Program-made: the position numbers and the translations under genes | Part shown: piece after piece, positions 1 to 30,008 of the stretch | Layout of the letters: each line of letters starts with the position of its first letter | Position numbering within the stretch: the first letter of the stretch is position 1 | IMG/VR virus record: IMGVR_UViG_3300008448_000424 | Location: 1 to 30,008 of that record | Reading direction: 5' to 3' (one strand) | Source of the DNA: a virus | DNA length: 30,008 nt | Notes under the pieces: model-generated | Database searches by the model: none | Told to the model about the DNA's origin: nothing | What the model saw: only the letters and a program-made list of their open reading frames with translations

Positions 1-712
1 TCTTTTTAATAATAAAATCTTTTACTAAACCTGATCTTACTATATCCTCTTCTACAAATTCTATACATGAAAAATACTTAGGCATTTTATTAAGTATCTT
101 CATAAACTTATGGATGCCTTCCCTCTCATCATCCCATTTTAAATCAGTTTGTCTATAATCTCCACAGAAAATAATCTTGGAGTTTTGACCGACACGGGTG
201 ATGATTGTATTCAATTCTTGGTATGTCATATTTTGACATTCGTCGACAATAATTATTGTATTGTCAAGAGTGAGACCTCTTAGGAAAGATGATGTCTCAA
301 AATTAATGATACCTTTTTGTTTAAGTATCTCGTATGAATCGGCTCTATTATAAAGTTGGGTACATATTGATTGATAGGGAGCTTCGTATACTTTAGATTT
401 TTCTTTTATGGAACCGGGTAAGAAACCCATATCTCGCGAGGGTACTACAGAGCGTATTATTGTAACATTATTATAATCTCTATAATCTTCTATTTCAGTT
501 AAGGCAAGATAAAGTGATATGAATGATTTGCCTGTACCTGGTAATCCATGAATGAGAAGATTTTTACCGTTTATAAATTCCTTAAAAACAAGTTCTTGAT
601 TCTTTGTTTTCGGTGTTACAGTTTTTAGTTCGAGGTTATTCTTAGTTTGTTTTTGCTCCTGACGCTTCTGTTGCTTTATTAGTCTTTTTTCTGCGCGAGA
701 TAGTCTTTCCAT
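1..712 (-). CDS. phoH: PhoH-family ATPase, C-terminus beyond window
   Basis: The first 237 residues of a PhoH-like P-loop ATPase are visible; the 3' end runs off the left edge. A basic coiled leader (residues 1-30) precedes Walker A GLPGTGKS (56-63), an SRDMGFLPG segment (92-100) typical of PhoH, Walker B IIIVDE (153-158) and the downstream FCGDYRQTD motif (182-190). PhoH proteins are cytoplasmic ATPases related to the helicase domain of RecD-like proteins; in phages they are very common but their role is unsettled, although host homologues belong to the phosphate-starvation regulon. It ends a minus-strand chain of small genes; the next gene upstream stops 14 nt before this start. The identification is secure, the function in infection is not. 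Confidence 0.95.
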   Translation of the reverse strand, partial: MERLSRAEKRLIKQQKRQEQKQTKNNLELKTVTPKTKNQELVFKEFINGKNLLIHGLPGTGKSFISLYLALTEIEDYRDYNNVTIIRSVVPSRDMGFLPGSIKEKSKVYEAPYQSICTQLYNRADSYEILKQKGIINFETSSFLRGLTLDNTIIIVDECQNMTYQELNTIITRVGQNSKIIFCGDYRQTDLKWDDEREGIHKFMKILNKMPKYFSCIEFVEEDIVRSGLVKDFIIKK

Positions 713-725
713 ATAGCACCTCGTG

Positions 726-962
726 TTACCATGTGTTGACGGTATTTCTCCTCCCACTAGCCTTCTTAATACGCTTTAAAACATCACGAAAACCAGAGTC
801 AGGCTTTCTAAGACCTAACCTGGTTGGATCCGCTATGTGCGGAACAGAAAATACCTGTTGAAGATGAGGATTGTTTTCTATGTAGGTGTCAAGTTCAGAG
901 ATCGGCATTGATATGTCGAACTCTTTCTTTGTTTTTGTATCGTAGAATGTATAATTAGCCAT
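726..962 (-). CDS. FmdB-like small phage protein without zinc cysteines
   Basis: A 78-residue protein beginning MANYTFYDTKTKKEFDISM and containing PTRLGLRKPDSGFRDVLKRI (46-65). This layout (short beta-rich start, a 'xENPHLxQ' helix, then a basic GFRDVL segment) is the one often annotated in T4-like phages as putative FmdB-type regulator. True FmdB proteins carry a CxxC zinc motif at the N-terminus; none is present here, so DNA binding or regulation is not supported by the sequence. The start overlaps the end of the upstream gene by 8 nt, indicating translational coupling. Real gene: high confidence; function: unknown. Confidence 0.8.
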   Translation of the reverse strand: MANYTFYDTKTKKEFDISMPISELDTYIENNPHLQQVFSVPHIADPTRLGLRKPDSGFRDVLKRIKKASGRRNTVNTW

Positions 963-1152
963 TAACTACCACACCTTTAGACTTCCAGTATGCCTGGATG
1001 TCATCTTTATTTAGGGGATCCAATCCTTTAGATCGCATTTCTTCTTCAACTAAATCTTCTAAATGAGCTTTTTCATTTAGATTACGAGGGTTGTAATATT
1101 CATCAATAATTTTATCTGTTGTAACTTTGTTGCTATTAAGAATCTGAGACAC
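955..1152 (-). CDS. Small hypothetical protein, GTG start
   Basis: A 65-residue, charged, probably helical protein that I do not recognise. The start is GTG, chosen because GGGAG lies 7 nt upstream; it sits inside the last 17 nt of the preceding gene. The C-terminus (GLDPLNKDDIQAYWKSKGVV) resembles a short helical hairpin. It overlaps both neighbours, so it belongs to the translationally coupled chain ending in phoH. No catalytic or binding motif is visible. Confidence 0.75.
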   Translation of the reverse strand: MSQILNSNKVTTDKIIDEYYNPRNLNEKAHLEDLVEEEMRSKGLDPLNKDDIQAYWKSKGVVVNG

Positions 1153-1321
1153 TTAACATCTCCCTAAGTTTTGTTTGTACTCTTTTTAAAGCTTCAGGTT
1201 CATGCTCTTTAAAAACTACCAATGTTTCATGAACACCCTTTTTATGGCCTTCATACCAATAGTAAACCGCCACAGCTGCAAGAAGCAGTGTGTATAAAAT
1301 TGCACTTGTTAAATTGTCCAT
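1136..1321 (-). CDS. Single-pass membrane small protein
   Basis: A 61-residue protein with one hydrophobic helix at about residues 5-22 (SAILYTLLLAAVAVYYWY), followed by a basic-acidic cytoplasmic-looking tail containing KEHEPEALKRVQTKLREML. The N-terminus is short and acidic, the flank after the helix is positive (GHKKG), so an N-out/C-in topology is predicted by the positive-inside rule. Similar tiny membrane proteins are scattered in T4-like genomes, with unknown function. It starts 1 nt after the stop of the upstream gene and its end overlaps the next gene by 17 nt. Confidence 0.75.
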   Translation of the reverse strand: MDNLTSAILYTLLLAAVAVYYWYEGHKKGVHETLVVFKEHEPEALKRVQTKLREMLSVSDS

Positions 1322-1322
1322 A

Positions 1323-1514
1323 TTATTCGTCGTCGTATGAGAGTAATCGGTCTAGGTTTTTAGAGCGAAGAGCATTATCATAATTACGATATTGCTTGTG
1401 TTCTCGTTCTCTTTTTACTTCACGGAAACTAACTGTTTCCTCATCTAGATGTCTTGTATTGTTTTTCTTTTTATTTTTAAAATCAGTCTTAAAGAATTTA
1501 GGAGTGTTGTTCAT
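1323..1514 (-). CDS. Small Lys/Arg-rich hypothetical protein
   Basis: A 63-residue strongly charged protein starting MNNTPKFFKTDFKNKKKNN, with a run of basic residues followed by a helical charged segment and an acidic end (LLSYDDE). Such composition fits a nucleic-acid- or protein-binding small protein, but no family is recognised. It lies 3 nt after the preceding gene, in the same minus-strand unit as the RNase H gene. A GGATAAAC stretch precedes the ATG. Confidence that it is a gene comes from tight packing and reading-frame integrity, not from similarity. Confidence 0.7.
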   Translation of the reverse strand: MNNTPKFFKTDFKNKKKNNTRHLDEETVSFREVKREREHKQYRNYDNALRSKNLDRLLSYDDE

Positions 1515-1517
1515 TGT

Positions 1518-1946
1518 TTATCCTGAGAGCAATCCTGGAAAAGCTGCCATTACAATTTCTTTGGTAATGCCCTTGTATGGGCATTTTTTATCCTTCATAT
1601 TAACAAGCAATTTAGCATCATCGGGGCTGACTGCTTCTAACATTTGAATAAAAATTTGTTCACGTTTCATTTTTGATAGATTAGGATTACCCCCATCTGC
1701 CAACAAATAAAAACGAGAGACTTCGTTATGAAGAGCTTTAGGCTCATCAAATTTATTTTCATTATAAGGAGGGGCCCCTTCGGGCAATGAAAATTTTACA
1801 TTATCATCAAACATACCTTGCAAAATAGATCTAAGAGTGTAGTTATTATTCTGCTTCAAGGCTTCAATTCTATCTTCTTTTTTCTTTATAGCGTCTATTT
1901 TAGACAACACTTTAGCTATAGATTCCATCTTATATTCAAAAGACAT
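1518..1946 (-). CDS. Conserved T4-like phage protein (DUF6433-like)
   Basis: A 142-residue, mostly helical protein. The pattern 'KIEALKQNN-x-TLRSILQGMFDDNVKFSLPEGAPPY', then a helix with EVSRFYLLADGG, 'KREQIFIQMLEAV' and a C-terminal ITKEIVMAAFPGLL matches what I remember of the DUF6433 family found in cyanophage and other T4-like genomes; its function is unknown. The ATG overlaps the stop of the RNase H gene by 1 nt (TAATG), so the two are coupled and may work in the same process. The family name is from memory; the gene itself is secure. Confidence 0.85.
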   Translation of the reverse strand: MSFEYKMESIAKVLSKIDAIKKKEDRIEALKQNNNYTLRSILQGMFDDNVKFSLPEGAPPYNENKFDEPKALHNEVSRFYLLADGGNPNLSKMKREQIFIQMLEAVSPDDAKLLVNMKDKKCPYKGITKEIVMAAFPGLLSG

Positions 1947-2803
1947 TAGAAATCACCTACGTTTTCCATCATGAGTTTAAGTTTATGGGTTATAAAATAA
2001 TTAAACAGTTTACTTCTATCCTTACCGGCTTCAGTATCATATTTATTAATTACTTCATTTTTAATACTTTCAGGTACCATTGACAGATCAACCATGTGTT
2101 TATTACGCATGAAATTTCTATCAGTGACACTATCAAGAATCACGGCACCATCATTATAAATTTTATTGATTTTCTTTTGTGTCAAAGGACGTTGACGTTT
2201 ATCTGACACGAAAGTATCATCATCTGAAAGAACATTAGGAACACCATCTCCAGCATCACCTTTTAGAATATGTTCTAAGAGATATCTTTGTGGATTATCG
2301 TGGTTGATCCATTTCTTTCTTACAGGATCATATTGTTTGACATTACCATAAGTTTGCAATTGAACAAAATCCTTATCACCAGAAAGAATAAGAATCTTTA
2401 CAGGTCCATTTAGATCAGTACCATATTCTTTTACCAGTGAGGCAATAATATCATCTGCTTCAGCAGACTCAACCTGAATAACTCTGTAGGGAAAATTGTC
2501 TTTGATTTCAGATTTAATCTTATTGAAAATTTCAAAGACCTGGGTCCAGTTAATTTCAGACGCTTCACGGTTCTTTTTACGGTTAGCTTTATAATAAGGA
2601 AATACCTGCTTACGCCAATAGTTCTTGTCATCACAAGCAATCACAATCTCACCATATTCATCACTAAACTTTTGTTTATAAGAACGGAGAGAATTGATTA
2701 CCATATGACGAAACAATCCCTCTTCAATGGGAATGTTCGTATGATTTCCAATCTGCATCATCAGATTAGATATCATTACCTGGTTAAAATCTACTAAAAT
2801 CAT
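1946..2803 (-). CDS. rnh: RNase H / 5'-3' exonuclease (T4 Rnh-like, FEN fold)
   Basis: A flap-endonuclease-family nuclease like T4 Rnh, which removes RNA primers from lagging-strand DNA. Seen from the chosen start: an N-terminal ILVDFNQVMIS strand with the first acidic residue, a conserved IVIACDD segment followed by NYWRKQVFPYYKANRKKNR (helical arch, lysine/arginine-rich), VESAEADDIIASLV (metal-binding acidic cluster), ILSGDKDFVQLQ, and DPVRKKWI followed by LLEHILKGDAGDGVPNVLS (H3TH-like DNA-binding part). A longer GTG start 15 nt upstream (2818) is possible; ATG at 2803 is preferred because GTGGAA lies a good distance before it. About 285 residues, close to T4 Rnh. It has its own sigma-70 promoter. 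Confidence 0.93.
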   Translation of the reverse strand: MILVDFNQVMISNLMMQIGNHTNIPIEEGLFRHMVINSLRSYKQKFSDEYGEIVIACDDKNYWRKQVFPYYKANRKKNREASEINWTQVFEIFNKIKSEIKDNFPYRVIQVESAEADDIIASLVKEYGTDLNGPVKILILSGDKDFVQLQTYGNVKQYDPVRKKWINHDNPQRYLLEHILKGDAGDGVPNVLSDDDTFVSDKRQRPLTQKKINKIYNDGAVILDSVTDRNFMRNKHMVDLSMVPESIKNEVINKYDTEAGKDRSKLFNYFITHKLKLMMENVGDF

Positions 2804-2839
2804 TTTAAAAAGTTCCACACAAATCTATACTATAATAAT

Positions 2840-2868
2840 ATTATATAGTATTTAGTTTATGTGATCAA
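2840..2868 (-). promoter_or_regulatory. Sigma-70-type promoter upstream of rnh
   Basis: On the minus strand, TTGATC (2863-2868) and a perfect TATAAT (2840-2845) are separated by 17 nt. The -35 lies in the last codons of the upstream gene. A second A/T-rich element, ACTAAATA (2849-2856), sits inside the spacer and resembles a weak T4 late box. Prediction from sequence only. Confidence 0.6.
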
Positions 2869-3207
2869 CTGGTTTTCCTCTAATATCCTATCTAATTCTT
2901 TCTTGGCATCTGCTTCAAGTGTCACAGCTTGCTCAGCTAGGTCTTGAAACGGATGATGAAGTTTTTTTGTAGTGTAAACTAGAGCCTTGACAGCTTCTTC
3001 AAAAAATACTATGTTTTTGACTGAACTTTCATCAGGTGTAACTTGTAATCCATACGATGACAATACTGAGAAAGCTGCTTCAATGATGTCTGCACTAACT
3101 TCGTCACAATAATTTCTTCTCACATCTTCAATGTGATCAAAAGATTCATTTAGGTTATTGGGAAACCCTTGGTCAGCTTTTTTGGGAAATTGTATAATGT
3201 TGTCCAT
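2857..3207 (-). CDS. Hypothetical phage protein, 116 aa
   Basis: Starts MDNIIQFPKKADQGFPNNL and continues as an all-helical acidic protein (EVSADIIEAAFSVLSSYGLQ, later a helical FFEEAVKALVYTTKKL segment) ending in a charged helix. I recognise no family. A TTG start at 3237 would add ten residues that coincide with the upstream terminator stem, so the ATG at 3207, preceded by GGTAGGG, is chosen. A hairpin terminator and a CATAAATA late-promoter-like box lie directly upstream, so it is probably an independent, possibly late, transcription unit. Confidence 0.75.
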   Translation of the reverse strand: MDNIIQFPKKADQGFPNNLNESFDHIEDVRRNYCDEVSADIIEAAFSVLSSYGLQVTPDESSVKNIVFFEEAVKALVYTTKKLHHPFQDLAEQAVTLEADAKKELDRILEENQLIT

Positions 3208-3221
3208 CACCCTACCGTTAT

Positions 3222-3260
3222 AAAAAAGGGTATACAATCTTATTTATGGATCGTATACCC
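3222..3260 (-). terminator. Rho-independent terminator after the 369-aa gene
   Basis: Minus-strand stem GGGTATACGATC pairs with GATTGTATACCC (12 bp, one G-U) around a 9-nt loop (3240-3248) and is followed by six T. It lies 11 nt after the stop of the gene at 3271-4380. Confidence 0.8.
3241..3248 (-). promoter_or_regulatory. T4-type late promoter-like box CATAAATA
   Basis: CATAAATA on the minus strand occupies eight of the nine loop positions of the terminator, 33 nt before the start of the 116-residue gene. The same box-to-start spacing is seen for the holin-like gene at 7981-8319. One mismatch to TATAAATA; functional status is inference. Confidence 0.4.
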
Positions 3261-3270
3261 TCCCTTTTTC

Positions 3271-4380
3271 TTATTTGACAACCCTTAGAAGGATTGTATT
3301 TGCATTCATCCTGTCAGAAAAATTAGTAGGCTCTGATTTAATTTCATCCATAAGCTTTCTTAGAACCAACTTTCCACCATTAAGAACCTTCTTAACATAC
3401 TCTTCTGGTTTACGACCAATACGCTTAGTCAAGGAAGCATCGCTATCATAGCCATCAATGCTAGCGCGCCGTATACTGAGGCCAGAATGACCACGAGCCC
3501 TGAACACACTAAGAGTTTTAGACTTAGTGTTAAAACACCAGAGTTCTTGAGCGCCGATAATCGTTGCGGGGTCACACGATTGTAATTTATACTCATTGGA
3601 TTCCTTTTGATATTGAAAATGTTTCAACAACTTCTCAGTAGTTGGAGCTTTCTTCTTACGAGGAGCACGAGCCTTCTTTACATTACCTGCAAAACGTTCA
3701 CAATCCTCAATAAGCTTGAGAATATATCCAAGCTTTGTCTTCATCTCAGCCTTTGAGTAATGAGTGTATCCCTCATTGTCACCTTGAACAACTTGAGCAT
3801 ATTCATCACGCAAAGGTTTATAGAACTCAGCAATCTTATTGGCGTGCTGAGCTGGAATCTCATTCTTCTGAAGCCACTCATAGATATTGACAAGCTCACC
3901 AGAATCGAGGATGGCTTCTACATCTCCAATAATATCAGATACACGTTCTTTGATACGTTCCTGAATATTAGGTTTAACTTTAGGTTCAGAAGGTTTCTCT
4001 TCCACATCATCACCAAAAGTCACAGCCTCTTGAATAACATTCTTTACATAGACTAGATTACTAGGTTCTAAATCACGTTTTTCATTAGAAGCCACCCGAC
4101 ACAACCACGCAGCTGTTAGAGGTAAACGTTTATCCGGAATACGATCAATTGTCTTGATCATATCTTTATCACTCTTGAAATATTCTTTTAGATACTGACG
4201 AGCTTCATTGTTCTCACACATAGTATTATACCATGTGAAAGCCTTAATAAGATCTACTTTAGATTTAATCACTTTAGGTTCATCACCTAGATACTTCCAA
4301 TTGACTAAGTAGTTTTCACTCTTAGTTTTTCGAACAGTCTTAGGTTTCTTTGACTTTACACTAAGTAGAGATTTGGCCAT
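3271..4380 (-). CDS. Conserved phage hypothetical protein, 369 aa
   Basis: A basic N-terminus (about 20 residues with SVKSKKPKTVRKTK) is followed by a helical domain containing LTAAWLCRVASN (87-98), a Glu/Lys linker, a second helical region and a C-terminal domain with IIGAQELWCFNTKSKTLSVF (275-294) and SGLSIRRASIDGYD. The last part looks like a small beta-rich module that could bind DNA or another phage protein. I remember similar long hypothetical proteins in T4-like marine phages near helicase/nuclease genes but cannot assign a function. No nuclease or ATPase motif is visible. Its start overlaps the upstream gene by 20 nt, and a strong terminator follows. Confidence 0.8.
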   Translation of the reverse strand: MAKSLLSVKSKKPKTVRKTKSENYLVNWKYLGDEPKVIKSKVDLIKAFTWYNTMCENNEARQYLKEYFKSDKDMIKTIDRIPDKRLPLTAAWLCRVASNEKRDLEPSNLVYVKNVIQEAVTFGDDVEEKPSEPKVKPNIQERIKERVSDIIGDVEAILDSGELVNIYEWLQKNEIPAQHANKIAEFYKPLRDEYAQVVQGDNEGYTHYSKAEMKTKLGYILKLIEDCERFAGNVKKARAPRKKKAPTTEKLLKHFQYQKESNEYKLQSCDPATIIGAQELWCFNTKSKTLSVFRARGHSGLSIRRASIDGYDSDASLTKRIGRKPEEYVKKVLNGGKLVLRKLMDEIKSEPTNFSDRMNANTILLRVVK

Positions 4381-4588
4381 TCAATTTCTCCAAACGATCT
4401 AAAATGTCATTCATAAGATCTATTTTATCCTTAGCGGCTGACTTACGACCATTATAAAAACCTGACGAATAGTCATGCATATTATACCAATCAGGCATTG
4501 GTTCATCTGCAAGAACCTTATAAGATTTTATCAATGTTTGTAGATACTCTTTCAAATTTTCAATCTTCAACTCTTCTACTAAATCCAT
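4361..4588 (-). CDS. Small hypothetical protein, 75 aa
   Basis: Helical protein with a conserved-looking central WYNMHDYSSGFYNGRKSAAK segment between two amphipathic helices (start MDLVEELKIENLKEYL, end DLMNDILDRLEKLNG). No family recognised. AGAGG lies 6 nt before the ATG, and the end overlaps the start of the 369-residue gene by 20 nt, which implies coupled translation. Confidence 0.7.
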   Translation of the reverse strand: MDLVEELKIENLKEYLQTLIKSYKVLADEPMPDWYNMHDYSSGFYNGRKSAAKDKIDLMNDILDRLEKLNGQIST

Positions 4589-4597
4589 AATAACCTC

Positions 4598-4849
4598 TCA
4601 ATCACAAGATGTCCAGCGTGAACAAGCAGCATAATGTTCTCCATTTAAATATACAAAGCTAGCACGACCATTATAGCCCATACGGGTAGCTTCAGTATAT
4701 TCATCACAATACTGTTTACACTCTTCTAATGTATCAAATGGACCGATATAATAGTCTAGTATACCACCTGATACCTTTTCATTATACACACCAACTTCTT
4801 TACCATTGGATAGTTTCTTTGCATAATTAAGTTGCAAATTAATTTGCAT
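4598..4849 (-). CDS. Small Cys/aromatic-rich hypothetical protein
   Basis: With the chosen start the product is 83 residues, beginning MQINLQLNYAKKLSNGKEVG and containing IGPFDTLEECKQYCDEYTEA and a C-terminal AACSRWTSCD with two cysteines. The beta-strand-plus-helix arrangement ('YYIGPFDTLEECKQY') is typical of small alpha/beta phage proteins of unknown role. Starts at 4891, 4864 and 4855 are in frame, but only the ATG at 4849 has a well-spaced GGGGAAG (6 nt) before it. It overlaps the upstream gene by 11 nt. Confidence 0.65.
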   Translation of the reverse strand: MQINLQLNYAKKLSNGKEVGVYNEKVSGGILDYYIGPFDTLEECKQYCDEYTEATRMGYNGRASFVYLNGEHYAACSRWTSCD

Positions 4850-5117
4850 ACACATCTTCCCCATTAATGAATCTGTGTGCTGTGTAATCACTGATTGAAG
4901 CTCTACAATGTTTTATATTATCTGATCCTGGGAAAAATGTCAACACAAATCCACCTGTAGAGACGCATGTTGAATCATGATTGCTATGCTGCCATGCAAC
5001 CCAATTCATCCATTCATACACATCTTTCCAATCAGTAAACTTATCATGGAGGGCGTCATTCATCTTATACACAGCCATTGCTGTCCGTTTGAATGAGATA
5101 TCATCTGTTTGTAGCAT
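4839..5117 (-). CDS. Small hypothetical protein, 92 aa
   Basis: An aromatic-rich protein (EWMNWVAWQHSNHD in the middle, GGFVLTFFPGSDNIKHCR after it) that ends in a stretch overlapping the next gene. No family is recognised. GGTGAAGTG just before the ATG is a reasonable ribosome site. It belongs to a run of six small minus-strand genes fed by the promoters at 5707-5735 and 5868-5896, probably early host-takeover genes by position and size; this role is inference. Confidence 0.65.
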   Translation of the reverse strand: MLQTDDISFKRTAMAVYKMNDALHDKFTDWKDVYEWMNWVAWQHSNHDSTCVSTGGFVLTFFPGSDNIKHCRASISDYTAHRFINGEDVYAN

Positions 5118-5118
5118 A

Positions 5119-5256
5119 TCACTTCACCATCACTGAACGAATGAAACCATCTTTATCTACAGACTGAGACTTAAGCTTCCATCCATCTTTAACCAACACA
5201 TCAATACGCTTACTAGCATATTTACGATTCTTGCTTGTGATTACATATTCACTCAT
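5119..5256 (-). CDS. Small beta-rich hypothetical protein, 45 aa
   Basis: Starts MSEYVITSKNRKYASKRIDV and continues VKDGWKLKSQSVDKDGFIRS. The helix-turn-strand pattern 'xxRxxxLxxDGWKLxxxxxDxDGxxxxVM' recalls DUF4177-like small proteins. An in-frame ATG at 5331 lies deep in the upstream gene, so the start right after the upstream stop (5256) is chosen; AAGG lies upstream at a longish distance. A protein with the same general pattern is encoded at 6512-6661 on the other strand. Confidence 0.6.
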   Translation of the reverse strand: MSEYVITSKNRKYASKRIDVLVKDGWKLKSQSVDKDGFIRSVMVK

Positions 5257-5257
5257 A

Positions 5258-5440
5258 TTAAGGGACCTTATATTGATTGAGGAATGATTCTTTGAAGCCT
5301 TCATAAAAGGCGCCGCTTTCAATGGCCTCAATTAGCATATCTCCGTTGCCGATTAGGGCATTTTCGTAGATATACTCAGCATATTCCATATCGAGATCGC
5401 CGTTATCTAGCATCACTTCAAATTCTTCATCTGTAATCAT
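5258..5440 (-). CDS. Small acidic hypothetical protein, 60 aa
   Basis: Starts MITDEEFEVMLDNGDLDMEY and is acidic and helical throughout, ending ESFLNQYKVP. No family recognised. An in-frame ATG at 5476 exists, but GAAGAAAG before 5440 and the 14-nt overlap with the upstream gene favour the shorter form. Small acidic proteins encoded near early promoters sometimes act as inhibitors or DNA mimics in phages, but nothing specific here supports that. Confidence 0.6.
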   Translation of the reverse strand: MITDEEFEVMLDNGDLDMEYAEYIYENALIGNGDMLIEAIESGAFYEGFKESFLNQYKVP

Positions 5441-5681
5441 ATTGAGCAGCTTTCTTCTTTTCCATTTTATATTCAAGTTCTTTTGATAGAATATACTTTG
5501 CTACATTCATCATCTTGCGAGCACGATCGTGCTGGCCGAACTCCATGACATGCTGAGCATCAGAGAGAATTGACATTACTGTCATCTCAATCCCTGACAT
5601 CATTGTGGTGAAGCTCTTAATATATTCCTGCTCAATTTGTCCCTTAGACATACCGAACATTTGAAATTCTTCATCCGTCAT
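5427..5681 (-). CDS. Small Met-rich helical hypothetical protein, 84 aa
   Basis: Starts MTDEEFQMFGMSKGQIEQEY and is predicted as two long helices (FTTMMSGIEMTVMSILSDAQ, then RARKMMNVAKYILSKELEYK). Methionine content is striking. ATG at 5693 has no spaced ribosome site, whereas GGAGAG stands 5 nt before 5681. It is the first gene behind the promoter at 5707-5735. No homologue recognised. Confidence 0.65.
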   Translation of the reverse strand: MTDEEFQMFGMSKGQIEQEYIKSFTTMMSGIEMTVMSILSDAQHVMEFGQHDRARKMMNVAKYILSKELEYKMEKKKAAQYDYR

Positions 5682-5706
5682 TTTTCTCTCCATTCCTTAT
5701 ATTATT

Positions 5707-5735
5707 AATATACGATCTTTTGAAAATAATGTCAC
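5707..5735 (-). promoter_or_regulatory. Early-type sigma-70 promoter, copy A
   Basis: GTGACA (5730-5735), 17-nt spacer containing TTTTCAAAA, TATATT (5707-5712), followed by AATAATAT. It overlaps the 3' end of the 35-residue gene and drives the small-gene run to the left. One of four near-identical copies in 600 bp. Confidence 0.7.
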
Positions 5736-5839
5736 GATTTATCTGCAATGAGCTCATACAAAGCCGTAATAGCTAAGATACCAAATCCTAATATAAAGAC
5801 CCATTGATAAGTCTGAATAATTGTAATAATTGCGTCCAT
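5732..5839 (-). CDS. 35-aa single-helix membrane peptide
   Basis: Starts MDAIITIIQTYQWVFILGFG and continues ILAITALYELIADKS: one hydrophobic helix spanning roughly residues 4-28 with a charged C-terminal tail. A GGAG ribosome site precedes the ATG, and promoter copy B (5868-5896) stands directly upstream, so a dedicated transcript is likely. No family is recognised. Tiny membrane peptides of phages can block superinfection or disturb the host membrane, but that is only a possibility here. Confidence 0.6.
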   Translation of the reverse strand: MDAIITIIQTYQWVFILGFGILAITALYELIADKS

Positions 5840-5867
5840 TTGATTTATCTCCATTCCTTATATTATT

Positions 5868-5896
5868 AATATACGGTTTTTTGAAAATAAAAGCCA
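5868..5896 (-). promoter_or_regulatory. Early-type sigma-70 promoter, copy B
   Basis: TGGCTT (5891-5896), 17-nt spacer containing TTTTCAAAA, TATATT (5868-5873), then AATAATAT and AAGGAATGGAG leading to the 35-residue gene. The stretch from the spacer motif through the leader is almost identical to copy A. Confidence 0.7.
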
Positions 5897-6048
5897 CATA
5901 AAAAATTATCGTTATTTTTCAATGGGTTAGTCGGGAGTCTATTTTAAACCCTTGTTTTTATTGAGATTTTTCAGTTAAAAAAAGCTGTTATTTTTCAATA
6001 ACTTAGGTAAAAAGCTAACCTATTGAAATCATTAGGTTTTTTTTCTTG
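5897..6048. other. Divergent intergenic hub with hairpins, no gene seen
   Basis: A very AT-rich stretch between minus-strand and plus-strand promoters. It holds two promoter-less copies of a TTATTTTTCAA motif (about 5912-5922 and 5988-5998), a GGGTT...AACCC inverted repeat (about 5925-5950), a GTTATT-TTTC-AATAAC hairpin (about 5986-6001) that on the minus strand is followed by AGC and seven T, and the plus-strand terminator below. No open reading frame is convincing. It could be a regulatory region, a short untranslated RNA or a replication origin; the sequence does not decide. Confidence 0.5.
6017..6044 (+). terminator. Terminator-like hairpin just before promoter C
   Basis: AACCTA (6017-6022) pairs with TAGGTT (6033-6038), followed by a run of T. 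An upstream TAGGT (6004-6008) could pair instead with ACCTA (6018-6022), giving mutually exclusive hairpins. What transcript it would end is not clear. Confidence 0.45.
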
Positions 6049-6077
6049 TTGCTATTTTTTTCAAAATACCGTATATT
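6049..6077 (+). promoter_or_regulatory. Early-type sigma-70 promoter, copy C
   Basis: TTGCTA (6049-6054), 17-nt spacer containing TTTTTCAAAA, TATATT (6072-6077), then ATTAATAT. It drives the plus-strand small-gene cluster starting with the 47-residue gene. Confidence 0.72.
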
Positions 6078-6107
6078 ATTAATATGATGAAACGGAAGGA
6101 AAAGTAA

Positions 6108-6251
6108 ATGCCAGATTTTATTCATAATATTCTATATACTTTTACACCTAAATTTCATCTTTTTTACATGGATTCTACATGCGAATCTATGGTCTATAAC
6201 TATAACACAAACTTCTTTAAAATCTTAAAAGAATATATGGCAATCAAATAA
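6108..6251 (+). CDS. 47-aa hypothetical protein
   Basis: Starts MPDFIHNILYTFTPKFHLFY and ends FFKILKEYMAIK; rich in aromatic residues. A GGAAGGA ribosome site is followed by the ATG after about 8 nt, and promoter copy C lies directly upstream. No family recognised. Promoter copy D begins 7 nt after its stop, so this gene and the next four can be expressed separately. Confidence 0.55.
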   Translation: MPDFIHNILYTFTPKFHLFYMDSTCESMVYNYNTNFFKILKEYMAIK

Positions 6252-6257
6252 AAAGAG

Positions 6258-6286
6258 TTGCTATTATTTTCAAAAGATCTTATATT
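6258..6286 (+). promoter_or_regulatory. Early-type sigma-70 promoter, copy D
   Basis: TTGCTA (6258-6263), 17-nt spacer containing TTTTCAAAAGATC, TATATT (6281-6286), then AATAATAT. The spacer TTATTTTCAAAAGATC is identical to that of copy A on the opposite strand. Confidence 0.72.
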
Positions 6287-6312
6287 AATAATATGATAAA
6301 TGGAGAAGTAAA

Positions 6313-6510
6313 ATGACAAATATTGAATTGGCAGAAGCCATGCGTCATGGTCTCTTTGCAGATCGTAAGACGGTCAAGAAAGCCTGGGACGAGACTTTTG
6401 AGACGATCGAGCGCCTTCCATGGGCTCATCAGGCTGGTGTTACTACCGCGATCATGGTTCTATTAAACACAATCTCAAATCAAATTCTTGAAAATGAAAA
6501 GGCAAAGTAA
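6313..6510 (+). CDS. Small helical hypothetical protein, 65 aa
   Basis: Starts MTNIELAEAMRHGLFADRKT and forms about three helices (KKAWDETFETIERL, then a hydrophobic AGVTTAIMVLLNTISNQI). Not recognised. A GGAGAAG ribosome site precedes the ATG, and the gene is first in the operon behind promoter copy D. GC content appears somewhat higher than in the surrounding leaders, as expected for coding sequence. Confidence 0.7.
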   Translation: MTNIELAEAMRHGLFADRKTVKKAWDETFETIERLPWAHQAGVTTAIMVLLNTISNQILENEKAK

Positions 6511-6511
6511 T

Positions 6512-6661
6512 ATGTTCAAGACATTTACAGGACAGCCACAATATTGTGTAAAGCGTCTCAGGTCTCTTCATGGCCAGGGATATAAGATTGTCCGCTCACA
6601 TAAGCATCCTGATGGGTCTGAGACTTATGTAATGGAATATATTGGAAGGAACAAAACATGA
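6512..6661 (+). CDS. 49-aa hypothetical protein (DUF4177-like pattern)
   Basis: Starts MFKTFTGQPQYCVKRLRSLH and continues GQGYKIVRSHKHPDGSETYV: a helix, then 'GYKIVxxxxxPDGSETYVM' forming two strands. The gene starts 1 nt after the preceding stop and its TGA overlaps the next ATG (ATGA), so translation is coupled. It resembles the pattern of the 45-residue protein at 5119-5256, although the similarity is weak. No function can be assigned. Confidence 0.6.
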   Translation: MFKTFTGQPQYCVKRLRSLHGQGYKIVRSHKHPDGSETYVMEYIGRNKT

Positions 6662-6834
6662 CGCTTACCGATCAAGTTTTTGACCAAGGTCATCAAGATT
6701 ATTTTGATGGTCGTGGATTGAACCCATATGATCAAGATTCCGAGCATGAATTTCACATGGCTTGGGAAGCAGGATACTTGTGGGGTCAATTTGATGAAGC
6801 CTTCAGGGTCATGGATGAGGAAACATCTGGTTAG
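6658..6834 (+). CDS. Ribosome modulation factor-like small protein
   Basis: A 58-residue protein in which residues 10-45 follow the layout of ribosome modulation factor (RMF): 'GHQDYFDGRGLNPYDQ' corresponds to 'G-Y-x-A-x-x-x-G-R...CPY' of RMF and 'HMAWEAGYLWG' to its 'QWLGGWREA'. RMF binds the 30S subunit near the anti-Shine-Dalgarno region and drives 100S dimer formation in host stationary phase. RMF-like proteins occur in several phages. The gene overlaps the preceding one (ATGA) in an early-type operon, which fits a role in altering host translation. Unlike RMF the protein is acidic rather than basic, so rRNA binding is doubtful and the assignment rests on motif layout. Confidence 0.55.
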   Translation: MTLTDQVFDQGHQDYFDGRGLNPYDQDSEHEFHMAWEAGYLWGQFDEAFRVMDEETSG

Positions 6835-6844
6835 GAAATTTTAA

Positions 6845-7015
6845 ATGAAGAAGCTTGATCCAAGATTTGACCATCACGTCATTGTTGAGTTTAAAGATGG
6901 TCGCAAATTTGTCAGACAAAATCTATCTAAGAAAAAAGCAACCTCTGAAATAGATCGGTATCTAAGAGATAGATTGATTCTGGGTATTAAAAGTGTTAAA
7001 ATGGGATCCAAATAG
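6845..7015 (+). CDS. Small basic hypothetical protein, 56 aa
   Basis: Starts MKKLDPRFDHHVIVEFKDGR and continues with a basic helix (QNLSKKKATSEIDRYLRDRL). A two-strand, one-helix protein by inspection. Its stop codon lies in the loop of the following terminator hairpin, so translation to the end would melt the 5' arm. It is the last gene of the plus-strand cluster and starts 10 nt after the RMF-like gene. No family recognised. Confidence 0.6.
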   Translation: MKKLDPRFDHHVIVEFKDGRKFVRQNLSKKKATSEIDRYLRDRLILGIKSVKMGSK

Positions 7016-7030
7016 GATCCCATTTTTTTT
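6998..7030 (+). terminator. Strong hairpin terminator between convergent genes
   Basis: ATGGGATCC (7001-7009) pairs with GGATCCCAT (7015-7023) around a 5-nt loop, extended by AAA/TTT, followed by T to 7030. It ends the plus-strand operon and, with a weaker T run, may also slow the converging minus-strand transcript of the glycosyltransferase gene. Confidence 0.85.
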
Positions 7031-7958
7031 ATACCATTGATCTAAGGAGAGTTTCCCACTCTCCTTTTCTTTTTTCCCAATTATAGAAATAATCAAAATA
7101 TTGTTTCTGAAAATCTAGATAAGGATCTGTATTTCCTTTATTCTTTTTCATTACCTTGATTGCTGTCTCTAAAGTATGTGCAAATTGAACAGCGTGAGCA
7201 TTTTTATTTTCATTCCAGGGATACATCATTGCAAAATTAGAACAGGTCTCAGGCAGAGCTGCATAATTGGGACATACAACAAGATTCATTGCTGACATTG
7301 CTTCTATCACTGAAAGGCAACTTGTTTCAGGCCAGATACAAGGATAAGCAAAGATGTGTGATTTCTTCAGAGCATCTCTCACCTCATCATTAGAAACACC
7401 CCCATGATATGTTATCTGAGGATGGTTTCTACAACGATCAAATAATAATTTATAAGGTTCATCTCTTTGTTCCCAACCATATACACTAAAAGATGAATAA
7501 ACGTCTAGGTGTATATCTGAATGGCGTTGTGCCAATTCTTCAAATACAGGAACAAGAATCTCTAATCCACGATGAGGAGTGGTATGATAGATAATATTAA
7601 TAGTTCCATTATAAGGTTTAGTATCTATCTCAATTGGTTTAATAGCATTTTTTAATACTACACAATCTGAATAGGGAACACCAGAAACAAGATTATATAA
7701 TTGCATTTGCCAATCCGACACAGCAACTATCTTATCAAAACGTTTACGTTGTATAGGGTCTTTAAGATGTTCTGATTCAGGATCGTTTGGCAAATCATGT
7801 AACCAAAGAATCTTTTTTTTACCTTCTTCTAAATCACGAACTCTTGAAGGTATAATTTGAAATTTATCCAGCAAATCACGAGGCAAAGAACTATGAAGAC
7901 GTTCTTGCATAAGTTCAGTGCCACCACGGGCGTTCTTATTTAATTCATTCTTTTCCAT
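7029..7958 (-). CDS. Glycosyltransferase, GT-B fold (family 4-like)
   Basis: A 309-residue GT-B enzyme. The N-terminus contains NARGGTELM (9-17), the start of the donor/acceptor cleft; the middle has IIYHTTPHRGLEILVPVFEE (122-141), the beginning of the C-terminal Rossmann domain; then 'FAYPCIWPETSCLSVIEAMS' (203-222) with the E-x7-E pair (E211, E219) of family 4. Such enzymes transfer an activated sugar to sugar, lipid, protein or DNA bases. In a T4-like phage it may modify DNA, a virion protein or the cell surface; the substrate cannot be read here. The protein is shorter than cellular family 4 enzymes at the N-terminus but complete, with AGG before the ATG. It lies alone between a convergent terminator and the holin-like gene. 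Confidence 0.88.
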   Translation of the reverse strand: MEKNELNKNARGGTELMQERLHSSLPRDLLDKFQIIPSRVRDLEEGKKKILWLHDLPNDPESEHLKDPIQRKRFDKIVAVSDWQMQLYNLVSGVPYSDCVVLKNAIKPIEIDTKPYNGTINIIYHTTPHRGLEILVPVFEELAQRHSDIHLDVYSSFSVYGWEQRDEPYKLLFDRCRNHPQITYHGGVSNDEVRDALKKSHIFAYPCIWPETSCLSVIEAMSAMNLVVCPNYAALPETCSNFAMMYPWNENKNAHAVQFAHTLETAIKVMKKNKGNTDPYLDFQKQYFDYFYNWEKRKGEWETLLRSMV

Positions 7959-7980
7959 AACAAAAACCTATAATAAAAAA

Positions 7981-8319
7981 TCAATCTTGTTTCTTAAAGA
8001 TTGATCCAGGTAACTTCAATTCAACTTTTTCATCTTGAAGCCCAATGAGAAGGCGGGCAGCAAAAGATATCAAACTCCATGCGCAGAAACCCAATACAAC
8101 AGAAGTTGCAATTAGGTTATCTGAGGAAGAACTCCAGTGCAACCACTCAATTGCAACAGGTGCAAATATCACAGCTGCTAACACACTTAGTCCTGATCTT
8201 ATTGCTGCATCCCAAACATTACAAGGCGTATAAAAGGCCATGAATGATACTCCACCAAGAAGACCGCCTAGACCAGAAATAAATTTAGCCATTAGCGGGG
8301 TCATAATTGGATCCGACAT
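7981..8319 (-). CDS. Holin-like three-helix membrane protein
   Basis: A 112-residue protein with three hydrophobic helices at about 13-31, 42-60 and 69-93 and a charged tail (DEKVELKLPG...KKQD). Size, three membrane segments and a charged C-terminus match class I holins, which make the inner-membrane holes at lysis. A late-promoter-like AATAAATA box 34-41 nt upstream supports late expression, as expected for a holin. No endolysin is next to it, and spanin genes are 6 kb away, so the call is based on architecture alone. AGGAAC precedes the ATG at 8319. Other small membrane proteins remain possible. Confidence 0.5.
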   Translation of the reverse strand: MSDPIMTPLMAKFISGLGGLLGGVSFMAFYTPCNVWDAAIRSGLSVLAAVIFAPVAIEWLHWSSSSDNLIATSVVLGFCAWSLISFAARLLIGLQDEKVELKLPGSIFKKQD

Positions 8320-8328
8320 GATTGTTCC

Positions 8329-8367
8329 TAGTATTAATATGGGTATTACTATTATTTATTAATACTA
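8329..8367. repeat. 10-bp inverted repeat upstream of holin-like gene
   Basis: TAGTATTAAT (8329-8338) and ATTAATACTA (8358-8367) are perfect inverted copies 19 nt apart. All pairs but one are A-T. The left copy lies in the leader just before the ribosome site of the holin-like gene. Confidence 0.6.
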
Positions 8368-8597
8368 ATAATTGAATCATATCTAAATGAACGCCAACCT
8401 TCTTTTTCTACATCCCAAACAGAAACAACATTATCATTTTCTTTTTTCTCACGATCTGTCTTTTTTTCGTGAGGTTTAATTAGCTCATCCATAAGCGTAC
8501 ATTTCATATCACGCTCAGAACCATCTGTTTTTGTAAATTTTACATTTACAACACCATGCTTAAGCATATTTTGAATATTGGTTTTAGAGAGCTCCAT
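8352..8597 (-). CDS. SH3-barrel-like conserved phage protein
   Basis: From the ATG at 8597 the product is 81 residues. It starts MELSKTNIQNMLKHGVVNVK, then has VKFTKTDGSERDMKCTLMDE, a charged linker (KPHEKKTDREKKENDN) and VSVWDVEKEGWRSFRYDSI. This order matches small proteins annotated in T4-like phages as SH3 beta-barrel fold-containing or DUF2693-like ('VxFxKxDGxxRxMxCT ... vVWDvexxgWRSFRxdsi'). Function is unknown; binding of nucleic acid or protein partners is typical of the fold. A GTG start 15 nt upstream is possible. It overlaps the glutaredoxin gene by 14 nt. Confidence 0.8.
   Translation of the reverse strand: MELSKTNIQNMLKHGVVNVKFTKTDGSERDMKCTLMDELIKPHEKKTDREKKENDNVVSVWDVEKEGWRSFRYDSIISINK
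8353..8360 (-). promoter_or_regulatory. T4-type late promoter-like box AATAAATA
   Basis: AATAAATA on the minus strand, 34-41 nt before the holin-like start and overlapping the stop codon of the upstream gene. The same variant precedes the 802-residue gene. Confidence 0.45.
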
Positions 8598-8835
8598 CAC
8601 CATGTCCACCACTTGTTTCCTCCAAATATGCTTTCAATTCTTCATAACCACCAATTCTTTTACCGTCTACTACGACAATAGGAACTGTTCTTACACCCGG
8701 AAACATTTCAGTAATCTCATTAATACCAATATCTTCACCAACAATTGAATAACTATAATTCATTCCATATTGATTTAATATTTGTTTTGCTGCAACACAC
8801 CAATTGCAATTTGGTCTTCCATACACTTCAATCAT
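8584..8835 (-). CDS. grx: Glutaredoxin
   Basis: An 83-residue glutaredoxin-fold protein: strand MIEVYGRPNC leading to the dithiol C10-N-W-C13, the cis-proline TVPIVVVDG (50-58, P52) and the glutathione-binding IGGYEEL (61-67). Glutaredoxins reduce disulfides; in phages they usually regenerate ribonucleotide reductase. The class II reductase encoded 2 kb upstream has a C-terminal cysteine pair that needs such a partner, so the two probably work together. AAGGA stands 7 nt before the ATG. It overlaps the upstream gene by 8 nt. The CNWC active site differs from the common CPYC. Confidence 0.92.
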   Translation of the reverse strand: MIEVYGRPNCNWCVAAKQILNQYGMNYSYSIVGEDIGINEITEMFPGVRTVPIVVVDGKRIGGYEELKAYLEETSGGHGDGAL

Positions 8836-9109
8836 TTGACATCCTTATACCTGTATCTTTATCTGATCTCTTCCATGGACCAAAAGCAGCAGGATGATTT
8901 CCCTCGACGCGGATGAATCTTTTATTAGTTTCATTTTTATTTGGGTTTGGAATGGTAACCATGGTACGTTTACCCCTTGCCCAGAACTTAAGCTTAGCTT
9001 CAAGTTTATCAATTTCAGTTCTATCTCTTTTAATAGCTTTTCTCAATTTATCAGAAACACTATTACGTTCACCTTTGGAGGTGTACTTTGTTCTTTTACT
9101 TACTGCCAT
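8828..9109 (-). CDS. Conserved basic phage protein, 93 aa
   Basis: Starts MAVSKRTKYTSKGERNSVSD; a basic coiled-coil-like helix (DKLRKAIKRDRTEIDKLEAK) is followed by an aromatic beta segment (VTIPNPNKNETNKRFIRV, then FGPWKRS). Similar proteins are, from memory, found beside glutaredoxin or zinc-ribbon genes in cyanophages, with no known function. A TTG start two codons upstream is less likely than the ATG at 9109, which has GAGG at a good distance and follows the previous stop by 2 nt. Confidence 0.75.
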   Translation of the reverse strand: MAVSKRTKYTSKGERNSVSDKLRKAIKRDRTEIDKLEAKLKFWARGKRTMVTIPNPNKNETNKRFIRVEGNHPAAFGPWKRSDKDTGIRMSND

Positions 9110-9111
9110 AA

Positions 9112-9336
9112 TCAATCCTCTGCTGCAACTTCAATAATGTTCTTTTCAACTACACCCATGCAACATATACATTTAAAATAAACCATACTTGCACGGGGGT
9201 TCTTACCATTTAATGCAAAATTTGTGAGAACTAAGGATCTGTTACCTGAACCACATTTTGGACAATTGCCGACAACTACAGGTACATTACTACCTTGTTC
9301 AGCACAGACCCTTATTTGTTCATCACTTCTTTGCAT
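9112..9336 (-). CDS. Zinc-ribbon protein, 74 aa
   Basis: Starts MQRSDEQIRVCAEQGSNVPV. Two CxxC knuckles, C25-P-K-C28 and C56-I-C-C59 with an extra C58, are separated by about 27 residues, as in zinc ribbons that bind nucleic acid or transcription proteins. The longer in-frame ATG at 9405 lies within the preceding gene in another frame, so the ATG at 9336 with a 14-nt overlap is preferred. The ribosome site (AAAGAAGA) is weak, which leaves the exact start uncertain. Role unknown. Confidence 0.7.
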   Translation of the reverse strand: MQRSDEQIRVCAEQGSNVPVVVGNCPKCGSGNRSLVLTNFALNGKNPRASMVYFKCICCMGVVEKNIIEVAAED

Positions 9337-9565
9337 TCTTCTTTGTATTCTTTGCTTTTGCCTTAGGTGCAGTTTCTTTTGCTTTCTTGGTTGGTTTGGA
9401 TTCAACCTTGATTGCTTCTGCTAACTTCTGTTCTACTTCTTTAAGTTCTGCTGTTGCTACTGTTTCTACTTTAGCAACAGTTGTTTTTACTTCTACTTGT
9501 TTTACTTCTTCTTTAGTACTGTTAAGTCCAACACCGAAGAATTCTTTAAGCCAATTCAATAACAT
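9323..9565 (-). CDS. Lys/Ala/Val-rich H1-like small protein
   Basis: An 80-residue low-complexity protein. A hydrophobic start (MLLNWLKEFFGVGLNS) is followed by a Val/Thr/Glu/Lys repeat region and a very basic Lys/Ala tail (ETAPKAKAKNTKKNAKK). The tail resembles bacterial histone-H1-like or nucleoid-binding C-termini, but composition alone cannot prove DNA binding. Its start overlaps the end of the RuvC-like gene by 20 nt and its end overlaps the zinc-ribbon gene. The opposite strand also carries a long open frame here, a side effect of the biased composition. Confidence 0.65.
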   Translation of the reverse strand: MLLNWLKEFFGVGLNSTKEEVKQVEVKTTVAKVETVATAELKEVEQKLAEAIKVESKPTKKAKETAPKAKAKNTKKNAKK

Positions 9566-10106
9566 TTTTTAACTCCTGTTCATGTCCATATTTACAAATA
9601 AAATAGCTGTCAATTATGTCAGAAGAAGGATTCCATTGTTTATCTGTTAATGATAATTTCTTCTTAATATAATAGCCAGTATTTTCTTCAAATACATCTT
9701 GCAAAAGTTGCTTATTGGCGTTTCCTTTACCTGTCGCAAACTTTTTTATTACTGTAGGAGGAACTATAGTATAATCATAGCACCTTCTAAAGAGAAAGTG
9801 TTTAAGTAGTCCGGCATTCTCGGCTATGTTAAACACCCGACCTGTTGATCCCATTGAGTATCCTTCCATGTATACTTTGGCATCTTCAGGAATCTTTGAT
9901 ACTGCCCATTTAGCAATATTATAATATCTTTGTTCGTCACTATAGTAATCTTCGTGTAAATCGCCTTGTATATTGTCAAAATCAATATTTAATTTTTTAC
10001 TATCAGTCAAATAATAAAATTTACACTTTGAGAACCCAAAATTTTTAGAATCACAAATACATATACAAGGTGAAGTTAAACTATAATCAATTCCAACTAT
10101 TATCAT
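9546..10106 (-). CDS. RuvC-like Holliday junction resolvase
   Basis: A 186-residue RNase H-fold nuclease of the phage RuvC-like group. Acidic residues line up as D7 (GIDYSLTSP), E81 (VYMEGYSMGSTGRVF), D163 and D166 (SSDIIDSYFI). Between them are the RuvC-like IAENAGLLKHFL (94-105) and TVIKKFATGKGNANKQ (118-133). These enzymes cut branched DNA and would help resolve recombination and replication intermediates before packaging. The gene lies in the RNR-primase operon, 8 nt after the preceding stop. RuvC of bacteria is slightly shorter; nothing appears missing. Confidence 0.88.
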   Translation of the reverse strand: MIIVGIDYSLTSPCICICDSKNFGFSKCKFYYLTDSKKLNIDFDNIQGDLHEDYYSDEQRYYNIAKWAVSKIPEDAKVYMEGYSMGSTGRVFNIAENAGLLKHFLFRRCYDYTIVPPTVIKKFATGKGNANKQLLQDVFEENTGYYIKKKLSLTDKQWNPSSDIIDSYFICKYGHEQELKNVIELA

Positions 10107-10114
10107 ACAACTAT

Positions 10115-10345
10115 TTATTCGTCGTCGTAATCAAAACTGTCTTCGTCTTCTTCGTACAAAGGTTCATCATCTTCATTATCCTGCAGATATTTTTCTAGGA
10201 TATCATCAAACACATGATCCTGATCAAGACTTTCCTCTGCATCATGTGTTCCTACTAAATCAAAAAGTTTTTTATAGATCTCGGATCTTGTATTTTCTTC
10301 TTTGACTGATTCTAAAAGAACTTCAATTAATGCGTCCCAATCCAT
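10115..10345 (-). CDS. Small acidic hypothetical protein, 76 aa
   Basis: Starts MDWDALIEVLLESVKEENTR and ends with a very acidic tail (NEDDEPLYEEDEDSFDYDDE). The ATG overlaps the stop of the DUF1289-like gene by 1 nt (TAATG). Acidic tails of this kind occur in small phage regulators and ssDNA-binding-like proteins, but the body has no recognisable fold. Its position between RNR and resolvase genes suggests a replication-related role without stating which. Confidence 0.7.
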   Translation of the reverse strand: MDWDALIEVLLESVKEENTRSEIYKKLFDLVGTHDAEESLDQDHVFDDILEKYLQDNEDDEPLYEEDEDSFDYDDE

Positions 10346-10506
10346 TATTTCTTCCTCTTCAATTGCTCTATAATTTCATAACGTTGATCATTTGTATATA
10401 TGCGCCATTTTTGAATCTGTTCTAAAGTCCTGCCACATCCGATACAGATAGACGTGACAGGATCTAACTTACATAATTTGACGCAAGGTGTTAGAACAAT
10501 TCGCAT
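10345..10506 (-). CDS. DUF1289-like mini-protein nested at RNR end
   Basis: A 53-residue gene starting MRIVLTPCVKLCKLDPVTSI. Four cysteines (C8, C12, C21, C24) in the order PCVKLC-x8-CIGCGRTLEQIQKW match the DUF1289 family, small Cys-rich proteins of unknown function found mostly in Proteobacteria. The ATG lies inside the last codons of the RNR gene, in another frame, giving a 16-nt overlap, and the stop overlaps the next ATG by 1 nt. The C-terminus (TNDQRYEIIEQLKRKK) also fits the family ending. Metal binding is likely from the cysteine spacing. The match is convincing although the gene is short. Confidence 0.82.
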   Translation of the reverse strand: MRIVLTPCVKLCKLDPVTSICIGCGRTLEQIQKWRIYTNDQRYEIIEQLKRKK

Positions 10507-12704
10507 CCACCACCAACACAAGCAGCAGATCCAATAGTATCAACATCAATATACTTAACTTCTTTTAATTCATCTTCCCATTTAATATCTTGAATGGTTT
10601 GTTGAATTTTTTCCCATTTATGAAGTAAGTAAACATCCTTAAAGCAATATTCAGTCTTCTTAATATCACCATCAAAATAGTTAGTAGCAAACTTTTTAAA
10701 TCTACGAACCCAATCTCTCTTAAGTGTATTTTGATGATTATCTGCTGAAAGATCTTCACCATAACCATTTGCAGTCATGCAAGCAAGCCAAAGATTATCA
10801 AAACACTTCAATGCTTCAACAATAATACCTGATGCCATGATAGCACCAGCGCCATACTTTTCAGTAAGCTGGGCTGCATTTAATACTTGTGTATTTGGTG
10901 CTTGAAAATAATCTTTATCCCCTGTCATAGGAAGAAAGGAAATACCAGCAAAGTAGTTGCGATTATTAAATACGTACTCTTCAATCTCATCCCAGTTGTC
11001 AACAATGACAGTATTAGAAACATTATGGCGTATGCCAGGATGAGCGCATCTTTCAATATTAGTTCCTGCATTGACCCAATACTCCTGAGCCTTCTTAATC
11101 AAATCTAAATGCTTAATACCAATGAGTTCATCTTTGAAGATAGAACCTTCTTTAGCAACAACAGGGAAAGATACAACATAATCAGTCTTACCTGATGACC
11201 ATGCTGATTCTTCTACCATGTTAGGATTGATTCTCTTGATAAGCTTTGCAACCTCTGTATCTTTGTTTAACTGAATGTTACGAATATACATTGGTGAATG
11301 ATCAGCGTGAATACCAGAAGCCGTCATCAATAGGACAGAGGCATTCCCGGAAGGCTTAACACAAGTAGTACGAGCAGCAGGATTAATCCCAAGTAATCCA
11401 GCCACTTCTCTATTTGTTTCTTTAACAATTTCAGCTCCTTTTTGTAGAATCTTTTCATTAAACAGAGTCTTTGGATTATTCATCCAACCTGTAATAGAAA
11501 CACCGAGAAGTGCTTCTCTATCAAAGATGGCTTTAGAAGCAGGTGAAAGAAATTTGAAATCTGTATAACCAGCTTGTAATGTTCCTAAGATTGCAGCTGC
11601 ACGGCAAGCCTTAAAGAATGTTTCTTCATTATCACACATACCACCATTAATCTCAGTTAAATTGCAACCTTGCCATCCTGATTGACCATCAATTTGCGGA
11701 TACATTCCAATTTCAACGCATGGGTTAGTTGTGATATCCTTATCATCAACAAAGAAGAATCCAGGTTCACCAAATTGTTTAATTGATGTCATAAGGTTTG
11801 CAAATTGTTCCTTTGTTATTTCGTTGCGAACAATAACAGCAGAGTTATTAGAACGACCACGCTGAGGATTATCGATATACCAGTTACCAGTCTTAGCGGA
11901 AGCCATTTCTCCATCATCAGCTGAGAATAGGCAGATAGTAGCAGAGCGGCGAACACCACCAGCAAGAACTGCATCAGCAGCGTGCATAACAATATCATAT
12001 ACATGGATTGACCTCAATGAAGATGTCTTCTCATTAAGAGTAAGACCGGTTAAAATATATTCAATACGATCAAGTGAGCGACGAAGAGGTTCAGGACCTG
12101 GTGCTTTGAATCCGCCAGAAATCTTTGCACCTTTTGGACGAATGAGAGAAAGATCAAAAGCAACCTTACGACCCGCATACTCAGGATACTTACCACCATT
12201 CTCAAAGAAAGAAGACATGAGCACATCAAGAGCTGTTGCCCAACCTTCTACTGAATCCTCTACAGTATGAAGCTTAGGTGATTTTGTACGATGAACTAAT
12301 TTTGGAAGCTTACCAACATGATGAGATTGAACAGAGAATCCTGCACCAGCACCACAAAGAAGAATATAGAAAATCTCACCAAAGAATTCTGGACGATCTG
12401 CATAAGAAGAAGTACAATTATACATTCTCATTTGATGTTTAAATAGTTGTTCACCACCAAATTGAAGAGCACGTTGAGCACCAAGAACTAATTTTTGTTT
12501 ATAAGCAGTTGCAGCCTCATCAATATAGGCCATAAGTTTTGAAGACATCTTATCAGCATAAAAACCAGAATGCATTTTCATAACACGGTTTACTGCCTCT
12601 GACCATGTCTCATAACGACCCTCTTCTTCTACAAATCTAGCATAACCTTCATAGAACTTGGCATCGGAAAGTAATTTCTTTGTATCTTTATAAGTTGCAA
12701 CCAT
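10491..12704 (-). CDS. nrdJ: Class II (B12-dependent) ribonucleotide reductase, monomeric
   Basis: At 737 residues this is almost the length of the monomeric adenosylcobalamin-dependent ribonucleoside-triphosphate reductase of Lactobacillus (739). Seen: active-site C97 (MYNCTSS), C329 in NPCVEIGM (thiyl-radical cysteine; usually NPCGE), C347 in GWQGCNLTEIN, and the C-terminal redox pair C729-VGGG-C734. Also GAGAGFSVQ (118-126), AGGVRRSATI (248-257) and KPSGNASVLL. It makes deoxynucleotides from ribonucleotides, using host or salvaged B12 and no separate radical subunit; consistent with this, no nrdB is seen. The encoded glutaredoxin could reduce the C-terminal pair. AGAGG precedes the ATG. 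Upstream is a 59-residue gene and then primase. Confidence 0.95.
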   Translation of the reverse strand: MVATYKDTKKLLSDAKFYEGYARFVEEEGRYETWSEAVNRVMKMHSGFYADKMSSKLMAYIDEAATAYKQKLVLGAQRALQFGGEQLFKHQMRMYNCTSSYADRPEFFGEIFYILLCGAGAGFSVQSHHVGKLPKLVHRTKSPKLHTVEDSVEGWATALDVLMSSFFENGGKYPEYAGRKVAFDLSLIRPKGAKISGGFKAPGPEPLRRSLDRIEYILTGLTLNEKTSSLRSIHVYDIVMHAADAVLAGGVRRSATICLFSADDGEMASAKTGNWYIDNPQRGRSNNSAVIVRNEITKEQFANLMTSIKQFGEPGFFFVDDKDITTNPCVEIGMYPQIDGQSGWQGCNLTEINGGMCDNEETFFKACRAAAILGTLQAGYTDFKFLSPASKAIFDREALLGVSITGWMNNPKTLFNEKILQKGAEIVKETNREVAGLLGINPAARTTCVKPSGNASVLLMTASGIHADHSPMYIRNIQLNKDTEVAKLIKRINPNMVEESAWSSGKTDYVVSFPVVAKEGSIFKDELIGIKHLDLIKKAQEYWVNAGTNIERCAHPGIRHNVSNTVIVDNWDEIEEYVFNNRNYFAGISFLPMTGDKDYFQAPNTQVLNAAQLTEKYGAGAIMASGIIVEALKCFDNLWLACMTANGYGEDLSADNHQNTLKRDWVRRFKKFATNYFDGDIKKTEYCFKDVYLLHKWEKIQQTIQDIKWEDELKEVKYIDVDTIGSAACVGGGCELF

Positions 12705-12705
12705 C

Positions 12706-12885
12706 TCAGACCTCTTCTTCTTTTTTTCTTAAAATAACTTTATTATCCTCAACAACCCATTCAAGTTCAGTTTCTACATTCCAGCCCATATGTTCGGCAA
12801 TACCATCTAGATCAATAAAGTATTCATCTGAATCACGATCATATTGAAGAGTTCTCGTCCACCTAGTATATTCAATATTACTCAC
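12706..12885 (-). CDS. 59-aa acidic phage protein, GTG start
   Basis: Starts (GTG) MSNIEYTRWTRTLQYDRDSD and continues EYFIDLDGIAEHMGWNVETE, ending with a basic-acidic helix. A conserved-looking 'DEYFIDLDGIAEHMGW' core suggests a small alpha/beta protein. GGAG stands 6 nt before the GTG, and the GTG overlaps the primase stop (GTGTGA). One base separates its stop from the RNR ATG. It is therefore translated between primase and RNR, but no function is recognised. Confidence 0.7.
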   Translation of the reverse strand: MSNIEYTRWTRTLQYDRDSDEYFIDLDGIAEHMGWNVETELEWVVEDNKVILRKKEEEV

Positions 12886-13931
12886 ACTTTACTCCACATT
12901 TGTAATCTCATTTTGGCTGCTAGCCCTGAAAATGTATTCTGATCAATAATAGCTTGTATAGCAGAGCCGGATAGACCCTGCTTTAAAACCATATCATTTA
13001 TATCTTTGTATTCAATAAATTCTGGCCAGATACAGACATTGTAGTTTTGTTCCACAGCTTTGTTAATCTTTTTAACAATTTCTTTATTTCGTGGTTCATT
13101 ATCATATACTACTACTATTTTATCTCTATCCGCAATATTATTCAAGTTAATATCGGCTCCGGCCATTGCAATACAATTATCCAAGAATAGGCTATCAATT
13201 GGACCTTCTACTACATAGACTTTTTTAGTCTTATCAATAGTGTCTAGTCCAAATACCTTTTCTTTTGTTTCATCTAATATAATTGTAGAGTAACGCATGT
13301 TAGAGGTCTTACTAAGAGATCTTCCAGTAAAACCAAAAACATAGCCTTTAGAGTCGATAAATGGGAAAACGATGCGTGGTTCATCGAGCTTTAAAGCTTT
13401 GTCGTTGAACTTGTTTGGCACTATCGTATTTACCCAAGTATAGTATATAGGAGAATAGTAAATTCTAAAATGGGTATTGGAAGGAATATTTCTTTCCTGA
13501 ACATAAATTTTTGCTGGATGATTAGGCTTTAACTGCGAAATCTTAGCTAAATCCTTAAAAGGATCAAAGTGATCTATACGTCTGCTAGAGAATTTTTCTA
13601 TAGCAGGTACAAATTTTTCGTTATCTATGTTGGTATTTTCACCACCTGTCTCTTTTAAAAACTCCAACCTAAATTCGGTATAAAGAGAGGGGTTTTGTGT
13701 CTTAATAAATTTAGATAGTGACGCACTGGCACTACAATTAAAACATTTAAAATTAATGTGACCTTCATATTCATAGAAGTGTCCACGGGTCTTAAATCTA
13801 TTTTTCTGAGAATCGCCACATACTGGACATCTAAATTTAGCATTATAAGGTTTAGTTTTAATAACCTTAAACTGTTCCAGTTGTGTACCAACTAATGATG
13901 CATATTTCTGTTCTAGCCACATTGTACTCAT
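12882..13931 (-). CDS. DNA primase (T4 gp61-like)
   Basis: A 349-residue primase. Zinc-binding C35-PV-C38 and C63-FN-C66 lie at the N-terminus (KFRCPVCGDSQKN), and the TOPRIM core has VYVVEGPIDSLFL (238-250, E242) and VVVYDNEPRN (273-282, D277). The middle contains the conserved FPFIDSKGYVFGFTGRSL stretch (189-206). It synthesises RNA primers for lagging-strand replication together with a helicase encoded elsewhere. A sigma-70 promoter lies 30 nt upstream and AAAGGA precedes the ATG. It is the first gene of the RNR/primase operon. Confidence 0.93.
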   Translation of the reverse strand: MSTMWLEQKYASLVGTQLEQFKVIKTKPYNAKFRCPVCGDSQKNRFKTRGHFYEYEGHINFKCFNCSASASLSKFIKTQNPSLYTEFRLEFLKETGGENTNIDNEKFVPAIEKFSSRRIDHFDPFKDLAKISQLKPNHPAKIYVQERNIPSNTHFRIYYSPIYYTWVNTIVPNKFNDKALKLDEPRIVFPFIDSKGYVFGFTGRSLSKTSNMRYSTIILDETKEKVFGLDTIDKTKKVYVVEGPIDSLFLDNCIAMAGADINLNNIADRDKIVVVYDNEPRNKEIVKKINKAVEQNYNVCIWPEFIEYKDINDMVLKQGLSGSAIQAIIDQNTFSGLAAKMRLQMWSKV

Positions 13932-13959
13932 ATCCCTAATCCTTTATTAGAACAGAGTT

Positions 13960-13987
13960 ATTATACAACAGTTATAGAAAAAGGCAA
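13960..13987 (-). promoter_or_regulatory. Sigma-70 promoter of primase-RNR operon
   Basis: TTGCCT (13982-13987), 16-nt spacer, perfect TATAAT (13960-13965). The -35 begins 4 nt after the o-spanin stop. A small AAAGG/CCTTT hairpin with following T overlaps the -35, so weak termination of the late transcript here is possible. Confidence 0.7.
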
Positions 13988-13990
13988 CCT

Positions 13991-14269
13991 TTATTTTTGC
14001 TCGTTTACAGTTTTCTCTGCATCATCATAAAATTGCTTGACGGCATCTAAACGTTCTTTACAAGCGACATTATTCTTCTGTATTTTTATGAGAAGATTGC
14101 CTACTTGTTTATTGGTCAGAGTATCAGCTTTAGGGAACTTAGTTTCCACGGGGCAATTATATAGATCGTCAGGAGCTTTGACTATTTTATATTCAGGTGC
14201 TAATAATTGCACTGCTGTTTGTGAACAACCTGTAAGTAACAAGGGTAATAATAAAATTAATTTTTTCAT
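13991..14269 (-). CDS. Outer-membrane spanin lipoprotein (o-spanin, Rz1-like)
   Basis: A 92-residue predicted lipoprotein: MKK, hydrophobic core, and lipobox L12-T-G-C15, so C15 would be lipidated. The mature part is short and has a helical C-terminus (ERLDAVKQFYDDAEKTVNEQ). It overlaps the upstream i-spanin-like gene by 4 nt (ATGA), the normal arrangement of Rz/Rz1-type pairs. Spanins bridge inner and outer membranes and disrupt the outer one at the last lysis step. A cleaved lipoprotein start plus this neighbour makes the call likely, but no family-specific motif exists for spanins. Confidence 0.75.
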   Translation of the reverse strand: MKKLILLLPLLLTGCSQTAVQLLAPEYKIVKAPDDLYNCPVETKFPKADTLTNKQVGNLLIKIQKNNVACKERLDAVKQFYDDAEKTVNEQK

Positions 14270-14670
14270 TTCTTTTTTTCACCATATACTGCATCTAGTT
14301 GTTTCACTATACTTTTCAAATAAGGTGAGGCATCATCTGAAACAGGTGTTGCTGCAGGAGTCTTAGGTTTAGTCTCCTCATCAGCTTTCTTTTCAATTTC
14401 TTCCAATTGTTTCTTTGCAGTAGCTTCTTGCTGTGCAATAATTTCTCTTATACGATCAGCATTACTGTTTATTTCACCAGTTTTTTGTTTAAACTCTTCT
14501 TCTTTTTTATTGAAAAGTTCTTGTTGCATCATATTAAATTTATCAGTAGCTTCATTCCATAAATTGTGGTCGTGAATAGCAAGCCAGGTAAAGAAAGAAC
14601 CAGATAGTAAAACTACTATACCAATTATCTGTCCTATTCTGTTACCCATAAAGAAACTTAAGAATGCCAT
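14266..14670 (-). CDS. Inner-membrane spanin (i-spanin, Rz-like)
   Basis: A 134-residue protein with one N-terminal membrane helix (about residues 12-32, IGQIIGIVVLLSGSFFTWLA), a long charged coiled coil (about 40-100: KFNMMQQELFNKKEEEFKQK onward), and a Pro/Thr-rich linker before a C-terminal helix (YLKSIVKQLDAVYG). This is the classical i-spanin plan. It overlaps the o-spanin start by 4 nt and its own ATG overlaps the lipase stop by 1 nt, so lipase, i-spanin and o-spanin are translated as one block. Confidence 0.75.
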   Translation of the reverse strand: MAFLSFFMGNRIGQIIGIVVLLSGSFFTWLAIHDHNLWNEATDKFNMMQQELFNKKEEEFKQKTGEINSNADRIREIIAQQEATAKKQLEEIEKKADEETKPKTPAATPVSDDASPYLKSIVKQLDAVYGEKKK

Positions 14671-15431
14671 TATTTTTCCTCAGATATTTTCTCGATATAA
14701 TTTGCATACTGTGTTATACTATGATCAGAAAAGTTATCAATCTTACCCTTTTTGAGACCATCTCTCATACCTCTGAAACGATCTTTTATTCTTTGCCATC
14801 CCGTTGGATTTCTCAACTTACCATATGCATTTAGATAATGTTCGATGCCGTGATGTTTGTAACCCATGATAGTAAAAGGAACTCTTGTAACTATATCGTT
14901 ATTGTTAACCCATCTATGATGTTTAACACCCAATGAGTTAGCATATTTTGGCCAACCAACTCTTGGGGATCCATATGTGTAAAGTTCTTCTGGATCTGCT
15001 AAAGACTTATCAAATAAACATCTGCTTGCCATAATAGTTGCCATTGCAGCACCTAGCGAATGGCCACAGAACCAAAGTGTAGTGGATGAATCAAGACTTT
15101 GAATATCTTCTTTTACTAAAGGCCAAAGATCATCAACTTCTTTCTTGAATCCTTTGTGAACTCTTGAAACTGTTTCTGATATTACAGGCCATGCACGAAG
15201 ATCTGCTTTGATATCGTTCCATTGAGTAGGTTGTGTACCGCGGCATGATATTACACAATCATTTTTGTTTTGAAATCTGTAACTTTGTGCACCATCTACA
15301 TCATAATATTCTACCTGATCAAATCCATGCTTCTTAGCTTCTTTAGTTACTTTCTTTTGATCTAGGTAAGATATTTCTGCCAGCTTAGCAAATAACAAGC
15401 TACGTTGAATGAAATTCAAATCTTTAATCAT
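14670..15431 (-). CDS. Class 3 lipase (alpha/beta hydrolase)
   Basis: A 253-residue alpha/beta hydrolase of the fungal/class 3 lipase type: oxyanion-side CRGTQPTQWNDIKADL (63-78), nucleophile elbow WFCGHSLGAAMA (120-131, S125), YTYGSPRVGWPKYA (151-164), D179 in NNNDIVTRVP, and H193 in GYKHHGIEHY. All three catalytic residues are present. No signal peptide is seen, so action in the cytoplasm, or from the inner-membrane side after holin opening, is expected. It sits directly upstream of the spanin pair with overlapping stops/starts, which suggests a membrane-lysis role; tail-associated or virion lipase is the alternative. Confidence 0.85.
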   Translation of the reverse strand: MIKDLNFIQRSLLFAKLAEISYLDQKKVTKEAKKHGFDQVEYYDVDGAQSYRFQNKNDCVISCRGTQPTQWNDIKADLRAWPVISETVSRVHKGFKKEVDDLWPLVKEDIQSLDSSTTLWFCGHSLGAAMATIMASRCLFDKSLADPEELYTYGSPRVGWPKYANSLGVKHHRWVNNNDIVTRVPFTIMGYKHHGIEHYLNAYGKLRNPTGWQRIKDRFRGMRDGLKKGKIDNFSDHSITQYANYIEKISEEK

Positions 15432-16801
15432 GGTCTTCCTAATGATAAAATTTTATCTTGCTTTGTTTTCTTATAATCGTTAAGTTTATCTAGATAACCT
15501 GCGTTGCGAAGTTCTTTAAAGATCAAATTGCCAAAAGCAAATTCGCCTTCTTTTGCAATTGAATCACCTCTCATTTTTTTAATTTTATCTTTAAGAATTT
15601 CAATTGAATCATCACTAACATTATCTGCAATCATTTTATTAATCATATTTTTATAGAATTGAACTTTTTTTTGTAAATGATAATCATTTTCAAAATGCAA
15701 ATCTAACATTTGCGGACGAGCCAACCATCTATTTTGAATTAAAGAATACACACCTTGATTTGCATGAGGTTTCTCATCAACATCTTGTGCATAAAGTTCA
15801 ACAGGATAGCCATATATTGAAATATCAGGATGTTGTAATGTCCAAAGAATTTTCTTGTCTTGTAAATATTCATCCACAAAAGATCGATCAGGATTGATTG
15901 CTGATCTAGAAGTTACAATGTGTAAATCAATATCTGAATTTGGTGTATAATTATAGTTTACATTACCACCTGTTATAACAACATCATGTATTAATACTGG
16001 TGGAATTTTTGTAAATGCTACCCAGGCATCAGCAATTTGAAGAAGTTTATCACGAACCTGATCTTTTAAATTATTTGTTGCATCCCATAATTTAGGATTT
16101 AGTTCTTTATGATATTGTAATGTTGTATCTTCTTTTAAATAAGATTCAACTTTATTTTGAACAGTAATAATTTCAGTTTTACTTTTACCATCTGATCCAG
16201 ATTTTTTAGTATTTAATGGTAAAGCATTTTGAGAACCTTGAACTATAGCTTGCTCAGCCTGAGAAATTTGTTTTGCTCTTTTAATATAGGCAAGAATAGG
16301 TTGTGATGTTAACTTAGATTTTTTTTGATGTTTTAATTGAACTTGACGAGAAATTCCTGGTTCACCTTTAAAAGAACCTGGAGGTTGACCAAGACCTGCA
16401 ATGTCTCCACCACCAGCTGCATTTACTGGTGCACCATCTTCATGTAAATTATTCAAAGTATTAAATATTTCATTGAATTCTTCTGTGACAAAATTTTCAA
16501 TTTCTTCATTGGAAATATCTTCGCGGATAGCTTTAGTTCTTAAAAGAAGCATAGTTGCTGCAATAGTACCAAGTCTTGAGGCACCACCAGGCACTTTTGC
16601 TATTAGCTTTTTAAGGTTAATAACCATAACATCAAATATACCAAGAATTTTTCTTTCGTCTGGTGTAAATCTATTCCTATCTTTAAGAAAATTACCTTTA
16701 TCATCAATAAGACCATATTGATAGGCAGGCATCTTATTAAAAGGTGTTGTTAATTTCTTAATAAATTGATAGGTAAGAACTGTATCAAATACACCAGCCA
16801 T
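15428..16801 (-). CDS. Virion-associated protein with nucleotidyltransferase domain
   Basis: A 457-residue two-part protein. The N-terminal part (about 1-120; 'FDTVLTYQFIKKLTTPFNK', 'AYQYGLIDDKGNF') and the linker 'EDGAPVNAAGGGDIAGLGQP' with 'GEPGIS' resemble conserved proteins of T4-like cyanophages. The C-terminal part has the nucleotidyltransferase signature VVITGGNVNYNYTPNSDIDL followed by HIVTS: GG, S and a DxD pair. Such folds transfer nucleotides to proteins or RNA. The substrate is unknown. The gene lies in the late region between the fibre and lipase genes and overlaps both neighbours by 1-4 nt. A virion location is inferred from context. Confidence 0.7.
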   Translation of the reverse strand: MAGVFDTVLTYQFIKKLTTPFNKMPAYQYGLIDDKGNFLKDRNRFTPDERKILGIFDVMVINLKKLIAKVPGGASRLGTIAATMLLLRTKAIREDISNEEIENFVTEEFNEIFNTLNNLHEDGAPVNAAGGGDIAGLGQPPGSFKGEPGISRQVQLKHQKKSKLTSQPILAYIKRAKQISQAEQAIVQGSQNALPLNTKKSGSDGKSKTEIITVQNKVESYLKEDTTLQYHKELNPKLWDATNNLKDQVRDKLLQIADAWVAFTKIPPVLIHDVVITGGNVNYNYTPNSDIDLHIVTSRSAINPDRSFVDEYLQDKKILWTLQHPDISIYGYPVELYAQDVDEKPHANQGVYSLIQNRWLARPQMLDLHFENDYHLQKKVQFYKNMINKMIADNVSDDSIEILKDKIKKMRGDSIAKEGEFAFGNLIFKELRNAGYLDKLNDYKKTKQDKILSLGRP

Positions 16802-17190
16802 TAGATTTTCCTCAACTCTTGTAGAATTTTTTCATCCAATTTAATATCTTTAGTATTTATAGTTCTACATTCAATACCAATATTTTCAATTTTTTCGGGT
16901 AAAATGTTAAGAAAATAAAGGAATGATTTAAGTTGGGGTTCCATACCTCTACATTTTAAAAATAACATTTTTGAAATGGGTTCTGGACCAAATACATTAT
17001 TTAATATTATTATATGATTTAATATTAAACGTTCTTTAAGATCATCTTCTTCAAGATATCTATTGAGCAGTCTTTTGATATATTTTATTCTTTTTAAATC
17101 ATCATAAAATTCAACGGTGTCATAACACTGGGGATTATCATAATGTTTAGCTGCATATAATAAAAAATTAAATTCGTCAAGTTTGTCCAT
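16801..17190 (-). CDS. Conserved T4-like phage protein (DUF7207-like)
   Basis: A 129-residue helical protein with the stretch ECxTV-like 'CYDTVEFYDDLKRIKYIKRL' (18-37) and 'LNHIIILNNVFGPEPISKML' (58-77). From memory this matches a family present in most T4-like cyanophages (DUF7207) and always near tail/fibre genes. The function is unknown. The gene starts 17 nt after the fibre stop and ends overlapping the next ATG by 1 nt. Confidence 0.8.
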   Translation of the reverse strand: MDKLDEFNFLLYAAKHYDNPQCYDTVEFYDDLKRIKYIKRLLNRYLEEDDLKERLILNHIIILNNVFGPEPISKMLFLKCRGMEPQLKSFLYFLNILPEKIENIGIECRTINTKDIKLDEKILQELRKI

Positions 17191-17207
17191 GTTTTATTTT
17201 TATTAAA

Positions 17208-18953
17208 TTAACCTATTCTTCTATAAGTTGAAGAGTTTCCATCATAAACCCAAGTTAAATAACCACCTGAAGATGAAATAGTAGCGTATACACCTGTGCC
17301 TATGGAACCGGATTCGTTTTCCATACTATCAGTACCATCAGTTTGAACATAGACAACACTACCACCAGCATTTATGTTTTTTACTGTATATTCTTTACCA
17401 GATGTAGGACTGGAAGGGAATACTAAATTAACATTTGCTCCTGCAGCATTAGGATCAGCAAAAGTTATATCATTGGCAATAACTGTTGGTCCTACTACAC
17501 TTATAGTGGTTAGTGATTTTATACTTCCTGATGAACCAGTATAACCAGCTGTTCCTACAGACCCAGTATATCCTGTAGTTCCTGATGATCCTGTGTATCC
17601 TTCAGACCCAGTATATCCTGTAGTTCCTGATGATCCTGTGTATCCTACAGACCCAGTATATCCTGTAGTTCCTGATGATCCTGTGTAACCTGTAGTTCCA
17701 GTTGATCCAGTTGATCCTGTATATCCAGTAGATCCTTCAGACCCAGTATATCCTGTAGTTCCTGATGATCCTGTGTAACCTGTTGATATAGAACCATTAA
17801 CTGAAATTAATCCACTAGCGTTTACTGTAACAGGAAACCCGCCAATATAAATTGTATTGTTACTAACCCACAACGATTTCCATTGCTTATTGGCAGATCC
17901 TAAATTAAAGACGTTGTTTTGGGTCGGAATAAAATCTGTATTTGCAAATATAGCTGTGGAATTTATACTAAGTTTTTCATCTTCTACATTCGTACCACCT
18001 GCATGCAATATTAGTGATGTACCTGTATTAGCAGTACCAATAGTTAAGTCGCCGCCAATATTATACAAGTAAGAATCACTAGGACCATTAATACTATAGG
18101 TTGGGTTATTATAGGTAGAACTATTAATACCCATATCTACATATGGACCGTCACCTGTTACTGGATCACCTACGTTATTGTAAGCAACAATATCAGCCGA
18201 TGCGTCTGTTCCACCATCTAAATTTTGAATAGATACTTCTGTAAATGTATTAGCATCACCGGTAAATACTGGAAGACCTGTTTGTGATCCAAAATGTCTC
18301 CAAACAGCCCCGTCAAATATCCATCCCTGCTCGTCACCTTTTGCAAAGATATCGTAATATACTACGAAGTTGCCCGTAGCAGGGCTCTCTAATATATTAC
18401 TTGAGCTTTGTTTTCCAGAATATGTTGTTACTCTAACATGATAAGGTCCATCACCTGGATTTAAATTTTTAATAACATAAGTTTTACCTGTTGTAGCAGC
18501 AGGTGTTGATGTGCCGTCAGGTAGTACAATTTCAATATTATTACTAATACTATTAGGATTAGCAAATATTACGTTATCATGTTCTGCAACTGAATACGTA
18601 TTAGCGCTATCAACTAAGTGAAAATCTCTTACTCCGGAGAATGCTTGCCAGATAACAGCGTTGGTAGTTGCATCCCAAGTAGCAACAAAACCTTCTGATT
18701 GACCGTTTGAAGGTAGAACAGCTGTTCCCACAACATTTAAATAACCGGTACTGTTGGCTTCTAAGCTAGTACCAACTTTAATAGCACCAGAAGATGTGGT
18801 ATTCGCATAACCAATAAGTTTTGTAATAGAACCAGCAAAATTAGTAAGTGTTACTTTATTAGTAGAGGGTAACCCTGCAGGATCATGAACTACCATTAAT
18901 AGATCAGTATTAGCAACACTAGTAATGGCATTTAATTCAGAAATCTTAGGCAT
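17208..18953 (-). CDS. Collagen-like tail fibre/virion protein
   Basis: A 581-residue protein. The N-terminus (MPKISELNAITSVANTDLLM, then STNKVTLTNFAGSI) is a common start of phage fibre and virion proteins. Then come beta-rich repeats of hydrophobic/Gly segments, a 'FTEVSIQNLDGGTDASADIV' region and a Gly-X-Y collagen-like domain (about residues 388-477, mostly G-Y/S-T-G-S-S/E-G), and a C-terminal strand domain (VYVQTDGTDSMENESGS, ending STYRRIG). Collagen-like segments give trimeric stalks, so a receptor-binding or whisker-like fibre is likely. GAGGG precedes the ATG. It is downstream of another virion gene. Confidence 0.85.
   Translation of the reverse strand: MPKISELNAITSVANTDLLMVVHDPAGLPSTNKVTLTNFAGSITKLIGYANTTSSGAIKVGTSLEANSTGYLNVVGTAVLPSNGQSEGFVATWDATTNAVIWQAFSGVRDFHLVDSANTYSVAEHDNVIFANPNSISNNIEIVLPDGTSTPAATTGKTYVIKNLNPGDGPYHVRVTTYSGKQSSSNILESPATGNFVVYYDIFAKGDEQGWIFDGAVWRHFGSQTGLPVFTGDANTFTEVSIQNLDGGTDASADIVAYNNVGDPVTGDGPYVDMGINSSTYNNPTYSINGPSDSYLYNIGGDLTIGTANTGTSLILHAGGTNVEDEKLSINSTAIFANTDFIPTQNNVFNLGSANKQWKSLWVSNNTIYIGGFPVTVNASGLISVNGSISTGYTGSSGTTGYTGSEGSTGYTGSTGSTGTTGYTGSSGTTGYTGSVGYTGSSGTTGYTGSEGYTGSSGTTGYTGSVGTAGYTGSSGSIKSLTTISVVGPTVIANDITFADPNAAGANVNLVFPSSPTSGKEYTVKNINAGGSVVYVQTDGTDSMENESGSIGTGVYATISSSGGYLTWVYDGNSSTYRRIG
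17558..17777 (-). repeat. 45-bp repeats encoding the collagen-like stalk
   Basis: A 40-bp block beginning CAGACCCAGTATATCCTGTA on the plus strand is repeated with almost no change at 17558, 17603, 17648 and 17738, spacing 45, 45 and 90. Each 45-bp unit encodes five Gly-X-Y triplets on the minus strand. Confidence 0.9.
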
Positions 18954-18986
18954 TGTTACCCTCTACTATTATTAATTATTTAATTA

Positions 18987-19850
18987 TCAAGAATCAGGAA
19001 GGATTGAATCGTCTGATCCATCACCGGTGATTGTACCCATTGCAACAAGTGTTTCATACTGTACACGACCAGCACGTCCACCTGTACCAACTGTGCGTAC
19101 TACCCAACCAGCATGTGCAACACCTTTGTTGCTACCGCCGCCAACAACTGCTGTTGCAGTAGCAGTTACGCCTTGAAGAGTAGCATCACCAGCTGTGATG
19201 TTGTTACCACTTGCAGGTGTAAAGTTAATATTAGCACCATTAATTGTTGTTGAAAGTTTCCAACCAGTGGTATTAGCAAAGCTAATGAAATATGTTCCGT
19301 TGTCAGTTAAACCAACAGGTGTGGATGTTGCATTACCAGCAAATGTAACTTGGTCTCCAGCAAGGAAGATATCATTTGCAGATGCATATGCAATAAATGC
19401 ACCAATTGTGCTATTTGATGTAATTGCAGTGTTACCATTAAATGTACGAAGAGGTGGTGCTTGTACAGTTAAAGTAGGATTAGTTTCATATGAAGAACCT
19501 GCATTGACAATAGTGTAATCAGTGATTCTACCATCCACTTGTGAAAATGTAACGTTTGCACTAGAACCACCACCACCAGAAATGGTAGATAATACAGTTC
19601 CGTTATAACCAGTACCAGCTTTAGTAATAGTTACTTGCGCTACAACACCTGATCCAACACCAATTTCTGTAGTGTCAACACCAAATTGACCCGCAGTCAT
19701 TTTCATCGCAACACCATTATTATCATAATATTCTGGTGTTATATTATTATAGAAATTATTTCTATTGGTTGATGTAGGTGCCTTATTAAAACCAGTAACA
19801 CCCCATAATACAGAGTTACTGTTTACGTCATTTTTGCCCCATTGTGCCAT
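18987..19850 (-). CDS. Virion structural protein
   Basis: A 287-residue, beta-rich, Gly/Thr-rich protein with almost no charge. The start MAQWGKNDVNSNSVLWGVTG, the internal 'YNNITPEYY' and the C-terminal part 'KGVAHAGWVVRTVGTGGRAG' followed by VQYETLVAMGTITGDGSDD match what I remember of a cyanophage structural protein seen in virion proteomes. A 'GTGYNGTVLSTISGGGGSSA' insert looks like an extra beta domain. AAAGGAG lies before the ATG, and a CATAAATA late-promoter box lies 42-49 nt upstream. Confidence 0.8.
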   Translation of the reverse strand: MAQWGKNDVNSNSVLWGVTGFNKAPTSTNRNNFYNNITPEYYDNNGVAMKMTAGQFGVDTTEIGVGSGVVAQVTITKAGTGYNGTVLSTISGGGGSSANVTFSQVDGRITDYTIVNAGSSYETNPTLTVQAPPLRTFNGNTAITSNSTIGAFIAYASANDIFLAGDQVTFAGNATSTPVGLTDNGTYFISFANTTGWKLSTTINGANINFTPASGNNITAGDATLQGVTATATAVVGGGSNKGVAHAGWVVRTVGTGGRAGRVQYETLVAMGTITGDGSDDSILPDS

Positions 19851-19891
19851 TTTTTTTCTCCTTTAAGTAGAATTACAGACTTCTACGAAGG

Positions 19892-19899
19892 TATTTATG
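19892..19899 (-). promoter_or_regulatory. T4-type late promoter box CATAAATA
   Basis: CATAAATACC on the minus strand, 42-49 nt before the virion protein gene at 18987-19850, in the space after the Dps-like gene. T4 late consensus is TATAAATA with no -35. Confidence 0.6.
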
Positions 19900-19904
19900 A
19901 AACC

Positions 19905-20339
19905 TTATTGGAGAGTTGATCTTAACATCCAGGCATGTTTTTTATGAATATCAATACGATCTTGCAAGAAATTGGCTAAACCATGCTCAGAATTTTGCTC
20001 TGCTGCAAGAAATGCTTGAGTCAAAGCATCTATTACTTTATCATTATCTTGAATAGCAATTGATATCATTTGTTGGGCTGGTACTACATCAGTTTGATCT
20101 TTAATTAATGTCAAATCAATAAAACGTGATAAAGATCCTGGTGCAAATCCTTTTGCTGCTCTAATATGTTCGGCAATAGAATCATTAGCAGCAAATACTT
20201 CCTCATAAAGATCACCAAAAAATTCATGATATTGAGGAAAGTTTGGACCTGTTACATTCCAATGAAAAAAATGTAATTTAAGGTAAAAAGAAAAATTAGT
20301 GGCTAGTAACACTTTAAGTTTTTCTAATAGTTGTTCCAT
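19905..20339 (-). CDS. dps: Dps-like ferritin (iron-storage/DNA-protection)
   Basis: A 144-residue four-helix-bundle protein of the Dps/bacterioferritin-like group. The Dps signature is clear: KLHFFHWNVTGPNFPQYHEF (21-40) followed by DLYEEVFAANDSIAEHIRAA (43-62). H26, H38, D53 and E57 match the ligands of the inter-subunit ferroxidase site. The protein lacks the Lys-rich N-terminal tail through which E. coli Dps binds DNA, so iron/peroxide detoxification is better supported than DNA compaction. It lies among late structural genes, so it may be made late or packaged. The next gene upstream overlaps by 1 nt. Confidence 0.9.
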   Translation of the reverse strand: MEQLLEKLKVLLATNFSFYLKLHFFHWNVTGPNFPQYHEFFGDLYEEVFAANDSIAEHIRAAKGFAPGSLSRFIDLTLIKDQTDVVPAQQMISIAIQDNDKVIDALTQAFLAAEQNSEHGLANFLQDRIDIHKKHAWMLRSTLQ

Positions 20340-20521
20340 TATTCGTCTCCGCTTCCAGATGCGCCACCACCACTGCCGCCACCTGAGCTAGCACTTTTTC
20401 CGGGGTAAGCTATGTGTATTTTCATATCAGCTCCTCTATAAGGAAGCTTTTTTAATTTAATTAATTTACCGTCAGGACCCCTAACAGCAAGTTCTTCAAT
20501 ATGTTGTTTAAAGGTTTTCAT
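20339..20521 (-). CDS. Small protein with capsid-targeting-like leader and Gly/Ser tail
   Basis: A 60-residue protein. It starts MKTFKQHIEE, which matches the plan of the T4 capsid-targeting leader MKTYQEFIAE, with I8-x-E10 before a possible cleavage point. A short middle (GPDGKLIKLKKLPYRG) precedes a Gly/Ser-rich tail (SASSGGGSGGGASGSGDE), perhaps a flexible linker. The ATG overlaps the previous stop by 4 nt and its own stop overlaps the Dps-like ATG by 1 nt. An internal head protein delivered into the capsid is possible; the mature peptide would be about 50 residues. Confidence 0.65.
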   Translation of the reverse strand: MKTFKQHIEELAVRGPDGKLIKLKKLPYRGADMKIHIAYPGKSASSGGGSGGGASGSGDE

Positions 20522-20829
20522 ATTTCTTCAACTTTTATTTTTAAATGACCTTGACCTTTGATCACTCTATGAAATTCTTCTGCGGGAATATCAATTCTTG
20601 TTCCTGTTTTAATATTAAAAGGTAGTTCGTTATCAAATTGAAATTGCCAATCATCTCCACACTCAATAACTTCAACTACTCTGTATTTCTTATCTCTATG
20701 CCAGATCAGATCACCTGATTCAACATCTTCTTCAAATACTCTACTGAATTTATTATCAGATAATTTTGTATCTGAATATGGATTACCAATAGAAGCTGCC
20801 ACCACCAGAAAGTCCCAAAGCTTTTGCAT
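20518..20829 (-). CDS. Small beta-rich hypothetical protein, start uncertain
   Basis: The convincing part is 'ESGDLIWHRDKKYRVVEVIE', 'DDWQFQFDNELPFNIKTGTR' and the C-terminal 'HRVIKGQGHLKIKVEEI', which look like a small beta barrel. The frame runs on far upstream through the neighbouring gene in another frame, so the start is a guess: the ATG at 20829 is listed; a GTG at 20802 would give a shorter overlap. Neither has a strong ribosome site. No family recognised. Confidence 0.55.
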   Translation of the reverse strand: MQKLWDFLVVAASIGNPYSDTKLSDNKFSRVFEEDVESGDLIWHRDKKYRVVEVIECGDDWQFQFDNELPFNIKTGTRIDIPAEEFHRVIKGQGHLKIKVEEI

Positions 20830-21346
20830 AACGAGGAAGATTACATGACCAATAAGCAGCAAATGTTCTATCTTTTTGAAGATGACATTTATGACGAGCA
20901 GCAAATGATTTACGTGCTTCTGGATCATTCATTTTTACTGAAAGAGTTGCACCAGAAGCCGCACCATGAACATCGCCAAATGTTACCTTCTTAATTCCAC
21001 CGTCTGGTTTACGAACATAGACGTAGAACTTCTTTGGACCACCTCTTCTTGGTTTACCAATTGGTGGATTTTTTTCATCTTCTTCATTTAAGGGAAGATC
21101 AAGAGGAACTTCCTGCCCCTCATATAATCCAAAAGAACCAATATCTGTTTTGATCAATTCAATATCTGAATATGAAAGATCAATCTTTTCTTCATTATAT
21201 AATTTACGAGCTTCGTTGATGGTTTCAAAAAATTGTTCTGAACCGTAACGAAATACAGATTCATTCAAAGGGATATTATTTTCTAAATGATATAGAAGAC
21301 CTTTGTGCGCAGATTCGTCAAGAAAGTATTCTTTAAAAGATTTCAT
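20783..21346 (-). CDS. Protein with capsid-targeting-like leader and conserved Cys domain
   Basis: The chosen start gives 187 residues: MKSFKEYFLDESAHKGLLYH, an acidic middle (ESVFRYGSEQFFETINEARK onward), and a C-terminal domain with FYVYVRKPDGGIKKVTFGD, DPEARKSFAARHKCHLQKDR and AAYWSCNLPRYAKALGLSGG. The C-terminal domain matches conserved modules of T4-like cyanophage proteins that I know only by motif. The leader fits the T4 capsid-targeting shape with a possible cleavage after L9-D-E11. AAGG stands before the ATG at 21346; a frame extension to 21439 overlaps the upstream gene and is rejected. Confidence 0.75.
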   Translation of the reverse strand: MKSFKEYFLDESAHKGLLYHLENNIPLNESVFRYGSEQFFETINEARKLYNEEKIDLSYSDIELIKTDIGSFGLYEGQEVPLDLPLNEEDEKNPPIGKPRRGGPKKFYVYVRKPDGGIKKVTFGDVHGAASGATLSVKMNDPEARKSFAARHKCHLQKDRTFAAYWSCNLPRYAKALGLSGGGSFYW

Positions 21347-21353
21347 TTTATTA

Positions 21354-23762
21354 TTAACCTTCTGATTTCCAACCACCACCTTTTGATTTATACCATTTAG
21401 CAGCCCAACCATTGGCATAAGCAGATGGATATACATCAAATTTACTTTTTGCTAAAGCTTTAGCTCTGGACCAAAGAGCAGGATTAGTAGGTATATTCTT
21501 TTCTTCTAGATGTTCCACTTCTTCATTCTTTGGTCTCTTTTTTGCTTTTTGCATAGCAATAGCAATAGCAGCCTGTTGTGCCCAATTTTTAGCTTCTGGA
21601 ATTTCTTCAGTCTCTTCTTTCATTTTCTGCATTATTGAACCAGCAATCTTTTTGCCACGTTCTAATGAAATATTTAATTTTTTAGAGTATTGTTTAGCTG
21701 TTCTTTCAAACCAACCCTTATCTTCCGAAATCTTACCTTTTCCGAAGTTAGAAACATTGATTGGTTCACCCTTTCGTTCAGGATTTGGATCATGTTTGCG
21801 CTTTGCTCGTACAGCAGCTGCTCTTTCACTTTTAGAGAGTTTAGCTCTCTTTTCATTTGACATACATTTTGGTTTAGCCTCACCAGGTTCCCTTGCACAA
21901 GGTCCAATCACTTCACCTTTTGAGTTCAACCTTTTCCAACCACCCTCAGGATCTGTTTTACTAAACCATTTACGAAGATCTTCTTTTACTTCCTGATCCG
22001 TTAATGATTCTTCTTTAACTGGAACTGAACCAACTTTTGAACCAAATCTTATTTTATCAACGGCTCTTTGAAGAGTATCAGAGGCTGTTCTAGTCTTAGA
22101 GGGTTTTGGTTTAACACCTCCAATAATATCAGGGCCAAGTGATCTAAGTTTGTTTACCTTACCAACCAATTCAGGAGAAATCTCTTGTAGATTTTCTTTG
22201 TTAAAATTATTATAAAAAGCTAAATCAAGATCTTCTTTTTTATCTTTCTTTTTATTCATGATCTGATCTTCAGTATCTGAATCCTCAGTATCCACCACTG
22301 ATGCATTGTTGGTATGTATACCATGATGTGCTTTTACCATCGCATTGATGATATTATTTCTAGTATCTGCATCATCTGCATTTTTATCAACATAACCTTC
22401 ACTGTCCCCATCGGGATTACCTGATACATTACCAAAACCTCTTATTCCACCTGATCCAGCAGAATTAACAGATTCGTTTTTTTCTTTATCAAGAATGGCT
22501 TGATAATCTTTACCAGCTTGCTGTAATCTAGCTTTGGCAGCCTGTGCTCTTTCTTCGCTATCCTTTAGTTTAGGTAAAGCTCTAACCATCTTTTCCCAAG
22601 GTGATAATTTCTTACCTTCATCAACAATTTTTTTTTGAATAGATTGTTGACGATATGGCTTATCAGATTCTTTTCTATCAGCATCATCTCTTGGAACAAG
22701 ATCAATTTCTTTTCTATCTTGACCAGAACGAGGAACAGCTTCTCTATACTTACCAAATCTCTTATTAAATTCAGAATCGGTTGCTTCTTTTACAGATGTA
22801 TTTGGCTTAGTAATTTTAGCAGGTGCAGGAGCAGTATTATTACCAACTACCTTGGATGATTTGGGCTCACCAGGTGTAACATGTTTAGATAGTGTCACAA
22901 CTGAATCTGATCCATCTTCTCTAAATTTAGTTTCATCATAATTAATATTTTCTTCTGCAATCACCTGATCATAAATTGATCCAATTTCCTCAACTAATGA
23001 TTCTACAATAAATGAACCAAATTCATTGTCAATATCTTCTTTGATTGATTTGATATGATTAGCAATTTCTTCTGCATGAGGGTGCAATGCTTTAGGAAGA
23101 CCTTTTTTCAAACCCTTTATATCTCCAGCTCGAGCCAATGATCTAGCTTTTGTACCTGACATACCTTCAGCACCTTCAGCATCAGGATCTCTATGACCAG
23201 CAGAAACTACTTTAATGGATTTAAAATTAAAATAACTGTGTGGGCCTTCTTTACCATTATACTTGTTAATTAAAGAATGAAATTCTTTTACCCTATCATC
23301 ACCTGCAACCATAGTAATATGCTGAACACCGCTCTTATGAAGACGGGAAAGATGATGAAGAAGAGTAGGATGCTCAGAAGAAGAACTAGAAACATTAGTG
23401 CCTTCTCCGGCAATCTTTTTAAGATACTCAACTTTCTTTTCCTTTGGAAGTGGATTTTTTGCATTGCCTTCAGTATGAGAAGCAATGATATGGGCTTCAG
23501 CACCTTGTGATTTGGCAGTATCCTCAACTTTATGAATTAATTTTTCATGACCAATTGTAGGAGGATTAAAACGGCCAAATGCAAATACAGCTTTTCTTTC
23601 TTTAGCTTCCAATACAGGATTTAAAATGATTTCATCTGGTTTATTGCCAGTAGCAGTTCTGCCTTTAGAGATGACATCCTTGACTATCTCTGTCTTACCC
23701 TTTTTTGCAGGTTTATTATCGGGTTTCAAAATATTTTGCTGAGGATCATTATATTCTGGCAT
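21354..23762 (-). CDS. Large multidomain protein: NMNAT-like plus DUF5872-type end
   Basis: An 802-residue protein. Residues about 57-230 form a nucleotidylyltransferase of the NMNAT/cytidylyltransferase fold: KAVFAFGRFNPPTIGHEKLI (57-76, HxGH-type signature TIGH) and MSGTKARSLARAG (201-213). A long charged linker follows. Then 'WKRLNSKGEVIGPCAREPGE' and 'KCMSNEKRAKLSKSERAAAV' form a Cys-containing repeat module, and the end, FDVYPSAYANGWAAKWYKSK followed by GGGWK, is DUF5872-like. NMNAT-like enzymes make NAD or related dinucleotides; here the reaction is not known. Its place between virion and leader-bearing proteins suggests a large packaged or assembly-associated protein. TTAGGAAAGC precedes the ATG. 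Confidence 0.8.
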   Translation of the reverse strand: MPEYNDPQQNILKPDNKPAKKGKTEIVKDVISKGRTATGNKPDEIILNPVLEAKERKAVFAFGRFNPPTIGHEKLIHKVEDTAKSQGAEAHIIASHTEGNAKNPLPKEKKVEYLKKIAGEGTNVSSSSSEHPTLLHHLSRLHKSGVQHITMVAGDDRVKEFHSLINKYNGKEGPHSYFNFKSIKVVSAGHRDPDAEGAEGMSGTKARSLARAGDIKGLKKGLPKALHPHAEEIANHIKSIKEDIDNEFGSFIVESLVEEIGSIYDQVIAEENINYDETKFREDGSDSVVTLSKHVTPGEPKSSKVVGNNTAPAPAKITKPNTSVKEATDSEFNKRFGKYREAVPRSGQDRKEIDLVPRDDADRKESDKPYRQQSIQKKIVDEGKKLSPWEKMVRALPKLKDSEERAQAAKARLQQAGKDYQAILDKEKNESVNSAGSGGIRGFGNVSGNPDGDSEGYVDKNADDADTRNNIINAMVKAHHGIHTNNASVVDTEDSDTEDQIMNKKKDKKEDLDLAFYNNFNKENLQEISPELVGKVNKLRSLGPDIIGGVKPKPSKTRTASDTLQRAVDKIRFGSKVGSVPVKEESLTDQEVKEDLRKWFSKTDPEGGWKRLNSKGEVIGPCAREPGEAKPKCMSNEKRAKLSKSERAAAVRAKRKHDPNPERKGEPINVSNFGKGKISEDKGWFERTAKQYSKKLNISLERGKKIAGSIMQKMKEETEEIPEAKNWAQQAAIAIAMQKAKKRPKNEEVEHLEEKNIPTNPALWSRAKALAKSKFDVYPSAYANGWAAKWYKSKGGGWKSEG

Positions 23763-23785
23763 CTGCTTTCCTAATGTTTATTTTA

Positions 23786-23793
23786 TATTTATT
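23786..23793 (-). promoter_or_regulatory. T4-type late promoter-like box AATAAATA
   Basis: ACAATAAATATAAAA on the minus strand places AATAAATA 24-31 nt before the 802-residue gene, directly downstream of the preceding virion gene. Confidence 0.5.
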
Positions 23794-23797
23794 GTTC

Positions 23798-25150
23798 TTA
23801 ATAAACTTCTCGCCATTGCATAGTAGTTGCAACATATGTAGTATTAACAGTTGAAAGATTGGTAGCAGTTACTACAAATACCTGTGAATCATTGCTATAA
23901 AAATTTTGTGCAATATAGTTCTTTTTTGCTGTGCTTGGCATATTAGGGCTTGTTGCACCAGCAGATGGTGATGCAGAAGCAGCTCTTGGATTATTAGCTG
24001 TAGCAAACCCGCCATCCATTACTTCTCCATCATCATAGTTAGTAGCAGTAATATTGTACTGTACACCACTAGAAGAATGAACGTTTACCCAAGCACCCCC
24101 GGTAATTACTGAAGTGTTTGCAAGTTTAATAACATCATATCTAACATTCTCATCTGTAGATATGATAGAAATATTACCTAATCTTGCAATCATTCTATTT
24201 GAATAACCATTGAAAGAGTCTTTCAATTTAATAGCCATAATTGGTGTAGTATTACCGCCTGCGAGTAATCTCAAACCACTATGCCAAGAAAAATCTTGCC
24301 CTGATTCTAAATAACCACCTTCAGATATTACTGTAGAACATATCTGATCCATAAAAGCATTCGCTGCTCTTGTACCTGTATTAAATATCTCACATCTTAC
24401 AGGAAGATTAGGACTGCTCATATAGACTTTATCTAGATTATTGCTATTATAGTATTCGTGTGCGGGAACAAATCTCCCATCATGAACAAATCCTGTACGA
24501 ACTCTACCAACTCCCAGCCATTGAAAGTCAATAAACACAATTTGTGTTTTAGTAATATCTAAATTAAAACCTGAAGGACCTTTTCCATCACAAGTATCTA
24601 CATTCCAATTAGCTTGTGTTACTTTTCTGCTATCGTCAGGTGATCCACTAGTATAAGTTCTAATACAGAAACTTAATGTTCCATCACCAGCTTGTTCAAA
24701 GTAAATACCGTTATTATCATCATAATACCCTGTACGTTTGGTAACGTTTGTATTTGCACCATAGAAATTAAATGTTGATTTAATAAGTTGACTCTTTCCA
24801 GGCATATAATGATGATAGAATTTAGTCTGATGAATAACACTACTGGTTGAATTGTTTGCAGTAGTAAGACGGCAGCAGGCTTGATTAGGTAAAAATGTTA
24901 CCGAACCGTTTGCCGTAGTAATATCTTCAAACGCAGGATCAATACCGTAAAGATGTTTGTAGTCACCTAATGTAAAAGCATCAGATGTTCTTAATCTACC
25001 AAATGCATCGGACTGCCCTGCTTCTAATGCTACTGGAAATCTATTATAATCATCATAAAATTGACCGTTGCTATCGGCAGTCATTACTACTTCAAATATA
25101 GTATTTCCATCAGCTAAGAATTTATTTGTGTCACGTCTATATTGTGCCAT
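23798..25150 (-). CDS. Virion structural protein, 450 aa
   Basis: A beta-rich protein starting MAQYRRDTNKFLADGNTIFE. The order 'SDAFGRLRTSDAFTLGDYKH', 'YYDDNNGIYFEQAGDG', 'GKGPSGFNLDITKTQIVFID' followed by FQWLGVGRVRTGFVHDGRF, and 'YMSSPNLPVRCEI' matches structural proteins found in many T4-like and other marine phages. The C-terminal part has Ala/Ser-rich 'AASASPSAGATSPNM'. It is probably a capsid decoration or tail/fibre component; the sequence does not decide. Eight nt separate it from the ligase-like gene upstream, so it shares that late transcript. Confidence 0.85.
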   Translation of the reverse strand: MAQYRRDTNKFLADGNTIFEVVMTADSNGQFYDDYNRFPVALEAGQSDAFGRLRTSDAFTLGDYKHLYGIDPAFEDITTANGSVTFLPNQACCRLTTANNSTSSVIHQTKFYHHYMPGKSQLIKSTFNFYGANTNVTKRTGYYDDNNGIYFEQAGDGTLSFCIRTYTSGSPDDSRKVTQANWNVDTCDGKGPSGFNLDITKTQIVFIDFQWLGVGRVRTGFVHDGRFVPAHEYYNSNNLDKVYMSSPNLPVRCEIFNTGTRAANAFMDQICSTVISEGGYLESGQDFSWHSGLRLLAGGNTTPIMAIKLKDSFNGYSNRMIARLGNISIISTDENVRYDVIKLANTSVITGGAWVNVHSSSGVQYNITATNYDDGEVMDGGFATANNPRAASASPSAGATSPNMPSTAKKNYIAQNFYSNDSQVFVVTATNLSTVNTTYVATTMQWREVY

Positions 25151-25158
25151 TACAAAAT

Positions 25159-26292
25159 TTATCCTCTACCAAATCTTGGATTATTCAATATTGCTGTTGA
25201 TATTTTTCTTGGAACTAGTTTTGCAACAGGTCTTCCACCTTTTTGAAGAACAACACCCTCACCTGCTGATTTCTTTCCATCAATAGATGTTTCCATATCA
25301 GGGTGATGAACACCCTTAAGAACATGCTCTGTTGCTTGTTCTAAATGATGATGTATATCTAAAGACTTTTGAAAATGTTCTGCATGCTTATCAACATGAG
25401 CAATCATAGCAGCATGCTGATCTCTTACTCTTTGTTGAGCAGCAGATGTCTTTAATTTAGATGCTTTCTTTTCAGCAACTGCCTTAAGATGATTCTTATA
25501 TCCTTCAACAGTAGGTAAAGAGTTGCCTCGTGTTGTGCTATTCATATAAGTTGTAAAATGAGTAACATGTTCAGGAGTCAAATGCTTTGTTGTATGACCC
25601 TTGAGAAGCTTCTCAGCGGCAGCAAGATGATGTTCTGTTGCTTTTCTGTCTTCTGCTGAATAATGTTGTGGATCTGGTTTATGCTCATGTTCAGGTACAA
25701 ATACATGTTCACTATGTCTCAAAGCACCCTTTGATAAAGCAGAAGCGGTTTTACCATGAACTTCAGTGTGAATAGCCACACCAAGTGGTGCCTTTGTTTT
25801 TGCTTTATATGTGATTCTGTTTGGTGTTGTTGAGATAGAACTACCAGACTTCTTTGTATGTGTATCAGAAGGGGTATGTAATAGATCACCTTGTACATGA
25901 TGACCTTTGTTTACAATCTCGTGACCATGTGCAAGAAGATGTTTTAAAGATTTTGCATATTCAGGTGCATGACCAAAATGTTTGTCTACTTCTTCTGGAG
26001 TTCTGGCAACTACACCTCTTGCCCATCTATGCTTATCAGATACACCAATTCCTTTTTCATCGTGAATGATATGAACAGAAGCACCACCATCAGTCTTCAA
26101 AGAAGCCTTAATTGTACTAGGCTTGCCTTGTCTATGATTATGAAATTGTTTAATCAGATCCAAACCAGTCTTTACATGTTTAGGATCAGCATAATGTAAT
26201 TCTTTAGCATGAGTAAGATGGGTTAACCCTTCTTCCTCAACAGATGAGGCAGGACGAGCAGCTTCTGTAATATAATTTAAAAATGTTTTCAT
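25159..26292 (-). CDS. His-rich ligase-fold protein with capsid-targeting-like leader
   Basis: A 377-residue protein. MKTFLNYITE|A matches the T4 leader MKTYQEFIAE|A position for position, with I8-T-E10 before A11. The rest follows the order of covalent nucleotidyltransferases (DNA/RNA ligase superfamily): K66-T-D-G69 in ASLKTDGGASVHI (motif I, nucleotide-binding Lys), HHVQGDLLHT (131-140, motif III-like), YKAKTKAPLGVAIHTEVHG, EGVVLQ (345-350, motif IV) and AKLVPRK (357-363, motif V). I recall related phage proteins grouped as DUF6267. Histidine is very abundant. A packaged ligase or nucleotide-transfer enzyme is the best reading, but ligase activity is unproven. Confidence 0.7.
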   Translation of the reverse strand: MKTFLNYITEAARPASSVEEEGLTHLTHAKELHYADPKHVKTGLDLIKQFHNHRQGKPSTIKASLKTDGGASVHIIHDEKGIGVSDKHRWARGVVARTPEEVDKHFGHAPEYAKSLKHLLAHGHEIVNKGHHVQGDLLHTPSDTHTKKSGSSISTTPNRITYKAKTKAPLGVAIHTEVHGKTASALSKGALRHSEHVFVPEHEHKPDPQHYSAEDRKATEHHLAAAEKLLKGHTTKHLTPEHVTHFTTYMNSTTRGNSLPTVEGYKNHLKAVAEKKASKLKTSAAQQRVRDQHAAMIAHVDKHAEHFQKSLDIHHHLEQATEHVLKGVHHPDMETSIDGKKSAGEGVVLQKGGRPVAKLVPRKISTAILNNPRFGRG

Positions 26293-27005
26293 CAGTAAAA
26301 CTTACTAACTTTTCTTGATGCCTCGGGGCCAACCAATACTCTGGTTTTGTTTACACCAAGGTCAGATCTCTTTTTATCAGCTCTTGCAAAAACCATCATA
26401 TGCATATCTTTAGGAACTTCACCACTCTTATAAACATGATTTGATTGTAAAATGTAATGACCTTTTTTACCATTAGGATGAGGAACCAACTTCATTGGAC
26501 CTTGATGAATCTCATGTACATTATTTTCATGATGTGATTCATCACCGTGTCCATGACCATACATTGCCTTTTGAATAAAGCTCTTATGTTCTGGATTAGA
26601 ACTATCAAGCTTCATAGCAACTGTCTCACCAGATACACCCTCTGGATGCTTATTCTTTAATACTGAGGCAAACTTTTTAACAATTAGATGATCCTTAAAT
26701 TTAGACACACCACCAAATTGTTGAAAGTCTTTTACAGAGTTACCATCTTTATGGCTAATAAATCTTTGTGATTGGCCTGCTTTATTTTTAAGAACAAAGT
26801 CTGCTTTAGGAGTTCCAGGAACCTTTTCAACACTACTTACTTTAGTAGGACCATGCTGTGTGTGAATTGTAATTTCTTCAGAACCTGATTCTTTTTTAGC
26901 TTTTTCAATTTGACCATGAAGATCAGCTAAATGACCTTCTTCCTTTTCATAAGGATTAGAACCGGGCATTCTTCTTTCTGTAAGAAAATTTAAAAATGTA
27001 AGCAT
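26292..27005 (-). CDS. Protein with capsid-targeting-like leader, unknown function
   Basis: A 237-residue protein starting MLTFLNFLTERRMPGSNPYE, with the leader shape MxTFxxFxTE (L8-T-E10). The body has 'TPKADFVLKNKAGQSQRFIS' and 'HKDGNSVKDFQQFGGVSKFK', a stretch repeatedly seen in T4-like phage proteins. A D...SHK spacing in this region is reminiscent of PD-(D/E)xK nucleases, but no full nuclease motif can be shown. It is also His-rich near residue 155 (HGHGDESHHENN). It is the first gene after the late promoter at 27031-27038 and its stop overlaps the next ATG by 1 nt. Confidence 0.7.
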   Translation of the reverse strand: MLTFLNFLTERRMPGSNPYEKEEGHLADLHGQIEKAKKESGSEEITIHTQHGPTKVSSVEKVPGTPKADFVLKNKAGQSQRFISHKDGNSVKDFQQFGGVSKFKDHLIVKKFASVLKNKHPEGVSGETVAMKLDSSNPEHKSFIQKAMYGHGHGDESHHENNVHEIHQGPMKLVPHPNGKKGHYILQSNHVYKSGEVPKDMHMMVFARADKKRSDLGVNKTRVLVGPEASRKVSKFY

Positions 27006-27030
27006 AGTGGACCCCTAGATGTTTATTTCA

Positions 27031-27038
27031 TATTTATA
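27031..27038 (-). promoter_or_regulatory. T4-type late promoter, perfect TATAAATA
   Basis: CTATAAATATGAAAT on the minus strand, 26-33 nt before the gene at 26292-27005, right after a terminator. This is the best match to the T4 late consensus in the window and can serve the block of leader-bearing and virion genes. Confidence 0.8.
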
Positions 27039-27040
27039 GA

Positions 27041-27071
27041 AATAAAAAAGAGGGCCTTTCAGCCCTCTTTT
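27041..27071 (-). terminator. Rho-independent terminator after the 71-aa gene
   Basis: AAAAGAGGGC pairs with GCCCTCTTTT (27046-27055 with 27062-27071) around a 6-nt loop, and is followed by TTTTTTATT on the minus strand, 12 nt after the stop at 27083. Confidence 0.9.
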
Positions 27072-27082
27072 GTTTGGGTCTA

Positions 27083-27298
27083 TTAAAGTCCTATCATCTT
27101 AGAACTATAGGAGAATGAACCTTTAAAGTCTTTTCGTAGCCATTCCTCAAGCAATTCAAATCGAAGAGCTGAATCTTCCTCACCAGCATTTTCAAGATCT
27201 ATTTTGGCTTTCTTACAAAATTCTACAAGAGATTTGTATGAGATTTTATCAGAATCTACCAATGCTGCCTTGTGTGACTTACCTTGGCGTTGAAACAT
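27083..27298 (-). CDS. Small hypothetical protein, 71 aa
   Basis: Starts MFQRQGKSHKAALVDSDKIS, with a helical acidic C-terminal half (FCKKAKIDLENAGEEDSALR). GGAGG lies 8 nt before the ATG at 27298; the longer frame from 27313 would start inside that ribosome site. It is a single-gene unit between a sigma-70 promoter and a strong terminator. No family is recognised, but the strong ribosome site and private promoter suggest substantial expression. Confidence 0.75.
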   Translation of the reverse strand: MFQRQGKSHKAALVDSDKISYKSLVEFCKKAKIDLENAGEEDSALRFELLEEWLRKDFKGSFSYSSKMIGL

Positions 27299-27300
27299 AA

Positions 27301-27342
27301 AAATAGCCTCCATTACTTATATTATTATAATAGAGGCTATTT
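27301..27342. repeat. Perfect 10-bp inverted repeat across a promoter
   Basis: AAATAGCCTC (27301-27310) and GAGGCTATTT (27333-27342) are perfect inverted copies 22 nt apart. On the minus strand one arm lies in the spacer of the promoter and the other covers the GGAGG ribosome site of the 71-aa gene. The upstream arm lies before the expected transcript start, so an RNA hairpin is unlikely; an operator is possible. Confidence 0.55.
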
Positions 27343-27355
27343 GATATTAAAGCAA
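27327..27355 (-). promoter_or_regulatory. Sigma-70 promoter of the 71-aa gene
   Basis: TTGCTT (27350-27355), 17-nt spacer starting TAATATCAAA, TATTAT (27327-27332). The -35/spacer start is nearly the same as in the promoter at 29585-29613. Confidence 0.65.
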
Positions 27356-27363
27356 GTGACAAA

Positions 27364-28287
27364 TTAGTTAATTTGTGACAAAATCTTCTTTACTTCACCT
27401 TTTTGAGCGTCATTTAGAGGAATATAGTCCAAATCCTCAGCATCTTTGTCTCTTGTAAAGGTAAATTCAAAAAACTTAATGGCTTGTTTTGTCACTTCTT
27501 TATCTTCATTATTCTTATACATTACCACATAGGTTGTCGCTACCATTGGCCATGTGGTCTGAAAAGCCTTAATACCAGGAGATACTCTCTTACCATCAGT
27601 GCCAATCATATCAGCAACTTTAAGATTGTTCTGCTTGGCAAATGCATACTCAACATAACCGATAGAACCGTTAGTCTGCATTACGTTAGATGCAACACCA
27701 TCATTTCCTTTACCCCCAATAGTTGTACCAGCCCATTCAATAGATGAACCTTGGCCAAAGTCTTTCTTCCAATCTGCATTTGCTTCTGAAAGATACTTCG
27801 TAAAGTTCCAGGTAGTACCTGAACCATCTGAACGACGAATCTTAATAATAGGAAGATCAGGAAGCTTTACATCTGGATTGATATCTGCAATCTCTTTATC
27901 ATTCCACTTCTTAATCTTATCCATATAGATCTTTGCAATAAGATCATTATTGAGAACTAGATTATCTACTTCTTTGAGATTAACTACAGCAACAATACCT
28001 CCAACAATAATTGGAAATTGAACCTGACCTTTCTTCTCAAGGTCTTCTGGTTTTACTGGTGCATCAGTTGCACCAAATGTTACTGTCTTTGCATCAATCT
28101 GTTTAATACCTGCACTTGAACCAATTGATTGATAGTTTACTTTAATACCTGATGATTTGTCATATTCTGTTGCCCATTTAGAGGCAATGGGAAAAAAGAA
28201 AGATGAACCTGCACCTGTGACTTCACCTGCAAAGGCTGAAGCTGCAATAAACATAGATCCGACAACGGCAAGAATGTTCTTTAACAT
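27364..28287 (-). CDS. pstS: Phosphate-binding protein PstS
   Basis: A 307-residue periplasmic phosphate-binding protein. A signal peptide (MLKN, hydrophobic core, AFA|G21) precedes EVTGAGSSFFFPIASKWATE (22-41), YQSIGSSAGIKQI, TFGATDAPVKPEDL, and RRSDGSGTTWNFTKYLSEA, the phosphate-binding loops of PstS. Host PstS hands phosphate to the PstCAB importer; the phage copy probably keeps phosphate uptake running during infection, as known for cyanophages and pelagiphages. No pstCAB genes are here. It has its own Pho-box promoter. Confidence 0.95.
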   Translation of the reverse strand: MLKNILAVVGSMFIAASAFAGEVTGAGSSFFFPIASKWATEYDKSSGIKVNYQSIGSSAGIKQIDAKTVTFGATDAPVKPEDLEKKGQVQFPIIVGGIVAVVNLKEVDNLVLNNDLIAKIYMDKIKKWNDKEIADINPDVKLPDLPIIKIRRSDGSGTTWNFTKYLSEANADWKKDFGQGSSIEWAGTTIGGKGNDGVASNVMQTNGSIGYVEYAFAKQNNLKVADMIGTDGKRVSPGIKAFQTTWPMVATTYVVMYKNNEDKEVTKQAIKFFEFTFTRDKDAEDLDYIPLNDAQKGEVKKILSQIN

Positions 28288-28305
28288 GTTAACTCCTAGG
28301 TTAAT

Positions 28306-28333
28306 AAAAAAGGACGGGATTTCTCCCGTCCTT
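28306..28333 (-). terminator. Strong terminator abutting the pstS promoter
   Basis: AAGGACGGGA pairs with TCCCGTCCTT (28310-28319 with 28324-28333) around a 4-nt loop and is followed by TTTTTT. It lies 80 nt after the outer-membrane protein stop. Confidence 0.9.
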
Positions 28334-28366
28334 ATATAGATTTCTTATATGACAGTTTGATGAAAA
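28333..28366 (-). promoter_or_regulatory. PhoB-type promoter (Pho box plus -10) of pstS
   Basis: On the minus strand, TTTTCAT (28360-28366), 4-nt linker CAAA, CTGTCAT (28349-28355), 10 nt, then TATATA (28333-28338). Two 7-bp half-sites with a 4-bp linker, 10 bp before the -10, is the classical PhoB layout; the second half-site is perfect, the first has 5 of 7 matches. Confidence 0.7.
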
Positions 28367-28413
28367 ACAAGCAATTCTGCCACATAATTTAAAAAATATT
28401 TAAAATATTTTTA

Positions 28414-29052
28414 TTAGAAACTCAATGCATAATTGAGCATTACACCATCACCTGAATTGTTCCAATTCTTATCATATGAACGTGAAACTGAAACACCAAC
28501 AGCTTGATCCTTAGCGAACTTATAAGTTACACCAGTACCAACGTTATGTGATTCATAATTCCATTGTGCATCAAAAGAATTACGGTAACGGTAGTTAGCA
28601 GCATTGATAACAATGTTATCAGTAAGGCTGTAGTCAGTACCTGCACGAAGTGCATAGTATCCATAATTAGCACCATCGGTAAAACGTTGTCCGATGCCTG
28701 CACCAGCCTTAGCAGTGAAACCAGCAAAAACTGGAAGCTTATAGCCAGCCTGTGCTTCAATAGTCTGCTTCAATGCACCAGCATCAGCTGCTTGGTTTGT
28801 ACCAGCCGCAACTCCAGCTGAAAAACCACCACCAATGTTACGTGAATATGCTACAGAATAGTTAGTAGCAGTTGACTTGCTATATTCACCTGATGTGAAG
28901 TCGAGACCCCAACCAGCTGAAATCGTATTGTCTGCAGATGCTGCAGGTGCTGCTGCAGTTGCTGCAGGAGCGTTCTTCTTATTAGGAAGATCTGTAGCAT
29001 ATGCGCCAGTTGCAAAAGCAATAGCGGCTGCAGTAATAAGTAGCTTCTTCAT
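28414..29052 (-). CDS. Outer-membrane beta-barrel protein (host-like)
   Basis: A 212-residue protein with a signal peptide (MKKLLITAAAIAFATGAYA, cut before T20), a mature start TDLPNKKNAPAATAAAPAAS resembling alphaproteobacterial porin-like Omp25/31-type proteins, alternating amphipathic strands (WGLDFTSGEYSKSTATNYSV, AGYKLPVFAGFTAKAGAGIG, YKFAKDQAVGVSVSRSYD), and a C-terminal aromatic LNYALSF typical of barrels assembled by the BAM machinery. It would insert in the host outer membrane. Role is unknown: pore for nutrients, exclusion of other phages, or change of surface. Between the metallopeptidase gene and pstS; a terminator follows. Such a gene is unusual in a T4-like phage. Confidence 0.85.
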   Translation of the reverse strand: MKKLLITAAAIAFATGAYATDLPNKKNAPAATAAAPAASADNTISAGWGLDFTSGEYSKSTATNYSVAYSRNIGGGFSAGVAAGTNQAADAGALKQTIEAQAGYKLPVFAGFTAKAGAGIGQRFTDGANYGYYALRAGTDYSLTDNIVINAANYRYRNSFDAQWNYESHNVGTGVTYKFAKDQAVGVSVSRSYDKNWNNSGDGVMLNYALSF

Positions 29053-29079
29053 TAATTACTCCTTGGTTAAAGTTATGGG

Positions 29080-29565
29080 TTAGCCCTCAACAACTAAATT
29101 CTGCCCAGTGAGTTTTTCTTTTCTTGCCCACTGAACTACTAACCCGATTGCACGTCCGTGGGCTTCAATTTCCCAGGGCGTATCCCAATAATCGACCTTT
29201 GCAGTATCTACATATTTACCATTAAATTTGTAGACTTTTGGTTTACTGTAAAGTTCGTAATACTCACCTTTAGCCCATTGTTTGACATGAACCAATTCAT
29301 GGGCTAAACTATTTAGCAAAAGAGATATCTTCTGATTAGGATCTAATTGAATAGTAAATTCTCGGGGATTGCGATGAGTATCTTCCCAAACGCAATTTCC
29401 ATATGAATTACTGTCCTTAAAAAGATTCTTTTTAAAAACAACATCAATTTTTAGCTTATTTCTCATATTTTCTGTAAAAAACTTTTTAAGAACAAAAGTT
29501 GATAAACTTTTTAATTTTTTACAATCACTATTAGAAATTAACTTACTGTTTTTGAACTTAACCAT
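29080..29565 (-). CDS. HExxH metallopeptidase-like protein (SprT-like)
   Basis: A 161-residue protein with LAHELVHVKQWAKGEYY (88-104): H89-E-L-V-H93 is a zinc site, and a third ligand may be E132/E134 in PWEIEAHGRA (130-139). This arrangement resembles short SprT-like/M48-like phage peptidases. No signal peptide or membrane segment, so it acts in the cytoplasm. Whether it cuts a host or phage protein is not known. A GGAGG ribosome site and a sigma-70 promoter precede it; the outer-membrane protein gene follows after 27 nt and probably shares the transcript. Confidence 0.75.
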   Translation of the reverse strand: MVKFKNSKLISNSDCKKLKSLSTFVLKKFFTENMRNKLKIDVVFKKNLFKDSNSYGNCVWEDTHRNPREFTIQLDPNQKISLLLNSLAHELVHVKQWAKGEYYELYSKPKVYKFNGKYVDTAKVDYWDTPWEIEAHGRAIGLVVQWARKEKLTGQNLVVEG

Positions 29566-29584
29566 AAAGTACCTCCATTAATCT

Positions 29585-29613
29585 AATATAGTATACTTTT
29601 GATATTAAATCAA
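29585..29613 (-). promoter_or_regulatory. Sigma-70 promoter of metallopeptidase/OMP unit
   Basis: TTGATT (29608-29613), 17-nt spacer TAATATCAAAAGTATAC, TATATT (29585-29590). The -35 overlaps the thyX stop codon. Confidence 0.7.
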
Positions 29614-30008
29614 GGTTCAATTAGGTTAAGTTCTTTTAGTGACGGAAAATAATCAATCAATTTGTACCAACAATCAAGGGCAATCTCACGATGTTCCTTT
29701 TGTGTTCCATTAGAACATCTCAATTGACAGTAATGAATCCAGGAACGTAATGAACCTGACATATACATTCGTGACACTGTCAATCCTTCCGGAAGAACTA
29801 CACGAGCCTGTTCTTTGGCAATACCATTATCAATTGCCCATTGATAGACACTTTGTGAGGCAATTATGTGATTTTTTTGATAGGTTTCCCAAGTTTTTTT
29901 TGTGAAATCGTTTTCAAATTCAATTGAGTTTTGTCTATTTTTTGTATCTTGGAGACGGGCCTCACGAGTGGTGAAACCGAGATCTTTGGTCGGATCTGCA
30001 TAACGTTG
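29610..30008 (-). CDS. thyX: Flavin-dependent thymidylate synthase ThyX, C-terminal part
   Basis: The last 132 residues are visible; the N-terminal part, with the flavin/dUMP-binding RHR region, lies beyond the right edge. Seen: a QDTKNRQNS-type stretch, VVLPEGLTVSRMYMSGSLRS and WIHYCQLRCSNGTQKEHREI, the C-terminal ThyX signature. ThyX methylates dUMP to dTMP using flavin and folate. With the class II RNR and glutaredoxin it forms the dNTP supply of the phage. The end carries the -35 of the next promoter. Confidence 0.93.
   Translation of the reverse strand, partial: QRYADPTKDLGFTTREARLQDTKNRQNSIEFENDFTKKTWETYQKNHIIASQSVYQWAIDNGIAKEQARVVLPEGLTVSRMYMSGSLRSWIHYCQLRCSNGTQKEHREIALDCWYKLIDYFPSLKELNLIEP

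Follow-up and report, generated by a model that had tools for sequence, protein, structure and literature searches.

In the internal protein IPIII of phage T4, ten residues suffice for packaging, and mutations have assigned targeting to residues 4 and 7 and processing to residues 8 and 10 (PMC9026906, in excerpt). The same review raises the possibility that this leader is a route by which T4-like phages load diverse proteins. IPI, IPII and IPIII are described as small inhibitors of restriction enzymes (excerpts of PMC12373910 and PMC3012670), and Alt is a known head-borne enzyme that is injected (PMC5512222, in excerpt). Head-packed payloads also include the polyvalent and ejection proteins (DdrB of P1; head proteins of phiKZ, 201phi2-1 and SPN3US), several of which are cut by a prohead protease. 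The excerpts of this literature place the phiKZ cleavage after S/A-x-E and describe no shared ten-residue tag.

Mass spectrometry of cyanophage virions detected cytidylyltransferase or NMNAT-like proteins in S-CREM2, S-SCSM1 and S-SZBM1, and a kinase and a SAM hydrolase in S-CREM2. The authors of these studies proposed that such enzymes are carried in the virion (PMC10665884, in excerpt), and those of S-CREM2 cautioned that they may be carry-over from the lysate. The S-CREM2 text mentions no leader, signal sequence, capsid targeting or "N-termin".

The DNA analysed here (the window, 30,008 nucleotides) is part of the genome of a T4-like marine myophage; a megablast of half of it against phages gave no match. 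Four of its proteins begin with a T4-like leader, and we consider it probable (about 0.78) that they are the cargo of a T4-type capsid-targeting system, loaded into the head and released with the DNA. The sequence-only reading had put forward a possible cargo system of a kind that it had not seen described. In principle the idea is already present in PMC9026906 and PMC10665884, but the excerpts of neither tie the leader to virion-carried enzymes, and among the papers found to use the term "capsid targeting sequence" none has a title that names cyanophage or marine. T4 already provides the mechanism; the new element is that marine T4-like phages have a payload of enzymes.

Leaders of the Four Window Proteins

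The four leader-bearing ORFs and their N-termini were confirmed, all on the minus strand, at 25159-26292 (MKTFLNYITE/A, the slash marking the cut), 26292-27005 (MLTFLNFLTE/R), 20339-20521 (MKTFKQHIEE/L) and 20783-21346 (MKSFKEYFLDE/S). The leaders are as follows.

26263..26292, minus strand: leader MKTFLNYITE of the DUF6267 protein; F4, Y7, I8 and E10 obey the T4 IPIII rule; predicted cut after E10
26976..27005, minus strand: leader MLTFLNFLTE of the 237-aa protein; obeys the T4 IPIII rule; predicted cut after E10
20492..20521, minus strand: leader MKTFKQHIEE of the 60-aa protein; matches the rule, with H at position 7
21314..21346, minus strand: variant leader MKSFKEYFLDE, longer by one residue, on the 187-aa protein; supported by relatives in G001 and phage C48C1

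The first three share the ten-residue register of the T4 IPII and IPIII leader, MKTYQEFIAE/A, with its aromatic residues at positions 4 and 7, I or L at position 8 and E at position 10, so that the alignment through residue 10 proposed earlier holds for them. All four window leaders have phenylalanine at position 4, followed at position 7 by Y, F, H and Y, respectively, and the gp21 cut motif (L/I)-x-E stands at positions 8 to 10 in three of the four. The window leaders obey the residue rule mapped by mutation in T4 IPIII. The fourth leader has D at position 10 and L-D-E at positions 9 to 11, reaches the cut motif only with a shift, and fits neither of the two patterns used for the statistics below. 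The observation is nearly confirmed for this leader. An 82%-identical relative of the protein in G001 begins MKSFKEHFNE/E in the ten-residue register; it also supports the start chosen here, an ATG that lies inside a longer ORF. The motif FLTE of the 237-aa leader recurs in a related contig, where it marks the presumed cut of gp23 (QQSGFLTE/TPV). Because the same kind of tag as in T4 stands on several proteins, these are probably packed into the phage head.

Frequency of the Leader and the Question of Chance

MKTF-like starts come easily in AT-rich genomes because the codons of K and F are A/T-rich, and the shared N-termini might accordingly reflect chance or a preference of translation starts for such sequences. 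Within the window, a strict pattern matched three proteins and 0 of 95 internal Met positions; shuffling of the N-termini gave an expectation of 0.004, and none of 2000 shuffles reached three. A second pattern, built on the T4 mutational data, matched three against 0.02 expected. These figures are not blind, because both patterns were composed after the window leaders had been seen. S-CREM2 (see below) and genomes chosen by their portal are the fairer test. Four genomes (contigs) picked by portal homology alone gave ten matches against 0.26 expected. Across 17 sequences the rule matched 37 of 7,507 candidate starts, against 1.01 expected by shuffling each N-terminus, and 13 of 81,238 internal positions; a 65-aa protein of G002 that fits the rule was dropped from this count by the gene filter. 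On the shuffles and the internal-position controls a chance origin is rejected, and residues 4, 7, 8 and 10 are held while their neighbors drift. We therefore give chance or start preference almost no weight.

Four of the 17 sequences have a single match each, a count reached by 25-39 of 500 shuffles, and S-PM2 and phiM12 have none, so that not all T4-like phages carry the tag. An earlier, looser pattern that allowed E or D at position 10 was tightened because it also caught unrelated starts, among them that of T4 thymidylate synthase (MKQYQDLIKD). The tightened rule misses the second ADP-ribosyltransferase of G010 (D at position 10), a 317-aa protein of G011 (for which tblastn found no match), a 330-aa protein of G002, and T4 IPI.

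The DUF6267 Protein

25159..26262, minus strand: body of the DUF6267 protein; PF19782, E 5.5e-28; K-T-D-G, Q-G-D-L-L-H and E-G-V-V stretches

The match to PF19782 scored 98.8 bits against a curated cut-off of 27; the term "DUF6267" was not found in the literature searched. Twenty DUF6267 loci were located in relatives through patterns in the body, and the leader was present at all 18 in which the start could be read. The 12 distinct leaders among them all have F4, F or Y at position 7, I or L at position 8 and E10, while positions 2, 3, 5, 6 and 9 drift (entropy 1.2-2.2 bits). Four cyanophage DUF6267 proteins whose start was read have no leader and begin at the body. The gene adjoining DUF6267 is very diverged or different among relatives, and a leader or leader-like start is still found there in 12 of 18 loci.

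Members of the nucleotidyltransferase/ligase superfamily carry, in order, the motifs KxDG, (D/E)GxxV and then K. By eye, in alignments, the three stretches of the DUF6267 body have a nucleotidyltransferase/ligase-like appearance; K66, D68 and G69 are invariant in nine diverse sequences, and EG-V lies near the C-terminus of the full-length ones. Assignment as a ligase was pursued and found no support beyond the motifs. A PDB profile search returned no ligase, and the poor structural model (pLDDT 59) had no Foldseek match in the PDB at E<=0.001. Its five matches at that threshold in BFVD were unnamed phage proteins and a cytidyltransferase-like protein of S-PM2. In hhalign, three T4 ligases reached probabilities of 0.2-2.0, compared with 0.1-2.7 for seven control proteins.

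The Nuclease-like and Smaller Proteins

26292..26975, minus strand: body of the 237-aa protein; phrog_13937, E 7.9e-33; possible PD-(D/E)xK nuclease (PKADF ... SHK)
20339..20491, minus strand: body of the 60-aa protein; small, Gly/Ser-rich; 57% identity over 42 aa to a G002 protein
20783..21313, minus strand: body of the 187-aa protein; phrog_7595 C-terminal domain, E 1.6e-10

The PD-(D/E)xK nuclease motif consists of a catalytic D followed downstream by (D/E/S/Q)xK. In the 237-aa protein, D69 and S84-H85-K86 are invariant in six sequences, which is consistent with a possible nuclease of this type. The top structural match of its predicted model (pLDDT 69) was MspI, a weak match (Z 5.0, 166 aligned residues, 5.3 A) followed by DrdV (3.2) and splicing endonuclease subunits (2.9) amid unrelated proteins; Foldseek gave no match at E<=0.001, and a PDB profile search found nothing.

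Both smaller proteins have tagged relatives. The G002 relative of the 60-aa protein is 67 aa long with the leader MKTFREFLDE, and the 187-aa protein has a tagged relative of 105 aa in phage C48C1 (39% identity over 101 aa; leader MKKFKQYIDE).

Tagged Proteins and the Head Protease in Relatives

The leader also occurs on unrelated proteins of related phages: ADP-ribosyltransferases, a protein in the prohead-core position, and the SAM hydrolase, kinase and cytidylyltransferase of S-CREM2. T4 likewise places one leader on otherwise unrelated internal proteins. Unlike those small inhibitors, the tagged marine-phage proteins are larger, partly enzyme-like and encoded in a conserved gene set. In the T4-like relative G010, two ADP-ribosyltransferases bear the leader, and their profile matches are Alt-like (E 1.9e-17 and 9.6e-16); the head-borne enzyme Alt itself differs in starting MELITELFDE, outside the F4/F7 pattern. 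Enzyme-like domains had been claimed for the mature parts of the window proteins. The claim is firm for tagged proteins of relatives (from Pfam for the ADP-ribosyltransferases, from the S-CREM2 annotation for SAM hydrolase, kinase and cytidylyltransferase) and stands at the level of motifs for the two large cargo proteins of the window.

All 15 T4-like records that contain the head region encode a gp21-type (S77) prohead protease, as in T4; one of them is G006, which has a portal 100% identical to the G001 portal. Head genes appear to be absent from the window, and neither the S77 protease nor the capsid protein was found in the five fragments nearest to it; both are known from relatives.

The leader could instead mark prohead core or scaffold proteins, which would shape the prohead or help to pack the DNA and then be cut up, expelled or kept, rather than delivered as effectors. 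In G008 the gene for a tagged protein stands between those for the portal and the protease, the place of core proteins 67 and 68 in T4. Several internal L/I-x-E sites in the 187-aa protein and in an untagged neighbor of 802 aa recall the T4 core proteins, which are cleaved into several fragments (review, in excerpt). The catalytic domains of other tagged proteins (the ADP-ribosyltransferases; the S-CREM2 SAM hydrolase and kinase) argue against a core role, and the gene beside DUF6267, different or highly diverged between close relatives, is ill-suited to core building. We regard this explanation as unlikely.

21354..23762, minus strand: 802-aa cytidylyltransferase-containing protein, no leader; phrog_3041, E 3.3e-55
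23798..25150, minus strand: 450-aa virion structural protein; phrog_1645, head and packaging, E 1.7e-115

The 450-aa gene sits between the cytidylyltransferase and DUF6267 genes. Relatives of the nuclease-like, DUF6267 and cytidylyltransferase genes are clustered in DLP_6 and S-PRM1, and those of the latter two also lie close together in S-PM2 and Sf-FP1. Products of such a cluster would share the head with the DNA at maturation and might work there, for example as a nuclease and a ligase-like enzyme in DNA packaging or end repair, with no need of injection. It is not obvious what substrate the tagged ADP-ribosyltransferases, kinase and SAM hydrolase would have within a head, and we judge work confined to the head to be a distinctly improbable account.

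Cyanophage Virion Proteomes

The strict pattern occurs in 3 of 219 S-CREM2 proteins, and all three belong to the 52 that published mass spectrometry detected in the virion (p=0.013). The S-SZBM1 cytidylyltransferase, which begins MRFRQFIIE/A, was likewise detected in virions in the published proteome. The only S-SZBM1 protein to match the full ten-residue rule, SSZBM1_191, was not among the 30 detected proteins, and SSZBM1_139 was detected without a leader. With the T4-mapped residues conserved, the protease in all 15 records and tagged proteins in the virions of two cyanophages, the proposal that the T4-type capsid-targeting sequence serves to pack proteins into the head is well supported. 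For the window phage, we infer cleavage and packaging, injection, cargo function and the enzyme activities.

Proposed Route and Function of the Cargo

The cargo proteins would presumably be made late, each with its short N-terminal tag, of which residues 4 and 7 would bring the protein to the core of the prohead. Cleavage after (L/I)-x-E by the head protease (gp21, S77) would then leave the mature protein free in the head, and the DNA would be packed around it there. In mature form these proteins, of which at least some are enzymes, would most likely exit with the DNA and act in the cell ahead of phage gene expression. For the DUF6267 and 237-aa proteins, our best guess is that one is a nuclease and the other an enzyme of nucleic-acid end-joining or nucleotide transfer, both acting on DNA at entry, in repair of the phage's own ends or nicks, attack on foreign DNA, or counter-defence.

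More tentatively, and with somewhat less than even confidence, marine T4-like phages may carry a modular, tag-addressed enzyme payload, with the ten-residue tag gained and lost under selection and the tagged set injected so that host takeover and suppression of defence start ahead of transcription. The payload would combine a recurring cassette of nuclease, DUF6267 and cytidylyltransferase with swappable ADP-ribosyltransferases, kinase, SAM hydrolase, ParB-like and HEAT-repeat proteins. If so, untagged family members would act only late in the cell, and an enzyme would move between injected and cytoplasmic roles as the tag is gained or lost. The rule predicts which uncharacterised ocean-phage proteins ride in the head and offers a reason for the recurring enzymes of cyanophage virion proteomes; mass-spectrometry data that already exist allow the rule to be tested. 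T4-like heads may further represent a natural library of packed protein cargo, with new functions in the early takeover of marine bacterial hosts.

Untagged Neighbors

No ADP-ribosyltransferase was detected among the ten window proteins scanned. The 802-aa protein matches gp154 and gp160 of S-CREM2, both detected in virions, and some of its relatives bear the leader. One further untagged protein has a virion-detected counterpart.

15428..16801, minus strand: 457-aa protein with a C-terminal nucleotidyltransferase-like domain, no leader; matches S-CREM2 gp156

The similarity to gp156, which was found in S-CREM2 virions, amounts to 46% over 230 aa (E 1e-54).

Leader Register and Pattern Frequency

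The sequence-only reading had proposed T4-like capsid-targeting leaders, each cut after a glutamate, at four N-termini in the window, and their positions were confirmed.

Leader-bearing proteins of the window
20339-20521, 60-aa protein, MKTFKQHIEE
20783-21346, 187-aa protein, MKSFKEYFLDE
25159-26292, DUF6267 (PF19782) protein, MKTFLNYITE
26292-27005, 237-aa protein, MLTFLNFLTE

Three of the leaders match the T4 register exactly, as had been claimed, and the 187-aa protein carries one extra residue. A strict pattern gave three matches in the window, against 0.004 expected from shuffling. A second rule, M..[FY]..[FYH][ILV].E, was derived from mutational data on T4 IPIII, with H permitted at position 7 because one window leader has it. 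In the part of that source consulted (PMC9026906), ten residues are enough for packaging, positions 4 and 7 count for targeting and positions 8 and 10 for processing, and D at position 10 inhibits cutting but not targeting. Across 17 sequences (the window and T4 among them), the rule matched 37 of 7,507 candidate starts vs. 1.01 expected from shuffled N-termini, matches that are neither blind nor wholly independent because some genomes were picked for holding the tagged family and because the window and its near relative G001 are near-duplicates. At internal positions of the same sequences there were 13 matches in 81,238.

The four contigs G008-G011, selected solely for portal homology and length, yielded 10 matches against 0.26 expected, one of which (MEEYVGYVME in G008) looks like chance. 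Single matches occurred in G009, DLP_6, S-PRM1 and S-SZBM1, a number reached in 25-39 of 500 shuffles, and none in S-PM2 and phiM12. No match was found on a gene nameable as replication or metabolism, and most matches are unnamed. In T4 the rule recovered IPII, IPIII and gene 61.1 and missed IPI. Gene 61.1 (positions 18966-19130 of T4 record L143; 54 aa, annotated as hypothetical) starts with MKTFKEFIKE|D, which fits the rule as IPII and IPIII do, and its product may be a T4 internal protein that has so far been missed.

The Leader on DUF6267 and Its Neighbors

Twenty DUF6267 loci were found by one scan with peptide patterns situated in the body rather than the leader, and the leader was present in all 18 whose start was read. 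The 12 distinct leaders all have F4 and E10 (12/12 each), with F or Y at position 7 and I or L at position 8, and the entropy at positions 2, 3, 5, 6, and 9 was 1.2-2.2 bits. The same four positions are kept in five further tagged DUF6267 proteins (G008, G011, DLP_6, Melnitz-3, and C48C1); those of G008 and G011 were spotted through the leader and those of Melnitz-3 and C48C1 because the match extended into it, the start being taken from a TTG in Melnitz-3 and from the second Met in C48C1. The DUF6267 proteins of S-PRM1, Sf-FP1, S-PM2, and S-SZBM1 lack the leader and begin at the body. The presence of the leader on some DUF6267 proteins and its absence from others that start at the body argues that it is an add-on module. 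In S-PM2 (L005 8920-10699, AJ630128) DUF6267 and a cytidylyltransferase are divided between two ORFs that jointly look like one fused protein, and BFVD contains a matching 591-aa S-PM2 protein.

The protein adjoining DUF6267 had a leader or leader-like start in 12 of 18 loci. Four loci contained the window-type 237-aa protein (phrog_13937) with its leader, six contained tagged proteins of 316-341 aa, and two a 324-aa protein whose leader-like start (MLTFSDYQSLQE) is longer; untagged or other ORFs were present in the remaining six (L014, L015, L019, L021, L023, and L024). Profile scans covered four of the six 316-341 aa proteins. Those of loci L017 and L020 matched phrog_13937 (E 7e-13 and 1e-11) and are therefore distant relatives of the 237-aa protein; that of L011 matched phrog_26930 and that of L013 a tail profile only (E 4e-4). 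Given this variety, the slot is occupied by diverged or different proteins.

The tag was also detected on other proteins. Contig G010 (L133 3028-4819) encodes two tandem leader-bearing ADP-ribosyltransferases, which match PF03496 at E 1.9e-17 and 9.6e-16; the second has D at position 10 and fits only a looser pattern. Also tagged in G010 are a 459-aa protein matching PF25735 and one of 127 aa whose ParB-like match is weak. G009 has a tagged HEAT-repeat protein, and in G008 a tagged protein lies between portal and protease. Several tagged genes, DUF6267 included, are clustered in the isolates Melnitz-3 and C48C1. The Melnitz-3 cytidylyltransferase starts with MKKFSEIIE, noted by eye and outside the rule. 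The C48C1 cytidylyltransferase (L208 7688-9031) has the leader MIKNFSQYLLE when read from an in-frame start upstream of the annotated one, which looks too late.

Head Genes of Close Relatives

The window record is a 30-kb viral sequence with near-identical contigs. The DUF6267 protein of G001 (118 kb) is 97% identical to that of the window, and neck, terminase, sheath, tube, and portal genes, read by eye, follow in T4 order until the sequence ends shortly past the portal. Record L045 has a portal 100% identical to that of G001, followed by a protease (Peptidase_S77, E 5.5e-39), a scaffold and a major capsid protein, the last two named by eye. Near residue 59 the capsid protein has QQSGFLTE|TPV, read by eye as a putative cut site; the equivalent place in T4 gp23 is GSFLTE|AEIGG. 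The same four letters, FLTE, end the leader of the window's 237-aa protein.

Evidence from Virions of Other Phages

Both the tag and its role in T4 have been described before, and reviewers expected it to be general among T4-like phages (PMC9026906, consulted in part); enzymes in cyanophage virions are likewise known. No statement connecting the two was found in the literature searched (papers and passages), and as far as that literature shows, joining the T4-type tag to virion-carried enzymes is new here.

The consulted part of the study on Synechococcus phage S-CREM2 reports 52 proteins detected in virions (PMC10665884). The strict pattern, fixed before S-CREM2 was looked at, matched three of 219 S-CREM2 proteins, a SAM hydrolase, an APH/ChoK-like kinase and a cytidylyltransferase, all of which were virion-detected (Fisher p = 0.013). 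A wider pattern, drawn up after some S-CREM2 starts had been seen, added gp13, a virion protein, and gp175, which was not detected (p = 0.012). The S-SZBM1 cytidylyltransferase, which starts with MRFRQFIIE|A, was detected in virions, and the leaderless DUF6267 protein of this phage is not in the set of 30 detected proteins in the portion of the report used (PMC9146016). Excerpts of a further study place cytidylyltransferase cluster T4-GC190 in S-SM1 virions (PMC3037559). Against this, SSZBM1_191, the sole 10-residue rule match of S-SZBM1, is missing from the same 30 proteins, SSZBM1_139 was detected though leaderless, and the S-CREM2 authors, in the part consulted, caution against lysate carry-over (PMC10665884).

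Possible Functions and Other Window Genes

Neither a described function for DUF6267 nor the name itself was found in the literature searched, although the domain occurs in 471 phage records. With its KxDG, QGD, and EG-V stretches it looks like a nucleotidyltransferase, an identity that a poor structure model and other comparisons did not confirm. The 237-aa protein resembles PD-(D/E)xK nucleases; D69 and K86 do not vary among six sequences, and the top structural match, MspI (Z 5.0), falls short of the score needed for a safe match. In DLP_6 and S-PRM1, relatives of the two proteins adjoin each other with a cytidylyltransferase nearby. DUF6267 and the 237-aa protein could form a DNA-acting pair employed at entry.

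Other genes of the window
14670-15431, candidate class 3 lipase-like protein, by eye (CGHSLGAAMA)
15428-16801, leaderless 457-aa protein; nucleotidyltransferase-like half 46% identical to virion-detected S-CREM2 gp156
20518-20928, listed gene; homology to an 89-aa protein of Methylophilales phage Melnitz only from about 20784 down
21354-23762, leaderless 802-aa protein; its cytidylyltransferase region and a second region each correspond to a different virion-detected S-CREM2 protein (gp154 and gp160)
27364-28287, candidate PstS-like phosphate-binding protein, by eye

The 802-aa protein has several internal L/I-x-E sites, and a YLKE|D site precedes the nucleotidyltransferase-like domain of the 457-aa protein. 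The gene at 20518-20928 overlaps the 187-aa gene at its listed start, which is probably incorrect.
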